Source of the DNA: Schaalia odontolytica
GTDB taxonomy: Bacteria; Actinomycetota; Actinomycetes; Actinomycetales; Actinomycetaceae
Direction of reading: 5' to 3'
DNA length: 64,000 nt
Assembly (NCBI RefSeq): GCF_031191545.1
Contig: NZ_CP133472.1
Coordinates: 806,001-870,000, forward strand
The translations under genes were made by a program, and so were the position numbers. This document shows positions 1 through 64,000 of the stretch, one piece after another. The notes under the pieces are model-generated. The model was not told the origin of the DNA. It ran no database searches and saw only the letters and a list, made by a program, of their open reading frames with translations. Numbering within the stretch: position 1 is the first letter of the stretch; each line of letters starts with the position of its first letter.

Positions 1-1568
1 CGGGCCACGAGGGGAGTGTCCTGGCCGAGGATCTGCGCGAGGGTGCGCAGACCGGACTCGTCACGGCCGAGGATCGGCAGGCCCTCCGCGCGCGCCTGGG
101 CGACCTCGGCGGACTCTTCGAAGCGATCCACGGAGGAGGCGGTGGCTGCAGCGGTTGCTCCCCCATCGTTGAGCTCAGAGGATTCTTCGCGAGCGCGACG
201 AGTCGCGCGTCGGCTCATGTGGGCGGGGCGCTCCCAGCGAGGCTTCTCGGCCTCGGAGTTCTCCTGCCCTTCGGTGACGTCAGCCGCCTCGGGGGACCGC
301 TCAGCAGCGACCGACTCAGCCGCAGGCGCGTTCTCGCGATCGATCAGCTCGTCGACCAGTTCGGCATCGTCGACGTCCTCGGCGTTTTCGACGGGGTTGG
401 CCTCGGACTCGACACGCTGACCAGTCTCGGTCTCCCCCTGCTCGCCCACCTGATCATTGTCGTCCGTCGAAGCGTCCACGGCCTCGTCGTGCTCACGGGC
501 ATCGTGGTCGTGAGCGTCGTCCGCATCGAGGCTGCCCTCGTCGGAGGTGCGCTCGTCCTCAGAATCTTCGGCGTGCTCGCGGGCGGCTTCGCGCTCGGCA
601 TCCATCTCAGCCTCGGTATCCTCGGACGCATGCGTATCCTCGGACTCATCCCTATCCTCAGGATCGTCGATGCGCTCGTCGCGCTCGGGGGCGTAGGACT
701 CGTCGACCCATTCGTCCGGCTCGATCTCTGCGCTCTCATCGGAAGGCTCCTCATCCGCCGCATCCTTATCTGCAGGCTTGTATGGGGGCGGGGGCTCTTC
801 GTCCATCGGGTAGCGCGAGACGCCGCGCAGGTGCGGGGCAACCTTGGGCGTGGGGCGAGTCGTGGGAGTCTCCGCATCCTCCTCGCCCGGAGTCTCCGCG
901 GCGGGCGCGGGGATCACACTTGCCTTGGAGGAGACTTCCTCGACGGTGTCATCTGCGGGTGCCACGATCTCGGGCGCGGGCGCGGAGGCAAGAAGCTGCG
1001 GGGCGTGGCCGTACAGGCGCGGACCCACCGCGTTCACGTCCAGGAAGAGACGTCCGTTCGACATCTGGCGCAGGTTCATGAGGTGCACCTCGACGCCGGA
1101 CGTCGCCAGGATGGACAGAGCCGGGCGCACCGAGGGGGCGATCTCACCCGCGACGATGATCAGTCGCGGGCCAGGCCCCACCGCCGGAGGCATCGAGTCG
1201 CGGAATTGCGCCCAACCGGCGAGGAATCCATCGGACCCCGAGGGGTACTCAGCAGCCAGGTCCGACCAGGAGATTGAGGCGACCTCAGCTAGGCGCGACA
1301 GAGAGGTAATCAGGGCCTCCGAGTCGAGTTCTTTGAGGATTTCGACAGAGACGATCTGTCCGGTCACGTCGAGGGCCGTCAGGCGAGGTGCCTCCTCGTC
1401 CCCCTGACCTGTCATATCACGCCAGGTCACGGGGAACAGCGGCCGCGAGACGATCTGCAGGACCTGCGCGCAGATAGCGTCGACGAGGTCGGGGCCCAGG
1501 TCTTGGGCGACCGGGTATCCAAATTGAGCGGGTACGAGGTGACCATCCTCGAACTCAAACAGGGCCAT
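1..1568 (-). CDS. Unknown acidic-linker protein, C-terminus beyond the window
   Basis: The reading frame is open from an ATG at 1568 to the window edge (522 codons seen) with no stop. The first ~185 residues look folded (start MALFEFEDGHLVPAQFGYPV). They are followed by ~250 residues very rich in Glu, Asp and Ala, a low-complexity linker. The last visible part (AEGLPILGRDESGLRTLAQI onward) looks like the start of another small domain. That restart loosely resembles the beginning of RAMA-type (restriction/methylase-associated) reader domains, but too little is visible to decide. It is transcribed divergently from the type VII cargo genes at 1795. The reading frame is well supported by continuous codon structure; the function is unknown. 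Confidence 0.8.
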   Translation of the reverse strand, partial: MALFEFEDGHLVPAQFGYPVAQDLGPDLVDAICAQVLQIVSRPLFPVTWRDMTGQGDEEAPRLTALDVTGQIVSVEILKELDSEALITSLSRLAEVASISWSDLAAEYPSGSDGFLAGWAQFRDSMPPAVGPGPRLIIVAGEIAPSVRPALSILATSGVEVHLMNLRQMSNGRLFLDVNAVGPRLYGHAPQLLASAPAPEIVAPADDTVEEVSSKASVIPAPAAETPGEEDAETPTTRPTPKVAPHLRGVSRYPMDEEPPPPYKPADKDAADEEPSDESAEIEPDEWVDESYAPERDERIDDPEDRDESEDTHASEDTEAEMDAEREAAREHAEDSEDERTSDEGSLDADDAHDHDAREHDEAVDASTDDNDQVGEQGETETGQRVESEANPVENAEDVDDAELVDELIDRENAPAAESVAAERSPEAADVTEGQENSEAEKPRWERPAHMSRRATRRAREESSELNDGGATAAATASSVDRFEESAEVAQARAEGLPILGRDESGLRTLAQILGQDTPLVA

Positions 1569-1794
1569 CGCTCTTTCCTTCACGTGTATGGGGCGCTCGT
1601 GGCCATTGTTTCATACGTTCCAAAAGAAACTCGGGTGACACGGGGACATTGCGACAGATACCACGTAATCATGCGTGCGAACAAGACGCATTCGCCTGCC
1701 ATCTCACCGCATGAACCCGCAGCTACCACGCTCCTTCAAGTCGGTAGAATAGTGGACCAGTAACGCACACATTCGACTCCAGGACACAACTCCG

Positions 1795-2139
1795 ATGCCC
1801 GACCTCGACATCCGCCAAGGCGACCTCGAAAAGTTCTCCACTGAGCTGCGCGAACTTTCCGCGAGCATCGCAACCTACACGACACTGCCCCTCAACCTGT
1901 CCCAGGTGCAGTCGGCCATGCCGGGAGGATCGGCCTATAAGCAGGCCCAATACGCGGGCGAGCACATGGAGGACCAGCTGACAGCCTTGAAGACCTCCCT
2001 CGAGGGACTCGCGGACAACGTTCAGGCAGCAGCCACCGAGTTCCAAGCGACCGAAGACATCAACCAGCAGTCACTCCAACACATCATGGCGAGCACACCC
2101 GAACCCTGCCCGCCCGTCGGCCCCGCGAAGGGAGAGTAA
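1795..2139 (+). CDS. WXG100-like small helical protein (type VII secretion partner)
   Basis: A 114-residue protein predicted to be almost entirely helical, with a hydrophobic heptad pattern and a central turn (SAMPGGSAY, about residue 45), as in ESX/WXG100-type helical hairpins. The canonical W-x-G is not present. It starts at an ATG preceded by a poor Shine-Dalgarno. A possible -10 (TAGAAT, 1745-1750) lies upstream. It ends 3 nt before the start of the DUF1023 hydrolase gene, so the two are almost certainly co-transcribed. By analogy with known ESX cargo pairs it may act as secretion partner or chaperone of that protein. Fold assignment is inferred from size, pattern and context. Confidence 0.6.
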   Translation: MPDLDIRQGDLEKFSTELRELSASIATYTTLPLNLSQVQSAMPGGSAYKQAQYAGEHMEDQLTALKTSLEGLADNVQAAATEFQATEDINQQSLQHIMASTPEPCPPVGPAKGE

Positions 2140-2142
2140 AGC

Positions 2143-3984
2143 ATGGCGATCTCATGGGCAGACATCCTCGAATGGGAGACAGGCCCCCTTGACTCCATCG
2201 GGAGCGACCTCCTCGAGGCAAGTAGCGGCCTTCGCAGCGCCTACGAACAGGGCGAGGGGGCACTGCAGGCGGTCCAGTCGCAGGGCAACGCCGTCACGGC
2301 CATGCGCGCGACGACCATCTCGAACCTCGCATCGCTTGAGCGCGCGCTCACCAACGTCAACGGTGCTCTCATCGCCATCGAAGGCGCACGCGACGGGGTC
2401 GCGACCGTCATGGCGAACATCAACGCCCTACAGGCTTACGCCGAGACGAACGACTGCACGATCCTCAATGACGGCAGCGTCGTCGGAGACGGATCAAAGA
2501 CACAGCGCGGTGGAACCTCTTCAGCAAAGTACGCCCTTGAGCAGGGGATCAAGGACGTCATCAAGCAAGCCGACCAGGTCGACACGGATCTCTATCACGC
2601 GCTCAGCGACATCAACACCGACACCTACACCGACGGGGACAAGAAAGACAACAAAGTCGCCGGCGTTCCCGACCACCCAAAGAAGGATTGGACACCCTCC
2701 CAGGTTGCCGCCTGGTGGAACTCACTACCCGAGACGCAGCAGAAGCACCTCATCGACCACTGCCCAGACGAGGTTCGCCACCTCGACGGCCTCCCGGCTT
2801 CTGCCCGAGACAGGGCCAACAGGCATGCACTCAACGGCTACACGGACGCCCACGGTGACTATCAAAAAGGCGCGCTTGAAAAAGCAAAAGAAGAAGCCGA
2901 TAAGGCACAGCGCGAATACAACAAGGCGCTCGCCGACGAGACAAGTGCCGCAAAGAAGGGCACCCCCAACGCGCCAGCCAGTTTGAACCACCTTCCCGAC
3001 GGCAAGCTCCAACAAGCGAAACAACGTCTTGACATTGCGAAGGAGGCCTACCATGACCTGCTCGCCATCGACACGCAAACCAACAATTTAGAGCGCTATA
3101 AGAAGGGCCACGCCCCCGCCTACCTGCTCGACTTCAACTACGACGAGAAGTACAAGCGCACGACCGCGATCGTCTCCTCCGGCAATCCCGACACAGCGAC
3201 CCACGTATCAACCACCGTCCCCGGCATCGGCACAAACGTGCGTGGAGACCTCGGATACTACATGGATTTCAACGATCGCCTAAGACAACAGACCGCCTAT
3301 GCGGGAGTCGACCCAGGAAACGTCGCGACGATCTCCTATCTCGGCTACGTGGCGCCGAAGAACTCCGGAGTAGACATCGTCCAGGCGGCGGACATCGGTT
3401 ATGCCGAACGCGGAGCCCCCAAGCTAGCCCGCTTCGAGGAGGGGCTGCGGGCGAGCGCAAATGCCAACGGCCACGCGTTCACCAACACCCTTATCGGACA
3501 CTCTTACGGCTCAACCACATCCGGCAGATCAATGACCCTCGTTGCTCCCGGTACTGTCGACCGCTTCATAATGGCAGGCTCCCCCGGTGCTGGCGCTGAC
3601 ACTATCGACGCCTACAACGTACCACCGGATAACGTCTACGTTTCTGCCATCCCGCGATCCGATTCCGTTCAGAATCTCAATCCATATACCTCAAGCGGAT
3701 ACGGCAGCGACCCCCGCTACCTCGACGGAATCACCCATCTGAGCGGCGACGTCACAGATTCGGCAAAATACGTACCGCCTTTCGTCGACCCTAAGGGTAA
3801 GAATCCATTGGGAGCGATCGTCCATCGCTTTCAGCACGCCTTGGACCACCACATGGCCTACTTCCACGAAGGCACCCGCACGTCGCAGGACTTTGCCAAC
3901 ATTGTCGCCGGCTCCAAGCCAACCACCGATGAGGAGTGGGCGGCCATCAAAGAAGCCCGCACAAGCGACAAGACTGGCCACTGA
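2143..3984 (+). CDS. Large alpha/beta hydrolase (DUF1023 type), probable type VII secretion cargo
   Basis: 613 residues. Residues 1-175 form a helical WXG-like N-terminal region. This is followed by the segment WWNSLPETQQKHLIDHCPDE and LDGLPASARDRAN, characteristic of actinobacterial DUF1023 proteins. A charged coiled-coil stretch follows (~235-320). The C-terminal hydrolase domain has a nucleophile elbow GHSYGS (near residue 450) and a downstream DHHMAYF that could hold the catalytic His. No Sec signal peptide is seen, which fits export through type VII secretion by the helical N-terminus. It sits 3 nt downstream of the WXG-like gene. Substrate is unknown; lipase/esterase or toxin activity are both possible. 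Confidence 0.75.
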   Translation: MAISWADILEWETGPLDSIGSDLLEASSGLRSAYEQGEGALQAVQSQGNAVTAMRATTISNLASLERALTNVNGALIAIEGARDGVATVMANINALQAYAETNDCTILNDGSVVGDGSKTQRGGTSSAKYALEQGIKDVIKQADQVDTDLYHALSDINTDTYTDGDKKDNKVAGVPDHPKKDWTPSQVAAWWNSLPETQQKHLIDHCPDEVRHLDGLPASARDRANRHALNGYTDAHGDYQKGALEKAKEEADKAQREYNKALADETSAAKKGTPNAPASLNHLPDGKLQQAKQRLDIAKEAYHDLLAIDTQTNNLERYKKGHAPAYLLDFNYDEKYKRTTAIVSSGNPDTATHVSTTVPGIGTNVRGDLGYYMDFNDRLRQQTAYAGVDPGNVATISYLGYVAPKNSGVDIVQAADIGYAERGAPKLARFEEGLRASANANGHAFTNTLIGHSYGSTTSGRSMTLVAPGTVDRFIMAGSPGAGADTIDAYNVPPDNVYVSAIPRSDSVQNLNPYTSSGYGSDPRYLDGITHLSGDVTDSAKYVPPFVDPKGKNPLGAIVHRFQHALDHHMAYFHEGTRTSQDFANIVAGSKPTTDEEWAAIKEARTSDKTGH

Positions 3985-4137
3985 CATGTTCTGAGCAACT
4001 ATTCTCGTTTCCCTGCCTACATAGGACCAATGTCGTGTAGGATACCTTGTGTTGCGCACGGAACGGATGACAGATCATCTTCCAAGCGGTTAGACTACTG
4101 CGCATCAGGTTATCAGCAACAGACAGGGTGGCGAACA

Positions 4138-4371
4138 ATGGGCAGAAAAGACCTGCGCATCGTTGAATACTCGGCACCAGAACCACGAGTTCCGGCTTCC
4201 GAGGAGACTCGCCGCGAATTATCCCCCTACCGCCTGGACGCTCACTCATGGCCGCGCATGTACCCACATTCTGACCAGACAGTCAGCCCTCACTTCCCTC
4301 CCGTCGAGCGCATGCCCGTCCCCGTGACACCTTTCCCAAATCTCTTCCGTGACGACCCGGAACCCGCCTAA
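4138..4371 (+). CDS. Small proline-rich hypothetical protein
   Basis: A 77-residue frame starting at the ATG at 4138, preceded by a purine-rich stretch (agggtggcgaac) that can serve as ribosome binding site. The frame is also open upstream to 4030, but that part has no coding character, so the internal start is preferred. The product is polar and rich in Pro, Arg and Glu (RIVEYSAPEPRVPASEETRR) and has no membrane segment. A strong hairpin begins 3 nt after the stop codon, which supports it as the last gene of the unit starting at 1795. No family is recognised. Confidence 0.5.
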   Translation: MGRKDLRIVEYSAPEPRVPASEETRRELSPYRLDAHSWPRMYPHSDQTVSPHFPPVERMPVPVTPFPNLFRDDPEPA

Positions 4372-4373
4372 TT

Positions 4374-4408
4374 AGAGGGCCGCACGCATCGAGATGCCGC
4401 GGCCCTCT
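4374..4408 (+). terminator. Hairpin terminator after the first type VII locus
   Basis: A 10-bp inverted repeat (agagggccgc / gcggccctct) with a 15-nt loop begins 3 nt after the stop codon at 4371. There is no long T tract, as is usual in high-GC actinobacteria. Confidence 0.7.
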
Positions 4409-4527
4409 CCCTCGTCAATCGCCCACGACCCCTCCACGCCAGCATCCGCCCAAGCCACCATTGCGATCAACCATCCGCACACCGGATACCCCGGGCCGCT
4501 GCCGCGCCATCGTGACACACTGGCCTC

Positions 4528-7500
4528 ATGAGCGAGAGCTTCCTGACGGACCTGCGCACACTGATCGACGTCGACTCCTCGAGAGGCACGCGAGCGCGCT
4601 ATTCCTCCGACGCCGGTCTCACGCGCATCCCGCCCTTGGCCGTCGCGTTCCCCCGCACGCCTGAGCAGGCGATCGCGGCCTTCGACCTCGCCCGCGCCCA
4701 CGGCGTCCCCCTCACCGCCCGAGGCGGCGGCACCTCCTGCGCATCCAATGCGATCGGCCCCGGCCTCGTCCTCGATTTCTCGCGCCACATGAACCGCGTC
4801 ATCTCGATCGACCCCAAGGCACGCACCGCCACCGTCGAGCCCGGCTGCGTCGGCTCCACCCTGCAGGCAGCCGCGGGCACGCACGGGCTGCGCTTCGGCC
4901 CTGACCCCTCCTCCCAGAACCGCGCGACAATCGCCGGCATGGTCGCCAACAACGCCTGCGGCCCACACGCGACCGCATGGGGGCGCACCTGCGACAACAT
5001 CGTGTCCCTGGACTGCGTCGACGGACAGGGGCGGCGCTTCACGGCCACGACCAGACACGACGGCGCACTCAGCGACGTGCCGGGACTAGCCTCGCTCATC
5101 GACTCAAACCTGGCCCCCATCCGCACCGAACTCGGCCGATTCAAGCGCCAGGTCTCCGGCTACTCCCTCGAGCACCTCACCCCCGAAGGAGGGCGCAACC
5201 TCGCCGCTATGCTCGCGGGCACCGAGGGAACGCTCGTCCTCATCCTGTCCATCACCGTGCGCCTCGTCCCCCTGCCCGAGGCACCGGTCCTGGCGGCCCT
5301 CGGCTACCACTCCATGATCGACGCGGCCGACGACGTGCCCGCGCTGCTCGCCCACTCGCCCCTCGCCGTGGAAGGCATGGACCGCCGCCTCGTCGACGTC
5401 GTACGCGCACACAAGGGGCCAGGTGCCGTCCCCGCCCTGCCCGAGGGCGACGGCTGGCTCCTCGTCGAGGTCGGTGCCCCCGGCGAGGACCTGGAGGTCA
5501 CCCTCGAGCGCGCACGCACCCTATGCGCCGACTCGGCCGCCGTCGATACGGTCGTGTACCCGCCGGGCACGCAGGCCTCGGCGCTGTGGAGGATCCGCGC
5601 GGACGGTGCGGGCCTGGGCGGACGCACGCCCCCAGACGGCGCGGGCGGCGGCGACCAGCAGGCCTGGCCCGGCTTCGAGGACGCTGCCGTCCCACCCGAA
5701 AAACTCGGGGACTACCTCCGGGACTTCACCGCCCTCATGGAAGAGTTCGACATCGACGGCCTCCTCTACGGTCACTTTGGCGACGGCTGCGTACACGTGC
5801 GCCTCTCCATGCCCCTCGAGACCCCCGAGGGCGTCGCCCACTCGCGCGCATTCCTACAGTCCGCGGCCCGTATCTGCGCCGCGCACGGAGGCTCCGTTTC
5901 CGGCGAGCACGGCGACGGCCGCGCCCGCGGCGAGCTCCTGCGCTTCATGTACTCCCCCGAGATGCTCGACCTCTTCGCGCGCGTCAAGCACGTCTTTGAC
6001 CCGGGCAACCTCCTCAACCCGGGAGTCCTCGCCGCACCCATGGACGAGGCCGAGGCCGCTTCCCGCTCGAAGGCGCGCGCTTCCGGTTTCGCCGGGAATT
6101 CCGTAGAGCTGCAGCCAGGCGTCGATCCTCTCGATCGCAACCTGCGACGAGTGTCCGCCCGACCGATGCCCGCGGACGGCGGATTTGCGTTCACCCACGA
6201 CGGCGGCGACTTCACGGCCGCCGTCCACCGCTGCACCGGCGTGGGCAAGTGCCGAGCGGGAGTATCGGGAACCTTCATGTGCCCGTCCTACCTGGCCACG
6301 CGCGACGAGAAGGACGTGACCCGAGGCCGCGCTCGCATCCTCCAGGAGGCCGCAAACTCGCAGCTCGTGAAGGCCATCGACTCCCCCGAGGTCCTCGAAG
6401 CCCTCGACCTGTGTCTAGCCTGCAAAGCCTGCTCGGCCGACTGCCCCGCCGGCGTCGACATGGCCCGCTACCGCTCCGAGGCCCTCTTCCGCACCTACCG
6501 AGGACGCCCGCGTCCCCTCAGCCACTACACGCTCGGCTGGCTACCGCGCCTCACCCGCGTCACCGCTCGCGTGCCCGGGCTGGCCGCCGTCGCGAACGCA
6601 CTCATGTCAGTAGCACCGCTGCGGTCCATGGCCTTCCGCATCATTGGCCTCGACCCTCGCCGCGGCATGCCCGACCTCCAGTCCGGCACCTTCAACGCGT
6701 GGGCTCGGCGCCGGTCACTGCTCGCCACGTCCGTCCCTTCCCATTCTGACCCCGGCACCTCTGCCCGCGAGCACGGCAACACCCCTGCCTGGTCTGACTC
6801 AGCCCGCGAGCGCGAGGCGGCCACTGCCTCGTCGCTGCCGGATTCCCCGATCCTGACCGGCCCGCGCGATCCCGGCGGGCGGCCGTACGCGCTCGTGTGG
6901 GCGGACTCGTTTAGCCAGACCCTGGACGACACGGGTGCGCGCGCAGTAGTCGACGTACTTGAGGCCAACGGTTTCGCTGTGATCGTCGCGCCGGATGCGT
7001 GCTGCGGGCTCACGTGGATCACAACGGGTCAGCTGACGGGGGCCAAGAAGCACCTCACGTCACTTCTCGGTACACTCGCCCCTTTCGCTGCGGCGGGAAT
7101 CCCGATCGTCGGCGTCGAGCCATCGTGCACGGCGGTGCTGCGCGACGACCTGTCGGACCTGCTGCCCGACGACCCGCGTTCGGTGCTCGTGGCAGGGGCG
7201 ACCCACACCCTTGCGGAGGTGCTGTCGGCGGTTCCCGCATCCGCCCGTCGCCTGCCGAGCCTGGAGGGCGTCGAGATCGTCGCGCAGCCGCACTGCCACC
7301 ACTACTCCGTCATGGGGTGGGACACGGACCAGGCGCTGCTCGAGTCGTTGGGAGCGCGCGTCACACGCCTCGAGGGCTGCTGCGGCCTAGCCGGCAACTT
7401 TGGCATGGAGGCGGGCCACTACGATCTGTCGGTCGCGGTCGCATCACACTCACTGCTACCCACGTTGTCAGCACATCCGGAGGCCGTGTACCTGGCGGAC

Positions 7501-7581
7501 GGCTTCTCGTGCCGCACCCAAGCCGCACAGCTGGCGGACCGCGGTGGCATCCACCTGGCGACGCTGCTGGCGCCGCGCTAG
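4528..7581 (+). CDS. FAD-binding / Fe-S fusion dehydrogenase for D-2-hydroxyacids (D-lactate or D-2-hydroxyglutarate type)
   Basis: 1017 residues, a fusion of a GlcD/Dld-type flavoprotein with a GlcF-type iron-sulfur subunit. The FAD_binding_4 domain is at ~35-250 (ARGGGTSCASNAIGPG, GTEGTLVLILSITVRLVPLP). The C-terminal FAD-linked oxidase cap follows (YGHFGDGCVHVR, GSVSGEHGDGRARG). Two Cys clusters for 4Fe-4S centres follow (CTGVGKCR..MCP near 570 and CLACKACSADCP near 635). The CCG domain ends in CCGLAGNFGMEAGH. It probably oxidises a D-2-hydroxyacid and passes electrons to the respiratory chain at the membrane inner face. Substrate cannot be told from sequence. A residue stretch around 735-785 (Ser/Ala/Arg rich) is a variable linker. 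There is no clear ribosome binding site; a CACACT hexamer 6 nt before the ATG hints at leaderless translation. Confidence 0.9.
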   Translation: MSESFLTDLRTLIDVDSSRGTRARYSSDAGLTRIPPLAVAFPRTPEQAIAAFDLARAHGVPLTARGGGTSCASNAIGPGLVLDFSRHMNRVISIDPKARTATVEPGCVGSTLQAAAGTHGLRFGPDPSSQNRATIAGMVANNACGPHATAWGRTCDNIVSLDCVDGQGRRFTATTRHDGALSDVPGLASLIDSNLAPIRTELGRFKRQVSGYSLEHLTPEGGRNLAAMLAGTEGTLVLILSITVRLVPLPEAPVLAALGYHSMIDAADDVPALLAHSPLAVEGMDRRLVDVVRAHKGPGAVPALPEGDGWLLVEVGAPGEDLEVTLERARTLCADSAAVDTVVYPPGTQASALWRIRADGAGLGGRTPPDGAGGGDQQAWPGFEDAAVPPEKLGDYLRDFTALMEEFDIDGLLYGHFGDGCVHVRLSMPLETPEGVAHSRAFLQSAARICAAHGGSVSGEHGDGRARGELLRFMYSPEMLDLFARVKHVFDPGNLLNPGVLAAPMDEAEAASRSKARASGFAGNSVELQPGVDPLDRNLRRVSARPMPADGGFAFTHDGGDFTAAVHRCTGVGKCRAGVSGTFMCPSYLATRDEKDVTRGRARILQEAANSQLVKAIDSPEVLEALDLCLACKACSADCPAGVDMARYRSEALFRTYRGRPRPLSHYTLGWLPRLTRVTARVPGLAAVANALMSVAPLRSMAFRIIGLDPRRGMPDLQSGTFNAWARRRSLLATSVPSHSDPGTSAREHGNTPAWSDSAREREAATASSLPDSPILTGPRDPGGRPYALVWADSFSQTLDDTGARAVVDVLEANGFAVIVAPDACCGLTWITTGQLTGAKKHLTSLLGTLAPFAAAGIPIVGVEPSCTAVLRDDLSDLLPDDPRSVLVAGATHTLAEVLSAVPASARRLPSLEGVEIVAQPHCHHYSVMGWDTDQALLESLGARVTRLEGCCGLAGNFGMEAGHYDLSVAVASHSLLPTLSAHPEAVYLADGFSCRTQAAQLADRGGIHLATLLAPR

Positions 7582-7647
7582 GCGTCGCGGTGTCAGAACT
7601 GGATCTGTGCGAGCATCACCTGTGGCGTGGCTGGCGCCGCGCTAGGC
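7566..7647. repeat. 18-bp direct repeat at the 3' end of the dehydrogenase gene
   Basis: gctggcgccgcgctaggc occurs at 7566-7583 (including the TAG stop of the dehydrogenase gene) and again at 7630-7647, 64 nt further on. Both are followed by a similar cgcggtg(t/a)ca. Confidence 0.85.
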
Positions 7648-7735
7648 ACGCGGTGACAAGCGTTGCACCTTCCTACCCTGGAGTGACAAGCTTCGGACTT
7701 TCTCTCTCAACAGCTGAGAACAGTTCTATCCACCG

Positions 7736-7785
7736 ACCTGACAGGACGGAAAACGCAGCGCTCATACCAATCGGTCAGGTACAAT
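7736..7785 (+). promoter_or_regulatory. Leaderless promoter with overlapping inverted repeat
   Basis: A TACAAT -10 hexamer at 7780-7785 lies exactly 6 nt before the ATG at 7792, and no ribosome binding site is present, so the transcript probably starts at the A of the ATG. ACCTGAC (7736-7742) and GTCAGGT (7774-7780) form a 7-bp inverted repeat whose right arm touches the -10, a plausible operator. Confidence 0.5.
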
Positions 7786-7791
7786 GCAAGC

Positions 7792-8373
7792 ATGTATTTC
7801 TTCGTCGCCGTGCTGCTGTGGCTGGTGGTCCTCTTCGCCATCTGGTACTACAAGAAGCTCGTCCTGTGGCTCCTCTTCTCCCCCGACTACCTCCTCATCA
7901 TCGGCGCGGTCGGCACCTTCACCGTCGATCACATGTGGTGGCTCACCTCGACCAGGCAAGCCCACTACATCTGGGCAACCCTGGCGATGATGGCCGCCGG
8001 ATTCGGATACCACGCCCTCAATAGGTGGCTCTACCTGAGGTCGGCCCACACCTACAAGATCGTCAGCTTCCCCTTCGTCGTCGCTTCCAGCCTCGTCATC
8101 ATGCTTGGCCTCGTCCTGAAGATAGCCGACGAGATCGCCCCGCGCCTGGCCGACAACCCCACGGTTCAACACATCATCTATATCGCCATCGGGATCGTCC
8201 TGGCGATCGTCGCGTGGTTGAAACGTCAGTCAACGATGGCCAGGCTCTTCCCGCCGGAACCGAGCCTCGTCATCAACGGCGACGTGACGATCAACGGCAG
8301 TGAGGTCACCGCACAAGTACCTGAGCCTCCCCGTAACCACCCCGGAGGCGACACGGGCGCCGCCTCCTACTGA
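7792..8373 (+). CDS. Small four-helix membrane protein of unknown function
   Basis: 193 residues. Hydrophobic segments lie at about 2-20, 27-45, 62-80, 95-115 and 124-143, giving four or five membrane spans. A hydrophilic C-terminal tail of ~45 residues contains SLVINGDVTINGSEV and a Pro/Gly-rich end. Several His and Trp residues sit in the spans (DHMWWL). No family is recognised. It stands alone between the dehydrogenase and the repeat region, with a probable leaderless start, and is followed by a short perfect hairpin. Confidence 0.65.
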   Translation: MYFFVAVLLWLVVLFAIWYYKKLVLWLLFSPDYLLIIGAVGTFTVDHMWWLTSTRQAHYIWATLAMMAAGFGYHALNRWLYLRSAHTYKIVSFPFVVASSLVIMLGLVLKIADEIAPRLADNPTVQHIIYIAIGIVLAIVAWLKRQSTMARLFPPEPSLVINGDVTINGSEVTAQVPEPPRNHPGGDTGAASY

Positions 8374-8382
8374 TGCGCAATC

Positions 8383-8400
8383 GGCGCGGAAATCCGCGCC
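8383..8400 (+). terminator. Short perfect hairpin after the membrane protein gene
   Basis: ggcgcgg / ccgcgcc with a 4-nt loop, 10 nt after the stop codon at 8373, followed by aaaa rather than a T tract. It may act as a terminator or as a 3' RNA-stabilising hairpin. Confidence 0.45.
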
Positions 8401-8571
8401 AAAACCCGGCACTCAGCATCCCACCAACACACGTCGCAGACTACTCAACCAAACGAAACACCACGCCGCAGCCGCCCGACAGCAATCGTCGAGCGTCGAG
8501 GGATGTGCGTCCTTCATCATTTGTCGTTTGTCAATAGACTGCCTCGATAGCACTTGTTTTCAAGGGAGCTG

Positions 8572-9096
8572 CACCCGATCCGTCGGCATTACACCCCTTC
8601 TGTTCGGGTGCAGCGCTACACAACGGGTGTAGCGCTACACAACGGGTGCACCACGGCACGAAACCCCAACGGGAACACCGGCCCACAACGGAGCACAACA
8701 CGCCACCACACGCCACCACACACCACCACAACAGCCGCAACACAAGCAGCAGTACACCCGATCCGTAAGCACTACACCCCTTCTGTTCGGGTGCAGCGCC
8801 CCGCAACAGGTTCAGCGCTACGTAACGGGTGCAGCGCTACGTAATGGGTGCAGCGCTACGTAATGGGTGCAGCGCCACACAACAGGTGCAGCGCTACACA
8901 ACGGGTGCACCACGGCACGAAACCCCAACGGGAACACCGGCCCACAACGGAGCACAACACGCCACCACACACCACCACAACAGCCGCAACAGAAGCAGCA
9001 GTACACCCGATCCGTAAGCACTACACCCCTTCTGTTCGGGTGCAGCGCCACACAACAGGTGCAGCACCACACAACGGGTGCAGCACCCCACGGCGG
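8572..9096. repeat. Array A of the 19-bp repeat family (three 39-bp cores, 11 units)
   Basis: Three copies of a 39-bp core, at 8572-8610, 8755-8793 and 9004-9042, begin CACCCGATCC and end TTCGGGTG, so the ends form an inverted repeat. Each core runs directly into tandem 19-bp units of the type gtgcagcgctacgtaacgg: 2, 6 and 3 units. Between arrays is a repeated ~100-bp linker rich in CA and CCA (gtgcaccacggcacgaaacc start). The unit length of 19 is not a multiple of 3 and all frames across the array are short or repetitive, so I read it as non-coding. The flanks 8401-8571 and 9097-9282 show no gene. Confidence 0.95.
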
Positions 9097-9282
9097 TTGC
9101 TCGCCCTTAACACGCACACCACCCCCCTGAAATACGCGACCAAGACTAGCCACAACGAGCTCCTTCACCAAGATCCGTTGTAACCACCACTAGAACCTAG
9201 ACGCCACACAACCAGCGGGTCCTCCAACCTGCGCAGCATGCAACACGCGCGACTCCTCCGATCAAGTGTCGGTCGCCTACGC

Positions 9283-10371
9283 TCAACGCCGCCATCCAGC
9301 CGTGTGAAAACGCCGATTCGGACCGTCGCAGGCCTGCGTGGGCTCCGCCCACAACCTCTGAGCCGACGCAGGGATCGATGCTTGGTACGGCATCAACAGC
9401 TCAGCCACCCACGCTCTCAGTCTGTTCATGTCCTCATAGTCCGGCCACGAAACCCTGTAGATCCTCCATCCGGCGCTGCGCAGGTCGTTCTCGCGTTGGA
9501 TCCATTCGCGTTTCGCCTCAGAAAACTCAGCGTCAGTCATTCCAAGCTTGCCAATCCCATCGAACTCAAAGATGATCATGAGGCCAGGAAGCGCGATGTC
9601 TACGAAGTAGCGCCGCCCATTGACGACGACCTCATGCTGAGTGACCGCATCGAATGAACAAACAGTCTTCAATACCCACAGCAAGGCAGCCTCAGCCGGA
9701 TTCTCGCATCCAGGATCAGCGGCTCGAATAATGGCTTCAGCGCGCTGTGACGGTATGTTGCCTTGTCGTTGGTGCCACTCGGCCAGCCTACCCAGCATCT
9801 GCGACTTGACTCCATCCGCCCGGCGACGACATTCTTCCTGCGAAAAGGGGGAAAACGACGACTGCCTATGCAGCACCATACAGATCCCAACAAATGCACT
9901 CAGGTTCTCTGACCAGCAAGCCATTCGCACCGCAGCACCTATGACGCCTTCAGCTAGGACACCTCCAACAGCCTGCACTTCTCTCTCTAGCGGAGGAATA
10001 ACAGACCATCGCACCGAAACTGCGGGCACGTGAAAGCCTGCGGCACGAATCAGTCGCAGAGGCTTGCTGCCGCGGCGAGTATGAGCCCAAACAAATACGT
10101 CCGGATTCGCCTCCCACAGAGGGATGCCTCGACAGGCGAGTGAGCTTGCCCCAACAAATACTCGATCCCCACTCCCTGACGCGTGAACAGCGAGGAGGCG
10201 CGCTCGCGCCACTGTTGTCCAAGTACTCCATGGAGTCTCAAGAAGACGCTGATCTTCAACTCGAACGTAGTACCCCCGCATCACGTGCAAGCAAGCATCT
10301 GATTCCTTTTCCGCATGGGCCATTCGGAACCCGTCCGAGGAACGAATTACTGTCAATTGGTGGCTGTTCAT
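9283..10371 (-). CDS. DUF559/Vsr-like PD-(D/E)xK nuclease-domain protein
   Basis: 362 residues. The N-terminal half resembles the winged-helix plus linker seen in actinobacterial AbiEi-like or DUF559 proteins (YYVRVEDQRLLE, VFVGASSLACRGIPLWE). The C-terminal half (~220-340) has the nuclease core: ENPAEAALLWVL, VVNGRRYFVDIALPGLMIIF, EFDGIGKLG and ENDLRSAGWRIYRVSWPDY. Candidate catalytic residues are the Glu of ENPAE, the Asp of FVDIAL and the Glu of FEFDG. This family is common in actinobacterial genomes and its function is poorly known; DNA cleavage or a toxin/defence role is possible. Its base composition is visibly lower in GC than the flanking housekeeping genes. It is alone and lies between repeat arrays A and B. 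Confidence 0.75.
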   Translation of the reverse strand: MNSHQLTVIRSSDGFRMAHAEKESDACLHVMRGYYVRVEDQRLLETPWSTWTTVARARLLAVHASGSGDRVFVGASSLACRGIPLWEANPDVFVWAHTRRGSKPLRLIRAAGFHVPAVSVRWSVIPPLEREVQAVGGVLAEGVIGAAVRMACWSENLSAFVGICMVLHRQSSFSPFSQEECRRRADGVKSQMLGRLAEWHQRQGNIPSQRAEAIIRAADPGCENPAEAALLWVLKTVCSFDAVTQHEVVVNGRRYFVDIALPGLMIIFEFDGIGKLGMTDAEFSEAKREWIQRENDLRSAGWRIYRVSWPDYEDMNRLRAWVAELLMPYQASIPASAQRLWAEPTQACDGPNRRFHTAGWRR

Positions 10372-10545
10372 ATGTGGATTCTTGCAGCCTCACACGCCCG
10401 TTTCATCAACACAATCACCCGCTGTGGATAACCGACAACACCAACAAGGGGCTGTGGAAAGAGCGTATTGCGTTCCTATCCTCGTCGCAGTTAGATACGC
10501 TCTCCCCTACACTGACCGCGCCTTTACGTGTTCGAGACTGCGCTA

Positions 10546-11085
10546 CACCCGATCCGTCGGCATTACACCCCTTCTGTTCGGGTGCAGCGCTACGTAACGG
10601 GTGCAGCGCCCCACAACAGGTACAGCGAACCACAACAGGCACACGGCCACACAGCACTCCAACGGGAGCAGTGGCCCACAACGGAGCGCAACACACCACC
10701 ACAACAGCCGCAACACAAGCAGCAGTGCACCCGATCCGTCGGCATTACACCCCTTCTGTTCGGGTGCAGCGCCCCACAACGGGTGCAGCGCCACGCAACG
10801 GATGCAGCGCCCCACAACAGGTACAGCGAACCACAACAGGCACACGGCCACACAGCACTCCAACGGGACAGCGCGCAATCAAGCGCCAACCGCCACACAG
10901 CACTCCAACGGGAGCAGTGGCCGACAACGGAGCGCAACACACCACCACAACAGCCGCAACACAAGCAGCAGTGCACCCGATCCGTCGGCATTACACCCCT
11001 TCTGTTCGGGTGCAGCGCCCCACAACGGGTGCAGCGCCACGCAACGGATGCAGCGCCCCACAATAGGTGCAGGGCACCGCAACGG
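10546..11085. repeat. Array B of the 19-bp repeat family (three 39-bp cores, 11 units)
   Basis: Cores lie at 10546-10584, 10728-10766 and 10974-11012, almost identical to those of array A, followed by 3, 4 and 4 tandem 19-bp units (for example gtgcagcgccacgcaacgg). The linkers between arrays are again CA/CCA rich. The second contains an internal duplication of ccacacagcactccaacggg. Same orientation as array A. The 5' side (10372-10545) between the nuclease start and the array shows no gene. Confidence 0.95.
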
Positions 11086-11199
11086 ATGCCTTCCGAGCGA
11101 CTTGTGCCCCGAGCGACGGCGAATATGCAACGATGACAACTCCCGAACACTCGATGATCGGGGCGGGAGCTATTGCTTCCGACCTCAGCATCAGCCCTG

Positions 11200-11290
11200 G
11201 CATCCTGTCCACCGGCACGCGACCAACCGGAGATCGCGGCATCGTAACCGCCGCCGCCCAGCATCCTGTCCACCGGCACGCGACCAACCG
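11200..11290. repeat. 30-bp direct repeat pair separated by 31 nt
   Basis: The same 30 nt (starting gcatcctgtccaccggcacg, ending ccaaccg) occur at 11200-11229 and 11261-11290 with no mismatch. No third copy is seen nearby and the repeat has no internal dyad. Confidence 0.9.
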
Positions 11291-11430
11291 ATGTTACTTA
11301 GAGCGGCTGTTGCCGCATTCAAAACTGGTGTCGCAGTGTCACAACCATCCGAGCGTTACGAGACCGTCAGGCACGACGCGATTGCATCCAGCTGTCGCAG
11401 CTTCCTCCACGTAGCAAACGCCGAAGAACC

Positions 11431-11465
11431 AACAGCAACGGCAACGGCAACAGCAACAGCAACAA
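11431..11465. repeat. Hexanucleotide tract (aacagc/aacggc)
   Basis: Six consecutive 6-nt units, aacagc or aacggc with a degenerate last unit. It is a simple-sequence tract prone to length change, in a non-coding spacer. Confidence 0.85.
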
Positions 11466-11599
11466 GCAGAAACCATCACACCCTTAGGAGCCTGGGATGC
11501 GCGCGGCAGCGCGACATCACTCCCGCCAAGTAAGCCGGGTTGATCGATCCACAGACTCTGTCCCCCCAGACTCTGACTAAAGCGCCTCGTTCCTGAACG

Positions 11600-13396
11600 T
11601 CAACCTTGCGCCACCCCAACCAGGCTGACGACTCGCGCGGAGGCCGGGGTGCCACTGTCTCGGGACCATCGGGCGACGACTTCTGCCACATCGATTGACG
11701 GATCGACGAGCAGCGCCGTGGACAGTGCCTCTGCTAGCACCCCTGACGTCGCCACGACGCTGACCTGTCGCACGCCGGAGCGTGCCGAGCATCCCGTGCG
11801 CGGGTCGATGATGTGGTGGGTGAGCAGGCGTGCGCCTATCTCGCTTGTTTCACGCAACGTTTCACACGCACCCGACGCGAAGACGAGGCCATCAGTTAGC
11901 GCAGCGGGGGACAGATCACGCGGGGCCGCAGACGCCGTGATGCCAGAACCGGCAGCGTCTGACGCAGTAGGAGCATCCCCGACGACACGCGAGGCCGGCG
12001 CCGACTCAACGGAAGCTTCAGGAGCTGGGGCACCAGCCGCATCTAACCCAGCAGACTCTCCGCCGCCACCGTCTCGATCGCCGCGGCGCACCAGCCCACC
12101 GAGCGGGCCAAGGTTGTCGCCCGAGGTCGACAGGGATGCCATGCCGTCGGCGGGCAACTCAACGACATCGGCGACACGGGTGGGCGAACCATTCGGGTCT
12201 CGCATCCCGGCACGCCAGGGGGTCCCATCAGAGCGGGTACCGTACACGGATACCGAGGACGTTCCCACGGATACGAGGACGCCGCGGGCCCCCAAGCTCA
12301 CCGCGAGGTCTCGGCACGCGTCCGCCGTGTAACCCTTTGCGATGCCACCCAGGTCCACGCGCGGCCGCGACAAGTTATCGCCGGATGTCGGGGAGCTCGG
12401 CGCAGTAGACGCGCCCGTATCCGAGTCGATTGCCGAGCCAAAAAATCTGCTCGAGACACGGTCGTCTCGCTCATGCCAAGTGTCCACGGATCGAGCTTCT
12501 GAATCAGCTCTGGCGCGGGCAGCGCGGGGGTGCCTGAGGAAGAGTCCGGTGCCACCTTCGCGCGCAGGATCGACGTCAGCAATTGGCGCACGCAGCGCCC
12601 ATCGTCGCTCACCGATGCGCGTGAGGCATTCGAGAGACGAGGCAGTCATCGCCGCCTGAATAGCCGTCGTGTCGGGCGCTGGCGGCATCGGGGATCCCGC
12701 GACGTACGCTGCCCGCATGGACTTCACATCCCACGCGGCCACAAGCGGGCCGATCAGCGGGTTAAACGCGCCCCCTGTCGCCTCCGCGAGCACCAGAGAG
12801 CATCGCAGCAGACGGTCCGTTTCTTCGCTCACGACGAGGCCGGGTCCGGTCTGAGCGCGCGCGTCTCCGTCGTGGGATGGTGGCGGGCAATCGACCGCGG
12901 TATCCGCCACGTTGGTATTCTCGCCGACATCCGCACGGGCCGCGGGGATGCGGGCGGGCGACGATGAGGCGTTGTCAATAACATCACTGAACGCCCGCGC
13001 GGGCAGCGGCGTTTCATCGAGGTGAGCATCGTCGAAGGAGGCATTGAGGCGCGAGATTTCTGAGGTTGGCCGAAACACGCTCCACATGTCCTCGTGGCGC
13101 GCCACAACCTCGACGACGGCGTTGACGATCGACATGCCGTCCCCGCCCCAGCCGATGATGTCGACGCGGGTACCCATCGCGGGGAAGGACGAACGCCACA
13201 TCGGCGGAGCTGCGAGGCAGGCCTGCGCATCGGACGGTGACGCAGCAGGGGCCGCAGCAGGGTCGACGGTTGAAGCAACATCCTGGGCGCTTGAGCCGCG
13301 GGCGGACGCGTTGGATTCAGCGGCACGGAGGTGTGCCGCGACGTGGGTCGGGTGAGGCACTCCAGCCTCGTCCCGCGCGACGTCGGCCCCCGCCAC
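11600..13396 (-). CDS. apbE: FAD:protein FMN transferase ApbE, enlarged
   Basis: ApbE transfers FMN from FAD onto a Thr/Ser of target proteins outside the membrane. Seen here: SSFPAMGTRVDI (~69-80), EATGGAFNPLIGPLV (~205-219), DLGGIAKGYTADA (~348-360), LVSVGTSSVSVYG, STSGD, and HHIIDPRTG near the C-terminus with its terminal Ala-rich region. The usual length is 300-350 residues; this one has 598, because Ala/Ser/Asp-rich stretches interrupt the domain (~141-187, ~272-345, ~415-490). The start is a GTG 10 nt after the stop of the FMN-binding lipoprotein gene, its likely substrate. The first ~65 residues have no clear signal peptide or lipobox, so the true start could be further downstream. Last gene of the iron operon. 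Confidence 0.88.
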   Translation of the reverse strand: MAGADVARDEAGVPHPTHVAAHLRAAESNASARGSSAQDVASTVDPAAAPAASPSDAQACLAAPPMWRSSFPAMGTRVDIIGWGGDGMSIVNAVVEVVARHEDMWSVFRPTSEISRLNASFDDAHLDETPLPARAFSDVIDNASSSPARIPAARADVGENTNVADTAVDCPPPSHDGDARAQTGPGLVVSEETDRLLRCSLVLAEATGGAFNPLIGPLVAAWDVKSMRAAYVAGSPMPPAPDTTAIQAAMTASSLECLTRIGERRWALRAPIADVDPAREGGTGLFLRHPRAARARADSEARSVDTWHERDDRVSSRFFGSAIDSDTGASTAPSSPTSGDNLSRPRVDLGGIAKGYTADACRDLAVSLGARGVLVSVGTSSVSVYGTRSDGTPWRAGMRDPNGSPTRVADVVELPADGMASLSTSGDNLGPLGGLVRRGDRDGGGGESAGLDAAGAPAPEASVESAPASRVVGDAPTASDAAGSGITASAAPRDLSPAALTDGLVFASGACETLRETSEIGARLLTHHIIDPRTGCSARSGVRQVSVVATSGVLAEALSTALLVDPSIDVAEVVARWSRDSGTPASARVVSLVGVAQG

Positions 13397-13406
13397 GGGG
13401 ATCGGC

Positions 13407-13982
13407 TCAGCCGTCGGAGCCTCCGAGGTCCTTGTCGAGTTCGCCGTCTTTGGTGGCGTCGTTCAGGCCCGGGATGTTGATGTCGTCGGCACCGTCGGGG
13501 GACACGCCCTGGGCGGCGGCGATGGCGCGGATGGCGGCCTGTACGAACTGCTGGTGGGCGACGGTCGCGCCGGTGATGACGTCGACCTTGGCGGGGTCGC
13601 CGACCTGGGTGAGGTTCTCGGAGTACTCCTGATAGGAGGCGACGGCGGCCTGGGCCTTCTTGTAGTAGTCCTCGTTGAAGACTTCGCCCGACGAGCTCTT
13701 GCCGTAGTCGGCACCCTTGTCCGTGCCGTCGGCCAGCGTCGTCTCGTAGGAGGTGGCGGTGATGCGTCCGCCCTCGACGGTGATGGTGATGGTGCCGATG
13801 GAGCCCTGGTCGTCGGCGTTGGACTGGGCGGTCCACGTACCGTCGCTCATGGGCTTGGTCATGTCCAGGCCGGTAGAGGGCGTGCACGCTGCCAGGATGG
13901 TCGCACCGAGGGCCCCGAGGACCGCGTACGAGGCCGGCGCCGCCCAACGGGATCGGCTCTCAACAGTGGTGGGCGTGATCAT
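13407..13982 (-). CDS. FMN-binding-domain lipoprotein, predicted ApbE target
   Basis: 191 residues. The start at 13982 is chosen because ATGA overlaps the ATPase stop and a GGACAAGG stretch lies just upstream. The N-terminal signal segment ends in a lipobox (ILAAC, Cys33), so the mature protein is predicted to be a lipid-anchored outer-face protein. The FMN_bind domain (~45-158) contains DVITGAT at 134-140, which matches the ApbE flavinylation motif D-x-x-(S/T)-G-A-T; Thr140 would carry the covalent FMN. It sits between the ABC ATPase and apbE of the iron operon. I infer a role in passing electrons to extracytoplasmic ferric iron or to P19/FtrD. Confidence 0.88.
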   Translation of the reverse strand: MITPTTVESRSRWAAPASYAVLGALGATILAACTPSTGLDMTKPMSDGTWTAQSNADDQGSIGTITITVEGGRITATSYETTLADGTDKGADYGKSSSGEVFNEDYYKKAQAAVASYQEYSENLTQVGDPAKVDVITGATVAHQQFVQAAIRAIAAAQGVSPDGADDINIPGLNDATKDGELDKDLGGSDG

Positions 13983-14803
13983 CGCACCTTGTCCTTTCCG
14001 CTGCGCGCGCTGCCGTCGCGACCGGGCACGATGAGCCCGGAGGCGCGCTGTTCGCAATCGTGGTTGTGCCAGGTTTCTTTCACGACCTTACCGTGGTCGA
14101 GTCGGATCTCGCGCTGGCCCTGTTCGGCGACGAGCGCGTCGTGGGTGACGACCATGAGGGTCGTGCCCTCCTGGTGGAGCTGGTTGAACAGGTCGAGGAC
14201 GATCTCCTCGTTGGTTTCGTCCAGGTTGCCGGTAGGCTCGTCGGCGAGGACCAGCTTGGGGTAGTTGATGAGGGCGCGGGCCACGCACACGCGCTGCTGC
14301 TCGCCGCCGGAGAGCTGGCGGGGCAGGTGGGTGGCGCGGTCGGCGAGGCCGACGCGGTCGAGGGCCTCGAGGGCTTCTTTCTCGTCGGGCATCGAGTGGT
14401 AGTACTGGGCAACCATGACGTTCTCGAGGGCCGTCAGGTGGCCGATCAGGTGGAACTGCTGGAAGACGAGGCCGATGGTGCGGCAGCGCACCTCGGTGAG
14501 CTCGTCGGCCGTCAGATCGGAGATGTCGTGCCCGTCGAGCATGACGGTGCCCTTGGTGGCGGTGTCCATGGCACCGACGATGTTCATGAGGGTCGTCTTG
14601 CCGGAGCCGGAAGGGCCGACGATGGAGACCCACTGGCCGCGCGGGATCTCCAGCGACACGTCGTCGAGGGCGTGCAGGTCTCCGTAGATCTTGGAGACGC
14701 CGTCGAGGGTGAGCAGGGCGTCCGTGGAGGACGAGGCGCCAATGGTCTCGTTCGGCTCTGTCGCGGCGGTGGTGGTGTCGGGGCTGGTCATGGTGACTCT
14801 CAT
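13979..14803 (-). CDS. ABC transporter ATPase of the P19-type iron system (MacB/LolD class)
   Basis: 274 residues with all ABC signatures: Walker A GPSGSGKTT (~58-66), Q-loop VFQQFHL, signature LSGGEQQRV, Walker B LVLADEPTGNLDE and the H-loop VVTHD. The class is that of FtsE/LolD/MacB ATPases, which work with FtsX-type permeases. It overlaps the upstream permease stop by 4 nt (ATGA) and the downstream lipoprotein start. The C-terminal tail after the H-loop is ~40 residues. It should energise the two FtsX-like proteins encoded just upstream; in Campylobacter the equivalent is Cj1663. Confidence 0.92.
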   Translation of the reverse strand: MRVTMTSPDTTTAATEPNETIGASSSTDALLTLDGVSKIYGDLHALDDVSLEIPRGQWVSIVGPSGSGKTTLMNIVGAMDTATKGTVMLDGHDISDLTADELTEVRCRTIGLVFQQFHLIGHLTALENVMVAQYYHSMPDEKEALEALDRVGLADRATHLPRQLSGGEQQRVCVARALINYPKLVLADEPTGNLDETNEEIVLDLFNQLHQEGTTLMVVTHDALVAEQGQREIRLDHGKVVKETWHNHDCEQRASGLIVPGRDGSARSGKDKVR

Positions 14804-15996
14804 TCTCCGCGCAGCACGAGCGCGGGGTCGACGGCCAGTGCGCGGCGCACGGGCGGGAGACAGGCGAGGACGGCGATGAGGATCGAGCAGGCGACCGTGC
14901 CGAGGAGGATCACGGGGTGCAGCGAAATGCTCCGGTGGAAGACGGAGGTGGAGATGAGGACGGCGAGGCCGTAACCGGCCCCGGCCCCCAGGATGCCTCC
15001 GATGAGGCCGAGCATGACGCCCTCACCCATGAACTCGCGGGTGATGGATCGGGCGGTGGCACCCAGCGCCTTGCGCAGGCCGATCTCGTTGCGTCGCTCG
15101 GTGACGACGGCGATCATCGTGGTGGACACGCCGATCATGGTCAGCGCCAGCACGATGACGGTGATGACGACCAGAAGGGATCGCAGCATAGTGAGCACGC
15201 CCGTGTCGGACTGGGCGAGGCGTCGCACCGTCTGCGCGTGAATGTCGGGGTTCGCGGCGTTCATCGCGTCGGCGATGGCGGCGAGCTCATCACCCTCGAG
15301 GGCGATCGAGTACTCGGCGAGCGACACGGTGTCACTCTGGCCAGTGAGCGCGCTCATGTCCTGGCTGGACATGTACACGTAGCCGTCCTCGTTGCCGCCG
15401 GTCTTGAGGATGCCGGACACGGTCAGGGTGACGGTGCGTGGATCAACCTTGAGGGTCGCGTCAGCGTCTCCGGACTGGACGTGCGCGCCCTTGGAGGAGG
15501 CACCGGTGTCCAACTGGCTCACCGTGATCGCATCCCCGGCCTTCACGTCGATGGTCGAGGCGATCTGCTCGCCCACGAGGACCTGTCCGCTTGCCGCAGG
15601 CCACTGCCCGTCGACGAACCAGTAGGGGTTCATGGCGTGCACGGCCTCCAGGTCGGCACCGCCTGCAACGTAGGGCTGGTCGTTAATCGTGACCGTCTCG
15701 TAGTCAAAGGCCGCGGAACCGACCAGTGCGGTCGCGGGAATCTGAGCGGTCGCGGCAGCCACGGCCTCGTCCGTGATGGGCACGTCCCCGGCGGGGGTAA
15801 CGACCAGGTTGGCACCGTAGGAGCGGATCTCGCGGGCCAGCTGGGCCGGGACGTCGACGGCGATCGTGACGAGGCCGGACAGCGTGGTCGCACCGATGGC
15901 GACGGCGAGGACCGCGATGAGAACGCGGGAACGGCGGCGCAGGATGGAGGAGGTGACCATCCGCCAGAACATTGCTCGTCTGGACATGGGCGTCAC
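14800..15996 (-). CDS. FtsX/MacB-type permease 2 of the iron system
   Basis: 398 residues. One N-terminal membrane helix (RVLIAVLAVAIGATTLSGLV, ~22-41) is followed by a ~220-residue extracytoplasmic MacB_PCD domain. The C-terminal FtsX domain has three membrane segments (~268-290, ~325-350, ~360-380) and the motif RRNEIGLRKALGAT that precedes the first of the last two. This is the usual MacB/FtsX layout. It overlaps the neighbouring genes by 4 nt on both sides, indicating translational coupling. It probably forms a heterodimer with the 425-residue permease. In Campylobacter the pair is Cj1661/Cj1662. Confidence 0.88.
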   Translation of the reverse strand: MTPMSRRAMFWRMVTSSILRRRSRVLIAVLAVAIGATTLSGLVTIAVDVPAQLAREIRSYGANLVVTPAGDVPITDEAVAAATAQIPATALVGSAAFDYETVTINDQPYVAGGADLEAVHAMNPYWFVDGQWPAASGQVLVGEQIASTIDVKAGDAITVSQLDTGASSKGAHVQSGDADATLKVDPRTVTLTVSGILKTGGNEDGYVYMSSQDMSALTGQSDTVSLAEYSIALEGDELAAIADAMNAANPDIHAQTVRRLAQSDTGVLTMLRSLLVVITVIVLALTMIGVSTTMIAVVTERRNEIGLRKALGATARSITREFMGEGVMLGLIGGILGAGAGYGLAVLISTSVFHRSISLHPVILLGTVACSILIAVLACLPPVRRALAVDPALVLRGE

Positions 15997-17270
15997 CTTC
16001 CGTGCAGGACTTCCGCCGCGTTGAGGCGCAGCAGGTAGCGGATCGCCGGGATGGATGCTCCCAGGACGACGAGGACGACGAGGACTGCGACGAGGCCAAC
16101 GACGACGGGCACGAAGGCGATGGAGGAGCCAAAAACCATGTATCCGATCGCCTGCGCGAGGGCGAGGCCTCCGCCGTAGCCGAGGGCACCGCCGACCAGG
16201 CCGACGATGACCGTTTCGGTCAGGAACAGGGCGATGATTTGCTTGTCTTTGGCACCCACGGCCTTCATGAGGCCGATTTCGCTGGAACGCTCCATGACGC
16301 CTGCGGTCACCAGGTTCGCAATGGCCAGGGCCGAGGCGATGAGCGCCAGGACGGTCACGAGGACCATGAGCAGCTGGGTCTTTTCCAGGATGACGCCTTC
16401 GGACTGGGCGACCTGGCGGACCGGGCGGGCCACAGAGTCCGTCATGACTTCCTCGATCTGGAAGGCGATGGAGGAGACGTAGGCGGTGCAGTACCAGGTT
16501 TCCTTCTCGGATACGCTCAGCGAGTTCGGGTTCTTCGCCGCCTTGCGCGCCAGGTCATTGTCCGGCGTCGTCAGGGCGGATACCTCGACGCTGCCGACGA
16601 TGCCCTCGCGGCCCATGAGCGCCTGGGAGGCGGCAAGGTGGATGAACACGCCGCGGTCGGCGTCGTCGCCGCTGGTGAGGATGCCGCGCACCGTGAAGTC
16701 GCGGCTTATTCCTTCGCGGGTGAGCGTGAAGGAGTCCCCGACGCCGAGGCCTCGTGCGGCCGCGTAGGCGGATCCCACGAGGGCACCGCTATCGTCGTCG
16801 TCCGCGGGCCACGCGCCCTCGATGCTCCACCAGCCGCGCAGCTTATCCAGGCCGGTTTCGACGCTCTCGCCGGTTGCCAGCGCCAGATTGTGGCTAAACC
16901 AGGTGCCGGTCGTGGGGACGTGTTCGCCCGACGCATCGGTGGCAGACACGCTGAGCAGGGGCGCGAAGTCGAGGATGTTGTACGTCCAGAAGATCGTCTT
17001 GATGTTGCCGAGCTCGTCCTCGCGCAGGTAGGAGCGCGCCTCGGTGGCTTCGCCCGTGCTGTACAGGTCGTCGAGGAGGGCAGCGCCCTGGGGGCGCACC
17101 ACGATGTTCGCTCCGTAGGACTTCAGTTCCTGGTTGACCTTGTCGCCCACGTTGAACATCACGGAGAGCATTGAGGTGGCCACGCACGCGCCCAGCGCGA
17201 CGGTCAGGGCGATCATCAGGTGACGGTTACCGCGCCTCGTGAGCGCACTGCGGAGCATTCGGAGAAACAC
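15993..17270 (-). CDS. FtsX/MacB-type permease 1 of the iron system
   Basis: 425 residues. An N-terminal helix (HLMIALTVALGACVATSML, ~18-36) is followed by a large extracytoplasmic domain with the motif LKSYGANIVVRPQG, also found in its partner as IRSYGANLVVTPAG, so the two are paralogues. The C-terminal FtsX domain carries RSSEIGLMKAVGAKDKQI and three membrane segments. The gene starts 10 nt after the FtrD-like gene and overlaps the next permease by 4 nt. FtsX-type proteins often transmit mechanical force rather than form a channel, so the substrate path is unclear. Confidence 0.88.
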   Translation of the reverse strand: MFLRMLRSALTRRGNRHLMIALTVALGACVATSMLSVMFNVGDKVNQELKSYGANIVVRPQGAALLDDLYSTGEATEARSYLREDELGNIKTIFWTYNILDFAPLLSVSATDASGEHVPTTGTWFSHNLALATGESVETGLDKLRGWWSIEGAWPADDDDSGALVGSAYAAARGLGVGDSFTLTREGISRDFTVRGILTSGDDADRGVFIHLAASQALMGREGIVGSVEVSALTTPDNDLARKAAKNPNSLSVSEKETWYCTAYVSSIAFQIEEVMTDSVARPVRQVAQSEGVILEKTQLLMVLVTVLALIASALAIANLVTAGVMERSSEIGLMKAVGAKDKQIIALFLTETVIVGLVGGALGYGGGLALAQAIGYMVFGSSIAFVPVVVGLVAVLVVLVVLGASIPAIRYLLRLNAAEVLHGR

Positions 17271-17279
17271 GCCTGAGCC

Positions 17280-18599
17280 TTACTTCGCGAAGATGGAGGC
17301 CGATGCCTCGAGAGCCGAGATCGGCACCGTCAGCGTGCCGTTGGAGACCTTGTATTCGATGGGGATCGGGTTACAGCCGCCCTTAAAACCGATGGTCGCG
17401 ATGTTCATCGCCACTTCACACAGCTTGCAGATGACCTTGCCGTCCTTCTCGTAGTAGCCCGAGGGACCGCAAATCTCGCAGGCGTCCAGGCCCACGCCGA
17501 AGGCGGAGCCGGACTTCTGGATGACGATGAAACGCACCTTCACGCCGCCCGAGGTCGTGTACTCGTAGCGGTGCAGGTGGCCGTCGGAGATGTCGGCCAG
17601 ATTGACGCTCACCTGGTCGTCGACGACGCTGAAGGACTCCGGCGGGGACAGCTCAATCTCCTGGCTGCCGTAGGCGACGCCGACGGTGATGAGCAGGGCA
17701 CCGCACAGGTAGCCGAGGGCTGCGGTGCCGGCCATAGACTTATAGAGGCGCGAGCGCGCGCGGCCCAAACGGCCCTCGGCCGGGTTTGCCCCGGCCGTCG
17801 GGATGGAGCGCGAGGCCAGCCAGGTCAGGACCACGACGGCACACAGGGCCAGGCCAGCGGCGATCGTGAACACCGCCTCGTGGTTGATGAACCACGACAT
17901 GACCGCCCATGTTTCCTTGCCGGTTGAGATCCAGCGCTTGGCCTTGAGGATACGCACAACCATCAGAGAGTGGTTGGCCAGCAGGGAGATCAGGATGAAA
18001 GCCGCCGGCCACACACGGTTGTTCCACGAGCACAGGCGGTAGGACACCCAGGCGACGAAACACACCAGCACCCAGGCCAGCACGTAGCCGACCAGGGCGA
18101 GCACGACCGGTGTCGAGTAGATTTCAACGCCGCCCGAGAGCATCATGACGGCCTGGTTCATGGCCGTGGGGACGGCGCGGAACAGGGCGGCCGCGATGTA
18201 GAGGGCACCGACGATACGCACGAGGGAATCGCCGCTCACTGCGGTTTCCATCGACGAGGCCGCCCGGGCCTCGTCGTCGGCATCGCCGGGCAGGAGGGAG
18301 CGCACACGACGCGAACGCACGGCGACGAGCGCGAGGAACAGCAACGCGAAGACAATCCCCACCGGGAGGGTCACCAGGCCGACGGTCTGGCGGTTCACGG
18401 ACTTGGGAGCCTCGATGTTGATGATCGTCAGGGCCAGGGAGGCGAGCACGCCCAGACCGATGCCCACCCACACGGCCGCCGAGCGCGCCTTCTTGCCGCG
18501 GCGGCCACGCCCGGCGGCAGGCATAAAGCGGATGACGGCACCGACAGCGATCATCGTCAACAGCAGCGTCAAGGTTGCTTCGCTCATCTGCTGAAGCAT
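17280..18599 (-). CDS. FtrD-like membrane protein (DUF2318), predicted metal or Fe-S binding
   Basis: 439 residues. Residues 1-330 contain about eight membrane helices. The C-terminal ~100 residues form the extracytoplasmic DUF2318 domain with a Cys pattern typical of this family: CEIC (374-377), CKLC (391-394) and GGC (Cys409) followed by NPIPIEY. Members are encoded with FTR1 and P19 in FtrABCD, Fet and Cj1658-1663 type iron systems and are thought to carry electrons or bind metal. Here it follows the P19 gene after a ~140-nt gap that contains a strong hairpin, and precedes the permease by 10 nt. Confidence 0.88.
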   Translation of the reverse strand: MLQQMSEATLTLLLTMIAVGAVIRFMPAAGRGRRGKKARSAAVWVGIGLGVLASLALTIINIEAPKSVNRQTVGLVTLPVGIVFALLFLALVAVRSRRVRSLLPGDADDEARAASSMETAVSGDSLVRIVGALYIAAALFRAVPTAMNQAVMMLSGGVEIYSTPVVLALVGYVLAWVLVCFVAWVSYRLCSWNNRVWPAAFILISLLANHSLMVVRILKAKRWISTGKETWAVMSWFINHEAVFTIAAGLALCAVVVLTWLASRSIPTAGANPAEGRLGRARSRLYKSMAGTAALGYLCGALLITVGVAYGSQEIELSPPESFSVVDDQVSVNLADISDGHLHRYEYTTSGGVKVRFIVIQKSGSAFGVGLDACEICGPSGYYEKDGKVICKLCEVAMNIATIGFKGGCNPIPIEYKVSNGTLTVPISALEASASIFAK

Positions 18600-18673
18600 T
18601 GGCTTTCCTCCCGAAATAAAGGTTCACCGAAGTCACGCGACTACGGTGTCGAGTCTAGTCCCCTCAGGGGGCG

Positions 18674-18719
18674 GGGGCCGAGGCAAGCGGTCCCCGATAA
18701 GAACCACTGCCTCGGCCCC
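18674..18719 (-). terminator. Intra-operon hairpin between the P19 and FtrD genes
   Basis: ggggccgaggc (18674-18684) and gcctcggcccc (18709-18719) form a perfect 11-bp stem with a 24-nt loop, 19 nt after the P19 stop codon. No T tract follows in the minus direction. It is either a partial terminator (attenuating the ABC part of the operon) or a 3' stabiliser for the FTR1-P19 mRNA. Confidence 0.6.
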
Positions 18720-18737
18720 GCTACAAGCGATCGTCGA

Positions 18738-19364
18738 TCACCAGGAGACGGCCGTGGGATCCCACTGCCAATCCGGGAACTCGGCGACGAGCGGCTCAGT
18801 CCAGAAGCGGCCCTCGACACCCGTGGTCTTATCGGTGTGCAGCAGCCACACGCTGGGGGGCTTGATCATGAAGGACACGTCGTAGGTGCCGGCGTCCAGC
18901 TTGGGCAGGTTCAGGCCGTAGTGCGGGCCGTCGGACGCGTTCATCGGCATGAGCGTGCCTTCCTGGACGACGTTGCCGGACTTGTCCTTGATCGCGTAGT
19001 CCACGGTCAGGCCGGGCACGAAGTCGCCCGCGCCGTAGCCGAGCTTGTTGTCGACGGCGGCGGCGATGTCGGCCTCAATGTGCATCGAGGAATCGGCGGC
19101 GGGGGTGCCCACCTGGGGCTCCATCTCGACGGGCTGGAAGTATACGCCACCCACGACGAGGGGGCCCACGTGGACCTCGTCACCCAGGGGCTGCTCTTCG
19201 AAGCCAGCGTCCTCGCCGGGGGCGGGAGCGTTCGCCTCGGCGCTGGTCGAGGAATCGGCAGAGGGCTTGGAGTCGGTGGAGGATTGAGCGGAGCAGGCAG
19301 CGAGTGTGCCTGCGAGGGCCAGCGTAGCCAGGGCCGCGCCGACGCGGAACAGAGAGCGCTTCAT
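18738..19364 (-). CDS. P19-type copper-dependent iron-binding lipoprotein
   Basis: 208 residues; start at 19364 chosen for the AGGAG box 8 nt upstream and because it gives a proper signal peptide with lipobox LAAC (Cys24). The frame is open further upstream but that part overlaps the FTR1 gene end. After a Ser/Ala/Glu-rich linker (25-60) comes the P19/Tp34 immunoglobulin-like domain (PF10634 type). Candidate metal ligands: His65, Met81, Met94-His95, His148 and His176, spread as in Campylobacter P19. The protein binds copper and presents iron to the FTR1 permease. It lies 55 nt downstream of the FTR1 gene. Gram-positive homologues are lipid-anchored, as predicted here. Confidence 0.9.
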   Translation of the reverse strand: MKRSLFRVGAALATLALAGTLAACSAQSSTDSKPSADSSTSAEANAPAPGEDAGFEEQPLGDEVHVGPLVVGGVYFQPVEMEPQVGTPAADSSMHIEADIAAAVDNKLGYGAGDFVPGLTVDYAIKDKSGNVVQEGTLMPMNASDGPHYGLNLPKLDAGTYDVSFMIKPPSVWLLHTDKTTGVEGRFWTEPLVAEFPDWQWDPTAVSW

Positions 19365-19419
19365 GTGATGATCTCCTGTGCGTGTTTGTTGATGATGGGT
19401 CAGTGTCGCTCGAGGGGTG

Positions 19420-21120
19420 TCATTCCTTCGCCCGCGACTGGGCAGCTGCCTCTCGGGAGAGGCGAGCTTTTCCGAAGAGATACAGGCCGACGATAACGAC
19501 AAGAACGATGGCTTGCGCGGCCAAGTTCTCCACTCGGGGGTAGATCCCCAAGAGGTCCAATGTTGGGAACCCACTCACGGGCGTCAAAGACACGACGTCC
19601 GCTTCCTGGAGTTCCGCGATTCCCGCACCCGCGAACGTGACGGCCATGAAGGCCATCAGCAGCGAGGTGACGGTGAAGAAGGGGCGCAGCGGGATTCGAA
19701 CCGCTGCGAACTGGATAAGCAGGTAGATGACGACCAGGATGACGAGGCCAACGGCCAGTCCGATCCACACGTAGCGGACGTTATCGCCCGCAGCCGCCAC
19801 GATCGGCACGTAGAAGAGCATAGTCTCAGCTCCCTCACGCAGGACCGCGAGGAAGGAGATGAACGCCAGTCCCAGCAGGGAGCCGCTGGTCAGCGATGCG
19901 TCCGTCTGCTTCTTGATGTACTGGTCCCAGGCCTTGTTGGAGGACTTGTTGATCATCCAGTTCGACACCCAGATGAGCATGACAACGGCAAAGAGGGCGG
20001 CGAAGCCCTCGAGGAGCTCCTGATTCGCTCCCGCCAGGGAGGTCACGTAGCTGAAGAGGAAGGCCAGGCCGACGGACAGGACGAGAGCCAAGGCCACGCC
20101 GCCCCACACGACGGGGGTCTTCTTCTTGTGGCCAGCCTTGGCCAGGTAGGCCAGGACGGCGGCGACAACGAGGATCGCTTCCATGCCCTCGCGCAGGATA
20201 ACGAGGAGGGAGGGCAGGAACTGCGCGATCCACGGAGAGGTTGAGGACCCGGAGGCGGATGTCTGGCCGGTGTAGCCGTCGAGGGTGTTCGCATCCTCGC
20301 GGATGAGGTTGGACAGGGTCGCGTAGTGCTCGTCAACCGCGGTGGAGTCGCCGTCGGTCATGGCCTTCTTCAGGAGGGAGAACTCCATCTCCACCTGGGA
20401 GACGCGCGAGCCGGAGACGCGGCTCATGACCTGCTTCTCCATGCCGGTAATCTCGTAGTGCTTGTAGTAGGCCTCGTTGACCTTGTCCTTGCCGCCCTTG
20501 GCATCGCCGGACTTGAAAGCTTCGACGCCTTCTTCGAGGATGCCGTTGATGGTCTTGGCGACCTCGCCCCAGGGGCCGGGGCTGTAATCGTTCGACGAGG
20601 CCTGGGTACCGGCACCGGGGGCCACGCCGTCGAGGGAGGCGGCGTCTTCCAGCATGTACTGCTTGAGGGTCTTCGCGTGGGAGTCGACCTCTGCGGCGTC
20701 GCCGTCGGTCATGGCCTTCTTCAGGAGGGAGAACTCAACCTCAACCTGGGAGACGCGCGAGCCGGAGACGCGGGCCATGACCTGCTTCTCCATGCCGGTG
20801 ATCTCGTAGTGCTTGTAGTAGGCCTCGTTGACCTTGTCCTTGCCACCCTTGGCATCGCCAGACTTGAAGGTGGTCACGCCCTCGTCAAGGAGGCCGTTGA
20901 TGGTGGTGGCCACGTCGTTCCAGGTCTGGTCAGCGGCGCGTGAGGGTGCGCCAAAGACCACGATGGCCACCGCCGCCATGACGGCGACGATAAGGATGCG
21001 ACTGAGTCGCTGACTGACGTCGTGTGCGTGAGCACGAAGCACTGCCACCGCTTGCCTCCTGAGTCCCCGGCGATGAGGCACCGCCCGGATGATGGAATTC
21101 CTACCATTGAGCGTAGCCAC
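19420..21120 (-). CDS. FTR1-family iron permease with duplicated extracytoplasmic domain
   Basis: 566 residues. A signal or anchor helix (~41-58) is followed by two nearly identical ~99-residue extracytoplasmic domains (67-165 and 184-282; shared core FKSGDAKGGKDKVNEAYYKH). The FTR1 membrane domain (~300-560) has seven helices and both iron-handling motifs, REGME at 310-314 and REGAE at 428-432. FTR1 proteins move ferric iron through the membrane with help from a partner such as P19. The gene heads the eight-gene iron operon and a DtxR-like box lies 27 nt before its start. Confidence 0.92.
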   Translation of the reverse strand: MATLNGRNSIIRAVPHRRGLRRQAVAVLRAHAHDVSQRLSRILIVAVMAAVAIVVFGAPSRAADQTWNDVATTINGLLDEGVTTFKSGDAKGGKDKVNEAYYKHYEITGMEKQVMARVSGSRVSQVEVEFSLLKKAMTDGDAAEVDSHAKTLKQYMLEDAASLDGVAPGAGTQASSNDYSPGPWGEVAKTINGILEEGVEAFKSGDAKGGKDKVNEAYYKHYEITGMEKQVMSRVSGSRVSQVEMEFSLLKKAMTDGDSTAVDEHYATLSNLIREDANTLDGYTGQTSASGSSTSPWIAQFLPSLLVILREGMEAILVVAAVLAYLAKAGHKKKTPVVWGGVALALVLSVGLAFLFSYVTSLAGANQELLEGFAALFAVVMLIWVSNWMINKSSNKAWDQYIKKQTDASLTSGSLLGLAFISFLAVLREGAETMLFYVPIVAAAGDNVRYVWIGLAVGLVILVVIYLLIQFAAVRIPLRPFFTVTSLLMAFMAVTFAGAGIAELQEADVVSLTPVSGFPTLDLLGIYPRVENLAAQAIVLVVIVGLYLFGKARLSREAAAQSRAKE

Positions 21121-21146
21121 ATCTCGGCCAGGTGAAAAGTAATACC

Positions 21147-21162
21147 TTTAGGTTTGCCTAAA
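21147..21162. promoter_or_regulatory. DtxR/IdeR-type iron box
   Basis: tttaggtttgcctaaa is a 6-bp inverted repeat around tttg. It differs by one base from the core TTAGGTTAGCCTAA of known DtxR boxes. It lies 27 nt upstream of the FTR1 start codon, where a bound repressor would block transcription when Fe(II) is plentiful. Confidence 0.8.
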
Positions 21163-21415
21163 CTGTGACCGCGCCACGATGATGTTTAGCGCCCACCTTC
21201 CCCGACCGCACGGGACCAAAGGCCCATTGGAGCAACTTACTGACACAATGCCATGAAAACACGCTCCCGCCAGGGAGGATGCAGCAAACAGAGTCCGCAT
21301 AGGTATTCCCGGGCGGCGATCCACCACTCCTCGGTACCGTCTTACGCCACCCCGTCACAATCTGTCACACTGTCTACGTAACACAACATCGCCAACAGGA
21401 AGCGGCCTCAGCACC

Positions 21416-22225
21416 ATGCCCACCAACCCAAGCGCGAACTCCACACCGACGACTCCCCTATCGACCGAGTCAACGCCAGCACCGAGCACCCAGCCCGCTG
21501 TCACCGCATCTGACAATGCTCCCCAGGCCTCGCCCCCCGTTCGGCCCGCGCGCCCCAGTCGCGCCGACTGGGTGCGGATCGCGATCTTCGGCATCCCCTA
21601 CGCAACCTTCTTCCTCTTCGGCATCATTCCGACATCGATCATCCCCGAATCGTGGAACATCACCGCCGTCAACATCGTGCTCGACTCGATCTTCCTGGTC
21701 ATGGTGCTGGCGTTCTTCGGGCGCGAGTTCTTCCCCGCCTTCTCATACTTCCGCGCACGACCGGTGCTCAAGATCGCGCTGCTACCCGGCCTGTGGCTTC
21801 TCCTCACGATCGTGCAAGTCACGCTGCGCATCGCCATCTACGGAACCAATCCGCCGATCGCCCAGAACCAACAGGCCATCATGAACGCCCTGTCCGACGG
21901 CGCGCTCAGCATCGTGTTCTCCTTGTTTGTGGCCATCGGCGTCCCAGTGATTGAGGAGGTCTTCTACCGGCACATCCTCATCGGCAAGCTCAGCGCGTTT
22001 GCGCCCACGTGGCTCGTCGCGTCGATCTCCGCCCTTCTCTTCGCCTACATGCATTGCTACCAGTGGCAGGACCTGCTGGCCTACCTGCCGATCTCCATCA
22101 CCCTCACCCTCGTCTATGTGAAATCAGGGAAGAACGTCGCCTACTCGTGGGCGTTCCACGCTCTCAACAACTCGATCATGGTGGGCCTGATCTTCCTGCT
22201 GCAGAGCACGGGCGTCACCCCCTGA
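21416..22225 (+). CDS. CPBP-family intramembrane glutamic protease
   Basis: 269 residues. Residues 1-48 are a disordered Pro/Thr/Ser-rich cytoplasmic tail, followed by about seven or eight membrane helices. The CPBP (Abi/RCE1) motifs are present in the right order: EEVFYR with the Glu-Glu pair (~181-186), FAYMHC (motif 2 His), and WAFHALNNS (motif 3). Members cleave membrane peptides or confer bacteriocin self-immunity; the substrate here is unknown. It is transcribed divergently from the iron operon with a ~295-nt spacer. A hairpin-containing repeat starts 38 nt after the stop. Confidence 0.85.
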   Translation: MPTNPSANSTPTTPLSTESTPAPSTQPAVTASDNAPQASPPVRPARPSRADWVRIAIFGIPYATFFLFGIIPTSIIPESWNITAVNIVLDSIFLVMVLAFFGREFFPAFSYFRARPVLKIALLPGLWLLLTIVQVTLRIAIYGTNPPIAQNQQAIMNALSDGALSIVFSLFVAIGVPVIEEVFYRHILIGKLSAFAPTWLVASISALLFAYMHCYQWQDLLAYLPISITLTLVYVKSGKNVAYSWAFHALNNSIMVGLIFLLQSTGVTP

Positions 22226-22262
22226 GCAGCCAGCACAACACACAAGCGACACCTACAACACG

Positions 22263-22330
22263 CGAGGCCGTGACCGGTTACCCGGCCACGGCCTCGTCGC
22301 TACGCTCGGCGAGCGGCACCCGCGAGGGCA
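22263..22330. repeat. 68-bp hairpin repeat, copy 1 (3' of the CPBP gene)
   Basis: Starts with a perfect 10-bp stem, cgaggccgtg (22263-22272) / cacggcctcg (22287-22296), with an inner ccgg/ccgg stem, followed by a smaller gctcggcgagc dyad. It is 65/68 identical to the copy at 22893-22960. It probably works as the CPBP terminator. Confidence 0.8.
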
Positions 22331-22411
22331 ACGCACAAGCGTCCGCACCCTGAGCGCAGCCACCGTCGACAAGCCAAAACCCGTGACACCTCTGCTCCGG
22401 CCCTACGCCTG

Positions 22412-22519
22412 CGCACGTTAACCCGATGACCTGCACGTGGGCAGCCACGCCCACATGCATGTCTAGGGGTTAACGTGCGCATCAAAGGGTCAACACGCAT
22501 GTTCAGGGGTTCACGTGCA
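22412..22519. repeat. 20-bp repeat family element, copy 1: 62-bp inverted pair plus direct units
   Basis: Left arm 22412-22442 and right arm 22449-22479 (31 nt each, 26 matches) enclose a 6-nt loop. The right arm runs into tandem 20-bp units at 22454, 22474 and 22494 (for example cgtgcgcatcaaagggtcaa). The outer part of the left arm is the same unit inverted (22418-22437). The same design occurs at 47341. Confidence 0.9.
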
Positions 22520-22547
22520 AACAACACACCACGCAAGACACCGTTAC

Positions 22548-22622
22548 GCCCAAAACGCAGACCACCTCACCCACAACGGCCCATTTTCAGCCTATTTCGC
22601 CGAGGTGGTCTGCACTTTGGGC
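22548..22622. repeat. Long inverted repeat (21-nt arms)
   Basis: Arms 22548-22568 and 22602-22622 match at 19 of 21 positions; the core of the right arm reads gaggtggtctgc. The loop is 33 nt. This would fold into a stable RNA or DNA hairpin in the convergent spacer between the CPBP gene and ppdK. Confidence 0.85.
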
Positions 22623-22892
22623 ACCATACTGCCTCAAGCCGCTGCCTCACCGCCACCAAACGGGGGAAATGGCGTCATTAGAACCTCGACACGCCGGCGA
22701 CATGCCCCCAGCCAGCTCCTAATGCTGCAAAACCCCCACCGCCACCGGCATGAAGTGCGCCGGAGAGACCGGAGGGCACGGGCGGGCTTCGAGGCGCGGC
22801 GCCGAACGAAGCGAGGCCGTCCAGCCTCGCGGGCGGCCGAGCCCTCCGGCACCCGGAACACCAGCGGAATCACAACCCCACCCACAACGGAA
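22623..22892. other. Gene-free part of the CPBP-ppdK spacer
   Basis: No convincing gene on either strand. It contains a gcttcg...cgaagc dyad inside cgggcttcgaggcgcggcg (around 22784-22814), resembling the segment near 55588-55616, so it may be another dispersed hairpin. Confidence 0.45.
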
Positions 22893-22960
22893 CGAGGCCG
22901 CGACCGGTTACCCGGCCACGGCCTCGTCGCTACGCTCTGCGAGCGGCACCCGCGACGGCA
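22893..22960. repeat. 68-bp hairpin repeat, copy 2 (3' of ppdK)
   Basis: Three mismatches to the copy at 22263-22330 and same orientation. It lies 17 nt beyond the ppdK stop codon, so the symmetrical stem probably terminates ppdK on the minus strand. Confidence 0.8.
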
Positions 22961-22976
22961 CCGCCCGCCTCACGCA

Positions 22977-25694
<2,718 letters not shown>

Positions 25695-25876
25695 CGTGGC
25701 CCTCAACTTCCTTGTTTGCGATGACCGACCCACCAGCGGGTCGCTACCAGGGGTAAGGATACACGTATCAAGGGACTTAGGTCACCTCAAGACACTCGCG
25801 AGCATGATTGTCCTTACATACGCTGGGCCACGGCAACGGGCCAGATAGCACGCACTCATCAAAAGCAGTGACAACG

Positions 25877-25910
25877 CAGGTGGGGCAGCCCCGAAGGACC
25901 GCCCCACCTG
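25877..25910 (-). terminator. Terminator of the kinase/FHA cluster
   Basis: caggtggggc / gccccacctg form a perfect 10-bp stem with a 14-nt loop, 16 nt after the stop of the FHA gene (minus strand). Confidence 0.75.
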
Positions 25911-25925
25911 GATCAATAAATGACG

Positions 25926-27251
25926 TCAGCGCACGCGGAACTCGATCGTGGTTCCCTCGCCCACGTCGATGAGGTCGCCATCGTTCAGGGCGATCGTCAC
26001 CATGGGAGTGACGTCCTGGAACGAGCCATCGGCGTGACGCAGGACGGTGCCATTCGCGCTGCCCAGGTCCATAAGGGCCCAGGAGCCGGGCATCGTCATC
26101 ATGACGGCGCAGTGCGAGCGGGAAATCTCGGTCTCTGGGCTGGGTACCCGCAGAACCGTGGCGACGGGACGCCCGGTCAGCGCGCGAGCATCGGGGTCAC
26201 GACCGATGACGACGTCGCGGGAGACCTCAACGGGAACAGTGCCACCGTGAATGAGGAATGCGACAGGCGCAGCGGGACCCGAGTTCGCGGGGGTGAGACG
26301 CAGGATCGTCGCCTCCGTGTCGGTCTCGGCACCCAGGCCAGCGAGCCCCTCGGCGCTCATGGCCTCAGGGATGGCGGGAGACTCGACGACTTCCTCGGGG
26401 GCCGGCTCAGACGAGGCCGGGGCACCCGACTCGCCGAAACCTCCCGCACGCTCGGCGGACTCAGCGGTGTCGACCGGCGGCTCCTCGGCATCAGCGACGA
26501 CGTAGAGCTCGCCGGAGGGCTGCTCAGCATCCTTCGAGGGCACCTCCTCGCGGGATTCCTCCCCGACCCGCTCGTCCGAGACCTCGGGAGCCTCGGGAGC
26601 TGCCTCGTCGTCGGAGTTGCGCGACGAGGGACACAGCGACACGGGACCATTCCTGGTCGCGGCGAGGAACTGGGCCTCAACAGCGGCCAGATCGACGGAA
26701 GCCGAGTACACGGAAGGTTCGGGCAGCTCCTCGCGAGCCTCGCGGCGGGCACGGCGCTCACGGTCCGAAATGTCGGGATTGATCAGGAAGCCCATCGTGT
26801 CGACGGGCATCGAGGCAAGGGCCTCGACCTCGTCGAGCGCGCGTCCGATACGGATCTCACCAGCTTCGACGCGATCGGCGGCGGGCACCATCCACGTGAC
26901 CTCGTCGCCGTCGACGATGGTGGCCTCAAAGGTCTGCCACTCACCGGGGTTAAAGGGCCACGCCCAGATCGGGTCGGTCCACACCTGCTCGGTGATCTGG
27001 CCGGCGGCACGCATGCGCAGCTGAATGTTGCCCAGCACAGTCAGGTAGGGCTGCTCGCCCGCGCAGTCCAGCAGCAGGACGTCACCCTTTTCAGCCTGGA
27101 CATGGGACAGCCACGCCTGGGTGTCGGCGCGTCCCCACACCACATCGGCGGCGGAGTCCGCAAAGTCGAGCGGAGCCAGCGCCGCACCGAGGGGACCCGT
27201 GACGAGCATCGCACCCTGCCCGCGACACAGGAAGCGTCCAATCTGAAGCAT
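25926..27251 (-). CDS. FHA-domain protein of the kinase cluster
   Basis: 441 residues. The N-terminal ~170 residues form an unassigned domain (MLQIGRFLCRGQG; VVWGRADTQAWLSHVQ; WAWPFNPGEWQTFEATIVDG). A long acidic, Pro/Ala-rich linker follows (~175-310). The C-terminal FHA domain (~325-441) has the phosphothreonine-binding signature GRDP...ISRSHCAV...DLGSANGT. Its likely partners are proteins phosphorylated by the Ser/Thr kinase encoded two genes upstream. Its ATG shares one base with the stop of the PP2C gene (TGATG), so the two are translationally coupled. Last gene of the cluster. Confidence 0.87.
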   Translation of the reverse strand: MLQIGRFLCRGQGAMLVTGPLGAALAPLDFADSAADVVWGRADTQAWLSHVQAEKGDVLLLDCAGEQPYLTVLGNIQLRMRAAGQITEQVWTDPIWAWPFNPGEWQTFEATIVDGDEVTWMVPAADRVEAGEIRIGRALDEVEALASMPVDTMGFLINPDISDRERRARREAREELPEPSVYSASVDLAAVEAQFLAATRNGPVSLCPSSRNSDDEAAPEAPEVSDERVGEESREEVPSKDAEQPSGELYVVADAEEPPVDTAESAERAGGFGESGAPASSEPAPEEVVESPAIPEAMSAEGLAGLGAETDTEATILRLTPANSGPAAPVAFLIHGGTVPVEVSRDVVIGRDPDARALTGRPVATVLRVPSPETEISRSHCAVMMTMPGSWALMDLGSANGTVLRHADGSFQDVTPMVTIALNDGDLIDVGEGTTIEFRVR

Positions 27252-28123
27252 CAGTTACTGCCTTCTCTACGAGGAACCCGGCGAGCGGTCTCAATCGACG
27301 CCGGACGTACTGGTTGAATCATCCGATTCATGACATTCATTGTCAATGTTACTCGCGATCTGGTTCCTGCGTAAACTACAACCGCGGTCGCATTATCCCG
27401 AGTCCCCGCCTCCAGCGACGCTCGAACAAGTCTGTCGGCCGTGCCCTGCGGACCATCGCCGTCCGCAACAACCGCATGAATCCGCGAATCACTCAGGACA
27501 CCGTGCACGCCATCCGTGCAGATCACGGCCCGATCACCCTCTTCCAACGGCATGATTGTATAGTCCGCTTTCACACTCCCGACCTGGCCGGCACCGAGCG
27601 CCTTTGTCACCACATTTGCGGGAGGGATCACACGGGGGGCTCCCGAGGTAGCAGCAAGGTCACGCGCCTCCTGCAGCGCGGAGTGGTCGTGGGTGAGCTG
27701 GCGAATGCCCCCACCACCCACAACATAGGCACGGGAGTCACCCACGTTAAATGACAGCCAGTACGGCCCTTCGGCGGTACGCAGCACCATAAGGCCCGAC
27801 AGCGTCGTGCCGGGCGCACTCATCGGATTATCGACCGACGCCAACGACGCGACCGCCGTGGCCGCAGCGTCGATCGCAACAGACAGATCCACCAGGTCAA
27901 CGGGACGATTCCCGAGGCGCTGTGGGCTCAGGAACTCCCGCAGCGTAATGACAGCCTTCGACGAGGCCTGGGCGCCACCCAGGTGCCCACCCATCCCATC
28001 CGCGACAGCGAAGACGGGGGGAACCGCCAGCCAGGAATCCTCGTTCTCAGAGCGGACCGGACCGATGTCGGTCGACGCGCCCCATCGAACTGCGGGCCGT
28101 TCCGCATGTTCTTCTAGAGACAT
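27251..28123 (-). CDS. PP2C-family protein phosphatase
   Basis: 290 residues, cytoplasmic, with no membrane anchor. Metal-binding motifs of PP2C are complete: RSENEDSW (~29), VFAVADGMGGHLGG (~41-54), VICTDGVHGVLSD (~200) and the terminal DNATAVVVY (~241). This is the expected partner that dephosphorylates substrates of the adjacent kinase. The start has a AAGG box 6 nt upstream. A 136-nt gap separates it from the kinase gene, the largest inside the cluster together with that after the giant surface protein. The C-terminus has a short basic tail. Confidence 0.92.
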   Translation of the reverse strand: MSLEEHAERPAVRWGASTDIGPVRSENEDSWLAVPPVFAVADGMGGHLGGAQASSKAVITLREFLSPQRLGNRPVDLVDLSVAIDAAATAVASLASVDNPMSAPGTTLSGLMVLRTAEGPYWLSFNVGDSRAYVVGGGGIRQLTHDHSALQEARDLAATSGAPRVIPPANVVTKALGAGQVGSVKADYTIMPLEEGDRAVICTDGVHGVLSDSRIHAVVADGDGPQGTADRLVRASLEAGTRDNATAVVVYAGTRSRVTLTMNVMNRMIQPVRPASIETARRVPRREGSN

Positions 28124-28259
28124 GTGCCTTCATCCTTTAGCTGCGTTGAGCGCGAGAGACTACGCGCGATACTGACGATTTTACACTCGGCGTGACCAGC
28201 GTCTCGATCGACGAAACTGGAATGCAAGTAAGAATAACGAAGCGACGAAATGATCTGCG

Positions 28260-29792
28260 TCATGGAACCTCCACGCAGACACGCACCGGGTCTGACATGC
28301 GCCCGGAAGAGCGCGACACCGTCGTGATCTCGATGCAGTTCTCGCCGCTGGCCCCATCGACCGTCACGCTCGTTGAGTCGACGCGACCACGCGACTTACC
28401 GGCCGCGCCCGAGCCCTCGTAGGCGTACACGATGTCCTCAGAAGCGGGGCCCTCGGGCGCGGTCCACGTCCAGGTCACCGTACCGTCGGAATACTCGCCG
28501 ACCAGATTCGACACCTTCGGGGGAGCCACGCCCAACGCGTCACCCGGGGCAGCGGAGGTACTCCTCGCCTCCGGATCGGGAGAGATCCGCGTAAACGACC
28601 CCTGGCCGCGGAGCATCCCCACCACCAGTCCGGCCGCGATCACCGCGGCCACCAGCGCCAGCAGCACGCCCACCAGCGGCGAGATATTCTTCTTAGCCAC
28701 AGAGGATCCCTCGACGACACGGCGAGCCGAAACCTCGTCCGCAGCCGCAGAGCGCTCGATCTTCCACGAGTCCGCCACTGCCTCAACGCCGCCGGAACCA
28801 GCCCCACCCTCGAAGGAGTAAGAGGCCGAGCGCAGCCGCGTCGCGTCCGGGTCGATGACCGGGGCACCGCGCAGCCGCGTCTTCTGATCGGTGGCCACGG
28901 AGGTGGAAGCCTTAGAACGCTTTTGCTTGACCTCCATCTCCGTGCGGGGCTGACCCAGCTCCTCCTGCACGCGCTGCAGACCCCGACCAAACTCCATCGC
29001 TGACTGCGTGCGCTCAGCCGGGTCGATCGTCATCGCGGCGCGCAGAACGCGCTCCAGCTCCGCCGGGGCATCCGCGCGGCCCAGGCCACGCATGCGTCCG
29101 CGCTGCACGCGGTTCGCGATCGACGCCGCCGAATTATCACCGATTGGGTCCTCGAAGGGGCTGCGCCCCGTCACGAAGGTCCACGTCGTCGCCGCCAGGG
29201 CCCACACGTCCTGCAGGGGCGAGGCCGGGGAAGTGACATCCTGCTGCTCCGGGGGTGCCCACAGCACCGAGAAGCCATCGTAGGCGCCAACCTCCAACGC
29301 TCCCGCCTTCGACGCAACTCCGAAGTCCGCCAGGACCGGCTTGCCGTAGGCATCCAGCATGATGTTCGAGGGTTTGATATCTCGGTGTACGTAGCCCTGC
29401 CAGTGGAAGGTCTCGACGACGCCGCAAATCTTGATCATCGTGTCCAGGGCGTCCTTGAGCGACATGGGCCGCGCACGAACTTGCGTGAGGAGGTCGGCAA
29501 CCGGACAGTACTCCATGACGAGATACGCCCGCCCGTCCGCAGTCGTTCCCACCCCGTGCAACTCCACGACGGAGGGGTGCCCCGACAGGAGCGTCATCGC
29601 ATCGGCTTCACGATGCAGTTCCTTCGTGCCCCGCGCATCGCCCTGAGCGCGCACGACTTTGATGGCCACGTCTCGACTCGGCAGCTCCTGGCGATAGAGG
29701 AACACGTCGGCGAAACCACCTTGCCCCAGGGGACGAACCCACCGGAATCCCGGAATGTTCGGCCCCCTCATGCCTGCGACGACTGAGCTCAC
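28260..29792 (-). CDS. Membrane-anchored Ser/Thr protein kinase with FnIII-like sensor tail
   Basis: 510 residues. The kinase domain (~15-280) has the Gly loop LGQGGFADVF, the catalytic Lys in VAIKVV, HRDIKPSNIML and DFG (ADFGVAS). A juxtamembrane linker with Thr-rich repeats (TRLRGAPVIDPDATRLRS) could be autophosphorylated and read by the FHA protein. One membrane helix follows (~371-391, VGVLLALVAAVIAAGLVVGM). The ~120-residue outside part includes a FnIII-like segment (PKVSNLVGEYSDGTVTWTWT). Its ATG overlaps the transglutaminase-like gene stop by 4 nt. It lacks PASTA repeats, so it is not PknB itself. Confidence 0.93.
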   Translation of the reverse strand: MSSVVAGMRGPNIPGFRWVRPLGQGGFADVFLYRQELPSRDVAIKVVRAQGDARGTKELHREADAMTLLSGHPSVVELHGVGTTADGRAYLVMEYCPVADLLTQVRARPMSLKDALDTMIKICGVVETFHWQGYVHRDIKPSNIMLDAYGKPVLADFGVASKAGALEVGAYDGFSVLWAPPEQQDVTSPASPLQDVWALAATTWTFVTGRSPFEDPIGDNSAASIANRVQRGRMRGLGRADAPAELERVLRAAMTIDPAERTQSAMEFGRGLQRVQEELGQPRTEMEVKQKRSKASTSVATDQKTRLRGAPVIDPDATRLRSASYSFEGGAGSGGVEAVADSWKIERSAAADEVSARRVVEGSSVAKKNISPLVGVLLALVAAVIAAGLVVGMLRGQGSFTRISPDPEARSTSAAPGDALGVAPPKVSNLVGEYSDGTVTWTWTAPEGPASEDIVYAYEGSGAAGKSRGRVDSTSVTVDGASGENCIEITTVSRSSGRMSDPVRVCVEVP

Positions 29793-32464
29793 CGCTTGAT
29801 CTCCTCTCGCCTAGCGCGCGCGATCAGAGCGCTTTCCCTGCGCAGCTTGCGGCGCATGCGCAGGCTGCGCAGGGAGAAAGCCCGGCGCACGCGCGCAAAG
29901 AAGCCCGCACGCTTGGACACCTGGTCGCGCAGGTCCTTCACCTGTGCCCACGCGGCGCGTGCACGGTCGCGCGAAGAACCATTGGAAGCAAAGTTAGCGA
30001 CGTCGGCGAAGCGCGCGATGACGACGGGACCTGGAACGTCGCCTCCGAAGCGGCTCCAGCCGTCAATCACGTAGCGCCCCTTGTCGGCGACGCCTGCACT
30101 ATCCGAGGAGGAGGTCGCCCCGTCCTCGCCAAGGTTCGCCTCGTCCGTCACCAGCGCAAAGGGATCGCCCGGATCGTGCCCCAGTTCCCACTGGGAGGAA
30201 AGAGCCCACGCAGTCTCCTGACGAGTGCGTCCCAGATCGATACGCAGGCCATAGTCGGCGGCCAAGTCCACGACCTCGTCCCACGAACCCACCAGCGCCT
30301 CGCCGGCGGCAGCCCTGCGGCGACGCCTACGTCGGCCCGCCTTGAAGACCAGGATCGCCAGGGGGGGCATCATGAGGAGGATGACAGCGCCCGAGCCTGC
30401 GGCGATGAGACCCCAGGGAAGACCCACCTCGGGCGGCTTGAGCGGGTCGGCATTCTGGTCTCGTGTGGGCGGAGGCATCTCGGCCGGGGGCTCGGGAGGC
30501 TCCGGCGGCTGCAGGACCTGCGGGCGCGGGACGGAACGAGGCTTGGGTACCTGAGTCTGCGGCACATGGTCGCGCGGCGGAGTCGGGTCGAACACGCCCC
30601 AAACACCACCCGAGAACTCGACCTCGACCCACGCGCGAATATCGGATCCGCGCAGGGTCGCGGCACCTCCCTGGGAGCCACCCTCGGGGTAGGCTCCCAT
30701 GACGACGCGCGCGTTGATGCCCAACTGGTGCAGCATGAGAGCCATGAGAGCCGTGTACTGCTGATCGTCACCAATCAGGTTCTCGTCGGAGGCCAGCATG
30801 CGCTCCAGCCGATCGCTGCGCACGCCCGGCCGCGAAAAACGAGTGTTCTCGTTGAGGTAATAGCCGTTGGTGGACAAGTAGTGTTCGATGGCTCGCGCTG
30901 CCGCGAGCGGCGTCGACGCGTTCTGCGTGAGCTCGGCGGCCCTATCAGCGAGGCCGTCGGGAATATTCTTGTCCTCCAGGGTTGCCGACACCGCCACGAG
31001 GTTGGCCAGTTCTTCGTCGCGCACAGGCGCGACGAACTCCGTGGTCACGTTGTAGCTCATCGAACCGACGGGGCCGGTGGTCAGAGCCGCATTAGCCCAC
31101 GTATCGACATGGAGGCCCTTCTTCTGCCTGGCTGCCTGCCCGCCAGTGAAAGCGATCTGCGAGGGATTTCCCAGGACGGGAACCCACGGGCCTGACAGTC
31201 CTGTGGTCGTGAGCGTCACCACTGAGGAGCCCGGCGCGCGACCGGGGATGGTCGTATGAACCGGAATGTAACCCGTATGTCCGTCGTCTCTCTTCCGGGA
31301 CATGCCGAAGGTCGTACCGTCGTAGACGTCCATCGCGGCGATTCGCACACGCTGGTTCTCAGGTAGATCGGAGACGGTCAGCAGCGTCTCGTCCTTCAGA
31401 TCCGTCGTGTAGTGACGGAAGGAAGACATCGGGGAAGGGAATGCCTGAACGTCAAGGGGTGGCTGAATCAGGTCGCGCCCAACAAGGCGCCCGCGGGAGG
31501 ACCCCAGGAACGCCGCAGCCGGCATCGCCACGCCGACGGAGACCGCGAGCACGAGGATGGCACCAAGGGCTCGCCTCCCCACGTAGACGGTCGAGCGAGA
31601 ACGACGCCCAACCGTTGCCTCGCCGCCAGGCGAACTTGCTCGTCCCACGAGCACATCCTGCCCCAGGGTGATTCTCTGGTACTGGGCGGCGCTCGCCCAC
31701 CAGGCGACCACAAGCGCCCACCAGACCAGGACCAGCGACAGAGGGAGAGGATAGCGAGCGATACCAAAAAACACGGCGATAACCGCCATCGCCACGACGG
31801 GGATGGACCCCGGGACTGCCCGTCCGGCACGCGCAGTGATCAGGCCCGCCAGGACCGCCAGGATCAGGCCGCACATCCACGGCACGAGCGCCGGTCCGGA
31901 GTAGACCGACACCGGGGGCGTGAGCGTCAACAGGTCCTTCCAGGCACGGAAGGATCCGAGCACCATGACCTGCAGGGTCTGCCCCGTGGGCAGGAAGCCG
32001 TACAGCGCCTCGGAGCGCAGCGCGGCACCGCTGCCGACCAGGAAGTAGGTCGCCACAACGCTTAAGACCGTCGTGAGTGCATCCCACCGCCAGTGGGTAG
32101 AGGCCGCGGCGATCGCTAGGCCGCAGGCCACTCCTGCGCCGGCAGCGATCGCGCCAACTCCGCCACCGAAGACCGGTTCGAAGGCCGCGACAGGCCCCAC
32201 GAAGAGGAAGGCAAGCACCAGGAGGGACCATATCGGCAAGCTCGACCGGTACGTCGCGAAACGCTGCGTGACGGTCAGCAGGCGCGAACGCGTCGTCTTG
32301 GGACGAGGCCCCTGCTGCCCCACGTTGGGACGGTCACCGTCGCGGGAAGAGGAAGAAGGAACGGAGGCCGCTCGCACCTCGGTTGCAACGGGGGACGTCG
32401 GAGTCGTCTGAGCCTGCGATTCGACCCTTTGCGCGCGGGGCTTGGTATCAACGCTGGTGGTCAT
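29789..32464 (-). CDS. TgpA-like transglutaminase-fold membrane protein with degenerate active site
   Basis: 891 residues. The layout is: cytoplasmic N-terminus (~1-70), about six or seven membrane helices (DUF3488/TgpA N-terminal, ~75-330), a large outside domain with the transglutaminase core (~520-630), a Pro-rich linker, a further membrane helix (~675-695) and a cytoplasmic tail. The core has LIGDDQQYTALMALMLHQLG near residue 560, where active enzymes have a Cys at the position of this DDQQ. SDIRAWVEVEF near 611 has Arg where enzymes have the catalytic His; FDPTPP follows. So fold yes, catalysis probably no. The gene overlaps both neighbours by 4 nt. Confidence 0.87.
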   Translation of the reverse strand: MTTSVDTKPRAQRVESQAQTTPTSPVATEVRAASVPSSSSRDGDRPNVGQQGPRPKTTRSRLLTVTQRFATYRSSLPIWSLLVLAFLFVGPVAAFEPVFGGGVGAIAAGAGVACGLAIAAASTHWRWDALTTVLSVVATYFLVGSGAALRSEALYGFLPTGQTLQVMVLGSFRAWKDLLTLTPPVSVYSGPALVPWMCGLILAVLAGLITARAGRAVPGSIPVVAMAVIAVFFGIARYPLPLSLVLVWWALVVAWWASAAQYQRITLGQDVLVGRASSPGGEATVGRRSRSTVYVGRRALGAILVLAVSVGVAMPAAAFLGSSRGRLVGRDLIQPPLDVQAFPSPMSSFRHYTTDLKDETLLTVSDLPENQRVRIAAMDVYDGTTFGMSRKRDDGHTGYIPVHTTIPGRAPGSSVVTLTTTGLSGPWVPVLGNPSQIAFTGGQAARQKKGLHVDTWANAALTTGPVGSMSYNVTTEFVAPVRDEELANLVAVSATLEDKNIPDGLADRAAELTQNASTPLAAARAIEHYLSTNGYYLNENTRFSRPGVRSDRLERMLASDENLIGDDQQYTALMALMLHQLGINARVVMGAYPEGGSQGGAATLRGSDIRAWVEVEFSGGVWGVFDPTPPRDHVPQTQVPKPRSVPRPQVLQPPEPPEPPAEMPPPTRDQNADPLKPPEVGLPWGLIAAGSGAVILLMMPPLAILVFKAGRRRRRRRAAAGEALVGSWDEVVDLAADYGLRIDLGRTRQETAWALSSQWELGHDPGDPFALVTDEANLGEDGATSSSDSAGVADKGRYVIDGWSRFGGDVPGPVVIARFADVANFASNGSSRDRARAAWAQVKDLRDQVSKRAGFFARVRRAFSLRSLRMRRKLRRESALIARARREEIKR

Positions 32465-33690
32465 GCAAGCCCTCCGGCAACGATAATGCGCGGCAGTTCC
32501 TCAAGGCGCGCGCAGTCGAGGAGGACCCCTCGTCCGAGGTCTCGCCGGGTTCGTCCCTCAGCCCCACCGATTCGGATGATGGAAACAGGGACGTCAATGG
32601 GGGCCAGCCTCGCAAGGTGCGCGGCGTCGACATCGCTCACCTTCGGGCCAACCACGAGGGTGAGGGCTGAGACGCCGGGACGCTCAGCCACTGCCTCGCG
32701 CACGCGCAGTGCCAGGTCCCCGCCGGAACCCGCCTGGATCTCGGAAAGGGTGTCCAGAAGGCGCATGGCGCTACCCGACGGCAGCCAAGCCTCCGTCGTC
32801 GTGACGGACACGGTACGAGACTCTCGCAAACTGGCCAAACCAAGCGACGCCGCGACGGACACCGCGGTCTCGAAGGAGTCGTGATCCCAGACGTCGCGGG
32901 AAGTATCCAGCACAATAACGTGGTGGGAGCGGTGCGTTTCCTCGTACTGGCGCACGATGAGCTTGCCCAAGCGGGCTGTCGACTGCCAGTGGACGGCGCG
33001 CCGATCGTCTCCGGGCTCGTAGTCGCGCAGCGCATGAAAGGACACATCGGAACTGGAGAGCCTGCCCGTGGACACACCCTCGACATCCAGTTGGAAACCG
33101 GTGGCGTCGAAGGGAACGCGCACGGTTTTCGGGTGCACGTGAAGGATGACGGGCTCGTCCCACACGCGCACGCGGCGCAGCAGTCCGAGGGCGTCAGAGC
33201 GCACCGAACGCGCCGGCCCCACGTTGATGAGGCCGCGGTGACGAGAGGAGATAAGGAACAATTCGTCCCACGACCGTCGCGCACCCAGCGGGGGCACGAC
33301 GAATTCGCCGGTGCCCGAGCCGATCGGTAGCTCGATGATGCCCGACCGCACGGGCCGGTTACGTTCGTTGCGCACCGTAATCTCCCCGACGGCCGTCTGG
33401 CCTGCGACGATGCGCTCGTTGGGGACGCGGATCGAGACGAGGTGCGGGGGCTTCCAAGCGACGCGGGTGGCCGCCAGCACGAGTGCGACGGCACCCGCGA
33501 GCGCGCACGCCAACGCCTCGACCCACTGGAATGCGGCGGCGACCGCAACACCGGCGACGATGAGCACGATGACGGCCCAGCCGATCGGCGTGACCGCTCC
33601 CGCGAGCGCCGCAAGGGGCCGCGGACGGCCGGTCTGTTCCCTGCGGTGCCCGACCCCGTCTGCGCTATCCGAACGCTTCCCTTCCATCAC
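32461..33690 (-). CDS. DUF58 (von Willebrand A-like) protein
   Basis: 409 residues. Two membrane helices near the N-terminus (~34-50 and ~55-72) are followed by an outside-type segment (~75-200). The DUF58 signature is at ~210-250: DVSFHALRDYEPGDDRRAVHWQSTARLGKLIVRQYEET. DUF58 proteins are almost always encoded beside MoxR ATPases and may act as their adaptor or target. The gene overlaps the transglutaminase-like gene by 4 nt and follows moxR by 17 nt. The MoxR/DUF58/transglutaminase triplet is a widespread bacterial arrangement of unsettled function. Confidence 0.9.
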   Translation of the reverse strand: MMEGKRSDSADGVGHRREQTGRPRPLAALAGAVTPIGWAVIVLIVAGVAVAAAFQWVEALACALAGAVALVLAATRVAWKPPHLVSIRVPNERIVAGQTAVGEITVRNERNRPVRSGIIELPIGSGTGEFVVPPLGARRSWDELFLISSRHRGLINVGPARSVRSDALGLLRRVRVWDEPVILHVHPKTVRVPFDATGFQLDVEGVSTGRLSSSDVSFHALRDYEPGDDRRAVHWQSTARLGKLIVRQYEETHRSHHVIVLDTSRDVWDHDSFETAVSVAASLGLASLRESRTVSVTTTEAWLPSGSAMRLLDTLSEIQAGSGGDLALRVREAVAERPGVSALTLVVGPKVSDVDAAHLARLAPIDVPVSIIRIGGAEGRTRRDLGRGVLLDCARLEELPRIIVAGGLA

Positions 33691-33707
33691 TTCTACCGAG
33701 AGGCTCC

Positions 33708-34673
33708 TTACGCGCCGACCGCGGGTGCGGGGACCGAGGTGAGGGCGCGCTGGATGACGCCCTCGGAGGTGGCACCGGAGAAGGCGGCGTCGGGGTCAAC
33801 GACAATGCGGTGGGCCCACACGGGGACGGCGAGCGCCTTGACGTCGTCGGGCAGGACAAAGTTGCGTCCCTGGGCGGCGGCCCACACGCGGGTGCATCGG
33901 ACCATGCCGATCGCACCGCGCGTCGAGACTCCCAGCATGGAAGACTCGTCCTCTCGCGTGGCTTCCGCGAGGGCGGCCACGTAGTCCAGGACGGCGCGGT
34001 CCGTGTGATTATCCGCTGCGAGTGCGGACCAGGCGACGATGTCCTGGCCGGACACCATGGGTTGGAGGTTCTTGGATCGGTCGGGCGAGGCCGAGCCGTC
34101 AAGGACGTCGATCATGGCGCTACGCGAGGGGTAGCCGATCGACGTCTTCATGAGGAAGCGGTCCAGCTGGGCTTCGGGCAGGGGGTATGTTCCGGCCTGC
34201 TCGACGGGGTTCTGGGTAGCGATGACCATGAAGGGCTGGGGAGCGGGGCGACGCACACCGTCCACCGTGACCTGCGCTTCCTCCATGACCTCCAGGAGGG
34301 CCGACTGGGTCTTCGGCGAGGCGCGGTTGATCTCGTCCGCCAGAACGATCTCAGCGAAGACGGGGCCCGCGTGGAACACCCACTCGCCGGTCTTCTGGTT
34401 GAACATGTTCACGCCCGTGATGTCGGAGGGCAGCAGGTCGGGGGTGAACTGGATACGCGAGTGCGTGCCATCGATGACGGCGCTGATCGCGCGCGCCAGG
34501 GCGGTCTTTCCGGTGCCCGGGGCGTCTTCGAGCAGCAGGTGTCCTCCGGCAAACATGGTCGTGAGCGCGAGGCGCACCGCCTGGCGCTTGTCCAAGACCG
34601 CCACGGAGACCCCGTTGACGAGGTTCTTGAACACCTGGGCGAAACGCGTCGCGTCCTCAATGGACAGTGACAT
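33708..34673 (-). CDS. MoxR-family AAA+ ATPase
   Basis: 321 residues, the normal length. Walker A APGTGKTA (51-58), Walker B LADEINRASP (111-120), sensor 1 VIATQNPVEQAGTYPLPEAQ and the arginine finger region DRFLMK are all present. MoxR ATPases remodel or activate partner proteins, often metalloenzymes or cell-envelope complexes. Here it lies between the giant surface protein gene (77 nt upstream) and the DUF58 gene (17 nt downstream). It is expected to be cytoplasmic and to act on the DUF58 and transglutaminase-like proteins. Confidence 0.95.
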   Translation of the reverse strand: MSLSIEDATRFAQVFKNLVNGVSVAVLDKRQAVRLALTTMFAGGHLLLEDAPGTGKTALARAISAVIDGTHSRIQFTPDLLPSDITGVNMFNQKTGEWVFHAGPVFAEIVLADEINRASPKTQSALLEVMEEAQVTVDGVRRPAPQPFMVIATQNPVEQAGTYPLPEAQLDRFLMKTSIGYPSRSAMIDVLDGSASPDRSKNLQPMVSGQDIVAWSALAADNHTDRAVLDYVAALAEATREDESSMLGVSTRGAIGMVRCTRVWAAAQGRNFVLPDDVKALAVPVWAHRIVVDPDAAFSGATSEGVIQRALTSVPAPAVGA

Positions 34674-34750
34674 GAGTATCCTTTTCTCTTCGGTCGTTGT
34701 GTTGGTTGTCTGTGGGCTGGTTCCCGGGCTTTCCCGCTCGGGACTGTGTT

Positions 34751-37700
34751 CTAGTGCATGTACTTGATGATCTCTGTGCGCGTCGACAAGGTGATGTGGA
34801 GGGCAACCCGGTAGCCCTCACGAACGGGCAGTTCGGAGCCTTCGACCCTGAGGGCGGGGGTGTCAGTGGGCGATACGACGGCGTCGCTCTGAGCGTAGAG
34901 CGTACCGGTTCTGTCTCCGACGACCTTGAGGCGGCAGCCGTAGGTACACAGGCCCTCAATCTCCTCGGTGCGGCGGATTCCTATAGCGAAGCCACCGTCG
35001 GGGTAGCTGACGTAGTCCGCGTGAATCGGGATGTTCGCCCAGTCCTTGTCCGGGGGGGGCGGAGCGGCGGCGTGGTCGTTCCGCGGCGTTCCATTGACCC
35101 TGATGGAGCTCGATACCAGGCCCGAGGTCGAGATCTGGCAGAAGTAGAATGCCTGCTCGACCCCGTCGGTGCCGACCCTGTCCAACACGAAGCTCGTGCC
35201 CTTCTGGACCTTCCTGTTGACATCGTTGGCACGCGCCTTGTCGGCACACTCGGCGCCGCTCTTGCCCCAGAACACGGTGAGCTCGTTGGCGAGGTAGCCG
35301 CGTCCGGGCTTGACGTTCACATTCGTGACGAGGAGCTGGCCCGAGTTGCCCGTCGCCGTGATCGTCGGAGGGTCGATCTCGAAGGGCGGCGTGTTCGGGT
35401 TCGGCGGGATGCGCACAGTCTGGGGGGTCGACGTGGTGGCGTCTCCTTCGATGTTGCGCACGGTCACGGTCACGGTCGCGGTGGTGACCGAGTCCTCGAG
35501 GACCACCTTCTTCGGCTGAGGCTCGTTCGCCGTAACATTGTGCGGCTCACCGTTAACGGTGATGGTTGTCTGGCCCCATCCGCTGCCACCAGAGGAGCCG
35601 ACCGTCCACGAGACGAAGACCTTCGCCACGATCACGCCTTGTCCCTCCCAGCGTTCGGTGGTCACCGTGACGACCGGCTCGTCCGGGGCAACGTGTGAGG
35701 GACGAGGACGCCCGCTGGTGGGCGAGGACCACGGTCCGGCCTGCCCCTCGCCGTTGACGGCCCGGACCTGCACAGCGTAGTCGTGCCCGTTGACCACGGA
35801 AAGCGTGGCCGACGTGGTGGTGTAGCTGGTCGGTTGGCCGCCGTTGACCTGAAGCTCATAGTGGTCGATGTCCGACCCGCCGTTGCTGGCAGGGGCGACC
35901 CACGAGACCTTCAGTACCGAGTCTCCGGGCTCCACCTTGGGCGCAACCATCTGGCTGGGCTTTCCGACCGTCGTAATCCTATTCGACACCGCGGAGGGCT
36001 TGGAATCACCCTCGCTACTCGTAGCGACGACGTAGAAGGCGTAATCGCGACCGGCGCTGAGCCCATCGACCGCGCACGAGCCGCTCTTGCAGGTGGCCGA
36101 CACCTGCTGGCCCGAGTCCGCGTCGTAAACCTGGTAGCCGTTGATGCTGCTGCCGTTGTCCGCCCCCACGGAGAAGGTGAGGCGAGCCCCGCTGGTCCCT
36201 CTGGGCTCTGCGCGTAGGTTCGTTGGCGGGTCCGGCTTGCTGATGACGGTGACGGTGATGTTGCCCTGCGCCGAGCGCGACGGGTCGCGCAGGTAGTCGT
36301 TAATGCGGTAGGTGACTTTGATGGTTCCCACCTCGTCGGGGGTGATCGACACGACCGTTCCCTCGGTGTGAACCTGCGCGCTGCCCATCCCCAGCACCGC
36401 TCCCTCGATGGTCAGAGGAGAGCCGGGGAAGGGGTTGACGGCCTGTGAGGCGACATCCACCCTGACCGTCTCGCCGACCCGGGCACGCGTCCGGTAGTCA
36501 GACACGCTGACGGCAGGCTTGGAGGAGGCCACGACCTCGACGGGAACGGATCCCGACACCGAATTGCCGTCCGTGTCGGTCACGCTCACCGCGATGCTTC
36601 CGGCCTGGCCGCGTGCGGTGTCCTGGGCTGCGGTCACGGTGAGCGTCGATCCCGACACCGAGGCGCTAATGCCATCGGGGACGGTGCCCACCGAGTAGGT
36701 GAAGGTCGAGGGGTCGGCGCCCTCCGGGTCGGAAACTCCGAGTGCCAGATTCTGCGTCACAGGCTCCCCTCCCGCCTCGACGCGCACGCCGGTCGGGGTG
36801 AATGTGGGCGGCTGATTCTGGGTCGCGCGCACCCGAACGGGTACGGACAGGCTGGCCGACAGCGCGCCCCCGTCAGTTCCATCGCTGACCTGAATGGTAA
36901 ACGCTGAGTTCCCGGAGAAGCCCTCGGCCGCGGCGATGGTCAACTGTGACGAAGCGTCGGCGCTCACCGACGTCAGCCCCGCCTGCGCCACCGGGGTCGT
37001 GCCCTCCACCAGCTGCGGGGAGCGGCCGGAACGAACAATGACGTAGTCGGACAGGGAGATCGTGCGCTGAGATCCCGCGTCCACCTCTATCGGGAGGCTC
37101 GCGTTGTTCAGGAAGGGCGCGGTCGCGTTGCGTCCGGGGACGGTGACGACGGCCGAGTTGGTCAATCCATCACGGTCCGTGATCGTGTAGACGACGAGGC
37201 GCAGCTGATCGGAGACCGGGATCAGCAGGTCCTGGCCGTTCACTTCCACCCCGGGCTCGCCCGTGGCGACCTTCAGCTCGTCGACCGACCCGTCGGGGTC
37301 TTCGTCGTTGTCGGTGACGCGCACGCGCACCGCCGACCCGTCCTCGGGCAAGTCCGTATAGGCCACGTAGTCGTCGCGCGCGACGGGAGCTTTGAGGGGG
37401 ACATCCTCAGATACGTAGATGGTTGCCAAACCGGTGGCCGAGCCGCCTCGGCCATCCAAGACTGTGTAGGCGACCGCGTAACTACCGGGTTCGGACGGGG
37501 TACGTACCGAGATAGTGGAGGAAGAACGGACCTGAGGGTTAAGCGCGGGCGTGGGCGTACTCAGGCCGCCCTCGTCGAGGGAGAGCGTATCGCCGTCGGG
37601 ATCAACATCGTTGGACAGCACATTGATGTTGAGGACGCGATCGGGGCGAGCCTGCACCGTGTCTGGAACGGCCACGGGGTTCTGATTCGTCGCGGGGGAC

Positions 37701-40609
37701 GGGGAGATGGCGACGCGCACGCGGGCTGACGCACGCGCGCCCTTTCGGTCCTCGACCGTGTAGGTGAAGGTGTCGGTGCCGACCGCCCCCCGGTTGGGCG
37801 TGTAGTCGATCCATGTGGCCGAGGCGGTGGCCACGCCCTGCGTGGGTGACGAGTCCACGCCGACCAGGGTCACCGAGTCACCGTCAGGATCGATACCGCT
37901 CAGCGTCACGGGGATCGTCACGGCCTGCCCCGCGTTCGTCCACGCGTTGAGGGTGCGCGGACGGGGGGCCTCGTTGCTGTCGGAGTCCGGGATGACTTCG
38001 AAGGTGACCGTGCTGGAAGCGTGGTTTCCTGCGGAGTCGATGACCGAGTAGGTGACTTCAAGGAGTCCGGGGCTGGTTCCGGCCTCAAGGCGCACCTGGT
38101 TTCCAGTCACGAAGGGCGTTCCGACCGCCGAGGCCTGGTCGTACTCGAGGGTCGACTCGACCTGGAGGTTCAGACCGGCCGGGGAGCGGTCGTTGGACAG
38201 AACCGAGACCGTGCCGACGTCGCCGACGCGCACCTTTGCCCGATCGGGCCGCAGAACGGGCACCATGTCGGAGCGATCCGAAGCGCCGGGAATCACGGTC
38301 ACCTCGGCGGTGGCACTTCCCTGACCATTAGAGACCGTGTAGGAAAAGGTCACGGTCTTGTCGATGCCCGCATGGGCGGTGATGCGCAGAAGGTGGCGTT
38401 CGATGAGCGCAACCTCGATATCGGGTGCCTTCGTCGTATCCACCGAGGTCACTGAGAGCATGCCTCCGGCGGGGTCGTAATCGTTACCCAGGGGATTGAT
38501 CAGGACGGACCCGCCCTGGGGTAGGACGGCGGTGTCGTTCTCTGCGATGGGACGCACCGAGGAGGAGGCCACAACCTCCACGCGGATGATACCCAGCGTC
38601 GTCGCAATCCCGTCGGAGACCGTGTAGGCGAAGGAGTAGGATCCGGGCTGCTGCGCCCGAAAGTCGATGGTTCCGCGGTCGAGATCCGGGGTGAGAGTCG
38701 CGCCCGACGGGGCTCCGGAGACCGCGGCGAGGGAGAGCGGGTCGCCGTTGGGGTCGGTGTCATTCTTGAGCGGGTCAAGGGTGACGGTCTCGCCCGGCTG
38801 AGCCTGGAAAAGGTCGCCGTTGGCCGAAGGCGGGAGGTTGCCCGCCTCCTGGACGTTGACGACGAGCTCTCCGCGGGCCTCGGCCCCCTGATCGTCAGCC
38901 ACCGTCAGGACGACGGTCTTGGGGCCAGCCGACGCCCCCTCCTCCGCGATGGTTACGGTGCCGTCTTCGACGAATGAGACGTTCAGGCCAGTCGGAGCCT
39001 GGACCTCCTTGAGGTAGATCGGGTCACCGTCGGGATCACGCCAGTCACTGAGGGCCTGGTACTGGATCTGCGCGCCCACCCCGATCTTGACGGAGGAAGA
39101 ACGCACCTGAGTGGGGGCCTCGTTCTGGCCGTAGGGGTGGACCGTGACCTGAACGTGGGCGGAAGCGGAAGCCCGCCCATCCGAGGCATCGTAGGTAAAG
39201 GACGTGGATCCGCTCTGGTCTGCTGAAACGTCCTCGATTTGCAGGGCGCGCCCGCTACGAGCCACGACCACAGAACCCCATCCCGGCTGCGTGGTCGGGG
39301 TGGCGGTGAGCACGTCCCCGTCCAGGTCGGAATCGTTGTCCAGGACGGGCAGAATGGTCGAGCGTCCCGGGCGGATGCCAAACTCGTCATCGACGGCCTC
39401 GGGCGGAGTATTCTCCTCGCGCTGCTGCGGGTCGGCCACCTCGTTGGTGAGCTCCGGGCTATCCTGCTCCTCTTCGCTCTCTTCGAGCTGATTCTCGACC
39501 TCATCCCAGTTGTCCATCAGGACCATGTTCGAGTCGGGCAACCACACGTTCCCCTCGGCGACGTCGTTGAGGACAATGGCCTTGCGATTGGTGCGGAAGA
39601 CAACCTCACGGGCGGAGACGAGGGTATCGACGACCATCTGCTCGTTCGAGGCCGGATCCTTGCAGGAGCGCACATACGCCCCCGATCCGCTCCACGCACC
39701 GTAGGCACATCCGTCGTGCCGCACGGGCGCCGCCGGGATGCCGGTCGGGGACCCCTCGGCGGCGGGCGTGATCACGGGTTGCCCACCCGTCAGCGGAATC
39801 GCTACAAGAGAGGTGGCGGTGGCCATCAGGACCGAGTCATCCTTGGGTCCGGCCTGCTGCAGGACGGCGTCGGCCTCTATACCGGCCGCGCCGAGGTCGA
39901 TAGTCTTATTCCCGGGAAGAAAGAGGGTGTTAGAGGCAGAGTCAAGGGCGACAACCTGATCGCCGACGACCGTGATGGAAAGGCGGGCACCATCGGGAAT
40001 CCCGGTGACCTGAGTGGTCTTCGTTTCATCGACTGACCCGCTGTGCTTGACGGTCGTGAGCGTTCCCGAGTTCGACAGGGAGTACACGGAACCGTCCTCG
40101 CCGGTCACGAATGCGCTGGCCCCCATGTTCGAGGCCAGAGCTGCAGAGTCGGCGAGATTGGAGGGGCTCGGCGATGCCGCAGACGTTGTCCACAGGGTGC
40201 CATCGGCAGCGTTGAGGACGCCGAGGACGTCACCCCCCTGCATCGCACTCGAGCCGGCGGGCAGGACCGTCGGAGAGCCGAGGGCGACCTGGGTGACGTT
40301 GACGGGAGCAACGGTCAGTGAGCCGAGGTCGGAGACGGTCACGGTTTCGCCAGCCTGGCCGACGTCAAAGTTGGTAGCCTCGGTGCGCAGGGCACCGTCA
40401 AGGATGCGGGCTTCGTAGTCGAGGTGGCCGACCAACTGCTTGGACTTGTTAGTCACCCAGATACCGCCATCATTGACGTTGACCTGAGTCACTTCGGCGC
40501 CCTCGTAGATGACGCCTGCGATGCAGAGCGCAGCAACGACCAGCACGAGAACAAACGCCTGCAGACGTCGCCTCACACCGGTTACGTTTCGTCGCTCTTG
40601 CGCGCGCAT
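34751..40609 (-). CDS. Giant membrane-anchored surface protein with Ig/cadherin-like and FnIII domains
   Basis: 1952 residues from the ATG at 40609, which has a GGAGAGGG box 4 nt upstream; an ATG 12 codons earlier lacks one. A basic N-terminus and single membrane helix (~12-33) make it a type II anchored protein. Residues ~35-360 carry beta-propeller-like repeats (NDGGIWVTNKSKQLVGHLDY). An acidic linker follows. Then come about ten Ig/cadherin-like repeats with a recurring DND-x-D-x-D-GD-x-L calcium-site pattern, for example VLDNDSDLDGDVL. The C-terminal ~450 residues have three FnIII-like domains (PDPPTNLRAEP; WVAPASNGGSDIDHYELQ). There is no LPxTG sorting signal. It is first in the cluster and probably the extracellular business end of it. 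Confidence 0.88.
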   Translation of the reverse strand: MRAQERRNVTGVRRRLQAFVLVLVVAALCIAGVIYEGAEVTQVNVNDGGIWVTNKSKQLVGHLDYEARILDGALRTEATNFDVGQAGETVTVSDLGSLTVAPVNVTQVALGSPTVLPAGSSAMQGGDVLGVLNAADGTLWTTSAASPSPSNLADSAALASNMGASAFVTGEDGSVYSLSNSGTLTTVKHSGSVDETKTTQVTGIPDGARLSITVVGDQVVALDSASNTLFLPGNKTIDLGAAGIEADAVLQQAGPKDDSVLMATATSLVAIPLTGGQPVITPAAEGSPTGIPAAPVRHDGCAYGAWSGSGAYVRSCKDPASNEQMVVDTLVSAREVVFRTNRKAIVLNDVAEGNVWLPDSNMVLMDNWDEVENQLEESEEEQDSPELTNEVADPQQREENTPPEAVDDEFGIRPGRSTILPVLDNDSDLDGDVLTATPTTQPGWGSVVVARSGRALQIEDVSADQSGSTSFTYDASDGRASASAHVQVTVHPYGQNEAPTQVRSSSVKIGVGAQIQYQALSDWRDPDGDPIYLKEVQAPTGLNVSFVEDGTVTIAEEGASAGPKTVVLTVADDQGAEARGELVVNVQEAGNLPPSANGDLFQAQPGETVTLDPLKNDTDPNGDPLSLAAVSGAPSGATLTPDLDRGTIDFRAQQPGSYSFAYTVSDGIATTLGIIRVEVVASSSVRPIAENDTAVLPQGGSVLINPLGNDYDPAGGMLSVTSVDTTKAPDIEVALIERHLLRITAHAGIDKTVTFSYTVSNGQGSATAEVTVIPGASDRSDMVPVLRPDRAKVRVGDVGTVSVLSNDRSPAGLNLQVESTLEYDQASAVGTPFVTGNQVRLEAGTSPGLLEVTYSVIDSAGNHASSTVTFEVIPDSDSNEAPRPRTLNAWTNAGQAVTIPVTLSGIDPDGDSVTLVGVDSSPTQGVATASATWIDYTPNRGAVGTDTFTYTVEDRKGARASARVRVAISPSPATNQNPVAVPDTVQARPDRVLNINVLSNDVDPDGDTLSLDEGGLSTPTPALNPQVRSSSTISVRTPSEPGSYAVAYTVLDGRGGSATGLATIYVSEDVPLKAPVARDDYVAYTDLPEDGSAVRVRVTDNDEDPDGSVDELKVATGEPGVEVNGQDLLIPVSDQLRLVVYTITDRDGLTNSAVVTVPGRNATAPFLNNASLPIEVDAGSQRTISLSDYVIVRSGRSPQLVEGTTPVAQAGLTSVSADASSQLTIAAAEGFSGNSAFTIQVSDGTDGGALSASLSVPVRVRATQNQPPTFTPTGVRVEAGGEPVTQNLALGVSDPEGADPSTFTYSVGTVPDGISASVSGSTLTVTAAQDTARGQAGSIAVSVTDTDGNSVSGSVPVEVVASSKPAVSVSDYRTRARVGETVRVDVASQAVNPFPGSPLTIEGAVLGMGSAQVHTEGTVVSITPDEVGTIKVTYRINDYLRDPSRSAQGNITVTVISKPDPPTNLRAEPRGTSGARLTFSVGADNGSSINGYQVYDADSGQQVSATCKSGSCAVDGLSAGRDYAFYVVATSSEGDSKPSAVSNRITTVGKPSQMVAPKVEPGDSVLKVSWVAPASNGGSDIDHYELQVNGGQPTSYTTTSATLSVVNGHDYAVQVRAVNGEGQAGPWSSPTSGRPRPSHVAPDEPVVTVTTERWEGQGVIVAKVFVSWTVGSSGGSGWGQTTITVNGEPHNVTANEPQPKKVVLEDSVTTATVTVTVRNIEGDATTSTPQTVRIPPNPNTPPFEIDPPTITATGNSGQLLVTNVNVKPGRGYLANELTVFWGKSGAECADKARANDVNRKVQKGTSFVLDRVGTDGVEQAFYFCQISTSGLVSSSIRVNGTPRNDHAAAPPPPDKDWANIPIHADYVSYPDGGFAIGIRRTEEIEGLCTYGCRLKVVGDRTGTLYAQSDAVVSPTDTPALRVEGSELPVREGYRVALHITLSTRTEIIKYMH

Positions 40610-40724
40610 TGACCCTCTCCCGATTGCTGAGTAGTGCCCACACAATAGTGTGGCACAACTTCAACCCAGCCTAATAGTTAATCAAAATCTATCAGAGACA
40701 GGATTACTTAACAACTAGAGGGCG

Positions 40725-40755
40725 GCTCGCCGCAGAACGAAGGGCCGCCCTCTAG
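40725..40755 (-). terminator. clpC terminator
   Basis: ctagagggcggc (40725-40736) and gccgccctctag (40744-40755) form a perfect 12-bp stem, 40 nt beyond the clpC stop codon and upstream of the giant surface protein gene on the same strand, so it insulates the two. Confidence 0.8.
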
Positions 40756-40794
40756 AAAAGGCACTTTGTCAGCTTCAAATAATTGGCGAGTAAA

Positions 40795-43263
40795 TCACTC
40801 CCCGTTGAAGGTGAACGCGCGTTCCTTTCCTTCTCCGGTGACGCCAACGGTGACAACCTGACCGGGTTGCAATTCTCCGAAGAGGATGCGCTCGGACAGT
40901 GCGTCCTCGATCTCGCGCTGGATCGCGCGGCGCAGCGGACGCGCACCCAGGACCGGGTCGAAGCCGACGTCAGCAAGCAGCTCGCGCGCCTCGTCGGTCA
41001 ACTGCAGGCGCATGTCCTGAGCCTCCATGCGCTTGGCCAGCTTGGCGATCATCAGATCCACGATGCGAGAGATCTCCGGCTTGGTCAGCGGCGGGAACAC
41101 GATCGTGTCATCAACACGGTTGAGGAACTCGGGACGGAAATGCTGCTTGAGCTCCTCCGCGACCTTCGACTTCATACGACCGTAGTCGTGCGTCGAATTG
41201 TCCGCGGTCTGGAAGCCCGTGAGGACACCCTTGTTGATGTCTCGGGTACCCAAGTTCGTCGTCATGATGATGACGGTGTTCTTGAAGTCCACCTTACGAC
41301 CCTGCGAGTCTGTCAGGCGGCCCTCTTCCAGGATCTGAAGCAGCGAGTTGAAGATGTCCGGGTGAGCCTTCTCGACCTCGTCGAAGAGGACAACCGAGAA
41401 GGGCTTACGACGAACCTTCTCCGTGAGCTGGCCCCCCTCGTCATAGCCGACGTAGCCGGGAGGAGCACCGAAGAGGCGCGAGGCCGTATGCTTCTCGGAG
41501 AACTCCGACATATCCAGCTGGATCAGGGCATCCTCGTCGCCGAAAAGGAACTCGGCAAGGGCCTTGGCCAGCTCAGTCTTACCGACGCCGGTCGGGCCGG
41601 CGAAGATAAACGAGCCGCCGGGACGGTTCGGATCCTTCAGACCCGAGCGCGTACGTCGAATCGACTGGGCAAGAGCCTTGACGGCCTCATCCTGGCCGAT
41701 AACACGCTTGTGCAGCTCGTCTTCCATCTTGAGTAGCTTCGCGGTTTCGGTCTGGGTGAGGCGCACGACCGGGATGCCGGTCGACATGGCCAGGACCTCG
41801 GCGATCTCCTGATCCCCGACCTCGGCGATCTCGTCGGATTCGCCACCCTTCCAGGCCTCTTCCTTCGCCTTGCGCTCCCCGTTCAGCTTCGACTCCTCGT
41901 CGCGCAGCGACGCGGCCTTCTCGAAATCCTGGTCGTCGATGGCAGCCTCCTTGTTGCGGCGAACCTCGGCGATCTTCTCATCCAGCTCGCGCAGCTCCGG
42001 CGGGGCGGTCATGCGACGAATGCGCAGTCGCGCACCGGCCTCGTCGACCAGGTCGATAGCTTTATCCGGGAGGAAGCGATCCGAGATGTAGCGGTCCGCC
42101 AGCTCGGCGGCCGCCTGGATCGCGGCATCCGTGATGATAACGCGGTGGTGAGCCTCGTAGCGGTCGCGCAGACCCTTCAGGATCTCGACCGTCTCATCGA
42201 CGCTGGGCTCCTCAACCTTGACCGGCTGGAAGCGACGCTCAAGGGCAGCGTCTTTCTCGATGTACTTGCGGTACTCGTCGTTCGTGGTCGCACCGATCGT
42301 CTGGAGCTCGCCGCGGGCCAGCATGGGCTTGAGCATCTGCGCGGCGTCGATGGATCCCTCAGCGGCACCGGCACCCACGAGGGTGTGGATCTCGTCGATG
42401 AACAGGATGATGTCGCCGCGCGTACGGATCTCCTTGAGGACCTTCTTCAAACGTTCCTCGAAGTCGCCGCGGTAGCGCGAGCCCGCCACCAACGAGCCCA
42501 TGTCGAGGCTGTAGATCTGCTTGTCCTTGATGGTTTCGGGCACGTCGCCATGCACGATCGCCTGGGCGAGGCCCTCAACGACCGCCGTCTTACCGACGCC
42601 GGGCTCACCAATCAGGACCGGGTTATTCTTCGTGCGACGCGACAGAACCTGCATGACGCGCTCCATCTCGACGCGCCGGCCGATGACAGGGTCCAGCTTG
42701 TTCTCACGGGCGGCCTGCGTCAGGTTGCGGCCGAACTGCTCAAGGATGGCAGAGTTGGAACGCTCGGGACCACCCGAACCGCCCACGCCCGCACCCACGG
42801 ATTCGCGCCCCTCCTCGTCACCGCGCTGGTAACCGCTGAGCATCTGAATGACGGTCTGACGCACCTGCGCCAGGTCCGCGCCCTGCTTAGTCAGGACCTG
42901 GGCGGCCACGCCCTCACCTTCCTTGAGGAGGCCGAGCAGCAGGTGTTCCGTGCCAATGTAGTTGTGGCCCAGCTGCAGGGCCTCGCGAAGGCTCAGCTCA
43001 AACACACGCTTAGCGCGGGGAGTGAAGGGAATGTGACCCTCAACCGGCTTCTCACCCTCGCCGATGATATCAATGACCGAGGCACGGACGGCCTCGCCCT
43101 TGATCTCCATCGTCTCCAGGGCCTTGGCTGCGACGCCCTCACCCTCGGAGATCAGCCCGAGCAGCAGGTGCTCCGTGCCGATGTAGTTGTGCTTGAGACC
43201 GCGAGCCTCGTCCTGCGCGAGCACGACGACCCGGCGAGCGCGGTCGGTAAAGCGTTCGAACAT
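40795..43263 (-). CDS. clpC: ATP-dependent Clp protease ATP-binding subunit ClpC
   Basis: 822 residues from [11 protein letters not shown] at 43263, which matches family starts and has an AGGAG box 5 nt upstream. Layout: double Clp-N domain (~1-150), first AAA+ module (Walker [14 protein letters not shown], ~210; [16 protein letters not shown]), UVR coiled-coil region (~420-455, [20 protein letters not shown]), second AAA+ module (Walker [15 protein letters not shown], ~553). It unfolds substrates for ClpP in general proteolysis and stress response, and in actinobacteria is usually essential. A 14-bp palindrome lies ~30 nt before the start codon. Confidence 0.98.
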
Positions 43264-43293
43264 GCCTCTCCTCATTTCACAGGACGGGCATTT

Positions 43294-43307
43294 CGCCGAG
43301 CTCGGCG
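43294..43307. promoter_or_regulatory. Perfect 14-bp palindrome upstream of clpC
   Basis: cgccgagctcggcg lies 31-44 nt before the clpC start codon, loosely framed by gacggg (43283-43288) and cccgtc (43312-43317). It could be an operator or a 5' UTR hairpin. The half-sites resemble CGCC/GGCG seen in ClgR sites but the spacing differs. Confidence 0.4.
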
Positions 43308-43547
43308 TACACCCGTCCCAGTTGACTGGTTACAGCCTACGGAAAGCTCCCGCGCCGTGCGCGCGCTTTCGCCCTGGGCGCATGGGCGGCCCTCACGTTG
43401 TGCTCCCACGGCACAAGTCGCGCGCAATTCGATGGCCCAAACGTTCACTACCGTCCAGACACGTTGCAATTTCAACGATGCTTCGTCATTGCTTGAAAGA
43501 TTGTCGCAGACAATGCGTGCGAGATTGTCAGGGGCTAGGACGCGGCG

Positions 43548-44075
43548 CTAGGCCTCGACGAGGACCGTGAACGGCCCGTCGTTGACCAGCGAGACCTCCA
43601 TTATCGCCCCAAACTGGCCGGTCTCGACGTGCAGGCCCCGGCCGCGCAGGTCGGCGACCACCGCGTCGACAAGGGGCTCGGCCTCATCACCGGGGGCAGC
43701 ATGAGCCCACGAGGGGCGCCGCCCCTTGCGGGTGTCCCCGTACAGCGTGAACTGGGAGATCACCAGGATCGGCGCGCCCGCGTCGGCGGCCGAAAGCTCG
43801 CCGTCGAGGATGCGCAACTCGGCGATCTTGCGGGCCACCGTGGCCACCTGCTCGGCACCGTCGCCTCGCTGGACCCCCAGGAGGACGACAAGGCCCTGGC
43901 GCTTCTCGCAGCCGCTCTCCCCCGCCGGGACTGCTGGGCCCTGCCCACCAACGCCGGACGCTGCGGTCTCGCGGCGGGCACCGGATTCGTCAAGGCTGTC
44001 GAAGGCGAGGCGGCCGACGACGCGCCCGCTGACGCGAACCTCGCCGGAGGTAGCGCGCTGGATGACGGCGCGCAT
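43548..44075 (-). CDS. dtd: D-aminoacyl-tRNA deacylase
   Basis: Removes D-amino acids (and Gly mischarged on tRNA-Ala) from tRNA. The family motifs SQFTLYGDTRKGRRPSW (~105-121) and the C-terminal NDGPFTVLVEA are present; the former carries the SQFT motif and the latter corresponds to the GP-containing motif. The protein is 175 residues versus ~145-150 in most DTDs because a Gly/Ala/Glu-rich insertion (~28-60) lies between VVGRL and QGLVVLLGV. The ATG shares one base with the ygfZ stop (TGATG), so translation is coupled. Last gene of the FABP-ygfZ-dtd unit. Confidence 0.93.
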   Translation of the reverse strand: MRAVIQRATSGEVRVSGRVVGRLAFDSLDESGARRETAASGVGGQGPAVPAGESGCEKRQGLVVLLGVQRGDGAEQVATVARKIAELRILDGELSAADAGAPILVISQFTLYGDTRKGRRPSWAHAAPGDEAEPLVDAVVADLRGRGLHVETGQFGAIMEVSLVNDGPFTVLVEA

Positions 44076-45229
44076 CAGCGCGACCCCAGGGCAGAGCCGA
44101 GTCCGCCAAAACCCGTGGAACCACCACGCTGTCCCGCCTCGCGCGAGAGGTCGGCACCCGGGCGGGTCTGGGGAGACACGGAGGATTTGCCGTGAACGGG
44201 CACGATCTCCTCCTGGGCGGCAGCGACGCCGTCAATGTCGAAGACCGTCGTCACGGGCACGGCGCGGGCGACGAGCGCGAGGGCGATCGGCCCCTCGTCC
44301 GCGTGGCGGGCCGAGGAGGTAACGACGCCGACCTGGCGACCCCCAACCTCGATGGGCGTGCCGGGTGCGGGAAGGTCGCCGCGCGAGCCATCCAGCTGCA
44401 GATACGTCAGGCGGCGCGGAGGACGACCCAAGTTGAGGACCCGGGCGATGGTTTCCTGTCCGCGGTAGCATCCCTTCGTCGTGTGGACGGCGCTGCGCAG
44501 CCAGTCCAGCTCGGGCGGGATCGCGCGGGCGTCGGTCTCGCGACCCAGGCGCGGCTTCCAGCCGGCAATACGCGTGGCCTCCCACGCCAGGTATCCGGCA
44601 CGGCGGCGCGCTCCGCCCTCCGGGCAGGAGGCCAGCCACTCCGCCTCAAAATCATCCGCCACCTGCCGCGCAACAGCGTGGCACATCATCGGGGTGCGCG
44701 CGCCGGGGTGGCGCTCACCCTGGAAGTAGGCGGCCCCGCCCTCCACGACGCCGGGCCACGGGTCCTCCCAGGTCCACAGGTGCCCGGGCAGGCCGGCCAC
44801 CGCCTCGGGCGCATTCGCACCCGCACGAACCGAGGAGAACACGGCCACGTCGCGCTGCTCGACGCTCACGCGCAGCGCGAAACGCATCGCCTCCAGGAAG
44901 GAGGCGAACCCCGAAACGTCGGAGCGCTCGACGATGAGGTGCAGTACCTCCCCGTCGTCGCTCACGCCCGCCCAGTGTTCGACGCGCCCCTCGGGAGAGA
45001 GGATCAGCAGCTCGCGGCTGACGCCGGGGACGAGGTCGGTGACGATCTGGGAGGCCAGCGACGTCACCCAGGTGAGGCGGTCCGCGCCTGAAACGTCGAT
45101 GACCGCCAGGTCCGGGCGGCGCACCAGGCCGCGCCCTCCCTCGAGGGCCCACTGCTCCCCCGACGGATCCCCGAAGTGCGCGGTCGCGCCGAAGGAGGCC
45201 ACGGCCTCGTCGATGAAGTCCTCGGACAT
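44075..45229 (-). CDS. ygfZ: Folate-binding YgfZ/GcvT-like protein (Fe-S cluster repair)
   Basis: 384 residues from MSEDFIDEAVASFG at 45229; the frame is open further upstream but that part lies inside the FABP gene. The hallmark KGCYRGQE (~244-251) with the conserved Cys identifies the YgfZ family, which uses folate to help maintain Fe-S enzymes. GcvT-like fold segments are recognisable (VIDVSGADRLTWVTSLASQI; ELLILSPEGRVEHW). The gene begins 7 nt after the FABP stop and is coupled to dtd. The C-terminal ~50 residues are a disordered tail. Confidence 0.92.
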   Translation of the reverse strand: MSEDFIDEAVASFGATAHFGDPSGEQWALEGGRGLVRRPDLAVIDVSGADRLTWVTSLASQIVTDLVPGVSRELLILSPEGRVEHWAGVSDDGEVLHLIVERSDVSGFASFLEAMRFALRVSVEQRDVAVFSSVRAGANAPEAVAGLPGHLWTWEDPWPGVVEGGAAYFQGERHPGARTPMMCHAVARQVADDFEAEWLASCPEGGARRRAGYLAWEATRIAGWKPRLGRETDARAIPPELDWLRSAVHTTKGCYRGQETIARVLNLGRPPRRLTYLQLDGSRGDLPAPGTPIEVGGRQVGVVTSSARHADEGPIALALVARAVPVTTVFDIDGVAAAQEEIVPVHGKSSVSPQTRPGADLSREAGQRGGSTGFGGLGSALGSR

Positions 45230-45236
45230 CTCTGGC

Positions 45237-45896
45237 TCAGACAAGGAAGCCCTCCTGGCTCTCGTCGATGCCTTCGATAACCTCGCCGGATTCGGTCGAG
45301 GCCTGCTCGGTGCGCATGAGGCGGCCGGAGATCTCAACGTCGGCCTCGTCCTCGCCGTCAAGGGTGCGCTCCTGCGTCCACATGAGTTCGCCAGCGACCA
45401 AGCCGAACATACGACCCAGGTGCGTGAGGCGGGTGGCGTCTGCACAAAGAGCGATCGCCTCGGAAACCATCTGCACGCGCGGGCCAACGCTCACGCCATC
45501 CCACACGGCGCTGTGGCCCTCGGTGGACGCGGAGGTCGCCGTGAACTCGCGGGGGTTGTACTGGCCCGGCGGCGGCAGCGGCGCGTCGGAAGGGACGACG
45601 GACACGTACAGGGTCTCTTCGCTGATCAGGTCGCCCTTCTTGATTGCCGACAGGCCCTTCGCTGCGTCCCAGGTGGGGTCGATCGGCTCGGAGGCGACGC
45701 CCGCGTGCACGCGGGTCACCAGGCGCATCTGCTCGCCGACGACGTCGCCGCGGATCTCCTCAATGACGGGGGAATCTTCGGCGGGCGCGTCTGCCGGTGC
45801 GCCCGGGGCGGCGTACATGCCCCAGCCCTCCCAGGTTCCAAGCATCCACGCGACGGGAGCGACGAGTGCGGGCAGGTCAGCAGGTATCACCATCAT
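45237..45896 (-). CDS. FABP/nitrobindin-like beta-barrel protein (DUF1794)
   Basis: 219 residues. The start PVAWMLGTWEGWGMY contains the GTWEGxG motif that begins the ten-stranded nitrobindin-like barrel. The C-terminal half has LTHLGRMFGLVAGELMWTQE, typical of the family, and the His there may be a haem-iron ligand. The family binds ferric haem and handles nitric oxide or peroxynitrite in other bacteria. A TAGGCT hexamer 6 nt before the ATG suggests a leaderless transcript starting the FABP-ygfZ-dtd operon. A Met-Met start leaves one residue of uncertainty. Confidence 0.9.
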   Translation of the reverse strand: MMVIPADLPALVAPVAWMLGTWEGWGMYAAPGAPADAPAEDSPVIEEIRGDVVGEQMRLVTRVHAGVASEPIDPTWDAAKGLSAIKKGDLISEETLYVSVVPSDAPLPPPGQYNPREFTATSASTEGHSAVWDGVSVGPRVQMVSEAIALCADATRLTHLGRMFGLVAGELMWTQERTLDGEDEADVEISGRLMRTEQASTESGEVIEGIDESQEGFLV

Positions 45897-45902
45897 GGCT
45901 CC

Positions 45903-45908
45903 AGCCTA
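45903..45908 (-). promoter_or_regulatory. Leaderless -10 element of the FABP gene
   Basis: TAGGCT on the minus strand, separated by exactly 6 nt from the ATG at 45896. The gap (ggagcc) could also be a weak ribosome site. Confidence 0.5.
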
Positions 45909-46011
45909 ACGCGTCGACACGACCCTCACCGCGCGAGCCGGGGCGCGCAGCTGGGAGCGAAAAGGGACGAGTCCGGGCCCGGTCGCGCGGTCGCCCAGCC
46001 GTCGGGGGAGC

Positions 46012-46932
46012 TCAGATGCCGCCGATGCGGATCATCGCGTACACGGGCAGGGCAGCGACGAGGAACTTCGCGGCACCTCGTCCCAGGACGTTGGCGAGCT
46101 GGGCGGAGGAGGCCCGTTCCCCAAGGAGCGCGTCCAGGACCGACACTGCGAAGCCAACGCCGAAGCCGGTGACGCCGCCGAGCGTCAGGAAGGCTGCGAA
46201 TTCACCGAAACGCTTTGCGATGAAAGGGAAGACGACGGGCAGCAGGTCCGAGGTCTCTCCGAGGAACCAGGCAATCGACGCGGCAACGAGGCCCGCGATG
46301 ATGCCGGAGATCATCGCGACGGCGACGCCGGCCTTCGCGCTGCGCCCAGCGCGTGCCGCAGCCGCGCCGACGATGGCGATCAGAGCGGCCATGGGGACGA
46401 TGACGGACCAGCGCTCGTGGACGGTGAGGGAGACCCACATGGACCCGGAGGTGACGATGAGAAGCCCGGTCACCGACGAGGCGAGAGCCGCACTCAGGGC
46501 GGTGGACCCCCAGTGCTCGCTCGTGCGCCCGACGGAATGATCACGGGGCGCGGGCGCATCCAGGATCGTCGCCGCGACCAGGGCGACCAGGGTGATGCCC
46601 GTCAGGGGCACGGCGATGTCGAGGTTCTTCCAGTAGGCCACGCCCATGGGAGTCAGAGCCCCGCCCAGGGCCAGGACCGCCTGCGCGAGCCACGGCATAT
46701 GCAGGCGCGCGAGGCTCGGCCAGCCGAGGGCCAGCAGGAAAGAAGCGAAGGCGACGATGGGACCGACGGACCAGCGAGACCCCGGCAGCCACCACGCGAC
46801 GATGGTCGCCGCAGCCAGCAGGGTGACGGTGAAGGTACCGATGCTGTTGGGAACGTGGCGCGTGGCCAGGGTGTCGCGGCGGCGCCCACGGTCTCGGACG
46901 GTTCGCGGGCGTGTGGGCGGGGTCGATGTCAT
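46012..46932 (-). CDS. Polytopic membrane protein of unknown function
   Basis: 306 residues from MTSTPPTRPRTVRDRG at 46932, preceded by GGAGG. A basic 30-residue N-terminus precedes about nine hydrophobic helices, the first being GTFTVTLLAAATIVAWWLPG. The loops are short and there is no obvious ligand-binding motif. It stands alone between the FABP operon and a 600-nt repeat-bearing spacer. No family is recognised; codon pattern and length make the gene itself secure. Confidence 0.8.
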   Translation of the reverse strand: MTSTPPTRPRTVRDRGRRRDTLATRHVPNSIGTFTVTLLAAATIVAWWLPGSRWSVGPIVAFASFLLALGWPSLARLHMPWLAQAVLALGGALTPMGVAYWKNLDIAVPLTGITLVALVAATILDAPAPRDHSVGRTSEHWGSTALSAALASSVTGLLIVTSGSMWVSLTVHERWSVIVPMAALIAIVGAAAARAGRSAKAGVAVAMISGIIAGLVAASIAWFLGETSDLLPVVFPFIAKRFGEFAAFLTLGGVTGFGVGFAVSVLDALLGERASSAQLANVLGRGAAKFLVAALPVYAMIRIGGI

Positions 46933-47340
46933 GCCTCCATCGTCCCACATGTGTGCACTCGACGAGGCCGGGGCCGCTCACGCGGGTCGGCCCGAACGAG
47001 GAGGCGGCCTGGTGTCGGCGACATGTGACGCAGCCACGGCCTCGGCGACGACGCGACGGCTGTGGCGTACGCCCCGTGTGGGTTGATGCACGCCGCCACG
47101 GGATGCAGTCGGGCGGAGGCGGCCGTAGAGTTTAGGGGCACGCCGGACCGGTATGCCCCGGGCTCCAAACTCTGCCGCTACGAGCGGCCTTCGCGCCGAC
47201 AGGCGCATTCGGTTCGGCGTGCCTCGTCATCTCCGCGCGCCGACGCGCAGCCTGCACACCACCACCTCACGACACGGTTATCCACGTGTCCACCATGTGA
47301 GTTCCGCGCACTCACTTGTACTCACGTGGGCCCCTTCCCC
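46933..47340. other. Gene-free spacer upstream of the membrane protein gene
   Basis: About 400 nt with no convincing gene on either strand. It should hold the membrane protein promoter. The adjacent segment 47341-47532 holds the second 20-bp repeat element and the purA terminator. Confidence 0.5.
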
Positions 47341-47449
47341 CGCACGTTAACCCGACGACCTGCACGTGGGCAGGGCCGCCCACGTGCAGGTCGAGGGGTT
47401 TACGTGCGCATAAAGGGGTTTACGTGCAGGTCATCGGGTCCACGTGCGG
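47341..47449. repeat. 20-bp repeat family element, copy 2
   Basis: Left arm 47341-47371 and right arm 47378-47408 (31 nt, 28 matches, 16 contiguous bp next to the 6-nt loop). The right arm runs into tandem 20-bp units at 47383, 47403 and 47423 (for example cgtgcgcataaaggggttta). Arm length, loop length and unit spacing equal those of the element at 22412. Confidence 0.92.
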
Positions 47450-47483
47450 AACCCATGCGGGACAACAACTATCCACACACAGC

Positions 47484-47514
47484 GGGGCCGGTGCCGCATC
47501 GCAGCACCGGCCCC
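47484..47514 (-). terminator. purA terminator
   Basis: ggggccggtgc / gcaccggcccc form a perfect 11-bp stem with a 9-nt loop, 19 nt after the purA stop on the minus strand. Confidence 0.8.
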
Positions 47515-47532
47515 AAACGCTTCAGGCAACCG

Positions 47533-48909
<1,377 letters not shown>

Positions 48910-49404
48910 CTAGTTTCCGGCGGCGACCAGGGCGACGCCCACCCCCCACAGGGTCGCGCACGTGAGGGCAGCGATCAGCTCGATCGCGATCGTCCATCCG
49001 AAGGCCTTGAGGGCGTGGAGGGTGGCCGTCCAGGCGCTGGCGGTGTCGCGGCTGCGCAAGTATTCAACGACGAAGATGGTGGCGACCATGCCGAGAACGA
49101 GGCCGAGGGGCAGGCCAATAAACCAGCCGACAACGCCGCCGACGGCTCCCCACACGAGCGTGGACTGAGGGATTCCCGCCTTGTTCATACCGCGGGCGGG
49201 GATCACGTATTTCAGGACCATTCCGAGGAGCAGGACGGCGGCGGCGATGGCGAAGATGATCCACGCGGCGCGCGTGCCGGTCATCCACGACCACACGAGG
49301 ATCGCACCTCCGACGACGGGCGCGGAGGGCCAAACCTGCACGACCGCTCCGATCACTCCGATGAGGATGACAATGCCGACGATGACGGTTCCGAGGACGC
49401 TCAT
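48910..49404 (-). CDS. DUF456 small membrane protein
   Basis: 164 residues with about five membrane helices, from MSVLGTVIVGIVILIGVIGA at 49404. The Gly-rich pattern KYVIPARGMNKAGIP and GAVGGVVGWFIGLPLGLVLG is typical of the DUF456 family, which is widespread and uncharacterised. The start is chosen because a TATGAT hexamer lies exactly 6 nt before this ATG, pointing to a leaderless transcript. Longer upstream readings have no coding character. Divergent from the type VII locus at 49570. Confidence 0.87.
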   Translation of the reverse strand: MSVLGTVIVGIVILIGVIGAVVQVWPSAPVVGGAILVWSWMTGTRAAWIIFAIAAAVLLLGMVLKYVIPARGMNKAGIPQSTLVWGAVGGVVGWFIGLPLGLVLGMVATIFVVEYLRSRDTASAWTATLHALKAFGWTIAIELIAALTCATLWGVGVALVAAGN

Positions 49405-49410
49405 GCGGCG

Positions 49411-49416
49411 ATCATA
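49411..49416 (-). promoter_or_regulatory. Leaderless -10 element of the DUF456 gene
   Basis: TATGAT on the minus strand, 6 nt before the ATG at 49404; there is no ribosome binding site in the gap (cgccgc). Confidence 0.55.
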
Positions 49417-49569
49417 CGTGCGCGGAGTACACCCCTCAAGAAGGCCGCCACGAACTTTGACTGCCTGTGCTATTTTGAGTGAACACCATGATCGAGTCAC
49501 CGCTGAGCGCCATGGCCCGCCACATCGGTGAGGATGCACCGTCAAAGATTCGAGACATAGCGAGGGAAC

Positions 49570-50790
49570 ATGCCTTTATCTGTCGAATACGCGGACCTGT
49601 CGCTGGCGCAGCAGGTGCTGGAGCGCCAGTCCTCCGAACACCTCGCAAACATGCGGTCATTCCTGAAGGAATGGTGCAGCTTTGGCCTGGGCTCCGAAGC
49701 CTCCGGTCTTATCCTGATGGCGTTCTATCCCTACAACGAGGCTGCCGCAGCAGCAGGCGATCTCGTCCTCGGCCTCCTTGAGAAAGCTCATGGCGGAGCG
49801 GCCGATCATCTCGGGCAAACCCTTGACGCGTACATCAGCGCTGACGAACAGATCCATAACGCATTGGCTATGGCCACCCAGGCTCTCGGTGGCACTGCAC
49901 TCCCCTTTAACGATCCTCATTCGCAACTGCCCACACTCGGTGCCGCGGAGCAACGAGCATCGAAGTGGTACGGCGGTGCTGACCCCCACGTGATCGAGCA
50001 GATGGGGCAGGACATCGAAGCGCTCCGCGATTACGCTAAGGATCTTCCCGGCCGGCTCAATCAGCGGGTCGAAAAAGCGATGTCTGCGAATCGCTCGATT
50101 TCAGAGGCACAGGACGCGAGTTCCTACCTGGTTCCTCCCGAGTCTCCGACATCGGAGATGGAGAATCTACGCTGGAAGGCTGGGCCCATCCTCGGAGCCT
50201 ACGACTGGCTTATTGAGAAGCTGACCGGCATCTCATTCCTGAACGACATCATTTTCAAGTACACCGTCGGCGACTGGCGCGTCGTAGATCGCGCTAAAAC
50301 TGCCTGGTCTGAGATCGGCGATGCACTCGTCGCCATCGCTCAAAACGACTCTGAAATCCTTCCCGCCCTGGCCGAGTGGACCGGGAAGGGCTCGGAGGCA
50401 GCCAATGCTTTTATTGCAGCCCTCGCCATGGGGACTCAGACGCTACAGGGCGCAACGAGCGTAATGTCGTTGATTCTCACCGCCGTCAAGCTGGCCATCA
50501 AGGAAGCTGCAGACGCAATCGGCCAGGTGCTCATTGATCTCCAGGTCGCTTGCGTGGACATCCTCATAGATGCTTCCGTTCCCATCGCAGGATGGATCAA
50601 GGGCGTCATTGATGTCGCGAGGTACGCCTGGAAGATCACGAAATGGATCATGAAGGCCTACAAGATCATCAACATCCTCTTTGATATTTTTGAGTCCATA
50701 GTCCAGGGCAAGGATCAACTTCTGGAGACCCGTATCACCCTATCGAACCTCGCAGAAGCGGCAGCACGAGGGATTGCAGCACGAGCATGA
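49570..50790 (+). CDS. Helical type VII secretion cargo-like protein with hydrophobic C-terminal helices
   Basis: 406 residues, predicted mostly helical, with no signal peptide. Residues 1-180 contain regular amphipathic helices (AQQVLERQSSEHLANMRSFL). The C-terminal third is strongly hydrophobic with several candidate membrane-inserting helices (VMSLILTAVKLAIKEAADAI; YAWKITKWIMKAYKIINILF). This resembles large WXG-like type VII cargo, and the same operon encodes a true WXG100 protein. Ribosome site GAGGG lies 5 nt before the ATG. It overlaps the next gene by 4 nt. Local GC content is lower than in neighbouring housekeeping genes. Family not identified; a pore or toxin role is only a guess. 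Confidence 0.7.
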   Translation: MPLSVEYADLSLAQQVLERQSSEHLANMRSFLKEWCSFGLGSEASGLILMAFYPYNEAAAAAGDLVLGLLEKAHGGAADHLGQTLDAYISADEQIHNALAMATQALGGTALPFNDPHSQLPTLGAAEQRASKWYGGADPHVIEQMGQDIEALRDYAKDLPGRLNQRVEKAMSANRSISEAQDASSYLVPPESPTSEMENLRWKAGPILGAYDWLIEKLTGISFLNDIIFKYTVGDWRVVDRAKTAWSEIGDALVAIAQNDSEILPALAEWTGKGSEAANAFIAALAMGTQTLQGATSVMSLILTAVKLAIKEAADAIGQVLIDLQVACVDILIDASVPIAGWIKGVIDVARYAWKITKWIMKAYKIINILFDIFESIVQGKDQLLETRITLSNLAEAAARGIAARA

Positions 50791-51200
50791 CTAACCAGGA
50801 CTATTTCACCAGGATTGAAGAGCTGATGCGTTCACTTCGAGACGTATCTGAGAGCATTACGCGGGAGCGTCAGCAAGACGAGCGCGATAACGCTGAACAC
50901 AGGCAGGAACGCGCCGAGGCTGCCCGAAACGGAGAGCTCGGTGCGGACTGGAAAGAGATTCAGGAACGCATCGATAAAGGCGAGACAACGCTGAGTGACG
51001 TATTCTCCGGGAAGGATACGTCCGAGGCTGCAGACGCTCTCCGACAAACAGCCCAGCAAAACATCGCTCGAGCGATGCGGCAGGCCCGTGAGGAAGCAGA
51101 GGAAGAAGATGAAGAAGACCCCTTCGCAGCTCTCCAGGAAAGCCTCGCCGCTATGAGCGAAGAAACCCAGCAACGCCTCCGCACTATGCGGGGATTCTAA
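50787..51200 (+). CDS. Acidic coiled-coil protein of the type VII locus
   Basis: 137 residues, very rich in charged residues and Gln, with long predicted helices (RIEELMRSLRDVSESI; ARAMRQAREEAEEEDEED) and no membrane segment. It overlaps the upstream gene by 4 nt (ATGA) and precedes the WXG100 gene by 25 nt. Size and position fit a chaperone or adaptor for the 406-residue protein. No family is recognised. Confidence 0.65.
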   Translation: MTNQDYFTRIEELMRSLRDVSESITRERQQDERDNAEHRQERAEAARNGELGADWKEIQERIDKGETTLSDVFSGKDTSEAADALRQTAQQNIARAMRQAREEAEEEDEEDPFAALQESLAAMSEETQQRLRTMRGF

Positions 51201-51225
51201 GAAACCGCTATTCAAGGAGGCAACC

Positions 51226-51516
51226 GTGGCAGATCTCTACGTCGACGAGGGCGAACTTCAGTCCCTGTCTAGCACGCTCAGCCAGCGCGTGGATCACATG
51301 GAAGCGATCATTGACAATGTTCCCATGACAAGTGCCTACCTCGCCAACAACTGGGAAGGCGAGGCAGCTCGCGCCGCATTCAACCGCATGCGCATGACCG
51401 AGGAGGCTCTCCGTGAGACTGCGGAGGCGCTCTCTCGCGCCCGGCAGCTCCTCGACGAGGCGATCCGGACCTATGAGGAAACGGAGCAAACAGTCTCGTC
51501 ACTGTGGTCGCTTTGA
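51226..51516 (+). CDS. WXG100-family protein
   Basis: 96 residues, GTG start with a perfect AAGGAGG box 5 nt upstream. Two helices are joined by the W-x-G turn (NNWEGEAA, ~43-50), and the C-terminal part has TYEETE, matching the Y-x-x-x-(D/E) export signal of type VII substrates. Typical length is ~100 residues. This is the most certain type VII component in the window; no EccC ATPase or membrane components are present here, so the secretion machine must be encoded elsewhere. Confidence 0.88.
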   Translation: MADLYVDEGELQSLSSTLSQRVDHMEAIIDNVPMTSAYLANNWEGEAARAAFNRMRMTEEALRETAEALSRARQLLDEAIRTYEETEQTVSSLWSL

Positions 51517-51556
51517 GAGTGTTCTTGCCGGCCCCGCCATCTTTCAGCGCCGCCCC

Positions 51557-51958
51557 ATGACGGTGTTCAGCGCTTCATCCCCACCGGCGGAGCCTACCGC
51601 GCGCTGCGTGACTTTGTGGCGCGCCATCGGCATCGAGCCTGAGACCACCATGATGGCTGAACGGTTCGCAAACCTCGGATGGTCGGGTGCCGAGGCCATG
51701 GTCATGCCCGGCGGGTCCGCCCCGTCGCACAACCACGGCCACGACACCCTTCTGGATGGCGCCGAGATCTCCCCAGGCCTCGCGTTGGGTGGACTCGCCA
51801 TCCACCTGTCGACGAAGGCCGTACGTGCGCAGCTGTACCAGCCGCACAAGAACCGCATCGTCGTCGCGGCGCACCCCGCCCCCGACTACCGCGACCAGAT
51901 GCACGGCAGCATCCTCGATCCCACCACCCAATTCATTCCGACCAAGGAACGCTCATGA
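51557..51958 (+). CDS. Member 1 of a three-gene paralogue array next to the type VII locus
   Basis: 133 residues from the ATG at 51557. It shares a pattern with the next gene: CVTLWRAIG ... MAERFANLGWSGAE versus CADYWVSTG ... MSEQLASHGWVGTE, and later KNRIVVAAHP versus RKRIIIAARP. It lacks the N-terminal ~25 residues of member 2 and ends shortly after the AAHP segment. It overlaps member 2 by 4 nt. Soluble, no known family. Tandem divergent paralogues after a secreted-protein operon are typical of immunity genes, which is my working guess. Confidence 0.6.
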   Translation: MTVFSASSPPAEPTARCVTLWRAIGIEPETTMMAERFANLGWSGAEAMVMPGGSAPSHNHGHDTLLDGAEISPGLALGGLAIHLSTKAVRAQLYQPHKNRIVVAAHPAPDYRDQMHGSILDPTTQFIPTKERS

Positions 51959-52542
51959 GCACGACTCCCCCGGCCTCGACCTCGAACAGCCTCCTGAACC
52001 GAGAGCGCTACTTGTACGCGCAGCTGGCGACCGACCCGCACCAGGCGGTCCAGCGTTGCGCCGACTACTGGGTGTCCACGGGAGCACGGGACGGGACGCC
52101 GGGGATGAGCGAGCAGCTCGCTAGCCACGGGTGGGTCGGTACCGAGCTGATCACCGGCTCCGACGCACGACATTTCGCCATGTCATCATTCATTGACAAC
52201 CTTCCGGTCATCGGGCTCTTCCCATCCCTGGCACCCAAGTCCATCAAACGCGCACGCCAGGAGCGCAAGCGCATCATCATCGCCGCGCGCCCCTGCTCGG
52301 TGGGCGGTCGGCCGGCCTCCGAGCTGTGGTGCTTCGACGGCGAGGTGGTATCGATGGACCCGATGGTGTCCAACGCCTTCATGGACACCGCCCTTCACGA
52401 TCTGACCAACGCGCTCCTCGCACAGGGGCTCCTGCTGGGTCCCCCCAAGCGCTTCATGGGACACGACCTGCCCAAGGATCACCTGTTCAGCTTCAGGAGC
52501 GTCGCCCTCATGCGAAGGGCCGCGAAGAGAAATAATCGATAG
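51955..52542 (+). CDS. Member 2 (full length) of the paralogue array
   Basis: 195 residues from the ATG at 51955, which overlaps the stop of member 1 (ATGA). It has the N-terminal segment NRERYLYAQLATDPHQAVQR, the GW-x-G-x-E motif (~58-63), a hydrophobic middle (FIDNLPVIGLFPSL), KRIIIAARP, ELWCFDGE (~124) and a helical C-terminus with LLLGPPKRFMGHDLPKDHLF. It is the reference copy for this family. No signal peptide and no recognised domain. Cytoplasmic immunity or chaperone function is possible. Confidence 0.7.
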   Translation: MSTTPPASTSNSLLNRERYLYAQLATDPHQAVQRCADYWVSTGARDGTPGMSEQLASHGWVGTELITGSDARHFAMSSFIDNLPVIGLFPSLAPKSIKRARQERKRIIIAARPCSVGGRPASELWCFDGEVVSMDPMVSNAFMDTALHDLTNALLAQGLLLGPPKRFMGHDLPKDHLFSFRSVALMRRAAKRNNR

Positions 52543-52569
52543 TGCCACTGCGGAGAACACTGTGATCTC

Positions 52570-52887
52570 TTGTGTCTCAACCGCGCCAAGCAAGCCGCCA
52601 TCACGAAGATTTACGTGGACATCATCGCACGCACGATCGAAACCGAAGCGGGGCCGATGACCGAACTGTGGTGCCTCGCTGATTGGGCGACGCAGATCAA
52701 CCTTAGCGGCCTCGTGAACAGTTACATCGAATCGTCGATGCGCTGGCTCGAAGAGTCCTTCAACGCGCAGGGCATCCTGTCCGCCCCCGTCCGTCACCTC
52801 GATCACAGGGACATCGAGCCGGACTTACCACTCTCGGTCCCCGAACTTAAGGCGATGCGCAAGACCACCAAGAAGCTCACACGGTAG
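52570..52887 (+). pseudogene. Member 3 of the paralogue array, 5'-truncated
   Basis: 105 residues read from a TTG at 52570; the true start is uncertain and no good ribosome site is seen. It aligns only with the C-terminal half of member 2: IIARTIETEAGPMTELWCLA versus IIAARP...ASELWCFDGE, then LEESFNAQGILSAPVRHLDH versus LTNALLAQGLLLGPPKRFMG. The N-terminal half, including the GW-x-G-x-E motif, is absent. It is probably a decayed copy, though a short functional protein cannot be ruled out. The 220 nt that follow show no further copy. Confidence 0.6.
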
Positions 52888-53051
52888 CCTGATTCTTCGA
52901 TCCTCAGGAAACTCAGACTCAGCGATTCCATCAGGGTTGAACCGCGAACGACCTCCCCGACGACGGCGTCCTCAGGGCAGACGCCCCCGCCGCAATGCGC
53001 CGAGCGGCAGGCACACAGACGCCCTCGTCATCCATGTAGCAGCAAAAGGCA

Positions 53052-53089
53052 GTCTCGCCGCAGGCGCTAGAGCGCACCCACGGCGAGAC
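53052..53089 (-). terminator. rlmB terminator
   Basis: gtctcgccg (53052-53060) and cggcgagac (53081-53089) form a 9-bp stem; on the minus strand it is followed by tgccttttg, a modest T tract. It lies 20 nt after the rlmB stop. Confidence 0.75.
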
Positions 53090-53108
53090 GACAGACAGTC
53101 CGGGAGGC

Positions 53109-54086
53109 TCAGTCCTGCGCGCGCAGGGAGGCCACCTCGTATAGGGCGATACCCGTGGCGACAGCCGCGTTCAGCGACTCGACGGCCGAGGCGATCGGGA
53201 TCGACACGATCTGGTCGCAGGTCTCGCGCACGAGGCGGGACAGGCCTGCGCCCTCGGCGCCGGTCACGACGACGAGGGGGCCATCCGCCAGCGACAGGCC
53301 GCGCAGGGGCGCGTCGCCACCGCCATCCAGGCCGACCACGAAGTAGCCGGCCGCCTTGGCCTCTTCGAGGGCGCGCACGAGGTTCGTCGCGCGAGCCACG
53401 GGCACTCGGGCGGCCGCGCCGGCCGACACCTTCCACGCGGTCGTGTTGACGCCCGCGCTGCGGCGCTCGGGAATGACGACGCCGTCCGCTCCAAAAGCAC
53501 CCGCGCTGCGCAGGACCGCGCCCAGGTTGTGGGGGTCCGTCACCTGGTCGAGAGCGACGAGGAGCGGGTGGCCCAGCTGCTGCAGGGAGCCCGCGATCAA
53601 GTCCGAGGCATCGGCATAATCGTAGCCGCGCACCTCGATGGCGACGCCCTGGTGGACGGCACCGTCGGTCGCGACGTCCAGGTCACGGCGGGTGACCTCG
53701 TAAACGGGAGCACCCATGGCCGAGGCGAGACGCACGACCTCCTCCACGCGGTCATCCTTCACGTTGTCGAGGATGAACACGCGCTCGATGGGCACCGAGG
53801 CGCGGGCAGCTTCGGCGACCGGGTTGCGGCCGGCGATGAGCTCATGGCCGGGCTTCACTCGGATCGAGGACTTGGCGCGAGCGCGCGCGATCGCTGCCTC
53901 CTGTGCCTCGCGGGCCTCGCGCTTCACCTTGCGCTTGTGAGCGGGATGGTAGGTGCGATCCTCGGCCCTGGGGGTCGGGCCCTTGCCTTCAAGGCGGCGG
54001 CGCGAGTGGCCGCCAGTACCGACCTGCGCGCCCTTCTTGGTGCCCTTCTTACGGATGGCGCCGGGGCGCCCGCTGTGTGAGGCCAT
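53109..54086 (-). CDS. rlmB: 23S rRNA 2'-O-ribose methyltransferase, RlmB/TrmH (SpoU) family
   Basis: 325 residues from MASHSGRPGAIRKKGTKKGA at 54086 with a GAGGAG box 7 nt upstream. The first ~85 residues are a very basic tail common in actinobacterial members. The SpoU substrate-binding domain follows (ELIAGRNPVAEAARASVPIE). The knotted SAM-binding domain has the three SpoU motifs: DQVTDPHNLGAVLRSA, VVTGAEGAGLSRL and IPIASAVESLNAAVATGIAL. The family member acting on G2251 of 23S rRNA is the closest match, but tRNA or other rRNA sites are possible. In many actinobacteria it follows cysS and isp genes; here they are nearby on the same strand. Confidence 0.92.
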   Translation of the reverse strand: MASHSGRPGAIRKKGTKKGAQVGTGGHSRRRLEGKGPTPRAEDRTYHPAHKRKVKREAREAQEAAIARARAKSSIRVKPGHELIAGRNPVAEAARASVPIERVFILDNVKDDRVEEVVRLASAMGAPVYEVTRRDLDVATDGAVHQGVAIEVRGYDYADASDLIAGSLQQLGHPLLVALDQVTDPHNLGAVLRSAGAFGADGVVIPERRSAGVNTTAWKVSAGAAARVPVARATNLVRALEEAKAAGYFVVGLDGGGDAPLRGLSLADGPLVVVTGAEGAGLSRLVRETCDQIVSIPIASAVESLNAAVATGIALYEVASLRAQD

Positions 54087-54401
54087 GGTGTCTCCTCGTT
54101 TTCTCGTGAACTGACACAAGCGTACGGGTTTTAGGCCGCATCGGGGCCATAGGGGCGCGTGCGGGGGCCAAAATCACGATCGATGAGCATGTTGCGTCGC
54201 ACCCCCACGGCACGGTCGCCCCTCGCGCACCGCCCACGCGTCAGTCCCACGCCCGAACGCGGCCACGGCCTCGCCACACTGCCGGCCCGAGCCTAGAGAC
54301 AGCATCAGCCCAGCCCCGCGCTGCCATCGCGCACACCGCACGCCTCCGCGGCCGGACTCGTCGCGGCCTCGACGCTACCGCCGACCGCGGCGGTATTCAC
54401 C

Positions 54402-54953
54402 TCACACCCGCTCGAGCAACGCGGCGATCTTCTCGACCGTCGCACCCGAGCGGATAGTCACCTGGCGGTAGAAGTCCTCGCGCAGCAGGCGCTTGTGATA
54501 CGCAGTCTTCAGGAATTCTTTCTCGTCGAACTTGCCCCAAAACACAGCGCTCTCACCGAAGTGGACGGCCTCATCACCCAGTTCCATCGCCTCGATGCGC
54601 TCGCGCACGTGATCCCGGTCCAGGCCTCTCGCGTAGAACAGGGCGTCGCGGCGAGCCACGTCGCCGTGCCACCAGTCGGGCAGGTCGGCCAGTTCCGCGA
54701 GGTAGTCCTCCCCCGTCAGAATCGCGAGACGGATCGGGAAGTCATAGTTTCTTTCCAGGATGTCTTCGACCATCTGGGCCACGTCCTCAGCTGGGGTGTC
54801 GGCCTCGAAAAGGAGGTTGCCGCTGTTGATGTAGCTGCGCACGTTCGTAAAGCCAGCGCGCGCGATAAGCTCACGCAGCTCGCTCATGACGACCTTGTTC
54901 TTGCCGCCGACGTTGATGCCGCGCAGCAGAGCCACGTACTCCATGTCGTTCAT
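54402..54953 (-). CDS. DUF1697 protein
   Basis: 183 residues. The N-terminus YVALLRGINVGGKNKVVMSE, followed by SYINSGNLLFEAD, is the clear signature of the DUF1697 family, a widespread soluble family with no assigned reaction. The length is as expected. The start at 54953 is followed by a second ATG three codons later. No neighbour shares its strand closely. The upstream 54087-54401 spacer towards rlmB shows no gene. It sits at the edge of the repeat-rich spacer 54954-55784. Confidence 0.88.
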   Translation of the reverse strand: MNDMEYVALLRGINVGGKNKVVMSELRELIARAGFTNVRSYINSGNLLFEADTPAEDVAQMVEDILERNYDFPIRLAILTGEDYLAELADLPDWWHGDVARRDALFYARGLDRDHVRERIEAMELGDEAVHFGESAVFWGKFDEKEFLKTAYHKRLLREDFYRQVTIRSGATVEKIAALLERV

Positions 54954-55253
54954 CCTGTCTGTCTCTCGTCAAGAAGGCCTCAGCCCGACACCAGAGTACA
55001 GCGCTGAGCGGGCTTTTCGCGGTACCCGGTTTCTAGCCCTCTTCGTCAATGCCGCGGCTGCGCTCTCTGGGTCTCCTCAGGGAAACGACGCGCGAGGCTG
55101 GGCAGCATTGCGCGACTGAGCGAGACATCGCATGAGCCACCGATTACCGCAATGTCTAGTCAATACTGGCGCATCTAGCGAAGCCGTGGAGCATTGCTAG
55201 CAACAAGGTTCCTTCCATCATCGGCTGGCTCAACAGCGCATAGCGCGCTGCAC
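54954..55253. other. Gene-free spacer between the DUF1697 gene and array C
   Basis: 300 nt with no supported gene on either strand and no strong hairpin; it should hold the promoter of the DUF1697 gene. Confidence 0.5.
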
Positions 55254-55384
55254 CCGTTACGTGGCACTGCACCTGTTACGTAACGCTGCACCTGTTACGT
55301 GGCGCTGCACCTGTTACGTGGCGCTGCACCTGTTACGTGGCGCTGCACCCGATCAGAACGGGTGCAATGCCTACGGATCGGGTG
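55254..55384. repeat. Array C of the 19-bp repeat family, inverted orientation
   Basis: Five tandem 19-bp units (for example ctgttacgtggcgctgcac, starting at 55254, 55273, 55292, 55311, 55330) lead into a 39-bp core at 55346-55384 that begins cacccgatc and ends gatcgggtg. It is the reverse complement of the arrangement in arrays A and B. No gene lies within it. Confidence 0.93.
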
Positions 55385-55485
55385 CAGCGCCTCCCCGAGT
55401 AGCGCAATGCCCCTACACAACAAGCCATAATGCGCTTCCTTGGTAGCGGTGCCGATACGGAGGGTGCCGGAGGGTTGCGAGGCCT

Positions 55486-55580
55486 GGCTGCGGTGCCCAT
55501 GGGCGCTGGTTAGGCGCGGCTGCGGTGCCCGTGGGCGCTAGTTAGGCGCGGCTGCCGTGCCCGCAGGCGGTGGCGGGGCC
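55486..55580. repeat. 32-bp tandem repeat
   Basis: Two copies of a 32-nt unit (55486-55517 and 55518-55549, starting ggctgcggtgccc, ending ttaggcgc) with two mismatches, and a decayed third copy from 55550. It lies in the spacer downstream of cysS. Confidence 0.85.
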
Positions 55581-55784
55581 TGGCCGGGCTTCGAGACGAC
55601 GCGCCGAGCGAAGCTCGCGGCGCGGACGGCGAGCGGGCGGGCCACCGCCCACGGCGCAGCCCGGCCCACAGCCACAGCTCAACCGCGGATCAGCCGACGC
55701 TCCAGGTGGCACCGTCGCGAACGGCGAGCGGGCGGGCCACCGCCCACGGCGCAGCCCGGCCCTCAGCCTCGGCTCAACCACGGA

Positions 55785-57242
<1,458 letters not shown>

Positions 57243-57248
57243 GGCTCA

Positions 57249-57254
57249 ATCCTA
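57249..57254 (-). promoter_or_regulatory. Leaderless -10 element of cysS
   Basis: TAGGAT on the minus strand, 6 nt before the ATG at 57242. Confidence 0.55.
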
Positions 57255-57305
57255 CCTGGGCACCTGGCCCGCTTCCGCCCGCGGCCGCATTCGCGGAAGT
57301 ATGTA

Positions 57306-57366
57306 ACGAGGCCCGGGTCCCCCAATGCGAAACCGCGCGGCTTCGCGGGTGGGGTCCGGGCCTCGT
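57306..57366 (-). terminator. thrC terminator
   Basis: acgaggcccgg (57306-57316) pairs perfectly with ccgggcctcgt (57356-57366), with further G/C pairing inside and a second ccgcg/cgcgg hairpin in the loop. It lies 14 nt after the thrC stop on the minus strand and upstream of the cysS promoter. Confidence 0.8.
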
Positions 57367-57380
57367 GAGGAGGAAGGGAG

Positions 57381-58838
57381 TCAGGCGCCGGGGCGCACCC
57401 GCGCGGCGATCAGCGCCTTGAGGTCCTCGGCGGAGTTGGCCAGCGGGGTGACGCGCTCTTCGCGGCCTTCGATGCCTTCGAAGCGAGGAGGCACGGGCGG
57501 TAGGTGGCCGGTGGCCTCCTGAATTGTCTCGGCGAACTTGACGGGCAGGGCGGTCTCCATGACGACAAGCGGACCCTCGATCTGTGAGCGGAGCGCGCGG
57601 GCGACGTGCACGCCGTCGGCCGTGTGCGGGTCGAGAAGGTAGCCGCTCTCCTTTTCCGTGCGCGCGATCTCCGCGAGGCGGTCCGCATGCGAGGAGGTCC
57701 CGGAGGTGAAGCCGTAGGTGTCGCGCAGGGAGGCAAATTCGGGTGTGCCGGACAGGTCGAAGTAGCCGTCGCGCGCGAGGGCATCATCGAAGAGGGCGCG
57801 GGTGGCGTCACCGTCGCGGCCCAGCAGGTCGAAGATGAAGCGCTCGAAGTTCGAGGCCTTGGAGATGTCCATGGACGGGCTGGAAGTAGCCAGCGTGTCC
57901 GCGGATGAGCGGGGGCGGTAGACGCCGGTGCGGAAGAACTCGTCGAGGACGTCGTTCTCGTTGGTGGCGACGACGAGGGTACCCAGCGGCACGCCCATCT
58001 GGCGGGCGATGTGCGCGGCGCACACGTTGCCGAAGTTACCCGAGGGGACGACGACGCTGACCTTGGACGAAGCGTCGGCCCCTTCCTCGGTGACGCGCAG
58101 CCAGGTGGCGACGTAGTAGCAGACCTGGGCGAGCAGGCGCGCCCAGTTGATGGAGTTGACGGCACCCACGTGCCACGTGGCCTTGAAGTCGGCGTCCATG
58201 TTGACGGCCTTGACGAGGTCCTGGCAGTCGTCGAAGACGCCGTCGACGGCGACGTTGACGATGTTCTCATCGAGAAGGGAGAACATCTGGGCGCGCTGGA
58301 AGGCGGTCATGCGCCCGGCGGGGGTGAGCATGACGACGGAAAGCCCTTCTCGTCCGCGCAGCGCGTACTCGGCGGAGGAACCGGTGTCGCCGGAAGTGGC
58401 ACCCACGATGGTGAGCCAGTCGCCGCGGCGGGTGAGCTCGTATTCGAAGAGTTCGCCCAGGAGCTGCATCGCCATGTCCTTGAAGGCGGCGGTGGGGCCG
58501 CCCGACAGGTGGGCGAGGTGCAGGCCGGTGCCCTCCAGGGCGTCGACGGGGACGATCTGGGGGTCGGAGAAGGAGGGGGCGCGGTAGGCGCGGGCCGTGA
58601 TCGCGCTGAGGTCGTCGGCACCGATGTCGTCGACGAACAGAGAGATGATGCCGGCGGCCATGGCCGCGTAGCCGTCCTCGCGCAGAACGATGCGCAGCTC
58701 GTCCAGGTCGGACTGCGACAGCGTCGGGTACTCCTCGGGCAGGTAGAGGCCGCCGTCGGGGGCGAGGCCTTCCAGGAGGATGTCACTGAAGGAACGGGTG
58801 GGCGTGTTGGGGCCGCGTCGGGTCGAAATGTAGCGCAC
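57381..58838 (-). CDS. thrC: Threonine synthase
   Basis: 485 residues from a GTG. Converts O-phosphohomoserine to threonine with PLP. N-terminus MRYISTRRG and FSDILLEGLAPDGGLYLPE match the long (type I) threonine synthase class. The PLP lysine lies in PTAAFKDMAMQLLGELFEY (~117). The phosphate-binding loops GATSGDTGSSAEYALRG and VPSGNFGNVCAAHIA are present. A TAGGAT hexamer 6 nt before the GTG indicates a leaderless transcript. Stand-alone gene with a strong terminator. Confidence 0.96.
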   Translation of the reverse strand: MRYISTRRGPNTPTRSFSDILLEGLAPDGGLYLPEEYPTLSQSDLDELRIVLREDGYAAMAAGIISLFVDDIGADDLSAITARAYRAPSFSDPQIVPVDALEGTGLHLAHLSGGPTAAFKDMAMQLLGELFEYELTRRGDWLTIVGATSGDTGSSAEYALRGREGLSVVMLTPAGRMTAFQRAQMFSLLDENIVNVAVDGVFDDCQDLVKAVNMDADFKATWHVGAVNSINWARLLAQVCYYVATWLRVTEEGADASSKVSVVVPSGNFGNVCAAHIARQMGVPLGTLVVATNENDVLDEFFRTGVYRPRSSADTLATSSPSMDISKASNFERFIFDLLGRDGDATRALFDDALARDGYFDLSGTPEFASLRDTYGFTSGTSSHADRLAEIARTEKESGYLLDPHTADGVHVARALRSQIEGPLVVMETALPVKFAETIQEATGHLPPVPPRFEGIEGREERVTPLANSAEDLKALIAARVRPGA

Positions 58839-58844
58839 GGGTCG

Positions 58845-58850
58845 ATCCTA
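58845..58850 (-). promoter_or_regulatory. Leaderless -10 element of thrC
   Basis: TAGGAT on the minus strand, 6 nt before the GTG at 58838. Confidence 0.55.
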
Positions 58851-58964
58851 TCGGAGAGGGCAGGTGGGCTGCGAGGGCGCCCGGACCTCGTCACATGTAC
58901 GAACGAGGCGCGGGCCACGTGAACGCCGGGGGAGGTCGCCCCTCGACTGTGGTAGAAACGACGG

Positions 58965-60488
58965 GTGAGTACGAACGATTCCCCGTGGACGCAGCCCTCC
59001 GCTTTCGATTCCTCGAGCGCCCCGATTTCCCAGCCTCCGACGGGTGCCCCTGTAGCGAGCGGTGTCGCCTCGTCGACGAATGCGTTTGCCTCGCCGTCGT
59101 CGGTCCCGAACCCCATTCAGCGCCCGAACGACCCGGGGGCCGCCTCAAACATTTCTTCGAAGCGCGCGTGGTTCATCGTCCTGTCGATCCTTGCATTCCT
59201 GGTCGTCGTCCTCGTGGTCCTCGGCTATTTCTTCGTCCCGTGGGCATCCCAGCCGCGCGAGAAGGCGGCAAGCTCCCAGGGATACTCCGGTTCTGCCACG
59301 AGCACCGGGAACATCTCCCGCGACTGGGCGGCGGGCATCGGGAAGGCATGGACCCTCGACAGCATCTCCCCGGTCCGCGGGGAGCACGATGAGGTAACGA
59401 CGCTGGTCGACGGCACGACCCTGTACGTGGCCGCAACCAATAGCACCCGCGAGGGGCTTGACGTCGCCGCCGTGGATATTTCGGGCTCGCAGCCGCAGGT
59501 CATCTGGGATTCCAGCAACCCGAACGTGATCCGCGATTCCTACCGTTTGAATCTGCGCATGGCGTCCATCGGCGACAGGCTCATCGTTGGCAACTCCACG
59601 GTGGACAAGGCGACGGGCGAGGTTCAGGAAGCCCCCTGGGTGGATGACGCTCCCCTGACGGTGGCCGGAGACGTCCTCGTGACGTGCTCGGGTGCCGAAA
59701 CCTGCACCGGCTGGACGTGGGAGTCTTCCGAGTGGAAGCAGCAGTGGAAGTCGATCACGTCGCTGCAGGAGTTGCGCCACGGCATCTGGGAGATGCGGGA
59801 CGCCCCAGTTGTTGGCAGCGGCGACGACATGTCGGTTCTGGCACCCGTGGCGGACAGGCGAACCCTGCAGCTGATCAACGTGCGCACGGGCACGGTGACG
59901 ACGCTCGGGGAGAAGGTTCAGTTGGACCCAACCAGCTACCGACGCGATGTCTTCGTCGCCAGCGACGGTGTCGCCGTCGTCGTCGACAGGGACCAGGCGC
60001 AGTTCTTTGATACCTCCGGCGCTCTCGTCGATTCCTTCCAGGTGGCGCGCTACCTGAATGAGATCGTGCGCGGGGGACAGGCCCCGACCCTTGAAGAGCT
60101 CCGAACCTACCTGACGACCAGGAGGACCCCGTGGGTGGCGGGCACGGTCGAGGTGTCGGGCCGAAAGTGCGAGGACGTCACGGTCTCCACGACGTCGGGC
60201 GGGAGCTCGCGTATCGTGCACGACGCCAAGGGCCTGGCGATCGATTCCGGCGAGCCCTGCTACCCGGATGTGACGGAGGTGCGCATGAGCGCCGACGGTG
60301 CCGCCGTGTACATCGTGAATGGCGGGCATGTGCAGTCCGACCATGTCTACTTCCTCGACACGGAGGGGGACGTCGTCCACGAGGACATGGCGTTGACCAG
60401 CGCGGATCAGCTGATGTGGGCGTTCGATGACCTCGTGATCGCGATCTCGAAGGGCCGGGTCACGGCCTTTACTCCGGCTTCCGCGTGA
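58965..60488 (+). CDS. Membrane-anchored beta-propeller-like protein of unknown function
   Basis: 507 residues from a GTG. A disordered Ser/Pro/Ala-rich cytoplasmic N-terminus (~1-65) precedes one membrane helix (~68-92, WFIVLSILAFLVVVLVVLGY). The outside domain has repeated short strands typical of PQQ/WD-like propellers (TTLVDGTTLYVAATN; DRLIVGNSTVDKATGE; DVFVASDGVAVVVDRDQAQF; AVYIVNGGHVQSDHVYFLDT). Four Cys (VTCSGAETCTG, RKCEDV, EPCYPD) may form disulfides. No enzyme motif is seen. A TAGAAA hexamer lies 6 nt before the GTG. It is 15 nt upstream of ispF, which has its own promoter-like element. Confidence 0.75.
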   Translation: MSTNDSPWTQPSAFDSSSAPISQPPTGAPVASGVASSTNAFASPSSVPNPIQRPNDPGAASNISSKRAWFIVLSILAFLVVVLVVLGYFFVPWASQPREKAASSQGYSGSATSTGNISRDWAAGIGKAWTLDSISPVRGEHDEVTTLVDGTTLYVAATNSTREGLDVAAVDISGSQPQVIWDSSNPNVIRDSYRLNLRMASIGDRLIVGNSTVDKATGEVQEAPWVDDAPLTVAGDVLVTCSGAETCTGWTWESSEWKQQWKSITSLQELRHGIWEMRDAPVVGSGDDMSVLAPVADRRTLQLINVRTGTVTTLGEKVQLDPTSYRRDVFVASDGVAVVVDRDQAQFFDTSGALVDSFQVARYLNEIVRGGQAPTLEELRTYLTTRRTPWVAGTVEVSGRKCEDVTVSTTSGGSSRIVHDAKGLAIDSGEPCYPDVTEVRMSADGAAVYIVNGGHVQSDHVYFLDTEGDVVHEDMALTSADQLMWAFDDLVIAISKGRVTAFTPASA

Positions 60489-60491
60489 CGC

Positions 60492-60497
60492 TACCCT
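60492..60497 (+). promoter_or_regulatory. Leaderless -10 element of ispF
   Basis: TACCCT, 6 nt before the ATG at 60504, inside the 15-nt gap after the upstream stop codon; the gap ggtgcc has no good ribosome site. Confidence 0.45.
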
Positions 60498-60503
60498 GGT
60501 GCC

Positions 60504-60995
60504 ATGACTGATCTGCCTTTCCGTATCGGCCAAGCGGTCGACGTCCACGCGTTCGCCGCGCCCGATTCGCCGCGCACGCTCATGGTCGCATGCCTGGAGT
60601 GGCCGGGGGAGCGCCCCCTCGAGGGTCACTCGGACGCGGACGTCGCCGCGCATGCGCTGTGCGACGCGATGCTGCTAGCCACTGGCCTGGGCGAGCTCGG
60701 CACGATCTTCGGCGTGGATCGCCCCGAGTGGGCGGGGGCGTCGGGCCGGGCGCTCCTCGAAGAGGTTCGTCGCATGGCGGCCGAGGCCGGCTGGGTTCTG
60801 GGTAACGCGACCGTGCAGGTCGTGGGCAATCGGCCTCGCATGGCCGCCCGTCTGCCCGAGGCCTGCGCCGTCATGAGCGAGATCGCCGGGGGCACGGTCA
60901 CCGTGTCGGCGACGACCTCGGATCGACTGGGTTTCACGGGACGAGGCGAGGGCGTGGCCGCGCTGGCGAGTGCCCTCATGGTGCGCGCCGAGTAG
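60504..60995 (+). CDS. ispF: 2-C-methyl-D-erythritol 2,4-cyclodiphosphate synthase
   Basis: 163 residues. Makes MEcPP in the MEP isoprenoid pathway. Metal ligands DVH (13-15) and the His in [18 protein letters not shown] are present, as is the C-terminal [17 protein letters not shown]. The usual G-x-G-x-D-x-H start is replaced by [10 protein letters not shown], and the WKGADS-type loop reads EWAGASG, so it is a divergent but complete member. ispD lies 1.8 kb away on the opposite strand, beyond the MFS gene. Confidence 0.92.
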
Positions 60996-61107
60996 CACCC
61001 CCACTTGCGGAGGCACGGCACCGACGACGGAGGTGCCTGCGCATCCCTGCGGCGCGCGAGATTGGACTCGCATGCGTCGGGGACGTGCCTTGTCTGAGGC
61101 GAGGCGT

Positions 61108-62457
61108 TCAGCCCTCCATGTGGTCCAGGGTCGCGCGGTCTGCCTTCACGGGGATCGTGAGGGCCAGGCCCGCGCCGAGGATCAGCATGATGCCGAGAAT
61201 ACCCCAGTAGGTGTAATCCTGGCCGGCGGGCGTCATGCGCTTGCCGAGCAGCAGGAAGAGGCTGTACATCGCGGGAGCCATGAAGGACACGGCGCGGCCG
61301 GTCGTCGCGTAGAGGCCGAAGACTTCACCCTCGCGGCCGGCGGGGATGATGCGCGACAGGAAGGAACGCGACGCGGACTGGGTGGGCCCAACAAAGACGC
61401 ACAGGACGAGGCCGAGGCTCCAGAACACGATGGGGCCCTGGGCGTGCAGGAAGAAGACGCCGAAGCCGGCGACGACCATGGCGCACAGCGACAGGATGAT
61501 GACCTTCTTCGGGCCGATCTTGTCATCGACCCAGCCGAAGGCGACGGTCGCCAGGCCTGCGACAACATTGGCGGCGATTGCGAAGATCAACACCTCGCTG
61601 GCGCTGAAGCCGAAGGCCGTCTTGGCCAGGACCGCGCCGAACGTGAAGACGCCGGCGAGGCCGTCGCGGAAGACGGCGGAGGCGATGAGGAAGAAGAGGG
61701 TGTGCGGGGCTTCGCGCTTGAGGGTTCGCACGGTGCGCCACAGGAGCTTGTAGGAGTCGATGATCGACTCGCTACCGCCGCCGGCCTGGACCTTCTTGGG
61801 CAGCGGGGGGTTCACGATGACGGGGATCGCGAAGCCGCCGAACCACAGGGCCGCGATCACCATGGAGATACGGATGTTCAGGTGGTCGTCGGAGGGCACG
61901 CCCAGCAGGTTCACGCCGATCAGGCCCACGTAGAGGATGAGCAGCAGGACGATGCCGCCGATGTAGCCGGACGCCCAGCCAAAGCCGGAGATCTTGCCGC
62001 GGTCTTCCTTCCCGCCCAGGTGGTTGATCATCGCGTTGTAGTTCACCGAGGCGAACTCGAAGAACACGTTGCCCAGGCCCAGCAGCGCGATGCCGAGCAT
62101 GAGGGCCCCCTGGGGACCGAGGACGGAGGCGGGGTGCACGAAGTACATGGCGAGCATGCAGACGACGACCGCCCCGGTGAACCACCCGAGCCAGACTCCG
62201 CCCTTGCCTTGTCGATCGGCACGCTGGCCGGTGATGGGAGCGAGCAGCGCGATGAAGATACCGGCGATCGTCATGCCGTTGCTCAGCCAGGTCGAGGCAG
62301 TGCCCGAGTCCGTGAAGACTCCGTCGCTGGTCAGGAAGGTCGTGAACACGAAGGTCGTGGCGACCGCGTTGAAGGCGGCGCTGCCCCAGTCCCAAGCCGC
62401 CCAATCGACGACTTTGCGCGTGATGACGCGATGCGGGGTGGCGGGAGTAGCGCTCAT
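61108..62457 (-). CDS. MFS transporter, UMF1/Atg22-like
   Basis: 449 residues, twelve predicted helices. The N-terminal VDWAAWDWGSAAFNAVATTF is the signature of the UMF1/Atg22-like branch (consensus close to ALYDWANSAF). A central cytoplasmic loop follows LPKKVQAGGG. The MFS motif DDKIGPKKVI lies in the second half. It probably exports small molecules such as amino acids or peptides; the substrate is unknown. AAGGAG box 9 nt before the ATG. It lies on the minus strand, splitting ispF from ispD. Confidence 0.87.
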   Translation of the reverse strand: MSATPATPHRVITRKVVDWAAWDWGSAAFNAVATTFVFTTFLTSDGVFTDSGTASTWLSNGMTIAGIFIALLAPITGQRADRQGKGGVWLGWFTGAVVVCMLAMYFVHPASVLGPQGALMLGIALLGLGNVFFEFASVNYNAMINHLGGKEDRGKISGFGWASGYIGGIVLLLILYVGLIGVNLLGVPSDDHLNIRISMVIAALWFGGFAIPVIVNPPLPKKVQAGGGSESIIDSYKLLWRTVRTLKREAPHTLFFLIASAVFRDGLAGVFTFGAVLAKTAFGFSASEVLIFAIAANVVAGLATVAFGWVDDKIGPKKVIILSLCAMVVAGFGVFFLHAQGPIVFWSLGLVLCVFVGPTQSASRSFLSRIIPAGREGEVFGLYATTGRAVSFMAPAMYSLFLLLGKRMTPAGQDYTYWGILGIMLILGAGLALTIPVKADRATLDHMEG

Positions 62458-62765
62458 GGGATCGGGCTCCTTCGATGGAGAGTGCTCTGCGACGCGAGTG
62501 CGTCCAGGGTGAAACTACCACGTTTCGTGGCACACGCTCTTCTCGGGCCGAACACGGAATGAGGCCGGGAAGCACCGGCACGCCCTCACCGCATCCCACA
62601 TGCCGGGATATTCGATGAACGAGGCACGCGACGACGCACCCTGACCTGTTCGACTTATCCGACGCAGCCGAAGGGATAGCGACAACGCGCAATATTATCG
62701 TCACCGCCGCCAACGAGCCGCGCCAGATGATGCACGTATCGACCGGCAGCTCGTCATCGACATCC
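62458..62765. other. Gene-free spacer between the MFS gene and ispD
   Basis: 308 nt with no supported gene. Contains the MFS ribosome site and an AT-richer stretch (gcgcaatattatcgtcacc, ~62686-62704) that may be promoter DNA. No strong hairpin. Confidence 0.5.
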
Positions 62766-63536
62766 TCACGGTGCCCTGAGGCGATCACTTCCCTCTCCAC
62801 GAGAGCGGGCCGAGGCTGATGAGGCGCTCATTTCCTCGGCTGCGAGAAGCTGCGCGAGGGCCAGGTCGAGGGGGCGGGTGACCTTGAGGGATCGTTCGTC
62901 CCCCGCGACCGTTTGCACGGCGGCACCGATCGCCTCGACGAGGCCGGCGTCGTCCGTGGCGGAGGTCGCCTCCTTCGCGCCGAGGGATGCTCCCGCCTCG
63001 TGCGCGCGCATCAACAGCTCCCAGCGGAAGCCCTGCGGGGTCTGGACGGCCACCGTGTTGGAGCGGCGCGGCGTGCCCGTGACGGCACCTGAGGGGCCAA
63101 CGGTCTTGAGGGTGTCGGTGACGGGCAGGACGGGGATGACCGCGCCCGCGCCACCGCGCACCGCGTCGATGACGCGGGCAGTGACCTGCGAGGGCGTCAG
63201 GGGGCGCGCCGCATCGTGCACGAGGACGATCGCGGCCGCGTTCCGCTCCCCCAGCGCAGCCAGCCCCAGGGCCACGGACTCCTGGCGCGAATGATCGGAG
63301 CCCGCGACGACACCGAGGTCGTCGATATCAGCAAGTGCGCGCCGAAACTCCTCGATGGACGAGGCCGGGGCGGTCACGACGATCGACCCTACTCCCCCGG
63401 CGCGTAGGCCGCGGGCCGCCCACCAAACGAGGGGGCGACCCGAGAGTTCAACGAGGGCCTTCGGACACTCGCAGCCGAGGCGAGAACCGGAGCCTGCGGC
63501 CGTCAGGACCGCGCAAGGCTCACTCTGCGACGACAT
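62766..63536 (-). CDS. ispD: 2-C-methyl-D-erythritol 4-phosphate cytidylyltransferase
   Basis: 256 residues from [20 protein letters not shown] at 63536; an upstream in-frame start would lie deeper inside carD. The nucleotide-binding loop [37 protein letters not shown] and [12 protein letters not shown] are the IspD motifs in order. Catalyses the CTP-dependent step of the MEP pathway. It overlaps the 3' end of carD by 17 nt, an arrangement (carD-ispD) common in actinobacteria, so the two are co-transcribed. The C-terminal ~25 residues are Ser/Ala rich. Confidence 0.94.
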
Positions 63537-64000
63537 CGTCTTCGATCTCGATGCGCCCTTCGGCCAGGACGGCATCGAGGCGCTCGGCGGCGACAGACTT
63601 TTCGATGTTGCGGGCCAGAGCCAGCTCAGAGGTGAGGATCCCGCGGGCCTTCGTCAGCATGCGCTTCTCGCCCGTGGATAGTTTCTTCAGGTCGTCGCGG
63701 CGGGTCAGGTCGCGCACGACCTCGGCGACCTTGACGATGTCGCCGGTGGCGATCTTCTCCTGGTTGGCCTTGAAACGGCGTGACCAGTTGGTGGGTTCCT
63801 CGATGTAGGGGGCGCGCAGGACTGCGAGCACCTCTTCGAGGCCGTCTTCGTCAACGATGTCGCGCACGCCGACCATGTCAACGTTCTCGGCGGGGACCTG
63901 GATCTCAAGGTCGCCCTGGTTCACGCGCAGCTTCAGGTACGTCCGCTCTTCACCACGAATGGTGCGCGTCATGACCTCTTCGATCGTGGCTGCGCCGTGG
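63520..64000 (-). CDS. carD: CarD-family RNA polymerase-binding regulator, N-terminus beyond the window
   Basis: 160 codons are visible and the frame stays open to the window edge, where it reads [20 protein letters not shown]; that HGA(A) segment is internal to the CarD RNAP-interaction domain, so only ~15 N-terminal residues are missing. The internal ATG at 63972 is not the start. The C-terminal helical DNA-binding domain contains [17 protein letters not shown] with the conserved Trp that wedges the promoter bubble, and [18 protein letters not shown]. CarD stabilises open complexes, including at rRNA promoters. Overlaps ispD by 17 nt. Confidence 0.95.

Follow-up and report, generated by a model that had tools for sequence, protein, structure and literature searches.

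The window analysed here, a 64,000-nucleotide stretch of the Schaalia odontolytica chromosome (G000:C1:806001-870000, from a single-contig genome of 2.456 Mb), places one nuclease-like gene between two arrays of the same repeat, raising the question of whether gene and repeat belong together and, if so, what the one might do to the other.

A nuclease-like gene between two arrays

Arrays A and B (Table 1) align at 78% over 529 columns with a score of 458 (maximum of 100 shuffles, 31). A preliminary description of the window had correctly given them one orientation and three cores each, but its figure of 11 units in each array was too low: unit-like decamers (up to 2 mismatches allowed, spacing mostly 19 bp) number 13 in array A and 12 in array B. 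The single lower-GC ORF that it placed between the arrays was recovered as well (57.2% GC, relative to 65.6% for the window), as was an array C free of a nuclease, the six nuclease homologues of this genome all lying away from that array. In the ORF list, the nuclease-like ORF is the sole plausible gene between A and B, where a toxin-like ORF is also absent; within the window, searches found zero Rfam families at gathering threshold and neither tRNA nor tmRNA. Across the genome, the core pattern has 21 matches (up to 3 mismatches) and the reversed control pattern 0; these matches are not chance. They fall in 11 places (253k, 280k, 341k, 517k, 814k, 816k, 861k, 1020k, 1076k, 1233k and 1294k), with a nuclease gene only within the A/B pair.

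Table 1 Features of the nuclease locus and of array C (positions in the window)
Feature	Position	Strand	Description
Array A	8572..9096	+	Three cores (8577-8613, 8760-8796, 9009-9045), 19-bp units after each
Array B	10546..11085	+	Three cores (10551-10587, 10733-10769, 10979-11015), 19-bp units after each
CTTGT tag	8553..8557	+	19 nt ahead of CACCC of array A's first core
CGTGT, tag form with one mismatch	10527..10531	+	Equal distance ahead of array B's first core
362-aa nuclease-like protein	9283..10371	-	AbiEi-like N-half and Vsr-type nuclease C-half
Array C, dispersed copy without nuclease gene	about 55245..55390	-	One core (55343-55379), about five 19-bp units

In the predicted structure of the protein, the N-half (about residues 1-218) is AbiEi-like and the C-half (about residues 223-331) is Vsr/I-Bth0305I-like, with E227, D258, E269, D271 and K275 conserved. 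The assignment as a nuclease follows from this model and from paralogues with MTES_1575/DUF559 matches, and the protein is likely a DNA-cutting enzyme; of the earlier DUF559/Vsr-like call, the Vsr-like nuclease C-half stands by predicted structure, whereas the only direct Pfam match, to MTES_1575, is sub-threshold (E 0.049). Among homologues, the catalytic signature is EDED in 111 of 124 and EDEE in another 6, and dN/dS lay between 0.06 and 0.22 in all of the half-gene comparisons that were computable (15 of 16, from 8 of the 28 pairs). PADLOC matched the window protein to no known defence system and gave weak matches for its paralogues (AbiEi for L058 and L059, the latter with a best E of 3.7e-5; PDC-S37 and Hhe for L060); NCBIfam gave weak matches only, to the paralogues L059 and L060. 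A scan of the ApbE and 193-aa proteins adjoining the arrays gave no AbiEii match.

Repeat type and the N-half across orthologues

Intact orthologues occur in 8 of the 35 genomes of the genus, its own included (≥56% identity, ≥429 bits; next match 282). All eight sit at one syntenic locus, sharing apbE and an oxidase-like gene (1017 aa in the window; an FAD/FeS oxidase by our reading rather than by family search), and all eight are bracketed on both sides by repeat in direct orientation. The flanking repeat is of type W in four genomes (G000, G026, G019 and G005), a W-like form in G017, type Q in G001 and type T in G020 and G022. In a ninth genome (G023), the orthologue is in two pieces on two contigs. 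W cores were found in all nine orthologue genomes and in only two of the other 26 (nine in G006, one in G015), a co-occurrence on which we lean for no support because it is confounded by ancestry.

The two G023 pieces, on C20 (L124) and C27 (L125), are split at about residue 180, between the N- and C-half, and for each the distance to a contig end is about 1.27 kb, a pattern that would fit the insertion of a larger element.

An empty site, which the preliminary description had proposed looking for, was found in part: in G006 the gene is absent from the locus, but a single two-core array remains, which has the outer end of A on one side and that of B on the other. The gene is present here in other species and in G005, a close relative of G006 with flanks mostly 92-99% identical, which makes recombination between two arrays, with loss of the gene, the simpler explanation for this site. 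A 32-aa match in G006 was considered as a nuclease remnant and rejected, as the part of the L119 ORF that it matches is a start set too far upstream, outside the nuclease, and a remnant search was negative. Among 20 regions downstream of the oxidase gene (G006 included; G012 and G032 left out, and the G030 and G013 stretches short), an adjacent nuclease was found only in G007 and G008, each with other repeats.

The type of repeat follows one half of the protein. Over the 28 pairs among the eight orthologues, repeat similarity was strongly correlated with N-half identity (Spearman 0.90, Mantel p 0.0005), weakly with C-half identity (Spearman 0.40, p 0.04) and not with the adjacent oxidase gene (-0.08), the value for apbE being 0.25; the partial correlation between repeat and N-half, with C-half and oxidase controlled, was 0.89 (p 0.0035), in an analysis that rests on eight genes and on neighbour sequences that are fragmentary at some loci. 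G026 and G022, for example, have oxidase genes that are 96% identical, N-halves at 44% and a repeat similarity of 0.13, and G005 and G001 agree at 89% in the C-half (dS 0.51), while their N-half dS is saturated and their repeats differ. At this one locus, then, reading half and repeats look as if they had been swapped together.

The repeats have a common architecture. Read in gene orientation, an element runs from n forward 19-bp units through a turn to two inverted units, and CTTGT precedes the core when the element is read opposite to gene orientation. As single-stranded DNA, the T core did not outdo shuffled sequences in folding (z -1.5), but the other five of the six cores tested did (z -3.3 to -7.8). 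Of the 78 distinct W cores in the loci compared, 47 have CTTGT no more than 45 nt away on this side (36 at exactly 19 nt), against a mean of 5.0 and a maximum of 12 in shuffles and 1 on the opposite side; the position of the tag is constant in 14 of 14 T cores and 9 of 12 Q cores. The one-sided tag is thus common to the repeat types of this locus despite their different unit motifs, and is lacking in the 416k family (1 of 36 and 0 of 71 cores in two counts). GTAG is distributed otherwise: it occurs in 62 of 78 W cores, 52 of the 78 having it at the same internal position, and in 3 of 14 T cores, 0 of 12 Q cores and 2 of 71 cores of the 416k family. With a unit motif that changes with the N-half and a CTTGT that stays with the conserved C-half, the N-half may read the units and the C-half may act at the tag.

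Bracketing beyond the orthologous locus

The S. odontolytica genome has five further homologues (416k, 1609k, 746k, 1003k and 938k), each bracketed by its own, different structured repeat; at 416k, 19-bp units follow one another regularly, first in forward and then in inverted orientation. Three of these five families are clearly dispersed. Copies away from the gene occupy at least 25 positions for the 416k family, at least about seven or eight each for the 1609k and 938k families and at least one clear place for the 1003k family, whereas the 746k family has at least one 22-bp match elsewhere and is otherwise local only; all of these counts (joined query, 40 of 73 candidates scored) are lower bounds. 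At 746k (L058/L136), long local arrays with units starting GAAACCGCAGGCACCAC flank the homologue.

Bracketing was assessed across the genus by aligning the 1-kb flanks of each gene against each other in both orientations. A first survey of 124 ORFs of at least 180 aa (20 shorter ones dropped; of the 124, 4 had flanks too short and some are probably antisense or neighbouring ORFs) gave a flank score of at least 60 for 64 of 120 ORFs and 3 of 181 controls; it scored the G005 bracket (L119) at only 30, as the ORF start lay too far upstream. A refined survey, which sets starts from the catalytic residue, took 117 genes with the signature, of which 115 were evaluable. Bracketed were 76 of the 115 at a score of at least 45 and 69 at a score of at least 60, relative to 6 and 4 of 208 controls; controls with gaps of at least 100 bp on both sides gave 5 and 3 of 70 (Fisher p 1.5e-16 and 6.2e-16, ignoring ancestry). 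The other 39 of the 115 signature-positive genes are without a bracket, and 29 of the 54 evaluable clusters at 50% identity have at least one bracketed member. Seven matches lie outside the surveys (G030:C528, G012:C23, G025:C29, G032:C7, G002:C13:238682, G031:C32 and G008:C1:873082), and two minor fragments fall inside loci already covered. One locus (L149, G010:C2:813742-816884) probably holds a tandem duplication, with two nuclease homologues of equal score separated by about 1.1 kb.

In other families of the class, 29 of 148 genomes (G000 among them) had a match. The 20 best places outside G000 were surveyed, two of them at contig ends and so not evaluable; of the remaining 18, 11 were bracketed at a score of at least 45 and 9 at a score of at least 60, compared with 1 of 122 controls in each case. 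Direct repeats prevail in the genus, whereas the inverted score was higher in 9 of the 11 bracketed genes of other families.

These results strongly support the link between nuclease and repeat that the preliminary description had put forward, given bracketing of all eight orthologues, covariation of repeat and N-half, and recurrence with other homologues and other repeats. Of the two observations that it thought would speak against a link, scattered cores are indeed seen, with the nuclease only at A/B, but orthologues without arrays are not (0 of 8 in the 35 genomes).

Dispersed copies and readings of the pairing

To describe the presence of gene-less arrays in relatives, nine gene-less core sites of S. 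odontolytica were compared with 52 orthologous regions, 25 of which had a W core: 1/6 at 253k, 1/6 at 280k, 3/6 at 341k, 5/6 at 517k, 4/7 at 861k (array C, with cores in G006, G017, G019 and G020), 3/6 at 1020k, 3/3 at 1076k, 5/6 at 1233k and 0/6 at 1294k, some absences reflecting regions that end short of the site (G006 and G020 at 253k; G026 and G001 at 861k). At 253k, about 1.3 kb with four cores in S. odontolytica corresponds to about 3 to 11 bases in G017, G019 and G026; part of the segment looks like an IS remnant, and a search for a target-site duplication saw none. A clean junction was not readable at 1294k and 280k. At 341k, the array of G005 and G006 is inverted relative to that of S. 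odontolytica. At 1020k, G006 has an array of the CTGGATAGG subtype, which is the flank subtype of its own 416-family nuclease and fits recent spread; the presence of CGGATAGG at that site in G005, although its flank subtype equals that of G006, runs counter. A strict model, in which the resident nuclease makes the local copies, found no support as a rule, the dispersed types not strictly matching the resident type.

We infer mobility of the repeats from this patchy presence rather than from a caught insertion. For the nuclease gene itself, mobility is no more than possible: G006 has an array-only site, but the locus is otherwise syntenic. At several nuclease-less sites in G000:C1 (1572148-1572491, 483473-483994, 666468-666731, 828406-828743 and 966276-966624), repeats belonging to different nuclease families are found no more than a few hundred bases from one another.

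From these sequence comparisons, nuclease and repeat are probably a cognate pair, with recognition by the N-half. A fuller reading, possible although a little short of probable, is that of an HUH-independent second kind of repeat-propagating gene, in which a Vsr-type nuclease with an AbiEi-like reader would drive phased palindromic arrays in actinobacterial chromosomes, the variable N-half reading the units and the conserved C-half acting at CTTGT. In such a mechanism, the AbiEi-like N-half would bind the 19-bp-phased units and the Vsr-like C-half would nick or cut at or near the tag or hairpin; nuclease activity together with recombination between arrays would then copy, amplify and keep repeats at intergenic sites, and the gene could persist by keeping its repeats or through host co-option. 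That the nuclease mobilises the repeats is, taken as a separate claim, slightly more doubtful again. The pair may be an undescribed selfish or regulatory one, as the data suggest, and the functional interpretation in the preliminary description, of a mobile unit or a nuclease acting on or steered by the repeats, is partly supported overall.

The same arrangement could arise if the arrays were operators, that is, if an AbiEi-like protein with a nuclease attached to it (a defence protein, for example) regulated its own expression through the flanking arrays and the dispersed copies were its regulon or decoys. The AbiEi-like N-half and the PADLOC AbiEi matches for L059 (best E 3.7e-5) favour this, and phased units and their co-variation with the N-half are equally compatible with operator binding, but autoregulation needs no similar downstream copy and fails to predict a one-sided tag across unit types or patchy dispersed copies (25/52); we consider it unlikely. 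Slightly less likely still, in our estimate, is that the repeats serve as portable homology, direct repeats allowing alleles of a defence-type nuclease to be swapped, gained or lost by homologous recombination, with invading DNA and not the repeats as target. Allelic replacement at one locus (G026/G022, neighbour 96%, N-half 44%), the mosaic G005/G001 pattern and the gene-less G006 array with outer ends of A and B would all be expected from such exchange; conserved flanking repeats would be too, whereas the actual repeats vary with the allele, and palindromic phased units, tag and scattered gene-less copies are left unexplained. Coincidence, with independent repeat elements piling up in the same accessory intergenic regions as nuclease genes, would agree with the frequent proximity of different repeat families at gene-less sites, but is very improbable given 5 of 70 gap-matched controls bracketed against 76 of 115 genes and a repeat type that tracks the protein N-half.

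The closest known arrangement is that of REP/RAYT (REPtron) and TIRtron systems. In these, too, a gene has palindromic repeats of its own on either side, copies without the gene are dispersed, a short tag marks one side of the repeat and the position is intergenic; for RAYTs, these features are described in two papers (PMC3733652, PMC8266576). In keeping with a REPtron, the gene here is flanked by palindromic repeats also dispersed in the genome; the fixed outside tag, however, is CTTGT and not the GTAG that REPtrons have at one end of the repeat. Differences extend to the enzyme (Vsr-like here, a Y1/HUH transposase in REPtrons), to the repeats (phased unit arrays with a turn, compared with single short hairpins) and to the flanks, mostly direct repeats in this genus. 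Mobilisation by a RAYT was considered and rejected, PF01797 (Y1_Tnp) matching in 0 of 10 repeat-rich genomes and 5 of 14 control genomes.

Vsr and I-Bth0305I, the latter a homing endonuclease of the EDxHD type, have the catalytic fold that is predicted for the C-half here. In contrast to both, the gene in the window lies between genes with a complete array on each side, apparently outside any intron, intein or conserved target gene, and comes with its own flanking repeats and an AbiEi-like N-half. From the AbiEi antitoxin of type IV toxin-antitoxin systems it differs in the predicted fusion to a nuclease, and the stretch between the arrays shows no toxin-like ORF. The best reading is that the system would work like a REPtron without being a member, with an unrelated enzyme. 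With no Y1/HUH match in the ten repeat-rich genomes, an end tag other than GTAG and a setting unlike that of Vsr, we place it outside the known systems, with an inferred mechanism; by arrangement alone, it would be a REPtron variant. The nuclease–repeat pairing was not found in the open-access literature searched, where the DUF559 papers, by their titles and the starts of their abstracts, did not concern flanking repeats, and where no paper on MTES_1575 was found. According to one report (PMC3733652), a dedicated transposase seems to be missing for the CGTC REPs, which form a large class among the palindromic repeats dispersed in bacterial genomes.

These findings provide a rule for a group of actinobacterial nuclease genes not yet characterised, namely that a cognate repeat is to be sought beside the gene, and they offer naturally matched protein–DNA pairs in which the reading half is exchanged and the catalytic half kept. 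If mobilisation is true, intergenic repeats would have a new enzymatic route by which to spread; otherwise, the repeats would still point to the targets of a nuclease family without assigned function.

Beside array C, two more tandem repeats adjoin the dispersed copy (window positions 55486-55563 and 55621-55814, with 32-bp and 95-bp units, respectively), and similar GC-rich stretches, judged by eye, recur beside several arrays of relatives.
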